Source: Oscillospiraceae bacterium
GTDB lineage: Bacteria > Bacillota > Clostridia > Oscillospirales > SIG530
Direction of reading: 5' to 3'
NCBI GenBank assembly: GCA_015067075.1
Contig: SVND01000007.1
Span: 1-34,745 of the forward strand
DNA: 34,745 nucleotides
The position numbers were made by a program, and so were the translations under genes. Positions 1-34,745 of the stretch are shown in pieces; within the stretch, counting starts at the first letter, position 1; the number at the start of each line of letters is the position of its first letter. The notes under the pieces are model-generated. The model was not told the DNA's origin. It did not search any database and saw only the letters and a list, made by a program, of their open reading frames with translations.

Positions 1-319
1 GCTCGTTTTCTTCCTCTTCAATGACATCGCTTATCGAAAACACGGTCAGCCTCTCTCTCCTTCCCTCTTTTTTCTTTGTGTTCAAAAACACCTGCATCGC
101 ATACACGCTTATATTGCGTTTCAGCTCTTTTTCGGAGCTTTCCATCAATGTATCCACGTTTTCTATTATCCGTAAAAATGTATCCATCATTGCACATTCT
201 GCCGCTTGTACGTTTTTCAATCTGATAAAATGAAACTTATATATGTATTTCGAGTAGCGTTGATATGTGTTTTCCAAAAACTCTTTTTCTTCGTCTCCAC
301 ACGATATGAATAACAGCAT
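1..319 (-). CDS. ECF-like sigma-70 family RNA polymerase sigma factor, 3' end beyond window
   Basis: Partial gene: 106 codons run from an ATG at 319 to the window edge without a stop. The start is supported by GGAGG at 326-330, six bases upstream. The visible protein looks like the N-terminal half of a small ECF sigma factor. An acidic start leads into a region-2-like helix (YQRYSKYIYKFHFIRLKN, then MMDTFLRIIENVD). After that come a basic NTKKKEGRRERL stretch and an acidic VIEEEENE segment, in the place where the region 2-4 linker (usually DDIEEE-like) lies. By family, such proteins direct core RNA polymerase to a small regulon. Region 4 lies outside the window, so the family call rests on region 2 only. 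No anti-sigma gene can be seen here. Confidence 0.6.
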   Translation of the reverse strand, partial: MLLFISCGDEEKEFLENTYQRYSKYIYKFHFIRLKNVQAAECAMMDTFLRIIENVDTLMESSEKELKRNISVYAMQVFLNTKKKEGRRERLTVFSISDVIEEEENE

Positions 320-362
320 TTTAAACCTCCTTTTTTTTCTGAATAAAAAACCCCTCTACTAT

Positions 363-391
363 ATATTACAATTCAAAATCAATTTTGTCTC
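363..391 (-). promoter_or_regulatory. candidate promoter of the sigma factor gene
   Basis: On the minus strand GAGACA and TAATAT are separated by 17 bases, about 35 bases before the Shine-Dalgarno site of the sigma gene. Each hexamer matches the sigma-A consensus at only four of six positions. The GTGAGACA core could instead be an ECF-type -35 element used for autoregulation; that is inference. Confidence 0.35.
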
Positions 392-442
392 ACTTTTTTC
401 GAAATTTTTTTAATTTTTTTTGATTTTTTTAAAAAAACGCAT

Positions 443-460
443 AAAAAACGACCTTGCAGA
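443..460. repeat. direct repeat copy A (half of ppdK terminator)
   Basis: These 18 bases (aaaaaacgaccttgcaga) recur exactly at 1453-1470, where they form the 3' arm and T-tail of the ppdK terminator on the minus strand. Here the pairing 5' arm is missing, so this copy cannot form the hairpin. The two copies bracket the repeat-rich interval. Confidence 0.8.
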
Positions 461-488
461 GCTGATTTTTGCACCGCTTGCGGCGTTT

Positions 489-570
489 TGTCTCGTGCGG
501 CTCGGTCACGCTCTCAAAGCATACCCCTTGAGGGGAAGGTGGCGGCGTAGCCGACGGATGAGGTGGAAAA
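489..570. repeat. dispersed palindromic repeat, copy 1
   Basis: About 80 bases almost identical to 1293-1375, with a few substitutions and one single-base gap. It contains the shared block from CTCGGTCAC through CCCCTTGAGGGG and GGCGGCGTAGCC to GATGAGGTGGAAAA. In copy 2 the first half of the CCTTCCCCT/AGGGGAAGG hairpin is intact; here it reads ATACCCCTT, so the stem is shorter. Its left arm (GCACCGCTTGCGGCG, 471-485) differs from that of copy 2. Confidence 0.8.
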
Positions 571-602
571 ATCAAATCTATTGTATAATCAACGCCTCTG
601 CC

Positions 603-660
603 GAGGTTACACCTCATCACTCACTTCGCGCCGCTTCGCTACCTCAAGGAGAAGCCTTTT
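603..660. repeat. related repeat fragment (left arm, divergent)
   Basis: The start of this segment (GAGGTTACACCTCATC) resembles the left end of copy 2 (GAGGCTACACCTCACC at 1259-1274). It then diverges into GCGCCGCTTCGCTACCTCAAGGAGAAGCC. It reads as another member, or a truncated one, of the same repeat family placed just after copy 1. Confidence 0.5.
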
Positions 661-782
661 ATAGTGGGCGTTCTGTCTTGTCAAGAAACAAGATACTGAG
701 GGAGAGAAAAAATTTAACCTATGCTGTGACAGGGGCACAATACGATAGATTTGTTGCTTTGATGTTACTTTATTGATTATAC

Positions 783-888
783 GCCTATTTCTTCTCCGCA
801 GAAGAAATAGGCAAAAGAAGACCGCTAGAAGGGAAAAACGAGCTACGCTCGTTTCGAAGGTTTCGATTCCGAATGAGCGAAGCTCATT
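783..888. repeat. cluster of three short perfect palindromes
   Basis: Three inverted repeats lie within about 105 bases. The first has a 13-bp perfect stem with a four-base loop (783-795 with 800-812). The second has an 8-bp stem (836-843 with 847-854). The third has a 7-bp stem (872-878 with 882-888). None is followed by a T-tract that would make it an obvious terminator. The layout resembles REP-type or MITE-remnant DNA. An open frame runs through it, but without a ribosome binding site. Confidence 0.65.
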
Positions 889-1256
889 TTCCTCCCATTT
901 AGAATCCCTCCCATCAAAACGACTTTTTCATCATTTTACTTGCTCCAAATTTTTTACCTTGGCTTTATGAAAAAGTGCTTTTTGCTCGTCGGTATAATAT
1001 ACTCGGTGGTTTTTGTCGCAATTTTAAAGTTTATCTTGCTGTTTTTTTAATCGGTTTTTTACCGCAAAATAGGTGCACCTCTTATTCGCTGTGCAAATTT
1101 TCTTGCATTTATGCTCTTTTATTAAATGTCGGGGATAAATGCTCCGCACGGAGATTTTTTTGCTGACAAAACAGCCATAAGCTTTCCTGTGATTTTCCCA
1201 CAACAGCAGGGACAGGCATCCTTGACTGTCCAAAAAATAATGAAAATAACGGTTTT

Positions 1257-1375
1257 GCGAGGCTACACCTCACCACCGCCTGTGGCGGCGCCTGTCTCGC
1301 TGTGGCTCGGTCACACTCTCAAAGCCTTCCCCTTGAGGGGAAGGTGGCGGCGTAGCCGACGGATGAGGTGGAAAA
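1257..1375. repeat. dispersed palindromic repeat, copy 2 (most complete)
   Basis: The ends form a short terminal inverted repeat (CACCTCA near 1267 and TGAGGTG near 1365). Inside are three hairpins: CCGCC/GGCGG around 1276, CCTTCCCCT/AGGGGAAGG around 1326-1345, and a CGGC/GCCG arm around 1350. The 1293-1375 part matches copy 1 at 489-570. No open frame supports a protein, so this is most likely a non-autonomous intergenic repeat of MITE or REP type. Confidence 0.75.
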
Positions 1376-1452
1376 GGCTCTCACCTGTGCCTACAGGTGC
1401 TTTTCTCTTATCTTCTTATTTTTCATCTCGCCATGACGGAGCTTTCGTGTGC

Positions 1453-1490
1453 AAAAAACGACCTTGCAGAATCAATTCTACAAGGTCGTT
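1453..1490 (-). terminator. rho-independent terminator of ppdK
   Basis: On the minus strand a perfect 10-bp stem (1481-1490 with 1457-1466, AACGACCTTG/CAAGGTCGTT) with a 14-base loop ends in a run of T. It begins about 20 bases after the ppdK stop. Its 3' arm is the 18-bp sequence repeated at 443-460. Confidence 0.85.
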
Positions 1491-1510
1491 ACTTTATTTA
1501 CTTCGCTTTA

Positions 1511-4141
1511 TTACTTGCTTGCTTTGATAGCAGCCTGTGCTGCGGCAAGTCTTGCAACGGGTACACGGAACGGTGAGCAAGATACATAGTCGAGGCCGAT
1601 CTTGTGGCAGAATTCAACGGAAACGGGGTCGCCGCCGTGCTCGCCGCAGATACCGCAATGGATCTTGTCGTTTACGCCCTTACCGAGCTTGATCGTCATT
1701 TCCATAAGCTTACCAACGCCTGTCTGGTCAAGCTTTGCAAACGGATCGTTTTCATAAATCTTCTTCTCATAGTATGCGCCAAGGAACTTGCCTGCGTCAT
1801 CTCTGGAGAAGCCGAACGTCATCTGTGTAAGGTCGTTTGTACCGAAGCAGAAGAAGTCAGCTTCCTTTGCAAGCTCGTCTGCTGTGAGGCAAGCTCTGGG
1901 AATTTCGATCATTGTACCGACTTCGTATTCGAGAGCGATGCCTGCTGCTGCGATTTCAGCGTCAGCTGTAGCAACGACGATATCCTTAACGAACTTGAGC
2001 TCCTTAAGCTCGCCTGTAAGAGGAATCATAATTTCGGGCTTTACCTTCCAATCGGCATGAGCCTTCTGAACCTTGATTGCAGCTCTGATAACAGCCTTTG
2101 TCTGCATTGCGGCGATTTCAGGATACGTTACTGCAAGACGGCATCCTCTGTGTCCCATCATGGGGTTGAACTCATGGAGAGAAGCGATGATAGCCTTGAT
2201 GTCTTCAACAGACTTGCCCTGTGCCTTTGCCAAAGCGGCGATGTCATCTTCTTCAGTGGGAACGAACTCATGAAGAGGAGGATCAAGGAATCTGATAGTT
2301 ACGGGGTTGCCTTCAAGAGCTTCGTAAAGCTTTTCAAAGTCGCCCTGCTGATAAGGAAGTATCTTTTCAAGAGCAGCTTCTCTTTCTTCAACTGTGTCAG
2401 CGCAGATCATTTCTCTGAATGCCGCGATTCTATCAGTCTCGAAGAACATATGCTCTGTACGGCAAAGTCCGATACCCTCTGCACCAAGCTCAACAGCCTT
2501 TGCAGCGTCAGCAGGTGTGTCAGCGTTTGTTCTTACCTTAAGTGTTCTGTATTTGTCAGCCCAATCCATGATAGTCTTGAATTCGCCGACTATTTCAGCA
2601 TCAACTGTGGGGATGATGCCATCGTAAATGTTACCTGTAGAACCGTCGATGGAGATGTAATCGCCTTCAACGTATGTCTTACCTGCAAGGGTAAACTTCT
2701 TGTTATCTTCATCCATGTTGATGTCGCCGCAACCGGATACACAGCAAGTACCCATACCGCGAGCAACAACAGCAGCGTGAGACGTCATACCGCCGCGAAC
2801 TGTGAGGATACCCTGAGAAGCCTTCATACCTGTGATATCTTCGGGAGATGTCTCAAGTCTGACAAGGATAACCTTCTCGCCTCTTGCGTTCCAAGCTTCA
2901 GCATCTTCAGCTGTGAATACTACCTTACCGCAAGCAGCACCGGGAGATGCTCCGAGACCCTTACCTGCAGGTGTTGCAGCTTTGAGAGCCTTTGCGTCAA
3001 ACTGCGGGTGAAGAAGTGTGTCAAGGTTTCTCGGGTCGATCATTTCGACAGCGCGCTTTTCGTCGATCATGCCCTCTGCAACGAGGTCGCAAGCGATCTT
3101 AAGAGCAGCCTTAGCCGTTCTCTTACCGTTTCTTGTCTGAAGCATATAGAGCTTGCCGTCTTCAACGGTAAATTCCATATCCTGCATATCTCTGTAGTGA
3201 TTTTCAAGTCTTGCGCAAACATCGTTGAACTGCTTGAAAGCTTCGGGGAACTTTTCAGCCATTTCAGCGATAGGCATCGGTGTTCTTACGCCTGCAACAA
3301 CGTCTTCACCCTGTGCATTTGTAAGGAATTCACCCATAAGGCCCTTTTCGCCTGTTGCGGGGTCACGGGTAAATGCAACGCCTGTTCCGCAGTTGTCACC
3401 CATATTACCGAAAGCCATCATCTGTACGTTAACAGCTGTGCCCCAGGAATAAGGGATATCGTTGTCTCTTCTATATACGTTTGCTCTGGGGTTGTCCCAA
3501 GAACGGAAAACAGCTTCAACAGCGCCCATAAGCTGCTGCTTCGGATCGGAGGGGAAATCCTTGCCGATCTTTGCCTTGTATTCAGCCTTGAACTGACCTG
3601 CAAGTGTCTTAAGGTCTTCAGCTGTAAGGTCAACGTCCTGTGTAACGCCCTTTTCAGCCTTCATCTTGTCGATAAGCTCCTCAAAGTACTTTTTGCCGAC
3701 TTCCATAACGACGTCGGAGTACATCTGGATAAATCTTCTGTAGCAGTCCCAAGCCCATCTGGGATTGCCGGATCTTTCGCTCATAACCTCAACGACCTCT
3801 TCGTTAAGACCAAGGTTGAGGATAGTGTCCATCATGCCGGGCATGGATGCGCGAGCACCGGAACGAACGGAAACAAGAAGGGGATTCTTAACGTCGCCGA
3901 ACTTCTTTCCGCAGATCTCTTCCATCTTTTCAAGATATTCATAAATTTCAGCTTCGATCTCGCTTGCGATCTTCTTACCGTCGTCATAGTATCTTGTGCA
4001 AGCTTCCGTTGTAATTGTGAAGCCTTGGGGAACGGGCATTCCCAAATTAGTCATTTCTGCAAGGTTTGCGCCCTTGCCGCCCAGCAGCTCTCTCATGCTG
4101 CCATTGCCTTCGCTGAAGAGATAAACATATTTCTTGCTCAT
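1511..4141 (-). CDS. ppdK: pyruvate, phosphate dikinase
   Basis: Interconverts pyruvate, ATP and phosphate with PEP, AMP and pyrophosphate in the cytoplasm; many Clostridia use it in PPi-linked glycolysis. The 876 residues are full length for the family. The N-terminal ATP-grasp part starts with GGKGANLAEM and includes VSVRSGARASMPGMMDT. The swivelling phosphohistidine domain has GGMTSHAAVVARGMG with the phosphorylated His at 455. The PEP/pyruvate TIM barrel shows GAEGIGLCRTEHMFF, GHRGCRLAVTYPE and the C-terminal CGICGEHGGDP with the catalytic Cys near 832. The ATG start has AGGAGG eight bases upstream. The gene has its own strong promoter and a terminator, so it forms a single-gene unit behind the purine operon. 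Confidence 0.98.
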   Translation of the reverse strand: MSKKYVYLFSEGNGSMRELLGGKGANLAEMTNLGMPVPQGFTITTEACTRYYDDGKKIASEIEAEIYEYLEKMEEICGKKFGDVKNPLLVSVRSGARASMPGMMDTILNLGLNEEVVEVMSERSGNPRWAWDCYRRFIQMYSDVVMEVGKKYFEELIDKMKAEKGVTQDVDLTAEDLKTLAGQFKAEYKAKIGKDFPSDPKQQLMGAVEAVFRSWDNPRANVYRRDNDIPYSWGTAVNVQMMAFGNMGDNCGTGVAFTRDPATGEKGLMGEFLTNAQGEDVVAGVRTPMPIAEMAEKFPEAFKQFNDVCARLENHYRDMQDMEFTVEDGKLYMLQTRNGKRTAKAALKIACDLVAEGMIDEKRAVEMIDPRNLDTLLHPQFDAKALKAATPAGKGLGASPGAACGKVVFTAEDAEAWNARGEKVILVRLETSPEDITGMKASQGILTVRGGMTSHAAVVARGMGTCCVSGCGDINMDEDNKKFTLAGKTYVEGDYISIDGSTGNIYDGIIPTVDAEIVGEFKTIMDWADKYRTLKVRTNADTPADAAKAVELGAEGIGLCRTEHMFFETDRIAAFREMICADTVEEREAALEKILPYQQGDFEKLYEALEGNPVTIRFLDPPLHEFVPTEEDDIAALAKAQGKSVEDIKAIIASLHEFNPMMGHRGCRLAVTYPEIAAMQTKAVIRAAIKVQKAHADWKVKPEIMIPLTGELKELKFVKDIVVATADAEIAAAGIALEYEVGTMIEIPRACLTADELAKEADFFCFGTNDLTQMTFGFSRDDAGKFLGAYYEKKIYENDPFAKLDQTGVGKLMEMTIKLGKGVNDKIHCGICGEHGGDPVSVEFCHKIGLDYVSCSPFRVPVARLAAAQAAIKASK

Positions 4142-4221
4142 CTTAATTTCCTCCTGTTTATTTAAAGTATTGTTACAACAAATTGATTAAATAAGATATT
4201 ATTATATAATGTCCTCATATC

Positions 4222-4250
4222 ATTATAACATAAAATCCATAAAAGTCCAA
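4222..4250 (-). promoter_or_regulatory. sigma-A promoter of ppdK
   Basis: Minus-strand TTGGAC (4245-4250) and TATAAT (4222-4227) with an exact 17-base spacer. The predicted leader of about 70 bases is AT-rich and has no obvious structured element. Confidence 0.8.
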
Positions 4251-4299
4251 TGTTTTTTTTAATTTTTTTGCAATTTTTTTACCTTTTAAACCAAAAAAC

Positions 4300-5571
4300 C
4301 TACTTATTTGAGTCTTTTCCGATGTCCGTTCTGTAATGTGCGCCGTTAAAATGTATCTTTTTGACTGCTTTGTATGCACGGTAAATAGCCTTATCAAGGG
4401 TTTCATCCATGGCGGTAACACCTAAAACACGGCCGCCGCTCGTTACACAAAGCTCTTTTTCATTCTTCGTTCCTGCGTGGTAGACAAATACGTTTTCGTC
4501 CTTTTCAGCATCTTCTATACCCGTTATGGCAAGTCCCGTGGGGTATTTGCCCGGATAGCCGCCCGACGCCATAATTACGCACGCCGCCGCTTCATCGCGC
4601 CATTCAATATTCATTTCGTCAAGTCTTTCGTCGATTACGGCATTGAATATGTCGAGAAGATCCGTTTTAAGTCTGGGAAGCACTGCCTGCGTTTCGGGGT
4701 CGCCGAATCTCGCATTGTACTCAACGACTCTGACTCCGCTTTCAGTTGCCATAAGTCCAAAGTAGATAACGCCCTTGAACGGTCTGCCCTCGCTGTTCAT
4801 AGCTTCCATCGTGGGACGGAATATCTTTTCCATGCATTCCTTCGCCATAGCGTCGTCGTATATGGGGCTGGGGCTGTATGCGCCCATACCGCCTGTGTTT
4901 GGACCTTTATCGCCGTCAAAAACGCGCTTATGGTCCTGAGCTGAAACCATAGGTACAACCGTTTTACCGTCGCAGAATGCAAGCACGGATATCTCTCTTC
5001 CGCGCATAAATTCTTCAACAACGACCTTGCCGCCCGATGCGCCGAAAATCTTATCCTTCATAATGGAATTTACGGCATCCTCAGCCTGCTCAAAGCTTTC
5101 AGCAATGATTACACCTTTACCGAGTGCAAGTCCGTCAGCCTTGATGACCGTGGGATATGTGTTTTGCGATTTAATATACTCGATCGCCTTTTCAGCGTTG
5201 TCAAAAACCTCGTAAGCAGCGGTGGGAATATGGTACTTTTTCATAAGATTCTTTGAAAAAGCCTTGCTTCCCTCGATTATAGCCGCATTTTTGCGCGGAC
5301 CGAATGCGCGAATGCCTTCCGCTTCAAGGGCATCGACCATACCTGCTACAAGGGGATCGTCAGGAGTTACCACAACAAGGTCAACCTTATTTTCCTTTGC
5401 AAAAGCAACTATTTTATCAATTTCCGTCGCTTTGATAGGCACACACTGCGCAATTTCAGCAATGCCGCCGTTACCCGGTGCGCAATAAACCGTGCCTACG
5501 TTTTTATTTTCGCGCAGCTTGCGTATAACAGCGTGTTCACGTCCGCCGCCGCCAATAACAAGTAATTTCAT
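4300..5571 (-). CDS. purD: phosphoribosylamine--glycine ligase (GAR synthetase)
   Basis: Catalyses the second step of de novo purine synthesis: phosphoribosylamine, glycine and ATP give GAR. The 423 residues are the usual length. The N-terminal fold starts with VIGGGGREHAV (5-15). The ATP-grasp region has KADGLALGKGV (144-154) and the signature GGMGAYSPSP (227-236), then VEYNARFGDPE near 290. It is last in the operon, 18 bases after purH, with AAAGGA upstream of the ATG. No GC-rich terminator hairpin follows, so some transcription may run on into ppdK. Confidence 0.97.
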   Translation of the reverse strand: MKLLVIGGGGREHAVIRKLRENKNVGTVYCAPGNGGIAEIAQCVPIKATEIDKIVAFAKENKVDLVVVTPDDPLVAGMVDALEAEGIRAFGPRKNAAIIEGSKAFSKNLMKKYHIPTAAYEVFDNAEKAIEYIKSQNTYPTVIKADGLALGKGVIIAESFEQAEDAVNSIMKDKIFGASGGKVVVEEFMRGREISVLAFCDGKTVVPMVSAQDHKRVFDGDKGPNTGGMGAYSPSPIYDDAMAKECMEKIFRPTMEAMNSEGRPFKGVIYFGLMATESGVRVVEYNARFGDPETQAVLPRLKTDLLDIFNAVIDERLDEMNIEWRDEAAACVIMASGGYPGKYPTGLAITGIEDAEKDENVFVYHAGTKNEKELCVTSGGRVLGVTAMDETLDKAIYRAYKAVKKIHFNGAHYRTDIGKDSNK

Positions 5572-5589
5572 TTTATCCGTCCTTTCAGA

Positions 5590-6765
5590 TCAATGATGGA
5601 ACAAACGCACTCCGTTAAACGCCATTACTATGCCGTACTTGTTGCACGTTTCAATGACGTTATCGTCGCGGATAGAGCCGCCCGGCTGTGCAATATAGGA
5701 AACGCCGCTTCTGTGTGCGCGTTCAATGTTGTCACCAAAGGGGAAGAATGCGTCAGAGCCGAGCGCTACACCCGTCTGTTTTGCAAGATACGCCTTTTTC
5801 TCTTCCCTTGTAAGTCTTTCGGGCTGAGAAGTGAATATTCCCTGCCATGCGCCGTCTGCAAGCACGTCATCGCAATCGTCGGAAATATAAATATCAATAG
5901 CGTTATCTCTGTCAGCTCTGCCAATATCCTCGCGGAAAGGAAGATTGAGCACCTTTTCATGCTGTCTTAACAGCCAGATGTCAGCCTTGTTACCTGCCAA
6001 GCGTGTGCAATGGATACGGGACTGCTGTCCTGCACCGATGCCGATCGCCTGTCCGTCCTTTGCATAGCAAACGGAGTTGGACTGCGTGTATTTAAGGGTA
6101 ATAAGAGCGATTATAAGGTCGCGCTTTGCGCTGTCGGGGAATTCCTTTGCATCTGTAACGACGTTTGCAAGAAGTGTTTCGTCAATTTTAACTTCGTTTC
6201 TTCCCTGCTCAAATGTTATGCCGAAAACATCTTTATGCTCAACGGGAGCAGGAACGTAATTCGGGTCAATTTTAAGAATAGTGTAAGTTCCCTTGCGCTT
6301 TGATTTAAGTATCTCAAGCGCCTCGTCATCGTAATCGGGAGCGATAACGCCGTCGGAGACCTCACGCTTGATTATCTTTGCCGTTGCAACGTCGCACTTA
6401 TCGGAAAGAGCAATAAAGTCGCCGTAGGAAGACATTCTGTCAGCACCGCGTGCTCTTGCGTATGCGCAGGCAAGGGGTGAAAGCTCACCGAGATCGTCTA
6501 CGAAATATACCTTTTTCATAACGTCGCTCAGCGGTGCCGCAACAGCCGCACCTGCAGGGCTTACGTGCTTAAAGGACGTTGCCGCCGCAAGACCTGTCGC
6601 CTGCTTAAGCTCCTTTACAAGCTGCCATGCGTTAAAAGCGTCGAGAAAATTGATAAATCCGGGTCTGCCGCAAAGCACTTCGATGGGCAGCTCGCCATCC
6701 TGCATAAAGATACGGGCAGGTTTTTGGTTCGGATTACATCCGTACTTAAGTTCTAATTCTTTCAT
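5590..6765 (-). CDS. purH: AICAR formyltransferase, stand-alone (PurH transformylase half)
   Basis: Transfers a formyl group from 10-formyl-THF to AICAR, giving FAICAR, the penultimate step to IMP. At 391 residues it lacks the N-terminal MGS-like IMP cyclohydrolase domain that makes normal PurH about 510 residues long, and starts directly with the transformylase fold. The catalytic Lys-His pair is visible at 66-67 in TSFKHVSPAGAAV. Further family motifs are SNSVCYAKDGQAIGIGAGQQ and, near the C-terminus, FFPFGDNIE and AQPGGSIRDD. The missing cyclohydrolase activity is supplied by the purO gene 16 bases upstream. Stand-alone transformylases of this size are known in Clostridia. Confidence 0.93.
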   Translation of the reverse strand: MKELELKYGCNPNQKPARIFMQDGELPIEVLCGRPGFINFLDAFNAWQLVKELKQATGLAAATSFKHVSPAGAAVAAPLSDVMKKVYFVDDLGELSPLACAYARARGADRMSSYGDFIALSDKCDVATAKIIKREVSDGVIAPDYDDEALEILKSKRKGTYTILKIDPNYVPAPVEHKDVFGITFEQGRNEVKIDETLLANVVTDAKEFPDSAKRDLIIALITLKYTQSNSVCYAKDGQAIGIGAGQQSRIHCTRLAGNKADIWLLRQHEKVLNLPFREDIGRADRDNAIDIYISDDCDDVLADGAWQGIFTSQPERLTREEKKAYLAKQTGVALGSDAFFPFGDNIERAHRSGVSYIAQPGGSIRDDNVIETCNKYGIVMAFNGVRLFHH

Positions 6766-6781
6766 CTTACAACGTCCTTCC

Positions 6782-7495
6782 TTATTTATTTTTATTTATA
6801 ATGCGTGTTTCAAATTCGCCTGTTTCAAGGTCGATAAATCGAGTGAAAAGAGACACCTTATTTTCCTCATTGAGTGCATTCCAGATGGAATTTGTAAATT
6901 CATCAAGATCGCCGCAGATCTCAACAGTTTTCGGTGCGCCTTCGAATGTGGGAATAGGGTTTCCGTCGCACTTATAGGTGTGGATGAAATGGCCCTTACC
7001 TGCCAAGGGGTTTTCATAATTGAAGTAGAAGCGCTCGTCAGAGGACGGATCGCCGTCTGCGCTCTTTAAAATAGACATGCTGTATCTTGCCTTGCCGCAT
7101 CTTACGGTCATCATGCCTGAAATACGGGGCGTATAGTTCGGCGGATCAGGTTCAAATCGGCGAGTCGAAAGGGCCGCCTCAAAGGTGGATCCTATCTCAA
7201 GGAAATCATAGATAGTATCCGTCTGATCGCCGTTTGTAACGATAGTCGTATCGCCCAGCTTGCGAACGGGTGCGTATATAACGAGTGACGGGTCCTTAAG
7301 CTGTGCAGGATCGAACGCCTGCGTGCGGATACCGTCGCCGTCAGTTACGAAAACGCGGTTACGGCTGTTGACGCTTCTGCCCATGATGAAATAAGCGATA
7401 GCGCCGTGCTTGCCGTCAGGTGTCACGCCGAGGACGATACCTCTGCCGGGATATGTGTTTGATGAAAGATCGTTTACAAGATTCATGTATATCAT
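6782..7495 (-). CDS. purO: IMP cyclohydrolase, archaeal PurO type
   Basis: Closes the ring of FAICAR to make IMP. The 237 residues match my memory of the PurO/IMP_cyclohyd family, with YPGRGIVLGVTPDGK, FIMGRSVNSRNRVF, GDQTDTIYDF, PNYTPRISGMM and ENPLAGKGHFIHTY. This fold is unrelated to the PurH cyclohydrolase domain and was first described in archaea. The gene overlaps the upstream membrane protein gene by four bases (ATGA), which suggests translational coupling. The AAAGGA site at 7498-7503 is only two bases from this ATG; the next in-frame ATG at 7486 (MNLVNDL) is 11 bases away and equally possible. It is followed by the transformylase-only purH, so the two genes together complete IMP synthesis. 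Confidence 0.9.
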   Translation of the reverse strand: MIYMNLVNDLSSNTYPGRGIVLGVTPDGKHGAIAYFIMGRSVNSRNRVFVTDGDGIRTQAFDPAQLKDPSLVIYAPVRKLGDTTIVTNGDQTDTIYDFLEIGSTFEAALSTRRFEPDPPNYTPRISGMMTVRCGKARYSMSILKSADGDPSSDERFYFNYENPLAGKGHFIHTYKCDGNPIPTFEGAPKTVEICGDLDEFTNSIWNALNEENKVSLFTRFIDLETGEFETRIINKNK

Positions 7496-8223
7496 ATTCC
7501 TTTCAGATTATTTACAAGTAAGACCAAGCCGTATATTATCGGCTGATGAACGATATATATCAAAAGCGGTTTTCTTCCTATATAATTTACCACAGGCACT
7601 TTAAGGCTCAATGCACCTTGCGGTATATTTTTATTAAGCAGATATCTGCCGAGCCATATCCCGAAAATAAACAGGAATATCCACGGGAAAAGTGGGAAAT
7701 AGTCTGCCGAGAAAAATCTCCACGAGGTCAAGCCGAAGCAGTACAGCTCCGTTGCTTCGACCTGCGGTAAAAGTCCCATTTTATAAACCGCGTAAGACGG
7801 GATAAACACCAATATCCAAAACGGATTGGCAAACCATTTCGGCAAATACCTTTCAGCCATAGCGTAAATGACCATTGACCAACCCATGAAATGAAGGATA
7901 CCAAAGCGTATTGTCATATCGTAGCCCACAAAGGAGCTGAGCACAGACGTTGCCACGGTAACTACCTCAGCCGCCAGCAATACCTTTACGCCGCGGCGAA
8001 GATTATCCCGCGATAAATTCGTACAAATTCCTGCAATCAGGATAAAGATCCCTGCGCCAAACTGCTTTATTATTTCCCATATCATGCTTTGCGCCACAAC
8101 TCTCGCCCACGCAACGCCTGCCGTATATGCCAAGTCAAACATCGCATGATCAAACATCATGCCGATTATGCATACGCCGCGAATGAGATCAAGGGTATCT
8201 ATCCTTTTAGCTCTCGCGCTCAT
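7492..8223 (-). CDS. DUF1624 / HGSNAT-like multi-pass membrane acyltransferase
   Basis: The 243 residues form a polytopic membrane protein with about six or seven hydrophobic segments. The N-terminus KRIDTLDLIRGVCIIGMMFDHAM is typical of the heparan-glucosaminide N-acetyltransferase catalytic family (PF07786/DUF1624), with a candidate active-site His at 26. By family it would move an acyl group across or at the membrane; the substrate is unknown. It starts one base inside the ychF stop (TAATG) and overlaps purO by four bases, so it is fixed in a translationally coupled series. A purine-related role is not implied by the family; the linkage may only reflect shared expression. Confidence 0.75.
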   Translation of the reverse strand: MSARAKRIDTLDLIRGVCIIGMMFDHAMFDLAYTAGVAWARVVAQSMIWEIIKQFGAGIFILIAGICTNLSRDNLRRGVKVLLAAEVVTVATSVLSSFVGYDMTIRFGILHFMGWSMVIYAMAERYLPKWFANPFWILVFIPSYAVYKMGLLPQVEATELYCFGLTSWRFFSADYFPLFPWIFLFIFGIWLGRYLLNKNIPQGALSLKVPVVNYIGRKPLLIYIVHQPIIYGLVLLVNNLKGI

Positions 8224-9320
8224 TATACATTGAAGCGGAACAGCGTTACGTCGCCGTCCTGCATTACGTATTCCTTACCCTCGCTTCGGATAAGTCCCTT
8301 TTCCTTAGCCGCGTTATACGAGCCTGCCGCTACAAGCTCGTCGTACGTTATTATTTCAGCGCGGATAAAGCCGCGTTCGATATCGGAATGTATCTTTCCT
8401 GCCGCCGCAGGTGCTTTAGTACCGTTGACGATGGTCCAAGCGCGCGACTCCTGCTTGCCTGCCGTAAGGAAGCTGATATAGCCGAGAAGATGGTAACAAG
8501 CCTTGACGATTCTGTCGAGTCCCGACTGCTCAAGTCCCAGATCGGAAAGGAACATCTGCTTGTCCTCGTCGGAAAGCTCGGATATTTCTTCTTCGATCTT
8601 TGCGCAAACGGGCATAACTTCAGCGTTTTCCTTCGCCGCATAATCGCACACCTTGAGATAATGCTGATTTTCGTTTATATTTCCGATAAAATCGTCTTCA
8701 CTCATGTTCGCCGCGTAAATTACGGGCTTTGCGGAAAGAAGCGGCGCCGTATCCAAAAGCTCCTTTTCATCCTTGGAAAGCTCGATAGCTCTTGCTGGGA
8801 TGCCCTTATCAAGCTCCTGCTTCACCATTTCAAAAAACTTCGCTTCTGCTTCAAATTTCTTATCGCCCTTCGCCGCCTTGCGAGCCTTATCAATACGTCT
8901 GTCAAGTATTTCAAGGTCGCTGTAAATAAGCTCCATGCTTATAGTTTCAATATCGCGAATGGGGTCAACGCTGTTTTCGACGTGGATTATATTTTCATTT
9001 TCAAAGCAACGTACGACGTGAACAACGGCGTCGACCTCGCGGATATGGGACAGGAATTTGTTTCCCAAGCCCTCACCCTGCGACGCACCGCGGACAAGCC
9101 CCGCAATATCAACAAATTCAATAACAGCAGGAGTTACCTTTTCGGAATCGTGCATTTTTGCAAGCACGTCAAGGCGCTTGTCGGGTACAGCCGCAACGCC
9201 TACGTTAGGCTCAATAGTGCAAAACGGGTAATTGGCGGACTCTGCGCCCTTGGAATTTGTTATCGCATTAAAAAGTGTGCTTTTGCCGACGTTCGGCAAG
9301 CCAACTATACCAAGCTTCAT
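8223..9320 (-). CDS. ychF: ribosome-associated P-loop ATPase/GTPase YchF
   Basis: Universal Obg-related P-loop protein that binds ribosomes and prefers ATP; it is tied to translation and stress responses. The 365 residues are full length. G1 is GLPNVGKST (7-15), G3 is DIAGLVRGASQGEGLGN (from 71), and NMSE sits where classical GTPases have NKxD, which fits the ATP preference. The C-terminal TGS domain ends in GKEYVMQDGDVTLFRFNV. The start has AAAGGGG nine bases upstream. It is the first gene of the ychF-DUF1624-purO-purH-purD series and has a near-consensus promoter. Confidence 0.96.
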   Translation of the reverse strand: MKLGIVGLPNVGKSTLFNAITNSKGAESANYPFCTIEPNVGVAAVPDKRLDVLAKMHDSEKVTPAVIEFVDIAGLVRGASQGEGLGNKFLSHIREVDAVVHVVRCFENENIIHVENSVDPIRDIETISMELIYSDLEILDRRIDKARKAAKGDKKFEAEAKFFEMVKQELDKGIPARAIELSKDEKELLDTAPLLSAKPVIYAANMSEDDFIGNINENQHYLKVCDYAAKENAEVMPVCAKIEEEISELSDEDKQMFLSDLGLEQSGLDRIVKACYHLLGYISFLTAGKQESRAWTIVNGTKAPAAAGKIHSDIERGFIRAEIITYDELVAAGSYNAAKEKGLIRSEGKEYVMQDGDVTLFRFNV

Positions 9321-9354
9321 ATTAAATAGCCCCTTTATTTTTTTGTGACAAATA

Positions 9355-9383
9355 ATTATACTATATTTTCACATTAAATGCAA
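9355..9383 (-). promoter_or_regulatory. sigma-A promoter of the ychF-purine operon
   Basis: Minus-strand TTGCAT (9378-9383) and TATAAT (9355-9360) with 17 bases between. The leader is only about 30 bases, too short for a purine riboswitch, so any purine control must act elsewhere. Confidence 0.8.
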
Positions 9384-9448
9384 GTGTTTTTAAAGAATAT
9401 TTCGAAAGCCGCTTGTTGAAACTGCAGTTCTGATGTTATAATATTCAT
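9374..9448 (-). CDS. candidate 24-residue small protein of unknown function
   Basis: A 24-codon frame (MNIITSELQFQQ, ending FFKNTCI) starts with ATG at 9448. AAAGGAG stands nine bases upstream, and an extended -10 element (TGATATAAT) lies about 50 bases upstream. It ends inside the -35 element of the ychF promoter. I recognise no family. The good ribosome binding site argues for translation; the length and the overlap with a promoter argue for chance or a decayed gene. Confidence 0.3.
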   Translation of the reverse strand: MNIITSELQFQQAAFEIFFKNTCI

Positions 9449-9572
9449 TTGAAATAACTCCTTTTGTGATGCGATTTGGTTTTTCTGCTTCATTATATCA
9501 CATTTTGTTGCTATTTCCTTTTTTATTTATCACCTATTTATTGTATCAAAATAGAAGAAAGTAAGCCTTTAT

Positions 9573-10682
9573 CTACCGTTTCGTATTAAAATATTGCGCG
9601 ATTTCATTCATTCGGCTCTCCTGCTTGACCGAAAACGGGCATCGGCTTTCACAATGTCCACAATGCAAGCACGCTTCTGCGTTCACGGAAAGCTTCGTGT
9701 AATGATTTTCCGCAATCTCGTCGCCTGCCAGCGCAAGGTCATAATACTTGTTTACAAGCCCGATATCTATCCCTGCGGGACAAGGTTGACAATGGTTACA
9801 GTAAACGCAAGTACCCTTTATTGTGTCAGCTGTAAAGCTGCCGATAACGGAATAATCCTTTTCCTCTTTAGTTGCCGTTAAAAACTTCAAAAGTGTGTCA
9901 AGATGTGCCATAGTTTGTACTCCCGGAACAGCTGTAAGCACGCCCGGTCGGTCAATGGCATATTGCAAGCACTGATTATGGGTAAGTGCAACTCCGAAAG
10001 GCGAAAACCGTGCCGAAAGAAGCTGTCCTGCAAAGAAAGGCTTCATAACGCTGATGCCTATGCCCTCGCGTTCGCATTTTTTAAACAGCTCAAACCTTTC
10101 GTTCACCGAGCCTATACCGTACTCATCGCCTTTTTCAAAATCATAAGCGGGGTTTATGGAAAACATCATCATATCCGCAAATCCCATATCGATAATACGG
10201 TTTGCTACACGGGGCGTATGGGATGAAAATCCGATATGGCGAACGATTTCCTTCGCCTTAAGCTCTTTCAAATAATCAAGCACGCCTATTCTTATAAGCT
10301 CGTCAAGGTCCTCCTCGCTATCCACGCAATGTAAAAAACCGAAGTCAACGTAATCCGTGTTAAGCTGTGAAAGCTCCCAAAGGAACGTATTTTTGATAAC
10401 ATCGAAATCGCGGCACCAGCCGTATTCGCCGTTTTCATCGTATACCGCACCGAAATGTACCTGCAAAAACACCTTTTCTCTGCAATTGCGTATGACTCTG
10501 CCGATGGGTGCATATGAAGCACCTGCCGTACAAAGGTCAAAAAAGTTGATGCCGTTATCAATAGCTTTGCGGATAATAGCTTCTATCTCATCGACGGGAG
10601 TTTTTCCGATGCCTCCCATACCGAGACCGAGTACGCTGAATTTTTCATTTTCGTTACCGTGCGGAAGTTTTCTGTATTCCAT
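9573..10682 (-). CDS. aldo/keto reductase with C-terminal 4Fe-4S ferredoxin domain
   Basis: An AKR-type TIM barrel of about 280 residues followed by a two-cluster ferredoxin-like tail. The Cys sets are CVYCNHCQPCP (292-302) and CLHCGHCESRCPF (338-350). Such fused reductases are common in Clostridia and presumably take electrons from ferredoxin-like partners; the substrate is unknown. Of the AKR tetrad, Asp49, Tyr57 and His118 (FLHCVD) can be placed, but the Lys position reads VFLQVHFG, with no Lys, so classical NADPH hydride chemistry is doubtful. The start is set at ATG 10682 with GGAG six bases upstream (10689-10692). A TTG further upstream would lie on the ribosome binding site. Confidence 0.85.
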   Translation of the reverse strand: MEYRKLPHGNENEKFSVLGLGMGGIGKTPVDEIEAIIRKAIDNGINFFDLCTAGASYAPIGRVIRNCREKVFLQVHFGAVYDENGEYGWCRDFDVIKNTFLWELSQLNTDYVDFGFLHCVDSEEDLDELIRIGVLDYLKELKAKEIVRHIGFSSHTPRVANRIIDMGFADMMMFSINPAYDFEKGDEYGIGSVNERFELFKKCEREGIGISVMKPFFAGQLLSARFSPFGVALTHNQCLQYAIDRPGVLTAVPGVQTMAHLDTLLKFLTATKEEKDYSVIGSFTADTIKGTCVYCNHCQPCPAGIDIGLVNKYYDLALAGDEIAENHYTKLSVNAEACLHCGHCESRCPFSVKQESRMNEIAQYFNTKR

Positions 10683-10715
10683 AATGAACTCCAATATTCA
10701 TAATATATTACATAC

Positions 10716-10744
10716 ATTATACCACAAAAACATCAAAGGAACAA
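10716..10744 (-). promoter_or_regulatory. sigma-A promoter of the aldo/keto reductase gene
   Basis: Minus-strand TTGTTC (10739-10744), a 17-base spacer, and TATAAT (10716-10721) preceded by TGG, which makes an extended -10. Confidence 0.75.
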
Positions 10745-10760
10745 TGCCGTTTTCTCGGAA

Positions 10761-10795
10761 AATAAAAAATCCGCACACAACTGTGTACGGATTTT
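10761..10795 (-). terminator. terminator of the tRNA array
   Basis: A 14-bp stem on the minus strand (10782-10795 with 10766-10779, one G-T wobble) and a T-rich tail follow within three bases of the tRNA-His CCA end. Confidence 0.8.
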
Positions 10796-10797
10796 CA

Positions 10798-10875
10798 TGG
10801 GGTGGATAGTCGGGCTCGAACCGACGACCTCCAGAGCCACAATCTGGCGCGCTAGCCAACTGCGCCATACCCACC
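10798..10875 (-). tRNA. tRNA-His(GTG)
   Basis: The cloverleaf folds with acceptor GTGGGTA/TATCCAC, anticodon loop TTGTGGC (GTG) and T-arm GTCGG-TTCGAGC-CCGAC. The discriminator is C73, and a G at 10875 can pair with it as G-1, the histidine identity mark. CCA is encoded. It is last of four tRNAs. Confidence 0.95.
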
Positions 10876-10912
10876 ATATAAAATACAATCGGGCGATACC
10901 GATTGTAAATTA

Positions 10913-10989
<77 letters not shown>

Positions 10990-10995
10990 ACATTT

Positions 10996-11069
<74 letters not shown>

Positions 11070-11088
11070 AAATATGCGCCGTAAATTT

Positions 11089-11165
11089 TGGTAGCGGCAG
11101 TCGGATTTGAACCAACGACCTGCCGGGTATGAACCGGATGCTCTAGCCAACTGAGCTATGCCGCC
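11089..11165 (-). tRNA. tRNA-Met(CAT), elongator type
   Basis: Anticodon loop TTCATAC and acceptor GGCGGCA/TGCCGCT with a G1-T72 wobble, as in Firmicute elongator tRNA-Met. Pair 27-43 of the anticodon stem is a T-C mismatch. The anticodon stem lacks the three G-C pairs of initiators. CCA is encoded. It is first in the array. Confidence 0.9.
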
Positions 11166-11187
11166 ATATCTTTACGACGCGAATGAT

Positions 11188-11216
11188 ATTTTACACTATT
11201 TTTTCCGTTTTGTCAA
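11188..11216 (-). promoter_or_regulatory. sigma-A promoter of the tRNA array
   Basis: Minus-strand TTGACA (11211-11216), a 17-base spacer, and TAAAAT (11188-11193), about 20 bases before tRNA-Met. The -35 is perfect, as expected for stable RNA. Confidence 0.85.
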
Positions 11217-11273
11217 TACCTATTTTAAAATATTTTAAAATATTTTTTGTTTTTTGCAGGTGAAGAATAATTC

Positions 11274-11302
11274 TTGACACGGAAAGCAAAATATAGTAAA
11301 AT
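11274..11302 (+). promoter_or_regulatory. sigma-A promoter of the M42 peptidase gene
   Basis: TTGACA (11274-11279), 17 bases, TAAAAT (11297-11302). It points away from the tRNA promoter across an AT-rich spacer (11217-11273). Confidence 0.85.
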
Positions 11303-11338
11303 TATAGCGTTAACTTTTTAACCGAAAGGATCCTTAAT

Positions 11339-12313
11339 ATGTTTGATTTATTAAAAAAGCTTATAGATACTCCCTCCCCGTCGGGAATGGAAAGTGATAT
11401 GGCTCACCTTATTGGCAGTCTTTGCAAGCCCTACGCAGACGAGATACGCATCGATACCTTGGGCAATCTTATCGTTCATAAGGCAGGACACGGTCCTAAG
11501 CTCATGGTCGCCGCTCATATGGATGAAATAGGTCTTATCGCCGCTTTCATCGAAGAAAACGGCATGATCCGCTTCGGCAGTGTCGGCGGTATCTTCTCCG
11601 TTTACTCTCTTTACCACCGCGTTCGCTTTACGAACGGTGTTGAAGGCGCTATGGTCTGCGAGGAGCGCAGTGAAAAAGAGCCAAAGCTTGACAAATGCTT
11701 CATCGACATCGGCGCTAAAAACCGCGAGGAAGCCGAAAAGCTTATCAGCACAGGCGATTGCGCCGTTTTCATATCCGAGCCATATGAAACGAAGAACACT
11801 TGGTTTTCAAAAGCCCTTGACAACAAGATCGGCTGTCTTATCCTTATAGAAGCCCTAAAAAAGCTCAAAGCCCCCGCCTACGACGTTTATTTCGTTTTCA
11901 CAGTACAGGAGGAGGTCGGTCTTCGCGGAGCGCGTACAGCGGCTTACGGCATCAATCCCGATTATGCCATCGCCGTTGACGTTACAAGCGCAGGCGGCAC
12001 GACCAATACAGAGCCCGTCACCGTGGACCTCGGCAAGGGCGCGGCGATAAAGATCATGGACAGAAGCGTTATCTGTCACAAGAAAATGATAGATATGCTC
12101 TCGGAAACAGCCAAAAAAGCTGATATCCCCTATCAGCTTGAAGTCCTTTTGGCAGGCGGTACTGACGCAGGCGCTATCCACGCTTCCCGCGCAGGCGTTG
12201 TAACAGGCGCAATTTCCGTCCCCACGCGCTACATTCACTCTCCCGTAGAAGAAGTCAACAAGGACGACGTAAAGGCTTGTATCGACCTTTTAGCCGCGTT
12301 TATAAATGAATAG
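11339..12313 (+). CDS. M42 family metallo-aminopeptidase
   Basis: A cytoplasmic di-metal aminopeptidase, normally a large tetrahedral oligomer, that trims short peptides left by proteases; the family includes PepA/glutamyl aminopeptidase and the misnamed endoglucanase M. All expected residues are visible: His60 and Asp62 in AHMDEIG, the bridging Asp161 in ALDNKIGC, Glu191-Glu192 in FTVQEEVGLRGA, Asp214 in VDVT and His299 in RYIHSPVEEV. The 324 residues are slightly short for the family, with no gap in the core. The start has AAAGGA upstream. It is a single-gene unit with its own promoter and a shared bidirectional terminator. Confidence 0.93.
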   Translation: MFDLLKKLIDTPSPSGMESDMAHLIGSLCKPYADEIRIDTLGNLIVHKAGHGPKLMVAAHMDEIGLIAAFIEENGMIRFGSVGGIFSVYSLYHRVRFTNGVEGAMVCEERSEKEPKLDKCFIDIGAKNREEAEKLISTGDCAVFISEPYETKNTWFSKALDNKIGCLILIEALKKLKAPAYDVYFVFTVQEEVGLRGARTAAYGINPDYAIAVDVTSAGGTTNTEPVTVDLGKGAAIKIMDRSVICHKKMIDMLSETAKKADIPYQLEVLLAGGTDAGAIHASRAGVVTGAISVPTRYIHSPVEEVNKDDVKACIDLLAAFINE

Positions 12314-12322
12314 ATCATAACG

Positions 12323-12356
12323 AAAAGCACCTATGTCAACCATAGGTGCTTTAATT
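12323..12356. terminator. bidirectional terminator between M42 peptidase and xpt
   Basis: The stem AAAGCACCTATG/CATAGGTGCTTT with a five-base loop serves the two convergent genes; T-rich on the plus side, A-rich (T on the minus side) before it. Confidence 0.85.
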
Positions 12357-12365
12357 ATTTCAGCA

Positions 12366-12935
12366 TTATGCAAATTCTATGCTGTCATCAGACATACTTT
12401 TTACGATCGCCAAGGATTCAAGGTGGACACCTTGCTCACGCAGTTCTTTTCCGCCATTCTGAAATCCTTTTTCGATAACTATTCCAACGCCTGCAAGTGT
12501 TGCGCCCGCCTGCTTTACAATGTCTATCATACCGTTTGTGGCTTCGCCTGTGGCAAGAAAGTCATCAATGATAAGAACCTTATCTTCAGGCTTGATGTAC
12601 TTTTTCGTCACACGGATGGTATAGTCAATATCCTTCGTATAGGAATGGACCTTGGCGGAATAGACCTCGCTGTCAAGGTTTTTCGCCGTATACTTTTTTG
12701 CAAAAACAACGGGGCAGTCAAAATACTGAGCCGCGATGCACGCAACGCCTATACCCGATGCTTCAACCGTAAGAATAACGGTTACACCTTCATCGGCAAA
12801 GCGTTTTTTAAATTCCTTGCCCATTTCATTGAAAAGAGCAATATCCATGCGCTGATTTAAAAAGCTATCCACCTTAAGAATATTTCCGGGGCGTATCTCG
12901 CCGTCAGCAAGTATTCTTTTTTTGAGCAATTCCAT
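12366..12935 (-). CDS. xpt: xanthine phosphoribosyltransferase
   Basis: Salvages xanthine with PRPP to XMP. The 189 residues match the family length. The PRPP loop [13 protein letters not shown] is at 120-132, and the N-terminus [12 protein letters not shown] and FLNQRMDI are typical. The start has AAAGGGG upstream. It lies 29 bases after the PrsA-like gene and appears co-transcribed with it. In many Firmicutes xpt has a guanine riboswitch; neither the 29-base gap nor the short leader of the upstream gene leaves room for one. Confidence 0.95.
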
Positions 12936-12964
12936 AAAAAGCCCCTTTTTCTACAATCTGAATA

Positions 12965-14470
12965 TTAGTCTACAAGATCCTTAGCAGCTGTAAGACCCAT
13001 ATCGTTTGTCTTTACTTCGTACTGCGTTGCGCTTTCTGTATAATACTTATTGTAAGCATCGTTCTTAAGTGCGTTGTCTGCCGCATACTTCCAATATTCT
13101 TCGCCGATGGAATCCATGTACATTACATGATAGCCGTAATCAGTCTCAACGATACCTGTATCGCCGACCTTTCTGCCCTCTGCAAAGCACCAATCCTCGA
13201 AGTTTTCTACCATCTGACCCTTTGTTACGTTTTCATAAAGGCCGCCGTTGGAGTTGGATCCGCCGTCTTCAGACTTCTCGTTTGCAAGAGCTGCAAAGGA
13301 GTCAGCCGTTGCGTCGCCGCTCTGCCACTGCTCTAAAATAGCCTTAGCTTCTGCGTTTACTCTTTCCTTTTCAGCGTCTTCATCTTCAGCTTCGCTATCA
13401 AACTGGACAAGGATGTGACGTACGTCTACGACGTTGTATGTCTGCTTATGACCTGTAGCGCAGATATAATAGACAGTATAGGAATCTTCGCCCTCAGCGA
13501 TATACGTTTCGCCGACCTTTCTGTCTGCGGAGAAGAGCCATTCAGCTATCTTTTCGTCGGAAACGCTTCCCTTAAGAGCACCTTCAACAAGTGTTGCATC
13601 GGGATCGTCGTAAGTTGCCTTATCAGCTTCAGCCGCATATTCCTTTGCAAGGTTATTGAAGCTTGCTTCATCTGTTATAGCTGCAACGAAAGCATCAGCC
13701 TTTGCCTTTGATTCAGCATGAGCTGCTTCAATCTGCTCAGCTGTGTATTCCTCGTCTTCACCCTTTTCAGGCATTACATCCTTAACGGTAAACGTGCGAT
13801 AGTCGTATACCTGATATTCATCAATATTATCAGTATATTCTTTTTCTATCTCTTCATCAGTATATGTGAAGCTTTCAAGCTTTTCCTGAGCATAACCGGA
13901 AGCAAGATAGTATCTTGTAAGGATATCCTTAAGAGCCTTTTCGTTTGCGCCCTTACCGTATGCGTTTACAAGGTACTGCTTTACTGTAAGGCCGTTTTCT
14001 TTTGCATATTCACGGATATCAACAAAGAAATTGTCAACAGTTTCTTTATCTTCACCAGGCATTTCATAGCCAGCTTTTTCAGCTTCCTTGGAAAGTATAA
14101 CCATCTGTTTGAGCTGATTGTCAGCCGCGTCACGGAAATAATCGTACCATGTTGTACCCTTTTCCTTATCCTGTATCTGGGAGTCATAAGGAAGAGATAC
14201 GTCAAGGCCGAACACGCTTACATAAGAGCCGTACTGATTGAGGAAATTATTCTTCTGGAACTGATAGTAGAAGTTATATTCTACCATGCCTATCTTTTCG
14301 CCGCCAATGCTGATGGGTGATATTGTCGTGCGGATAACTGCATTCCATAAGATCATAAATGCAAGAAGTGCAACAACGACAACCGCGATGCAGATAGACG
14401 TTATGCGCACGGTCGTATTGCGCTTTTCCTGTTCAGCACGAAGCTGTGCTTTTGTTTTTTCATTTGCCAT
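12965..14470 (-). CDS. membrane-anchored parvulin-type peptidyl-prolyl isomerase (PrsA/SurA-like foldase)
   Basis: An extracytoplasmic chaperone that helps exported proteins fold. A basic N-terminus is followed by one membrane segment (about 22-44) without a lipobox Cys, so it is anchored by the helix rather than by lipid, unlike classical PrsA. A SurA_N-like helical region precedes the parvulin domain (about 348-456: VDVRHILVQF, SEDGGSNSNGGLYE, FEDWCFAEGRKVGDTGIVET, YGYHVMYM). The linker is rich in Glu and Asp. The start is set at ATG 14470 with GGATGG eight bases upstream; the ATG at 14482 overlaps that site. It leads an operon with xpt. Confidence 0.88.
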   Translation of the reverse strand: MANEKTKAQLRAEQEKRNTTVRITSICIAVVVVALLAFMILWNAVIRTTISPISIGGEKIGMVEYNFYYQFQKNNFLNQYGSYVSVFGLDVSLPYDSQIQDKEKGTTWYDYFRDAADNQLKQMVILSKEAEKAGYEMPGEDKETVDNFFVDIREYAKENGLTVKQYLVNAYGKGANEKALKDILTRYYLASGYAQEKLESFTYTDEEIEKEYTDNIDEYQVYDYRTFTVKDVMPEKGEDEEYTAEQIEAAHAESKAKADAFVAAITDEASFNNLAKEYAAEADKATYDDPDATLVEGALKGSVSDEKIAEWLFSADRKVGETYIAEGEDSYTVYYICATGHKQTYNVVDVRHILVQFDSEAEDEDAEKERVNAEAKAILEQWQSGDATADSFAALANEKSEDGGSNSNGGLYENVTKGQMVENFEDWCFAEGRKVGDTGIVETDYGYHVMYMDSIGEEYWKYAADNALKNDAYNKYYTESATQYEVKTNDMGLTAAKDLVD

Positions 14471-14512
14471 AAGAAAAACCATCCTTTAACAATTTTTTTC
14501 AAACTAAATCAT

Positions 14513-14541
14513 ATTATACTACATATTTCGCAATAAAGCAA
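14513..14541 (-). promoter_or_regulatory. sigma-A promoter of the PrsA-xpt operon
   Basis: Minus-strand TTGCTT (14536-14541), 17 bases, TATAAT (14513-14518). The leader is only about 35 bases. Confidence 0.8.
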
Positions 14542-14576
14542 GAGGAATTTGCGGCAAAACACAAAGAAACTCACTT

Positions 14577-15980
14577 TTATTCGCAATTAAACGCTGAAAA
14601 CGCCTTATAAGCCATATAAATGTCAAGCTTTGACGCAATCTCAAACGGTGCATGCATTGCAAGAAGCGGCACGCCGACGTCTATTACATCCACGTTTCTT
14701 CTCGCCACATACTTGGCAACCGTTCCGCCGCCGCCTTGATCGACCTTACCCAGCGCCGCCATTTGCCACAAAACGTTGTTGCTGTCAAAAAGCTTGCGGA
14801 TATAGGAAACGAATTCAGCAGATGCTTCCGACGTGTCATATTTACCTCTGTGGCCCGTGTATTTTGTCACGGCAACGCCATAGTTAAGGAACGCCGCGTT
14901 GTTCTTTTCAAGCACATCGGGGAAATTGGGGTCAAACGCCGCATTTACATCGGCGGAAAGGCACTTGGATGCGGCGTATATCTCTTCCTTCGCGCCGCCA
15001 AGCTTGTCGCTGAGTCTGCGTACGACAAGGTCAAGAAAATCGCTTTGCATACCCGTATTTCCGTCGCTTCCCGTTTCTTCCCTGTCCGCAAGCAGGCAAA
15101 CGAGCGTTTTCGACGGAGCTTTTGCATCAAAAAGTCCCATAAGCTCCGTATATGCGCAAACTCTGTCATCGTGACCGTATGCACCGATAAGAGAGCGGTC
15201 CATCGCTACGTCAACAGCTTTTCCCGCAGGAACAAGCTCAAAATCAGCGGAAAGGAAATCCTCCTCCGTCATGCCGTATTTTTCATTGAGCACTGCAAGG
15301 ATATTCAGCTTTACTCTGCCCGCTTCCTTTGTATCCTTAAAGGGACGCGTGCCAACGATTATATTGAGCTGTTCACCTGCAATTATATCACCTGCGTTTT
15401 GTGACATCTGATTTTTACCCAAATGGGGCAAAAGGTCGCTTACGCAAAATACGGGGTCGTTTTCTCCGTCACCGATGGATACATCCACCTTACTTCCGTC
15501 CTTCAGCACCACAGTACCGTAAAGAGCAAGAGGAATGGAAAGCCACTGATACTTTTTAATTCCACCGTAATAATGAGTTTTAAGCATTGCAAGCTCGTTA
15601 TCCTCATAAAGCGGTCTTTGCTTAAGGTCAAGGCGTGGGCTGTCGATATGTGCAACCGTTATTGCAAGTCCGCTTTCCAGCGCCTCTTTACCAATCACAG
15701 CAAACGCGGCGGCGCGGTCACGGTTGATGAAATAAACTCTGTCCCCTGCCTTAAGCTGCATATCGCGGCTATAAGGTACAAAGCCGTTTTCCTCGGCAAG
15801 CTTTACGGAGCTTTTCACAGCTTCACGTTCAGTTTTACTTGCGTCAAGATATGCTTTATAGCCCTCGCAAAAAGCGTATGCCTTTTCTATTTCAGCTTCA
15901 CTGAGCACGTCGTATCCGTTTTTCGGCTTGAATTCAAGCTTTTCCTTGAGAAGCTCTACAGCCGTTTTTTCTTCAGACAT
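14577..15980 (-). CDS. M18 family metallo-aminopeptidase
   Basis: A zinc aminopeptidase of the aspartyl aminopeptidase family that removes N-terminal residues from peptides in the cytoplasm. The 467 residues fit the family. Metal and catalytic residues are visible: His111 and Asp113 in VAHIDSPRLDLK, Asp271 in GHDDRV, Glu301-Glu302 in DREETGSDGNTG, and the C-terminal His in LLAMHAPFEIASK. The start is ATG 15980 with AGGAG seven bases upstream. The frame stays open upstream to 16133, but that part overlaps the lytic transglycosylase gene and has no family similarity. It is last in the prfA operon, 19 bases after the transglycosylase gene. Confidence 0.93.
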   Translation of the reverse strand: MSEEKTAVELLKEKLEFKPKNGYDVLSEAEIEKAYAFCEGYKAYLDASKTEREAVKSSVKLAEENGFVPYSRDMQLKAGDRVYFINRDRAAAFAVIGKEALESGLAITVAHIDSPRLDLKQRPLYEDNELAMLKTHYYGGIKKYQWLSIPLALYGTVVLKDGSKVDVSIGDGENDPVFCVSDLLPHLGKNQMSQNAGDIIAGEQLNIIVGTRPFKDTKEAGRVKLNILAVLNEKYGMTEEDFLSADFELVPAGKAVDVAMDRSLIGAYGHDDRVCAYTELMGLFDAKAPSKTLVCLLADREETGSDGNTGMQSDFLDLVVRRLSDKLGGAKEEIYAASKCLSADVNAAFDPNFPDVLEKNNAAFLNYGVAVTKYTGHRGKYDTSEASAEFVSYIRKLFDSNNVLWQMAALGKVDQGGGGTVAKYVARRNVDVIDVGVPLLAMHAPFEIASKLDIYMAYKAFSAFNCE

Positions 15981-15999
15981 AAAAATTCTCCTTTTATTA

Positions 16000-16632
16000 T
16001 TACTTTTCATTATATAGCTCATCATACCGCTGTTTTGCGGCATTGACTTTTTTAATGTAATTTTTCGTTTCACCATAAGGTATCTTTTCCACGTCAAAGG
16101 TCTTTCCGTCAGGCGATATTTCAGGATCGTCAAGCCAATTCATCGCACTTCCGTACCCTGCATTATAAGCGGCAAGCGTTACGTTCCAATCGCCAAAGGT
16201 ATCATACAAAAAACGAAGCAAAAACGTACCGACCTTTATATTCACATCGGGAACGTACAGCGAGCCTGCATCAAGCTCGTCAATATCGTCCATTTTCGTT
16301 TTCATCCAATCAAACGTCCTCGGCGTTATCTGCATAAGTCCCACGGCACCTGCCGTTGATACTGCCGTTTCGTCGAACTTGCTCTCCGTCCGTATAACTG
16401 CATAAACAAAATGAGGGTCAAGCTCATTTTCCGCCGCAAATCTTTCCACGAACTGCGAATACGTTTTGGGATACTGCGCAAACTGCGTTTCAAGCTTTGT
16501 TTTTTCAAAAGTGTATGCCAGCGCAAATATGACACCCACTACCAGTACCACAAGCACAAGTATTATCAGCGCAAGCTTAAGCTCCGCCCTGCCCACGTCG
16601 CTTGGATGGGCATGCTTCATTTTTCTCGCCAT
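16000..16632 (-). CDS. membrane-anchored lytic transglycosylase (SLT domain)
   Basis: Cleaves peptidoglycan glycan strands non-hydrolytically outside the membrane. The 210 residues show a short basic tail, one transmembrane helix (about 19-41), then the SLT fold. The catalytic Glu83 lies in YAVIRTESKFDETAVS, followed by AVGLMQITPRTFDWM and LAAYNAGYG. GGAG lies upstream of the ATG. It sits between coaE (20 bases) and the M18 gene; coaE next to a transglycosylase is a recurring clostridial order. Confidence 0.93.
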   Translation of the reverse strand: MARKMKHAHPSDVGRAELKLALIILVLVVLVVGVIFALAYTFEKTKLETQFAQYPKTYSQFVERFAAENELDPHFVYAVIRTESKFDETAVSTAGAVGLMQITPRTFDWMKTKMDDIDELDAGSLYVPDVNIKVGTFLLRFLYDTFGDWNVTLAAYNAGYGSAMNWLDDPEISPDGKTFDVEKIPYGETKNYIKKVNAAKQRYDELYNEK

Positions 16633-16652
16633 CGGTATACACTCCTCTCTTT

Positions 16653-17240
16653 CTACAAAGCTTTTTCCATAAATCTGTCCGCTTGCTCCGCAAACGTGTC
16701 ACTGTCACCGTTATTGTAAACAACTCCGTCTGCTTTTTCCGTATAAAACTCCTGCTTCTTTTGGGCGTTCATACGCAAAAGCGCCGCTTCTCTCGTTATA
16801 CCGTCCCTCGCCGTTATTCTTGCAAGGCGGACATCTTCGTCAGCGCAAACACACATTACGGCGTCGCAAATGCTGTCAAGTCCGCTTTCAAAAAGCGCCG
16901 CTGCATCAAGTAAAACGCCTTTAACACCGTTTTTCTCGTTTTCCGCAATAACAGCTTTTATCTTCGCCGTTATATATTTATGTGTTATTTTATTTAAAAT
17001 ATTTGTATTTTTCTTGGATGAAAATGCTTTTTGGGCAAGTCTTTTGCGGACGATACTGCCTTTTTCCGCAATATTCTCTCCAAACGATGCCACAAGCTCG
17101 CTTTTACAAGCTTCATCCGTCAGCACGTCGTGGGCTATCACATCGCAATCAACGTGTGTCACATCATATTTTTCCGCAATATACGCACACACGCTTGATT
17201 TGCCCGCGCCCGTCGTACCCGTTACGCCAATTATCTTCAC
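16653..17240 (-). CDS. coaE: dephospho-CoA kinase
   Basis: Final step of coenzyme A synthesis: phosphorylates the 3'-hydroxyl of dephospho-CoA with ATP. The 195 residues are full length. The P-loop GTTGAGKS is at 8-15, THVDCDVIAHDVL follows, and LLDAAALFESGLD forms the CoA-site region. It uses a GTG start 11 bases after the sua5 stop, with only a weak GGTGAT ribosome site, so translation is probably coupled to sua5. Confidence 0.95.
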   Translation of the reverse strand: MKIIGVTGTTGAGKSSVCAYIAEKYDVTHVDCDVIAHDVLTDEACKSELVASFGENIAEKGSIVRKRLAQKAFSSKKNTNILNKITHKYITAKIKAVIAENEKNGVKGVLLDAAALFESGLDSICDAVMCVCADEDVRLARITARDGITREAALLRMNAQKKQEFYTEKADGVVYNNGDSDTFAEQADRFMEKAL

Positions 17241-17251
17241 CTTATCACCAT

Positions 17252-18283
17252 CTATACATCAACTATATCAAAAGCCGCCGCCTTGGATATGCGATTGAGC
17301 ACGGCAAGTCCTATCCCGTCGCTTTTCGGACACCTTGCATATATACGCTCGACATCATCTCTGTCAAGCAATCTCAGCGCATCAAAAAGCCTCGAAGCCT
17401 GCGCTTTTGAATCGTTTTCCGCGCCATACGTAACGGTAAAAGCATATTCGGAAAACAGCTTTTCATCACCGTCAAAGCACAGTACAGCCATTTTTTCGCA
17501 CAAATTTTCTTTGATATACCGCTCCGTCGCATCAATGCTTCCGCGTATCAGCGTCATTTTCGCTCTCGGCGCGTAGTGGCGGTATTTCATACCGGGTGAG
17601 CTTACCTTTTCCTGCGATGAAATAAGCTGTGTCACCGCTTTGTCAATGATTATTTCACCAAGCACTTCCTTTAGCATTTCAGGCGTTACGGCGCCCGGGC
17701 GAAGCAATCTTGGCACATCGCCCACAAGGGAGATTACCGTCGATTCAAGGCCTACTTCAGAATCTCCGCCGTCGAAAACAGCATCTATCCTTCCGTCAAG
17801 GTCGTGCAAAACGTGCTCCGCCTTCGTGGGGCTCGGACTGCCTGACGTATTTGCGCTCGGCGCCGCTATGGGACAGCCTGAAGCTGCAATTATACGGCGA
17901 GCGTATTCATTTGAAGGAAGCCGTATCGCCACGGTATCAAGTCCCGCGGAAACAGAGGATGGAATTACGCTCTTTCTTTTAAGCACCATTGTAAGCGGTC
18001 CAGGCCAGAAGCTTACGGCAAGCTTATACGCCTTGTCGGGTATATCGTCGCAGTACAGCTCAAGCTTGTCCGTGCTTTCAATATGCACGATAAGAGGGTT
18101 ATCCTGCGGTCTGCCCTTCGCTTCGAATATCTTAGCCACGGCTTTTTCGTCAAGGGCGTTTGCACCCAAGCCGTAAACCGTTTCCGTCGGTATCGCAACG
18201 GTCTTTCCGCTTTTAAGCATTTCCCCTGCCTGCAATATCGCTTGCTCCGTGCTTTCGTTTCGATTTAAAATCTGTGTTTTCAA
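17252..18283 (-). CDS. ywlC: L-threonylcarbamoyladenylate synthase (Sua5/YwlC type)
   Basis: Makes threonylcarbamoyl-AMP from Thr, bicarbonate and ATP for the t6A37 modification of ANN-reading tRNAs. The 343 residues form the long Sua5 version: a YrdC domain (AIPTETVYGLGANA, IFEAKGRPQDNPLIVHI, RLPSN, APSANTSGSPSPT) plus a C-terminal Sua5 domain (about 230-343) after the PGMKYRHYAP linker. The start is TTG with GGAG eight bases upstream. It follows prfA by 17 bases; prfA with sua5 is a conserved Firmicute pair, here without prmC between them. Confidence 0.95.
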   Translation of the reverse strand: MKTQILNRNESTEQAILQAGEMLKSGKTVAIPTETVYGLGANALDEKAVAKIFEAKGRPQDNPLIVHIESTDKLELYCDDIPDKAYKLAVSFWPGPLTMVLKRKSVIPSSVSAGLDTVAIRLPSNEYARRIIAASGCPIAAPSANTSGSPSPTKAEHVLHDLDGRIDAVFDGGDSEVGLESTVISLVGDVPRLLRPGAVTPEMLKEVLGEIIIDKAVTQLISSQEKVSSPGMKYRHYAPRAKMTLIRGSIDATERYIKENLCEKMAVLCFDGDEKLFSEYAFTVTYGAENDSKAQASRLFDALRLLDRDDVERIYARCPKSDGIGLAVLNRISKAAAFDIVDV

Positions 18284-18300
18284 CGAAAAAACTCCAATTC

Positions 18301-19371
18301 TTACATTTCGCCGTTTTTCAGCTTTTCAGCCTGCGCCGCCGTGATAAGAGCATCTATCATTTCGTCAAGCGCTCCGTTCATAATAGCGTCAAGCTTATAA
18401 AGCGTAAGTCCTATTCTATGGTCGGACATACGTCCCTGCGGGAAGTTATACGTTCTTATGCGCTCGCTTCTGTCACCCGTACCGACCTGCGTTTTACGCT
18501 GCTCGGCAATTTTATCCGTCTGCTCACGCTGTACAATATCATAAAGCCTCGAACGAAGTATCTTCATGGCTCTATCGCGGTTTTTATGCTGGCTTCGCTC
18601 GTCCTGACACTCTACTACTATACCCGTCGGCTTATGAGTGATACGTATGGCAGACTCCGTTTTGTTAACGTGCTGTCCGCCTGCACCGCTGGAGCGGAAG
18701 GTATCGACCTCAATATCGTCGGGGTTAATAGTTACTTCAACGTCCTCGACCTCGGGCAAAACGGCAACCGTTACGGTGGACGTATGGATACGTCCCTGAC
18801 TTTCCGTATCGGGTACACGCTGTACACGGTGAACGCCGCTTTCGTACTTAAATCTGCTGTACGCGCCGTCACCCTCTATCATAAAGGATACTTCCTTAAA
18901 GCCGCCAAGCTCCGTTTCACTTGCATTGACAAGCTCGACCTTATATCTTTTCGACTCGGCATACATGGAATACATTCTGTAAAGCGATGCACAGAAAAGA
19001 GCCGCTTCCTCACCGCCTGCGCCGCCGCGTATCTCAATGATAACGTTCTTGTCATCGTTGGGGTCGCGGGGAAGCATCAGTATCTTAAGCTCCTCCAAAA
19101 GCGTTTCGCATTTTTCCTTGCAAGCTCGCATTTCCTCTTCAGCCATTTCCTTCATATCCTTTTCATCGGACATTTCGGCAATTTCCTTCGCGCCCTCGTA
19201 TTCTTCATCAGTCTGCACGTATTCACGGTATTTTTCAATTATCGGTGTAAGCGTTTTTTGTTCTTTTCCAAGCTTTTTAAAAAGCTCCATGTCCGAAAAA
19301 ACATTCGGATCCGAAAGTTGCTGCTCTATTTCAATATAGCGCTGTTCTATCTGACGCAGTTTTTCAAGCAT
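18301..19371 (-). CDS. prfA: peptide chain release factor 1
   Basis: Reads UAA and UAG and triggers peptide release. The 356 residues are standard. The GGQ motif is at 231-233 ([14 protein letters not shown]), and the stop-recognition tripeptide is PDT at 187-189 ([18 protein letters not shown]). Its presence with normal motifs, together with the many TAA and TAG stops here, argues that UAA is an ordinary stop in this genome; this matters for the interrupted dockerin gene at the right edge. It leads the prfA-ywlC-coaE-SLT-M18 operon. Confidence 0.97.
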
Positions 19372-19407
19372 TTATATATTCATCCTTCCAAAAATCACTA
19401 TTTTTAT

Positions 19408-19436
19408 ATTATACAATAAATATGACATAATTGCAA
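19408..19436 (-). promoter_or_regulatory. sigma-A promoter of the prfA operon
   Basis: Minus-strand TTGCAA (19431-19436), 17 bases, TATAAT (19408-19413). It is divergent from the asnA promoter about 100 bases away. Confidence 0.8.
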
Positions 19437-19539
19437 CATTTTTTTATCTTATATTTAACTATAAAGCATTGTATCAAATACTTATCCGCGCATTATAAGA
19501 ATTTTTCCATATAATTTGAACGATATTTTATTTTTTGTG

Positions 19540-19568
19540 TTGACAATGAGGCAAAAAAAATATATAAT
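19540..19568 (+). promoter_or_regulatory. sigma-A promoter of asnA
   Basis: TTGACA (19540-19545), 17 bases, TATAAT (19563-19568): a perfect consensus. The leader is about 40 bases, too short for a T-box. Confidence 0.9.
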
Positions 19569-19614
19569 AACATAGTTATTGCATTTGAAGCGTTACGATT
19601 GGAGAATGACAGCT

Positions 19615-20622
19615 ATGAACAAAGTTTTTATACCGAAGGGATACGAAAGCAAGATTTCCGTCTTCGACACACAGGTGTCGATCGAGCTCATCAAGCGTAC
19701 TTTTGAGGACAAGCTTGCACAGGCTCTTAATTTAAAACGTATTTCCGCTCCTCTTTTCGTCGAGCCGAAAACAGGGCTCAACGACAATCTTAACGGTACG
19801 GAGCGCCCCGTCAGCTTTGACATTCCCGCCGCAAATGCAACTGCAGAAATCGTGCATTCCCTTGCCAAATGGAAGCGCATGGCTCTTAAAAAGTACGGCT
19901 TTTGGCAGGGACGCGGTCTTTATACGGATATGAACGCCGTTCGCAGAGATGAAGATCTCGACAATATACATTCCATCTACGTTGACCAATGGGATTGGGA
20001 ACGGGTTATTTCCCGCGAGGAACGCAACATTGATTTTCTCAAGGATATAGTTACTCGTATCGTGGGCTGCATTTGCGATACACTTGACGCTATAAAGATA
20101 AAATATCCCCAAATAACGACCGAGATCGTTCGCGAGCCTTATTTTATCACTTCTCAAGAGCTTTTGGATATGTATCCCGAAATGTCAGGCAAGGAACGCG
20201 AAACTGCCATAACAAAAAAATATGGCACGGTATTTATCATGCAGATCGGTGCTGACCTTTCAAACGGCAAGCCCCACGACGGCAGAGCGCCTGACTACGA
20301 CGATTGGCAGCTCAACGGCGACCTTCTTGTATGGAACGATATACTCGGTATAGCGCTTGAGCTTTCCAGCATGGGAATCCGCGTTGACGAGACCTCCCTC
20401 GCCCATCAGCTCAAGGTAAGAAATTGCGAAGAACGCAAGGAGCTTGCTTTCCACAAAGCACTTTTAAACGGAGAGCTTCCCCTCACCATCGGCGGCGGTA
20501 TCGGTCAATCCCGCCTTTGCTTACTGCTTTTACAAAAGGCTCATATAGGCGAAGTTCAGGTTTCTGTGTGGGATGAAGAGACGTTAAATGCGTGCAAAAA
20601 CGCAAATATTGAAATTTTATAA
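19615..20622 (+). CDS. asnA: aspartate--ammonia ligase (AsnA)
   Basis: Makes asparagine from aspartate, ammonia and ATP (AMP-forming), a class II tRNA-synthetase-like fold. The protein is full length at 335 residues. Visible family segments are NDNLNGTERPVSF, HSLAKWKRMAL, SIYVDQWDWE, RAPDYDDWQLNGD, ELSSMGIRVDE and GGGIGQSRLCLLLL. The start is ATG 19615 (MNKVFIPKGY), aligned with the E. coli enzyme, with GGAG ten bases upstream. The longer frame from a TTG at 19579 begins before that site. It is transcribed alone just upstream of rpmH. Confidence 0.96.
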   Translation: MNKVFIPKGYESKISVFDTQVSIELIKRTFEDKLAQALNLKRISAPLFVEPKTGLNDNLNGTERPVSFDIPAANATAEIVHSLAKWKRMALKKYGFWQGRGLYTDMNAVRRDEDLDNIHSIYVDQWDWERVISREERNIDFLKDIVTRIVGCICDTLDAIKIKYPQITTEIVREPYFITSQELLDMYPEMSGKERETAITKKYGTVFIMQIGADLSNGKPHDGRAPDYDDWQLNGDLLVWNDILGIALELSSMGIRVDETSLAHQLKVRNCEERKELAFHKALLNGELPLTIGGGIGQSRLCLLLLQKAHIGEVQVSVWDEETLNACKNANIEIL

Positions 20623-20631
20623 AAAAAGATA

Positions 20632-20661
20632 TTGACATTCACCCGTTTTATGATGTATAAT
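20632..20661 (+). promoter_or_regulatory. sigma-A promoter of the rpmH operon
   Basis: TTGACA (20632-20637), 18 bases, TATAAT (20656-20661). The leader of about 90 bases contains a CGGGG/CCCCG pairing that could form a hairpin before the rpmH ribosome site. Confidence 0.85.
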
Positions 20662-20758
20662 ATGTTATGATGTCGGTAATATGGGCGCGGGGTATGTTTT
20701 TTTCCTGTCGCTTGCCCCGTATGCCTTCTATAAAATTTGTATAAGGGAGATGAACTGA

Positions 20759-20893
20759 ATGCTTAGAACATATCAGCCGAAAAAGATCCAGAGAAAAAAA
20801 GAACACGGCTTCAGAAAGAGAATGTCTACTGCTAACGGCCGCAAGGTCCTCGCCAGAAGACGTGCTAAGGGTCGCGCAAGACTTACACACTAA
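20759..20893 (+). CDS. rpmH: 50S ribosomal protein L34
   Basis: A 44-residue basic protein of the large subunit: starts [18 protein letters not shown], has the signature [20 protein letters not shown], and ends in RARLTH. AAGGGAGA lies eight bases before the ATG. It is followed 19 bases later by rnpA, the classical bacterial order. Confidence 0.98.
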
Positions 20894-20912
20894 GTGAATT
20901 TGTGGTATTCTT

Positions 20913-21248
20913 ATGAATTTTACCGTCCCTATTCGAGAAAACTACAATTTTAAACGGCTATACACAAAGGGGCAGTCCTTGGCGACGCCCTTATTTGTTG
21001 TATATTTACGTCGAAACCGACTTGATGTAAATCGTTTAGGCATAACGGTAAGCACAAAAATCGGTAAGGCAGTGGTGCGCAACCGCGCCCGTCGTCTTCT
21101 GAAGGAAGCGTACCGCCTGCTTGAGCCCCGCATGATCAAAGGCTACGATATCGTTTTAGTCGCTCGCGGCAAAACGCCTTACGTTAAATGTCAGCCTGTC
21201 ATGCAAAATCTTGAATCAGCTTTCGCTAAGCTTAAGCTAATTGTCTGA
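20913..21248 (+). CDS. rnpA: ribonuclease P protein component
   Basis: Protein subunit of RNase P, which matures tRNA 5' ends. The 111 residues have the family signature [21 protein letters not shown] (the RNR motif) near 50-70 and the N-terminal [10 protein letters not shown]. Its TGA stop overlaps the yidD ATG by one base. Confidence 0.96.
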
Positions 21249-21490
21249 TGTTGAAAAAATTTTGTATATATCTTATCCGTCTTTACCAAAAGTATATTTC
21301 GCCGCTTTTTCCGCCGTCCTGTAAGTACTACCCTACCTGTTCAAATTATGCCATCACCGCGTACAAGCGTTTTGGTGTAATTGGTGGATTTCTGCTTTCG
21401 GCATGGCGTATTTTGCGTTGCAATCCTTTTTCTAAAGGCGGTATTGATTATGTACCGGAAAAATTCCTTTTCTTCAGACCCAAGCTTTAA
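21248..21490 (+). CDS. yidD: membrane protein insertion efficiency factor YidD
   Basis: A small membrane-associated protein of 80 residues that assists YidC-dependent insertion. Characteristic segments are [35 protein letters not shown] and [15 protein letters not shown], with three conserved Cys. It is translationally coupled to rnpA (TGATG). Confidence 0.95.
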
Positions 21491-21534
21491 CCATCAAATG
21501 ATGTATTATTATTTCCGTTTTGGAGGAAATCACC

Positions 21535-22554
21535 TTGTTTGATCTTATTTACAAAATTACAGGCGTACCCTTCGGTTACGTCCTCGGATGGTTCTACGAC
21601 CTTTTCCATGATTACGGTATCGCTATTCTCGTCGTTACTATTATCGTTAAGCTTATAACCATCCCCTTTAATATCAAATCTCAAAAGAGCATGGCAAAGT
21701 TTACTGCCCTCAAGCCGAAGGAAGAAGCTATTCGCCGCAAGATTAAAGATCCTCAGAAGCAGCAGGAAGCTATAGCGCAGATGTATCAGGAGGAAGGCGC
21801 AAGCCCAATGAGCGGCTGTCTCCCCAATATCGTTCCTTTTATCCTGCTTATCGGCTACTATGGCGTTATGCGCCAGCCCCTTACTTATATGTGGCACGTC
21901 GCCAAAGACAAGATACTTGAGATAGGTACTGTCTTGAAGGATGCAGGCATTGCCGCTTTGGAAAAATTCGATCCTGCCGTCAATTCCTCGCTTATGAATT
22001 ATGAGCTTCAGATCGCTCAGGAAATGACTCAGCACGCGGACAAGCTCACAGGTATCGACCTTGGTTCTACCTCTATGTCCATAAGCTCTCTTATTGACAA
22101 GATCGATTTCAACTTCCTCGGCATGGAATTTTTCAATCTCGCCGCCGTTCCCAACATCAAAGAATTCAATTTCATTTGGTTCTTGCCCTTTATCGCGGCG
22201 ATCACTACCCTGCTCTCCACTCTTTTCACAATGAAGACATCACCGTCCTCCGCAGACAGTCAGCAGAACAACTGCATGATGCGCGGTATGATGTTCGGTA
22301 TGCCCATTCTCACTCTCTGGATAGGCTTTACTATGCCTTCCGCTATGTCCTATTATTGGATCCTTTCCAACATTCTCGGTGCTATTCAGTCTTACATTAT
22401 GCCCAAGCTTATACGCGACAAAAAATCAGGCGTAGATCAAGAGCTCGTTGAGCAAAGACGCACGCAGAGAAACGCCATTCGTCAGGCAGGTCTTAAGCAT
22501 ACTTTTGCAGAAAATCAGGCAGCCCTTCCTGCAAAGAAGAAAAATAAGAAGTAA
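21535..22554 (+). CDS. yidC: membrane protein insertase YidC/SpoIIIJ
   Basis: Inserts and folds membrane proteins with or beside Sec. The 339 residues are of Gram-positive type, without the large periplasmic domain of proteobacterial YidC. About five membrane segments are visible: near 27-45, around LPNIVPFILLIGYYG, around 205, around 245 and at 265-285. The conserved Arg of the hydrophilic groove is Lys39 here (VVTIIVKLITIPF). A large loop (about 130-190) between the second and third segments is longer than in B. subtilis. The start is TTG 21535 with GGAGG eight bases upstream; the TTG at 21520 lies in front of that site and cannot use it. The tail is basic (AKKKNKK). Confidence 0.95.
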   Translation: MFDLIYKITGVPFGYVLGWFYDLFHDYGIAILVVTIIVKLITIPFNIKSQKSMAKFTALKPKEEAIRRKIKDPQKQQEAIAQMYQEEGASPMSGCLPNIVPFILLIGYYGVMRQPLTYMWHVAKDKILEIGTVLKDAGIAALEKFDPAVNSSLMNYELQIAQEMTQHADKLTGIDLGSTSMSISSLIDKIDFNFLGMEFFNLAAVPNIKEFNFIWFLPFIAAITTLLSTLFTMKTSPSSADSQQNNCMMRGMMFGMPILTLWIGFTMPSAMSYYWILSNILGAIQSYIMPKLIRDKKSGVDQELVEQRRTQRNAIRQAGLKHTFAENQAALPAKKKNKK

Positions 22555-22574
22555 TTTACTCGGAGGAAACAGCT

Positions 22575-23441
22575 TTGAAAAAGGAATATATCGCAACCGG
22601 CAAAACGATTGATGAAGCAATTGCCAAGGGTTGCGCAGAACTTAATATCAATCCCGACTCAGTTGAAAAAGAAGTTATTACTCGCCCGAAATCCGGCTTT
22701 CTCGGTATCGGTGCGACAGATGCTAAAGTAAAGCTCATTTATGAGGTTTCCGATTCTTACAAGGTTCGCGACTTTTTGAATACCGTTTTTGAAAAGATGA
22801 ATCTCGACGTTGACGCCGCTTTCGAAGAAGATAACAACAGCGTTCACGTAACTCTTTCCGGTGAAAACATCGGTATCATTATCGGTCATCGCGGCGAAAC
22901 TCTCGATTCCCTTCAGTATCTTGCAACGCTCGTTGCAAACAAGGATTCCGGCGCAAGATACAGAGTTACTATCGATACGGAAAATTACAGAGTTAAACGC
23001 GAAGAAATACTTACAAAGCTCGCTAAGAGACTTGCCATCAAGGCAGTTAAGACGCAGTCCAACGTGACATTGGAGCCCATGAGCGCAAACGAACGCCGCA
23101 TCATCCATTCCGCTTTGCAGGAATTCTCCGGTGTTTCTACTCATTCTATCGGCGAAGAGCCTCGCCGCAAGGTCGTTATCACTTACGATACAAACTATGC
23201 AGGCGATAATCCCGATGTTGAAAACAGCACCTACTCTCCCGACGCTCCCCGTAAAGCACGTTTTTCCGGCGAACGCAAGGGCGGTCGCTCCGATAAGGGC
23301 GGCAGAGGCGGTCGCGGCGGCAGAGGATCCCGCAATTCTCACTCCGCTCCCCGCAGTGCAGCTGCTTCTTCTGCTCCCAATCCTGACCGTATCAGCCGCA
23401 TGACAGATGCGGAGCGCAAGGCTAACGGCATCGACCTTTAA
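22575..23441 (+). CDS. khpB: RNA-binding protein KhpB/Jag (SpoIIIJ-associated)
   Basis: An RNA-binding partner of KhpA involved in cell division and post-transcriptional control. The 288 residues form Jag_N (1-55, TGKTIDEAIAKGCAELNI, KSGFLGIG), a KH domain with the GxxG loop GHRG in IIGHRGETLDSLQYL (about 98-112), an R3H domain (SANERRIIHSALQ), then a glycine-arginine tail (about 230-260, GGRGGRGGRGSR) and an Ala/Ser-rich end. The tail is an RGG-like extension not present in B. subtilis Jag. The start is TTG with GGAGG eight bases upstream, 20 bases after yidC. The usual next gene, mnmE, is absent. Confidence 0.93.
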   Translation: MKKEYIATGKTIDEAIAKGCAELNINPDSVEKEVITRPKSGFLGIGATDAKVKLIYEVSDSYKVRDFLNTVFEKMNLDVDAAFEEDNNSVHVTLSGENIGIIIGHRGETLDSLQYLATLVANKDSGARYRVTIDTENYRVKREEILTKLAKRLAIKAVKTQSNVTLEPMSANERRIIHSALQEFSGVSTHSIGEEPRRKVVITYDTNYAGDNPDVENSTYSPDAPRKARFSGERKGGRSDKGGRGGRGGRGSRNSHSAPRSAAASSAPNPDRISRMTDAERKANGIDL

Positions 23442-23454
23442 TCAGACGTTTAAA

Positions 23455-23488
23455 TTGCACCGTTCGGCAGAGTTGCCGAACGGCGCAA
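23455..23488 (+). other. strong hairpin without T-tract between khpB and tRNA-Arg
   Basis: A 10-bp perfect stem CCGTTCGGCA/TGCCGAACGG with loop GAGT, extended by TTGC/GCAA across one A-C mismatch. It is followed by ATGTATATC, not a T-run, so it is not a typical terminator. It could be a processing signal or 3'-end stabiliser in a khpB-tRNA transcript. Confidence 0.6.
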
Positions 23489-23522
23489 ATGTATATCGGC
23501 AAAATTGTAAAAAAATCTACAT

Positions 23523-23598
23523 GCGCCCGTAGCCCAGTGGATAGAGCGTTCGGCTCCGACCCGAAAGGCCGCTGGTTCGACTCCAGTCGGGCGCGCCA
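23523..23598 (+). tRNA. tRNA-Arg(CCG)
   Basis: Acceptor GCGCCCG/CGGGCGC, anticodon loop CTCCGAC within TTCGG/CCGAA, discriminator G and encoded CCA. It reads CGG. I see no clear promoter in the 34 bases after the upstream hairpin, so it may be cut out of a longer khpB transcript. Confidence 0.95.
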
Positions 23599-23643
23599 AA
23601 AATCGACAAGTTTCAAACAGAAGCTTGTCGATTTACTTTTTTA
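23599..23643 (+). terminator. terminator after tRNA-Arg
   Basis: Stem AAATCGACAAG/CTTGTCGATTT starting right at the tRNA end, loop of about 13 bases, followed by ACTTTTTTAC. Confidence 0.85.
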
Positions 23644-23656
23644 CTCTTCTCTTTCA

Positions 23657-23685
23657 TTGACACACGAGCAAAATCGTGATATAAT
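23657..23685 (+). promoter_or_regulatory. sigma-A promoter with palindrome in its spacer (lipoprotein gene)
   Basis: TTGACA (23657-23662), 17 bases, TATAAT (23680-23685). The spacer holds an inverted repeat CACGA-6-TCGTG (23663-23667 and 23674-23678), a position where a bound repressor would block RNA polymerase. Confidence 0.8.
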
Positions 23686-23759
23686 GTAAAAGTTGATTTT
23701 TTGACCGCGCCACCGAGCGTCTTAATATATATCATCATATTTTTCACACGAGGCATCTT

Positions 23760-24512
23760 ATGAAAAAAGCTATTAATTTATTTTTAGTTTTAATTGTTTT
23801 TACCACTTTATTTGCTTGCAGTGTAAACGGCGTTACGAATGAGGATTACACTTATAGTGCGAAATCCCATATTCACTCCTTGGATATAAAAATCGGTGCC
23901 GCTGATTTTACCATTGAACGAGCGGATACTCTTTACGTTAAAAGCAACCTCAAGTATTTGTCCATTTCCGAGGAAAACGGCGTTTTAAAGCTTGAGGAAG
24001 ACGTAGATTTCGGCGTTACTTATACAGATTCCTTTCTCACCTTGTATTTGCCTGAAAATATCGTATTCGACAGCATCATCATTGCCACAGGCGCGGCAAA
24101 TTTTACTGCCGACAGATTAGATGCGAAATCGCTTGAGCTCACGCTTGGTGCAGGAAACGTTCAGCTTTCAGAGCTTTTTGTTACATCTGACGCCGTAATT
24201 GGAGGCGGTGCAGCAAGGATCAGTATTGACGGTGGTTCTATCCGCAACTTGACACTTGAAATGGGTGTCGGCGAGCTGAAGCTTACTTCTGCCCTGCTCG
24301 GCAACAGTGATCTTACTTTCGGCATCGGTCAATCAAGCGTGACGATACTCGGCAATAAAGATGACTACAGCATTGACATCGAAAAAGGCATCGGCAGTAT
24401 TACCATTGACGAGTGCAGCGCCGAGGATCTCGTCCACAATGCAAGGGGTGAAAATCATATAAATATCCAAGGCGGAATCGGTAGCGTTGCTTTGAATTTC
24501 AAGAACTTTTAA
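23760..24512 (+). CDS. DUF4097-type beta-solenoid lipoprotein
   Basis: The 250-residue exported protein has a short basic-hydrophobic signal and a lipobox TLFAC with the lipidated Cys at 20, so it should sit on the outer face of the membrane. The rest is a repeated beta pattern with a G-x-G or G-A-A turn roughly every 15-25 residues (KIGAADFTI, ATGAANFTA, TLGAGNVQL, GGGAARISI, EMGVGELKL, FGIGQSSVT, KGIGSITID, GGIGSVALN), typical of the DUF4097/DUF2807 putative adhesin solenoid. No enzymatic motif is seen. GAGG precedes the ATG by six bases. It is a single-gene unit. The function is unknown; related proteins often lie near envelope-stress regulators, but none is adjacent here. Confidence 0.75.
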   Translation: MKKAINLFLVLIVFTTLFACSVNGVTNEDYTYSAKSHIHSLDIKIGAADFTIERADTLYVKSNLKYLSISEENGVLKLEEDVDFGVTYTDSFLTLYLPENIVFDSIIIATGAANFTADRLDAKSLELTLGAGNVQLSELFVTSDAVIGGGAARISIDGGSIRNLTLEMGVGELKLTSALLGNSDLTFGIGQSSVTILGNKDDYSIDIEKGIGSITIDECSAEDLVHNARGENHINIQGGIGSVALNFKNF

Positions 24513-24563
24513 GGCAAAAAATAAATATTTTTTACATTTTCAATTTTTCTGCCTTTCTTTTTT
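24510..24563 (+). terminator. probable terminator of the lipoprotein gene
   Basis: AAGGCAAAAA pairs with TTTTTCTGCCTT (one bulged C) across a long AT-rich loop and is followed by TCTTTTTT. The stem is weak but the T-tract is good. Confidence 0.5.
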
Positions 24564-24614
24564 GTATTATTTTAAACAAAAAAATAATTTTTCCGTTTTT
24601 TTTCAAAAAAACTA

Positions 24615-24643
24615 TAGATTTTTTTTAAAATATATGATACAAT
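24615..24643 (+). promoter_or_regulatory. probable promoter of tig
   Basis: TAGATT (24615-24620), 17 bases, TACAAT (24638-24643) with a preceding TGA that makes an extended -10. The -35 is weak. Confidence 0.45.
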
Positions 24644-24688
24644 AAGCTGAATGAAAATAATGATAATAAATCTCTAGGAGGATTTGGC

Positions 24689-26074
24689 ATGATTGTCAAG
24701 AAAAACGAAAAGACCGGCGTAAATTCTGCCGTTCTTGAAATCACAGTTGAAAAGGATGTTTTTGAAGCAGCTATTGAAGCAGCATATCGCAAGAACATCA
24801 AGAAAATGAACGTTCCCGGCTTCAGACGCGGCAAAGCTCCTCGCAAGGTCGTTGAGAAGATGTGGGGTGTTGAAGTTTTCTATGAAGAAGCTGTCAACAG
24901 CACTTATGGTGCCGCTTATGATGAAGCTGTCGCTCAGACAGATTATGAAATCGTTGCAGAGCCCAAGATCGAGATCACAGAGATCAACGCTGACGGTTAT
25001 ACCTTCACAGCTGAGCTTACTCTTAAGCCCAACGCTGAGGTTAAAAACTACAAGGGTATCGCCGTTGAAAAGACTCCCGTTGTCGTCACTGATGAAGACG
25101 TTGACAACGAGATCCAGCGCGTTCGCGAACGCAATTCCCGCAGTGTTGACGTTACAGACAGACCTGCTCAGCTCGGCGACACAGTCGTTATCGACTATGA
25201 AGGCTTCACCGATGGCGTAGCTTTCGCAGGTGGCAAGGGCGAAGGCCACAACCTTAAGCTTGGCTCCGGTCAGTTTATCCCCGGCTTTGAGGATCAGCTT
25301 GTCGGTAAGAACATAGGCGACGACGTTGACGTTGTTGTTACATTCCCCACTGAATATCATTCCGAAGAGCTTGCAGGCAAGGAAGCTACCTTCAAGGTAA
25401 AGGTACACGCTATCAAGTTTGACGAGCTTCCCGAGGCTGACGATGAATTTGCAAAGGACGTAAGCGAATTTGATACTCTTGCAGAGTACAAGGAAAGCAT
25501 CCGCAAGAACCTTACGGAAACACGTGAAAACGCTTCCAACGCTCAGGTTGACGAAAAGCTCATGGATGCTCTTTGCGAAAATACAGAGGTCGAGATTCCC
25601 GAAGCTATGATCCTTCGCGAGATGGAAAACGGCATGCGCGATTTCGATTACAGACTCCGCTCTCAGGGCCTTGACATTAACCGCTATATGCAGTATCTCG
25701 GTCAGGATCTTGATACTTTCCGTGAGAACTTCCGTCCCCAGTCCGAGCGCCGTGTAAAGATCCGTCTTGCTCTTGAAAAGATCGTTGAGCTCGAAGGCAT
25801 CGCTCCCTCCGAAGAGGATATCGCTAAGGAATACGAGACTCTCGCTTCCACATATCAGATGGAGCTTGACAAGGTTAAGGCTGTTATTTCCGCTGACGAC
25901 CTTAAGAAGGACGTTGCTGTTGAGCTTGCTGTAAAGCTTATCAAGGATACAGCTGTTATCACTGAAAAGGCTGAAGAAGCTAAGGAAGAACCCAAGCCCA
26001 AAAAGCCCAGAGCAAAGCGCACAACAAAAAAAGCTGCTGAAGAAGCAACTGAAACAACAGAATCTGCAGAATAA
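24689..26074 (+). CDS. tig: trigger factor (ribosome-associated chaperone and PPIase)
   Basis: Binds the ribosome at L23 and folds nascent chains. The 461 residues contain the N-terminal ribosome-binding domain with the signature GFRRGKAPR (44-52), an FKBP-type PPIase domain (about 150-245, VVIDYEGFTDGVAFAGGKGE and IPGFEDQLVGKNIGD) and the helical C-domain. The last 30 or so residues (from about 430) are a low-complexity Lys/Glu/Thr/Ala tail (EEPKPKKPRAKRTTKKAAEE) beyond the usual end. GGAGG lies seven bases before the ATG. It is followed by clpP and clpX, the standard order. Confidence 0.97.
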   Translation: MIVKKNEKTGVNSAVLEITVEKDVFEAAIEAAYRKNIKKMNVPGFRRGKAPRKVVEKMWGVEVFYEEAVNSTYGAAYDEAVAQTDYEIVAEPKIEITEINADGYTFTAELTLKPNAEVKNYKGIAVEKTPVVVTDEDVDNEIQRVRERNSRSVDVTDRPAQLGDTVVIDYEGFTDGVAFAGGKGEGHNLKLGSGQFIPGFEDQLVGKNIGDDVDVVVTFPTEYHSEELAGKEATFKVKVHAIKFDELPEADDEFAKDVSEFDTLAEYKESIRKNLTETRENASNAQVDEKLMDALCENTEVEIPEAMILREMENGMRDFDYRLRSQGLDINRYMQYLGQDLDTFRENFRPQSERRVKIRLALEKIVELEGIAPSEEDIAKEYETLASTYQMELDKVKAVISADDLKKDVAVELAVKLIKDTAVITEKAEEAKEEPKPKKPRAKRTTKKAAEEATETTESAE

Positions 26075-26104
26075 TTGATTAAATCCCGTATATATGCATA
26101 TAAT
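26075..26104 (+). promoter_or_regulatory. possible promoter of clpP
   Basis: TTGATT (26075-26080) starts directly after the tig stop; 18 bases; TATAAT (26099-26104). No CtsR-type heptad repeat is seen around it. Confidence 0.5.
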
Positions 26105-26144
26105 CTCATTTAGGATATATCGGTTTGCAAAGGAGTGACCAATA

Positions 26145-26726
26145 ATGAGTTTAGTACCGGTAGTTGTCGAGCAAACAAATAGAGGCGAGCGTTCCTACGA
26201 TATTTTTTCCCGCCTGCTTAACGATCGTATTATCTTCCTTTCCGAGGAAGTCAACGACGTGACCGCAAGCCTTATCGTAGCACAGCTTCTCTTCCTTGAA
26301 AGCCAAGACCCGACAAAGGACATATTTTTCTACATTAACAGCCCCGGCGGTTCTGTAACCGCAGGCATGGCTATATACGACACAATGCAGTACATCAAAT
26401 GCGATGTAAGCACGATTTGTATCGGTATGGCCGCCAGCATGGGTGCGTTCCTGCTTTCCAGCGGAACTAAAGGCAAGCGTCTCGCTTTGCCCAACAGCGA
26501 AATTATGATCCATCAGCCTCTCGGCGGAATGCAGGGTCAGGCAACTGATATGAAAATTCACGTTGACCGTATGCTCCAGATAAAAGCTAACCTCAACCGT
26601 ATTCTCTCTGAGAATACAGGTAAGCCCCTGGCAACTATTGAAGCTGATACAGAACGCGATAATTTTATGACTGCTCAGCAGGCCATGGAATACGGTCTTA
26701 TCGACAAGGTAATCACAAACAGATAA
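26145..26726 (+). CDS. clpP: ATP-dependent Clp protease proteolytic subunit
   Basis: The serine protease barrel that degrades proteins fed by ClpX or other Clp ATPases. The 193 residues are standard. The catalytic triad is Ser98 (GMAASMGAF), His123 (MIHQPLGG) and Asp172 (ERDNF). [20 protein letters not shown] is conserved. GGAG lies nine bases before the ATG. Confidence 0.98.
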
Positions 26727-26735
26727 CGGCAGTAG

Positions 26736-26768
26736 CGGAGATTTGTGCCGACAACGCACTTATCTCCG
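26736..26768 (+). other. 33-base interrupted hairpin in the clpP-clpX gap
   Basis: CGGAGAT pairs with ATCTCCG; inside, a T-T/T-T mismatch pair is followed by GTGC/GCAC and the loop CGACAAC. No T-tract follows, so it is not a terminator. It occupies nearly half of the 82-base gap. Confidence 0.7.
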
Positions 26769-26808
26769 TTCTCTGTCTAAAATGATCTCAATTTGAACGG
26801 AGAATTTT

Positions 26809-28107
26809 ATGGCAAAAAGTAACGTACCGAAAAAAGGTGCGATCTGCTCATTTTGCGGACGTATGCAGCCTGAGGTCCAGCGCATTATCACAGGACCCGC
26901 CGCCGCTATATGTAACGAATGCGTAGATATTTGCGCCGAGCTTTTACGGCAGGATAAGGTTGAATCTGTAAAAAAGGTTAAAGAAAAGCCGCTGCCGACT
27001 CCCGCAGAAATATGCAAAACGTTAGATGAATACGTTATCGGTCAGCAAGCAGCCAAAAAAGTGCTTTCTGTTGCCGTTTACAATCATTACAAAAGAATTC
27101 GCTCTCTTGATGAGACGGACGTTGATCTTCAAAAAAGCAATGTTATCCTCGTAGGCCCTACGGGTGTCGGCAAAACTATGCTGGCACAGACGCTTGCACG
27201 CATCCTCGACGTTCCCTTTGCTATTGCCGACGCAACAACGCTTACAGAAGCAGGTTACGTTGGTGAAGACGTTGAAAACATCCTTCTCAAGCTCATACAA
27301 GCTGCCGATTTTGATATTGAACGCGCCGAACGCGGTATAATCTATATCGACGAGATTGACAAGGTTGCACGCAAGTCTGAAAACACCTCTATCACCCGCG
27401 ATGTAAGCGGTGAAGGCGTTCAGCAGGCGCTTCTTAAGATACTCGAAGGTACTGTTTCAAACGTACCTCCTCAGGGCGGCAGAAAGCATCCTCAGCAGGA
27501 ATTCATTCAGATAAACACATCGAATATACTTTTCATCTGCGGCGGTGCTTTCGACGGAATTGAAAAAATAATTGAAAAGCGTGTCGGAAACTCTTCCATG
27601 GGCTTCGGCGCAAAGATCAAGGAGTCTACAGAGCTTAACGTACAAAAGCTTTTGGCACAGCTCACGCCACACGACCTTGTCAAATACGGTCTTATCCCCG
27701 AGCTTGCAGGTCGTTTGCCCGTTATCACAACTCTTGAGCCCCTCGATCGCGATGCACTTATTAACATTATAACACAGCCGAAAAACGCTCTCGTCAAGCA
27801 GTATCAGTGCCTTCTTAAGATGGATGGCGTTGAGCTTACCTTCGACGATGATGCAATTTCCGCTATCGCAGACAAGGCGCTTGAGCTTAAAACAGGTGCT
27901 CGCGGTCTTCGCTCCGTTATGGAGGGCGTTATGATGCAAATAATGTTTGACGTTCCTTCCAACAAGTCCATCAGCGCTGTGAATATTACTCGCGATGTGA
28001 TTGAAGGTAAAGGCTCGCCTATAATCAGCTATGCTGAAAACGGCGAATTATCCGCTCCCCCTGCTCCGACGAAGCAAAAGCGTACACGCAAAAAGACAAC
28101 AGCTTAA
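26809..28107 (+). CDS. clpX: ATP-dependent Clp protease ATP-binding subunit ClpX
   Basis: An AAA+ unfoldase that delivers substrates to ClpP. The 432 residues include the N-terminal zinc-binding domain (Cys13, Cys16, Cys35, Cys38 in CSFCGR and CNECVDIC), Walker A GPTGVGKT (116-123), Walker B IIYIDEID (177-184), the pore loop GYVGED near 149-154 and sensor 2 GARGLRS. The RKH-type loop reads GGRKHPQQE. The C-terminal tail [12 protein letters not shown] is basic. ACGGAG lies upstream of the ATG. Confidence 0.98.
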
Positions 28108-28113
28108 AAAATC

Positions 28114-28147
28114 AGCGAGGCAGATAATACTGCTTCGCTTTTTTTAT
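28114..28147 (+). terminator. terminator of the clpX transcript
   Basis: 10-bp stem AGCGAGGCAG/CTGCTTCGCT (one G-T wobble), six-base loop, then seven or more T. Confidence 0.92.
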
Positions 28148-28176
28148 TTGATTTTTTACATTTTATATGGTATAAT
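28148..28176 (+). promoter_or_regulatory. promoter of the ROK regulator gene
   Basis: TTGATT (28148-28153), 17 bases, TATAAT (28171-28176) with TGG before it (extended -10). Confidence 0.7.
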
Positions 28177-28203
28177 ACTTTAAAACAGATAGGAGGTATG
28201 GCT

Positions 28204-29352
28204 TTGAAGTATAATCGCGCAAATATCAACACCTTAAAAAACAGCAATCGCGCACTTATTTTTGACGAGCTGAGGAAACAGCCACTGTCCCGCGCTCAGC
28301 TTTCATCAATTACAAACCTTTGCAAATCAGCTGTTACCTCCATTGTAAACGAGCTTATCAGCGAAGGTCAGCTTACGGAAACGGAAACGCTCAGTGCTCC
28401 GCTCGGTCGCCATCCCATTCTTTTGGATATCGTTCCCGATTATCGCTACGCCATCGGCATACTCCTTCATAGAACGCGCCTTACGGTCATCATAACAGAC
28501 CTGAAATTCAACATTATCGCAAAGCGAAGCTTCCCTACCGCTGATTTTACAAACGCCGAAAAAGCCATCGAGCTTCTGTGCGAAGGTGCTAAAGAGCTTC
28601 TCGACATTAATGACATTCCTCTTTCAAAAATAATAGGTATCGGCGTATCAAGCCCCGGTCCTTTGGATTATAAAAAAGGAGTTATTTTTTCTCCGCCCAA
28701 CTTTCCCCTCTTCGCTGACGCCGACGTTGTTTCCATGATAAAAAAGTATTTTGATATGCCAGTTTACCTTGAAAACAACTCCGTTTTGCTCGCCGTCCGT
28801 GAATTCTACCTTGGAAAGATGAAAAATCACAAAAGTTCAATTTTTGTAACGGTAGAAAACGGTATCGGCTCGTGCATAATGATTGACGGCCACGTTTTCC
28901 GCGGATTTTCAGGACTTTCAGGCGAGCTTGGACACATTAGTGTGCAACACGACGGAGAAAAATGCAGCTGCGGCAACGTCGGTTGCCTTGAGCTTTACGC
29001 CACCTTGGACGCCATGAAAAAAAGATACGGCTTTGAAAATTACAGCGAAGTTGTGGATAAGGCTTATAACGGCGACTGCGAAGCTGTTGCAATTTTAGAC
29101 AAGCAGGCAACGTATCTCGGAAGCGCTTTGGCTGACGTTGTAAATCTTCTCGATCCCGATTCCATCTTTATTTACGGCGAGCTGAATTACAAAAGCAAGC
29201 TCCTTTTTGACAAAATATCGAGCATAATTAACGAGCGTTCTTACGTTTCCCGTGCCCACATCGTTGATGTTCTCCCTGCAAGGACGGACCTTGATGAGCT
29301 TTCCTTTGCCGTCGCCGCTCTGCTTAATAAATATTTTTCTTTTACTTTGTAA
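28204..29352 (+). CDS. ROK family transcriptional regulator (NagC/XylR type)
   Basis: An N-terminal winged helix-turn-helix (about 8-60: NRALIFDELRKQPLSRAQLS, CKSAVTSIVNELISEGQL) is fused to a ROK sugar-kinase-like domain. The ROK zinc site is complete: His244, Cys254, Cys256, Cys261 (GELGHIS and CSCGNVGCLE). The kinase position, usually END, reads ENN (190-192), so the catalytic Asp is replaced and a sensor rather than an enzyme is likely. By family it would repress sugar genes and respond to a sugar or sugar phosphate; no such genes are next to it. The start is set at TTG 28204, seven bases after GGAGG; the ATG at 28198 is only one base from that site. Confidence 0.88.
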   Translation: MKYNRANINTLKNSNRALIFDELRKQPLSRAQLSSITNLCKSAVTSIVNELISEGQLTETETLSAPLGRHPILLDIVPDYRYAIGILLHRTRLTVIITDLKFNIIAKRSFPTADFTNAEKAIELLCEGAKELLDINDIPLSKIIGIGVSSPGPLDYKKGVIFSPPNFPLFADADVVSMIKKYFDMPVYLENNSVLLAVREFYLGKMKNHKSSIFVTVENGIGSCIMIDGHVFRGFSGLSGELGHISVQHDGEKCSCGNVGCLELYATLDAMKKRYGFENYSEVVDKAYNGDCEAVAILDKQATYLGSALADVVNLLDPDSIFIYGELNYKSKLLFDKISSIINERSYVSRAHIVDVLPARTDLDELSFAVAALLNKYFSFTL

Positions 29353-29379
29353 AAATTTAAAACTTTTTTGTATAAACAC

Positions 29380-29408
29380 TTGTAAATAAGCGCAATTCAA
29401 GGTATAAT
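29380..29408 (+). promoter_or_regulatory. sigma-A promoter of the DUF1858-trmK-rqcH operon
   Basis: TTGTAA (29380-29385), 17 bases, TATAAT (29403-29408). Confidence 0.75.
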
Positions 29409-29437
29409 ATATACAAATATTTTAGGAGGTCACTAAC

Positions 29438-29635
29438 ATGGTAACAAAAGATATGATCATCGTTGATGTACTCAAGATATGCCCCGATGCCGCAGAGCTT
29501 TTCTTCTCCATCGGTATGCATTGCCTCGGTTGCCCCGCAGCAAGAAGCGAGACTATCGAACAGGCTTGCGAAGTACACGGTGCTGATGCTGACGAGCTTG
29601 TAGATAAAATCAACGAGCTCATTGAAAACAGCTAA
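29438..29635 (+). CDS. DUF1858 small redox-disulfide domain protein
   Basis: 65 residues: MVTKDMIIVDVLKICPDAA, then a CxxC in GMHCLGCPAA (Cys29, Cys32) and a helical acidic end. It matches the DUF1858/hybrid-cluster-associated disulfide family seen in anaerobes; function unproven, a thiol-disulfide or metal role is usually assumed. AGGAGG lies eight bases before the ATG. Its TAA is directly followed by the trmK ATG, so the two are coupled. Confidence 0.9.
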   Translation: MVTKDMIIVDVLKICPDAAELFFSIGMHCLGCPAARSETIEQACEVHGADADELVDKINELIENS

Positions 29636-30337
29636 ATGACACAGCCCAGTTATCTATCTGCCAGACTTTCTGCCGTCGCGTCACTTATACCCGACGGCAG
29701 TTCGATTGCAGATATAGGAACAGACCACGCTTATTTGCCCATAAGCCTTATCAGCAGCGGTAAATGCCGCCGTGCTATCGCCGCAGACATAGCTCCCGCG
29801 CCCCTTGCCATCGCAAAGGATAACATCGAAAGCGCCAAGCTTTCTCATAAGATAAACTGCGTTTTATCCGACGGTATGCAAGCTTTATCCGCAAACGATG
29901 CAGATACTTTTATCATTGCGGGAATGGGCGGTGAAACTATTGCCGATATTCTTGATAAGTGTAGGTTTTCTAAAAATTCTGAATTTACATACGTTTTACA
30001 GCCCATGAGCCGCAAGGAAGCTTTGCGCAAGTACCTTTTTGACAACGGTTTTTCCATTTTAACCGAGCTTTTAGCGCGGGAGGGCGATAAAATTTATACT
30101 GTCTTTTCCGCAAAATACATCGGTGAAGCTACTGTGTATACGCATTTTGACCTCATTTTCGGTAAAATGCCGCCGACAGATTCACCGTATTTTCATCTTT
30201 ATCTTGAAAAAGAATACTCGCGGCTGAAAAGACAATACGACGGGCAGATCGCCTCAGCTTCATCAAACGAGCAATCTGTTTCCCAGCTTTCCAACGTAAT
30301 TTCTCAAATTGAAAGGATCCTTTCCAATGGGGTTTGA
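29636..30337 (+). CDS. trmK: tRNA (adenine(22)-N1)-methyltransferase
   Basis: Makes m1A22 in tRNA using SAM. The 233 residues form a Rossmann methyltransferase: SAM motif IADIGTDHAYLP (24-35), then AADIAPAPLAIAKDNI, IIAGMGGETI and LQPMSRKEALRKYLF, followed by a C-terminal coiled region (LEKEYSRLKRQYDGQ). The ATG abuts the preceding stop and has no strong ribosome site of its own. It overlaps the next gene by 11 bases. In many Firmicutes a Nif3-like gene follows trmK; here rqcH takes that place. Confidence 0.93.
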   Translation: MTQPSYLSARLSAVASLIPDGSSIADIGTDHAYLPISLISSGKCRRAIAADIAPAPLAIAKDNIESAKLSHKINCVLSDGMQALSANDADTFIIAGMGGETIADILDKCRFSKNSEFTYVLQPMSRKEALRKYLFDNGFSILTELLAREGDKIYTVFSAKYIGEATVYTHFDLIFGKMPPTDSPYFHLYLEKEYSRLKRQYDGQIASASSNEQSVSQLSNVISQIERILSNGV

Positions 30338-32090
30338 CGGTCTTTTTATGAGCGCAGTCGCTTACGAGCTCAGCTCTGCTTTGCCTTTAAAGGTGGACAA
30401 GGTTTCACAGCCTACCCGTGACACAGTTTTTCTCACTCTTCGCGGTATCGGCGTTACAAAGCGACTTTTGCTTTCTTGCTCCTCTGACAGTCCCCGTCTG
30501 CAATTTACCGAGACCACCGTCGAAAGCGCCTCTGCCGCGCTCTCTTTTTGTATGCTTTTGCGCAAGCATCTTACAGGCGGCAGGCTTGCTGAAATAGCTC
30601 AGCGCGGTCACGACAGAATAATCTCCCTTATTTTTGATTGCAGAAATGAGATGGGCGACGCTGTTAAGCGAAGTCTTATCTGCGAGATCATGGGCAGACG
30701 AAGCAACATTATTTTAACTGATGAATCCAATAAAATACTTGGTGCGGCAAAGCATGTTGACATAACTATGTCATCCGTCCGTCCCGTTATAACAGGAATG
30801 CAATACGTTTTGCCGCCTGTTCGCGAGGATGCCATTTCCCCCTCAAGCTTCGATGAAGCGCGTTTTTCAGCGCTGTTTGATGCGTGTGAGAAGGATATTG
30901 CCGTTGAAAAGCTTTTATTGTCAGGCTTTGAAGGGCTTTCACCGCTTATTTGCCGCGAAGCTGTAAGCTATGCGTGCAATCAAACGGATATTCGTACCTT
31001 TGCTCTGACGGATACGCACAAAAAGAAGCTGTGTGATTTCTTTCGCAGCCTTGAAAACCGAATTAAAAGCTGTGATTTTTCCGCCGTTATGCTTATGGAT
31101 GAAAACGGAAAGCCTAAGGATTATTCATTTATGCCGATTCAGCAGTACGGCAATGCTGTTTCCTTAAAGCAATTTGATTCAATTCAGCAGCTTTTAGATG
31201 AGTTTTATTCCGAGCGTGACAAGCATGAGCGCATAAAACAGCAAAGCGAGGACCTTTTCAAGCTCCTTACGAATTTGCACAACCGCGGAGTAAAAAAAGA
31301 AAGCGTGCTTTCAGCTGAGCTTTCCCAATGCTCCGACCGCGACAAGCTTCGCATATACGGCGATCTGCTTATGGCTAATCTCCATCTTGTGCAGCGCGGT
31401 GCAAGCAAGGTCACCGTTTTGAATTTTTACGATGAAAACGGTTCTAATATCGACATTCCCCTTGACCCCGCTCTTACACCTTTAGCAAACGCACAGCGCT
31501 TTTACAAGGATTATCAACGAAAAAAGACTGCGGAAAGTATGATAACCGTTCAGCTTGAGCAAAATCGCGCCGAAATAAGCTATATTGAGTCCGTGCTTGA
31601 TGCCCTTGCCCGCGCTGAAAACGACACGGAGCTTGCTGAAATACGCGCAGAGCTTTATAAGCAGCGCTACGTTTCCGCTCCGCCTAAAAGACCAAGCAAC
31701 AAGAAAAATATCACCTCCGCTCCCCTGTCTTTCGTTTCATCCGATGGATTTACTATCCTTGTAGGTAAAAACAACGCTCAAAACGATGCTCTGACGCTCA
31801 AAACAGCCGAAAAGCGCGACTTTTGGTTTCACGTCAAGTCAGGTGCAGGAAGCCATGTAATCGTTTCCTGCGGCGGAAAAACACCCCCTGACAGCACGCT
31901 CACCGAAGCCGCCATGCTTGCCGCTTATTACAGCAGTATGCGCGGCACGGTAAAGGTTCCCGTCGATTATACGCTCGTTAAATTTGTGCAAAAGCCCGCA
32001 GGCGCAAAGCCCGGCATGGTGATATATACTGATTATCAGACGGCGTATGTCGATGCCATAGACGATCCATTCCCAAGCGAAAAGAAATAA
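30327..32090 (+). CDS. rqcH: RqcH/NFACT ribosome-associated quality control protein
   Basis: Binds split 50S subunits carrying stalled peptidyl-tRNA and adds C-terminal alanine tails for degradation; older annotation calls it fibronectin-binding protein FbpA. The 587 residues show NFACT-N (MGFDGLFMSAVAYEL) with the Asp96-Arg97 pair (QRGHDRI) needed for tailing in B. subtilis, helix-hairpin-helix and coiled-coil parts (about 170-430), and NFACT-R at the end (DFWFHVKSGAGSHVIV, PVDYTLVKFVQKPAGAKPG). The start is ATG 30327 with AAAGGA nine bases upstream; a TTG at 30309 precedes that site. ClpXP, which degrades Ala-tailed products in B. subtilis, is encoded about 2 kb upstream. Confidence 0.95.
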   Translation: MGFDGLFMSAVAYELSSALPLKVDKVSQPTRDTVFLTLRGIGVTKRLLLSCSSDSPRLQFTETTVESASAALSFCMLLRKHLTGGRLAEIAQRGHDRIISLIFDCRNEMGDAVKRSLICEIMGRRSNIILTDESNKILGAAKHVDITMSSVRPVITGMQYVLPPVREDAISPSSFDEARFSALFDACEKDIAVEKLLLSGFEGLSPLICREAVSYACNQTDIRTFALTDTHKKKLCDFFRSLENRIKSCDFSAVMLMDENGKPKDYSFMPIQQYGNAVSLKQFDSIQQLLDEFYSERDKHERIKQQSEDLFKLLTNLHNRGVKKESVLSAELSQCSDRDKLRIYGDLLMANLHLVQRGASKVTVLNFYDENGSNIDIPLDPALTPLANAQRFYKDYQRKKTAESMITVQLEQNRAEISYIESVLDALARAENDTELAEIRAELYKQRYVSAPPKRPSNKKNITSAPLSFVSSDGFTILVGKNNAQNDALTLKTAEKRDFWFHVKSGAGSHVIVSCGGKTPPDSTLTEAAMLAAYYSSMRGTVKVPVDYTLVKFVQKPAGAKPGMVIYTDYQTAYVDAIDDPFPSEKK

Positions 32091-32094
32091 GATT

Positions 32095-32128
32095 AAGACC
32101 ACCGAGCGATCGGTGGTCTTGTTTGTTT
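32095..32128. terminator. bidirectional terminator between rqcH and the dockerin gene
   Basis: A perfect 11-bp stem AAGACCACCGA/TCGGTGGTCTT with a four-base loop, GTTTGTTTAA on the plus side, and a moderately T-rich exit on the minus side. It separates two convergent genes. Confidence 0.88.
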
Positions 32129-32582
32129 AATTTGATGTAATGTTCTTTAATGCTGCTAAAATGTCATTAATATTAAATGATGCATTCTTATCAACATCAT
32201 TCAGCGCCGAGCGCTCATCACCGTTTGATACAGATTTAAGCAATCCCAGTACATCGTTGATGTTTATCTGAAGATCAAGGTTTATATCACCCGCTTTTAC
32301 TTGTACAATCGCATAAATCCCCTTATCCTCGGCGGTAAAGCTTATTTCATCGTTAGTTACAGTGGAGTCTACAAGCTTGTATGTGCCGGATTCGGTATCG
32401 ACCTTGTAAACAAAGGTAAGCTCAACGTCGTATTCATCGGGAATGTCAAGCACATATTCACCCGACTCCCCAATGCTATACGCCGCATTTTTTGTATCCT
32501 TCAGTACCGCCGTAATCTGTGCCGTTTCATCAGGTGTTGTGATGGACTCAACAGTCGGTGTCGGCGTGGGAACAGGTGTTGG
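32127..32582 (-). pseudogene. dockerin-bearing C-terminal tail, in frame after a TAA
   Basis: Directly after the TAA at 32583-32585, and in the same frame, 151 codons are open. They encode a Pro-Thr linker (PTPVPTPTPT, 32553-32582), about 85 residues of a beta-type module, and a type I-like dockerin (32127-32291). The dockerin has two calcium-loop repeats, DINLDLQININD and DVDKNASFNIND, with acidic or amide residues at loop positions 1, 3, 5, 9 and 12, each followed by a helix (VLGLLKSV, ILAALKNI). The tail has no ATG or ribosome binding site of its own; a GTG at 32453 lies inside the module. It is therefore the C-terminus of the upstream phosphoesterase, cut off by a nonsense codon or reached by readthrough. 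Confidence 0.8.
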
Positions 32583-34745
32583 TTATTCCTTTTCAAAATT
32601 CATCACAGGCAGATACTCGGTCTTGCCGGATGAAACGTTTTCGGCAGTATCCTCATAAAGCAGTGTGCCGTCCGAATTTTCGATCTTCAATGAAACGTCG
32701 TAAGATTTATATGATTTAATGGTGTCAAAATCGGGATAATCCGCCAAATTAAATCCGATTGCAAGCCGTCCCACTGTTTCAAAGGGGGTGACTTTTTGGG
32801 TCTTGTCGCCAATAGTCAGGGTGTAAACGAGTCCTTCTTCAAAAAGCGGTGCGCCGATATGCTGAGCAGACGTGTCTTTAACTTTCAGAAGCAGGATGGA
32901 AGCTGTCTTGCCGTTATAGTTTCTCTGCACCAGACCCCACATAAAAGGAGAGAGCTTATCGCCCGACTCAGGCTGTTCGCCTCCATCGTTATCATCATTA
33001 TCATCGTTATCATCGGGGGTAAGACCTTCGGGATGGGAGAAAACAAGCACTCCGTCTTTTTCGGAAATGGTGGAGAGCATAGAAATGTCAAAGCTGTCTC
33101 CAAGTGATTTTTTAAGTGCTTTTATTCCTTCAGTATCATCGTCGGTAGTGAAGCATGAAAGCGCTTTTGCAAGATCTGAAATGGAATCAATTGCAGTTAC
33201 GTGGCTATCTGTGAGAGCCTCTCCGCTATCGGTTTTGCAGTTTGAGTAGACCTTGATGGCTTTACCACCGCTAAAGGTCGAGAAAATATTATCACCCGTG
33301 CCATGAACGTATACGTTATATATAGTGGAATAGTTTGAGAAGCAAATGCAGTTAGTGAGCTTCAGAGAAATATCACAGTTTGCAATCACGGCTCCCTGTT
33401 TGATAGTTCTGAAGGGTTGTGTGCTCTCGGAAGACTCTATTGAGCCGCGAATAACCATATTGTAGATGGCACCGTAAACGTATGGGAACACTGAGGTTTG
33501 ACCTGTGGACTTGATGTTGACTGTAAGGGTATAGCCGCCGCCGTCGTAGTTACCGCCAAAGAAAAGCTTGCTGCCACCGCTTGCAGGAGTACCCGCATAT
33601 CCTTCAACACCCGACATATCAATATCCGCAGTCTGACGGAAATAAAGTCCCTTGCCATACATGTCAGATTCGGTCTCGGAAGCATTAAAGAGATCAGTCA
33701 GCGCTTTGAAGTCGGCTGCATTTTCAATAAGATAGGGGTTTTCAAGGCTTCCTTCACCCTTGAAAGGCGCTTTTGATTCGTTTTCAAAAGAGATATTAAT
33801 CTTGATGCTTTCCTTAACCTTGCCGTAGAATATTTCTACAACAGGATTTTCGGGGGTCAGTTTTCCAACGTTTGAAACGCCCCAACCCAAAACAACTTTT
33901 TTGGTGCCGTCCTTGAACGTTGCCTCAATTTCCATACCCTTGCCGTCAAACCACTCTCCCGGAGTGTAAACAGTCTTGTCGGGTGCTTTTTTTAAGGAGA
34001 TGGAAACCGCGTCTTCGCGATTTTCACTATAAGATGAAAGAAGATAGCAAGCGCGTGGGATGATCTTTCCTGTGGTCAGATTATAGCCCGTGTAGAGAAT
34101 GTAGTCATCATATACCGATACGATGTAGCCCTCGCTGCCCTCTGTTAGCGTGGTTGCTCCTTCGCTATTGTAGCTCATAGAGCCGGAGGCGGTATAGCTT
34201 CTGGGCTGACAGGTGGAGCTATTGTGGATCATGCGGGCAGCTGTACCGTTTTCATCCGAGAAATTCAGCATTTCGTAAAATGACAGATGTGTATGCCCCG
34301 TCATCAGAATAGCTTCCTTATATTCGGTAAGCAGTGCCTTGAAGCGCATGTTACCGGGGAACTTTTCATCAAGCATAATGGGGTCGGCGTATGCACCGTT
34401 GACACGGTCTCCGGGTCCGAAATTGCGCATCAGGGAGTGTTCGATAATAAAAATATTGGTGTTGGTGCCTGAATAACGGATAAGCAAGTCCTCCAGCCAA
34501 TCAAGCTGTTGAGCGGAGAAATTATCCTGAGTTGCTGTGAGATAATTGGGTTTCAATTCCTGAGCCATAAAAATGAAAAGATTGTCCTTGGCACCGTTCT
34601 CTCCCTTTTTAAGAATATGGAAATAGGGGGAGTTACCATAGGGGTGGATTTGATCATCTCCCTTGGTAGTAAGCATAAAGTAAGCATTTTCGGGGCAGTC
34701 GTGGTTACCCTTAGCCTCGTATATTTTTTCAATTGGAAAGCTGGA
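32583..34745 (-). CDS. secreted multidomain metallophosphoesterase, N-terminus beyond window
   Basis: The frame is open to the window edge (no start seen), giving at least 720 residues. Counting from the edge, a calcineurin-like phosphoesterase core shows KGNHD (12-16), IIEHS near 101-105 and TGHTH (149-153), the usual metal ligands. Then come an Ig-like domain (about 250-320, TPGEWFDGKGMEIEATFKDG), a GLUG-like beta-helix region (about 330-540, GSLENPYLIENAADFKALTD, GGNYDGGGYTLT), an Asp/Asn-rich linker ending near 594 (DDNDDNDDNDGG) and a beta-rich module ending NFEKE. The stop is TAA, and the same frame continues into a dockerin tail. A nucleotide, sugar-phosphate or lipid-phosphate substrate outside the cell is possible; the sequence does not tell which. 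Confidence 0.85.
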   Translation of the reverse strand, partial: SSFPIEKIYEAKGNHDCPENAYFMLTTKGDDQIHPYGNSPYFHILKKGENGAKDNLFIFMAQELKPNYLTATQDNFSAQQLDWLEDLLIRYSGTNTNIFIIEHSLMRNFGPGDRVNGAYADPIMLDEKFPGNMRFKALLTEYKEAILMTGHTHLSFYEMLNFSDENGTAARMIHNSSTCQPRSYTASGSMSYNSEGATTLTEGSEGYIVSVYDDYILYTGYNLTTGKIIPRACYLLSSYSENREDAVSISLKKAPDKTVYTPGEWFDGKGMEIEATFKDGTKKVVLGWGVSNVGKLTPENPVVEIFYGKVKESIKINISFENESKAPFKGEGSLENPYLIENAADFKALTDLFNASETESDMYGKGLYFRQTADIDMSGVEGYAGTPASGGSKLFFGGNYDGGGYTLTVNIKSTGQTSVFPYVYGAIYNMVIRGSIESSESTQPFRTIKQGAVIANCDISLKLTNCICFSNYSTIYNVYVHGTGDNIFSTFSGGKAIKVYSNCKTDSGEALTDSHVTAIDSISDLAKALSCFTTDDDTEGIKALKKSLGDSFDISMLSTISEKDGVLVFSHPEGLTPDDNDDNDDNDGGEQPESGDKLSPFMWGLVQRNYNGKTASILLLKVKDTSAQHIGAPLFEEGLVYTLTIGDKTQKVTPFETVGRLAIGFNLADYPDFDTIKSYKSYDVSLKIENSDGTLLYEDTAENVSSGKTEYLPVMNFEKE

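Follow-up and report, generated by a model that had tools for sequence, protein, structure and literature searches.

Type I dockerins, found on surface enzymes both within and outside cellulosomes (for example Xyn10B of C. thermocellum, PDB 1ohz/2ccl), are C-terminal domains with two F-hand calcium loops, in which the ligands are kept, and with a P/T linker upstream. Two further kinds of described system are relevant where such a domain lies behind a stop codon. In programmed or leaky readthrough in bacteria (PMC11126739), two forms are made from one gene, in which a stop is followed by an open frame; in the E. coli TAA reporters of that work, mean readthrough was 0.01–0.05% of the wild type. 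The other kind is that of nonsense-truncated bacterial genes, recent pseudogenes that lose a C-terminal module (for truncation mutations, see PMC9241588); these combine a single derived stop with an otherwise conserved frame and an undecayed tail. In the literature searched, no paper joined dockerins with readthrough, nor dockerins with a calcineurin-like phosphoesterase.

The stretch analysed here (the window) comprises 34,745 nucleotides of a draft genome, in 85 contigs, of a gut-type Oscillospiraceae bacterium, and holds a phosphoesterase gene that resembles all of these systems. Its dockerin shares the loops, ligands, position and linker of the type I domains, but belongs to a divergent subfamily, falls below Pfam detection on its own and is cut off by a stop. 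Like the readthrough genes it has a stop and then an open frame, although this stop is of the tightest kind and unconserved, and neither a stimulatory structure nor a suppressor tRNA was found. Finally, it has the single derived stop and undecayed tail of the nonsense-truncated genes, but differs from them in that the stop falls exactly in a linker, so that the catalytic part should stay functional. The feature is real and was rightly described in the original prediction, and its most likely cause is an ordinary one.

The interrupted frame and its tail

The minus-strand frame enters the window at 34745 and is translated as ...YLPVMNFEKE-stop-PTPVPTPTPTVESITT...DILAALKNITSN-stop, with exactly one internal stop, the tail ending in ...ILAALKNITSN before the second TAA (Table 1). 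The original prediction had the position of the first stop and the continuation of 151 open codons in the same frame right; of its span, 32127–34745, the frame and the stop stood, but the strand is minus and the gene runs past the end of the window, in a contig (C13) of 58,080 bases. Exactly at that end, inside the gene and 2.16 kb upstream of the TAA, lies a 10-N scaffold gap (G000:C13:34746-34755) with TCCA common to both flanks, which is what two contigs with overlapping ends would leave if Ns had been placed between them; the gap, and with it the shift of frame, is probably an artefact. Beyond the window, the protein begins with MKKFTAIFLAIMLLLTLFAC..., a lipoprotein signal (lipobox LTLFAC) followed by a PTP-rich linker. 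Since no terminator was found to separate the tail from the TAA, the mRNA is expected to extend over the tail.

Table 1. Coordinates of the phosphoesterase gene and its modules in the window
Feature	Position	Strand	Remarks
Calcineurin-like phosphoesterase with C-terminal modules, gene body	32583..34745 within the window	-	5' end past the 10-N gap, up to about C13:35480
In-frame TAA stop inside the linker	32583..32585	-	GAA in the relative SIG714
PTPVPTPTPT interdomain linker, directly 3' of the stop	32553..32582	-	Homologous to EPTPTPTPTPTP in SIG714
Beta-rich module, about 87 residues, without Pfam family	32292..32552	-	Also precedes the C53 and C33 dockerins
Dockerin, two F-hand repeats	32130..32291	-	Calcium loops 32253-32288 and 32163-32198
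Second in-frame stop TAA, the gene's original end	32127..32129	-	
Bidirectional terminator-like hairpin, 3' of the tail	32094..32121	.	

The tail is open in its own frame only: each of the remaining five is broken by 3 to 22 stops, and 20,000 base shuffles produced not one open version. It had been described as lacking both an internal stop and a start of its own; the first part holds, whereas a 108-aa frame, without a signal peptide, could start within it from a GTG at 32453. Two uninterrupted tails of the same genome, C53 (56% aa identity) and C33 (55%), are homologous to it, and their proteins end in the same beta-rich module and dockerin, without a stop. This module, common to three proteins of the genome, belongs to no Pfam family; the AlphaFold2 model of the tail reached a pLDDT of 88, and a PDB fold search with it returned no match at E<=0.001, the module included. 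One peptide of the tail reads NAAYSIGESGEYVLDIPDEYDVELTFVYK.

As a single sequence, the dockerin of the window gave no match to Pfam PF00404 even at E=1, while a profile of the genome's tails matched the solved type I dockerins of C. thermocellum (2ccl_B, E=1.3e-7; 1ohz_B, E=4.3e-7), and by this match the dockerin is a real one. The calcium ligands (positions 1, 3, 5, 9 and 12) are present in both loops, as D/N/D/N/D and D/D/N/N/D. Thus, the predicted succession of PTP linker, module and complete two-repeat dockerin behind the stop, with intact ligands, was borne out. The canonical dockerin motif has Gly at loop position 6; the Leu found there in repeat 1 and the IN at positions 10–11 of both repeats depart from it.

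At least a dozen further dockerins are encoded in the genome, together with four cohesins that pass the Pfam cut-off (one within a 194-residue lipoprotein), so that a docking system exists as judged from its genes, the binding of a cohesin by the dockerin of the window being putative. That lipoprotein (L113, G000:C31:29873-30232) contains little beyond its one cohesin and might serve dockerin proteins as a minimal receptor on the surface. In this genome, dockerins are mostly N-terminal, right after the signal peptide (L103, L104, L105, L106, L107, L108, L109, L110), C-terminal ones being few (the window, C33, C53, C51 and C56).

Homologues and the ancestral codon

Among the genomes searched, both the genus and the family are represented by this one alone, and the homologues compared come from the order and the class. 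The closest one found (SVUF01000023.1, L022) belongs to an Oscillospiraceae MAG, SIG714, and has a body of 84% aa identity. Codon-by-codon alignment sets FEKE-TAA-PTPVPTP in the window against FEKE-GAA-PTPTPTP in SIG714, where the linker is unbroken and the homologous PTP stretch leads to a C-terminal TM anchor with a basic end, without a dockerin. No clear homologue of the window tail was found in SIG714 (best E 0.145), which makes a comparison of tails impossible at this locus. Among more distant homologues, four have uninterrupted dockerin ends (G185, G224, G154:C1 and G246:C64) and three have TM-KKK anchors (G276, G289 and G303); none of these seven has a stop at the junction with the end module. 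A scan of viral contigs for a relative found none. A C-terminal attachment module is thus usual in the family, and dockerin and TM ends are interchangeable.

Since SIG714 has GAA at the exact codon together with a homologous linker, and the distant homologues are uninterrupted, the stop is derived, and lies within an ancestral linker. Conservation of the TAA, for which an alignment of homologues had been proposed, was therefore not found. The simplest ancestral codon is most likely GAA, one base (a G-to-T transversion) from TAA; the C-to-T change in a CAA codon that had been put forward is possible, but receives no support here, the GAA of SIG714 making G-to-T the better fit.

The phosphoesterase body, whose homologue in SIG714 matches Pfam Metallophos (E=2.2e-9), differs from the latter by a dN of 0.089 and a dS of 0.96, which points to strong constraint. 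The homologous phosphoesterases (L022:4365-7403 and L023) differ at both ends, SIG714 having an ordinary signal peptide and a TM anchor, and the window protein a lipoprotein signal and a dockerin, with exchanges at PTP linkers. Given the N-terminal lipoprotein signal, the stop-shortened product is predicted to be lipid-anchored, not free. This weakens the proposed pair of a free secreted enzyme and a scaffold-bound form, as the signal and the PTP linker should keep even the shortened protein at the surface of the cell.

Such variation in attachment, namely dockerin or TM-KKK at one end and lipoprotein N-terminus or ordinary signal peptide at the other, could also be taken to mean that the stop was itself selected, the shedding of the dockerin being an adaptive change in which lipid anchoring replaced docking to a scaffold, in parallel with the dockerin/TM swap of the homologues. 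Nevertheless, this explanation draws on one genome and is regarded as the most improbable of those considered.

State of the tail and the case for readthrough

On the tail, the dN branch was 0.124 (bootstrap 0.064–0.191; 134 shared codons), and those of the sister tails were 0.220 and 0.231. As far as these branches indicate, the tail is thus without decay, relaxation or acceleration and has the shortest dN branch of the three same-genome tails, although the lack of acceleration may simply mean that the stop is too young to show it. In a neutral simulation, the probability that no stop arises and the ligands are kept was 0.25 at 0.05, 0.07 at 0.1 and 0.03 at 0.13 substitutions per site. Therefore, should the tail be neutral at present, the stop is young; on the assumption of neutrality ever since the stop arose, its age is put below about 0.13 substitutions per site. 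An intact tail leaves three options, namely a very young stop, a stop absent from the organism, or a tail still under selection.

The last of these would be met by programmed UAA readthrough, giving a minor dockerin-bearing form beside the major truncated lipoprotein form. The intact 151-codon tail with its calcium ligands is equally expected from selection for such a product, which speaks against a nonsense mutation; moreover, the base after the stop is C, and the four cohesins of the genome could bind dockerins. On the other side stand the lack of conservation in the homologues (GAA in SIG714, no junction stop in the others) and the low leakiness of UAA, which in E. coli is the tightest of the stops (PMC11126739). 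No stimulatory RNA structure was found 3' of the stop, the RNA there folding no better than its shuffles (z=0.21). None of the 38 tRNA genes found reads UAA or has the anticodon TTA, CTA or TCA, and a UAA-suppressor tRNA was consequently rejected; with a genome 96% complete, one could be missing.

Furthermore, no second stop before a PTP linker (stop-PTPxPTP) was found in the genome, this site being alone, and in the remaining dockerin frames found in it no stop precedes the dockerin. Elsewhere in the order, 22 occurrences of the pattern with a true stop were listed, and all seven inspected lay in short alternative frames that run across longer open ones. The readthrough envisaged by the original prediction has therefore nothing in its favour beyond the intact tail, with conservation, stop identity, RNA fold, tRNAs and pattern against it, and it is considered improbable. 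The fuller proposal, in which low-level readthrough would yield a minor dockerin-tagged, lipid-anchored phosphoesterase, selection keeping the tail, so that the enzyme would have two built-in destinations, is rated slightly lower still. Readthrough here would make the gene an example, rare in bacteria, of protein targeting controlled by a stop codon, towards which the evidence does not point.

Nonsense mutation or consensus error

As the readthrough tests gave no support, a nonsense mutation or an error was left, and in this respect the suggestion of a recent nonsense change or a base-call error is well supported, the stop being derived and the tail unrelaxed. The preferred explanation, given a probability of roughly 0.62 (a judgement and not a computed value, as is the standing of the error reading below), is that a nonsense mutation, GAA to TAA being the likeliest change, recently arose in the linker of this surface enzyme. 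It would account for what sequence comparison establishes, namely a derived stop and a tail homologous to uninterrupted dockerin tails, with no sign of decay. The ancestral gene would have encoded an enzyme anchored as a lipoprotein and ending in the beta-rich module and the dockerin; a one-base change from GAA to TAA in the linker would then have left, as the present product, the same enzyme minus its last 151 residues. The loss of the dockerin may have been tolerated because the N-terminal lipid anchor would still hold the enzyme at the surface.

That the TAA is truly present in the organism is itself inferred. It could instead be a base-call or consensus error of the draft, or the variant of a minor strain that entered the consensus, the true gene being unbroken. 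The 85-contig draft state fits with this, as does the gap in the same gene, whose TCCA flanks point to a broken k-mer path or to low coverage; this gap calls for caution about the TAA, assembly having been difficult nearby. In addition, the tail looks fully functional by its dN branch of 0.124, and a single transversion separates the codon from that of the relative. Yet no other broken frame was seen among the window's predicted genes, so that the error rate of the contig looks low, which speaks for a real mutation. Single-base consensus errors are, besides, usually rarer in draft genomes than real pseudogenes. An error is accordingly held to be possible but on the whole unlikely.

If the change is a recent nonsense mutation only, the locus would be a small example of surface enzymes changing their mode of attachment, within a family of phosphoesterases attached by dockerins, by TM anchors or through a lipoprotein N-terminus, their ends being swapped at PTP linkers. 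The family contains a second nonsense-type lesion, located elsewhere: in a homologous phosphoesterase of another genome of the order (L091, G154:C42), an in-frame TAG at 3241-3243 on the minus strand lies inside the catalytic domain, the frame being open on both sides of it.
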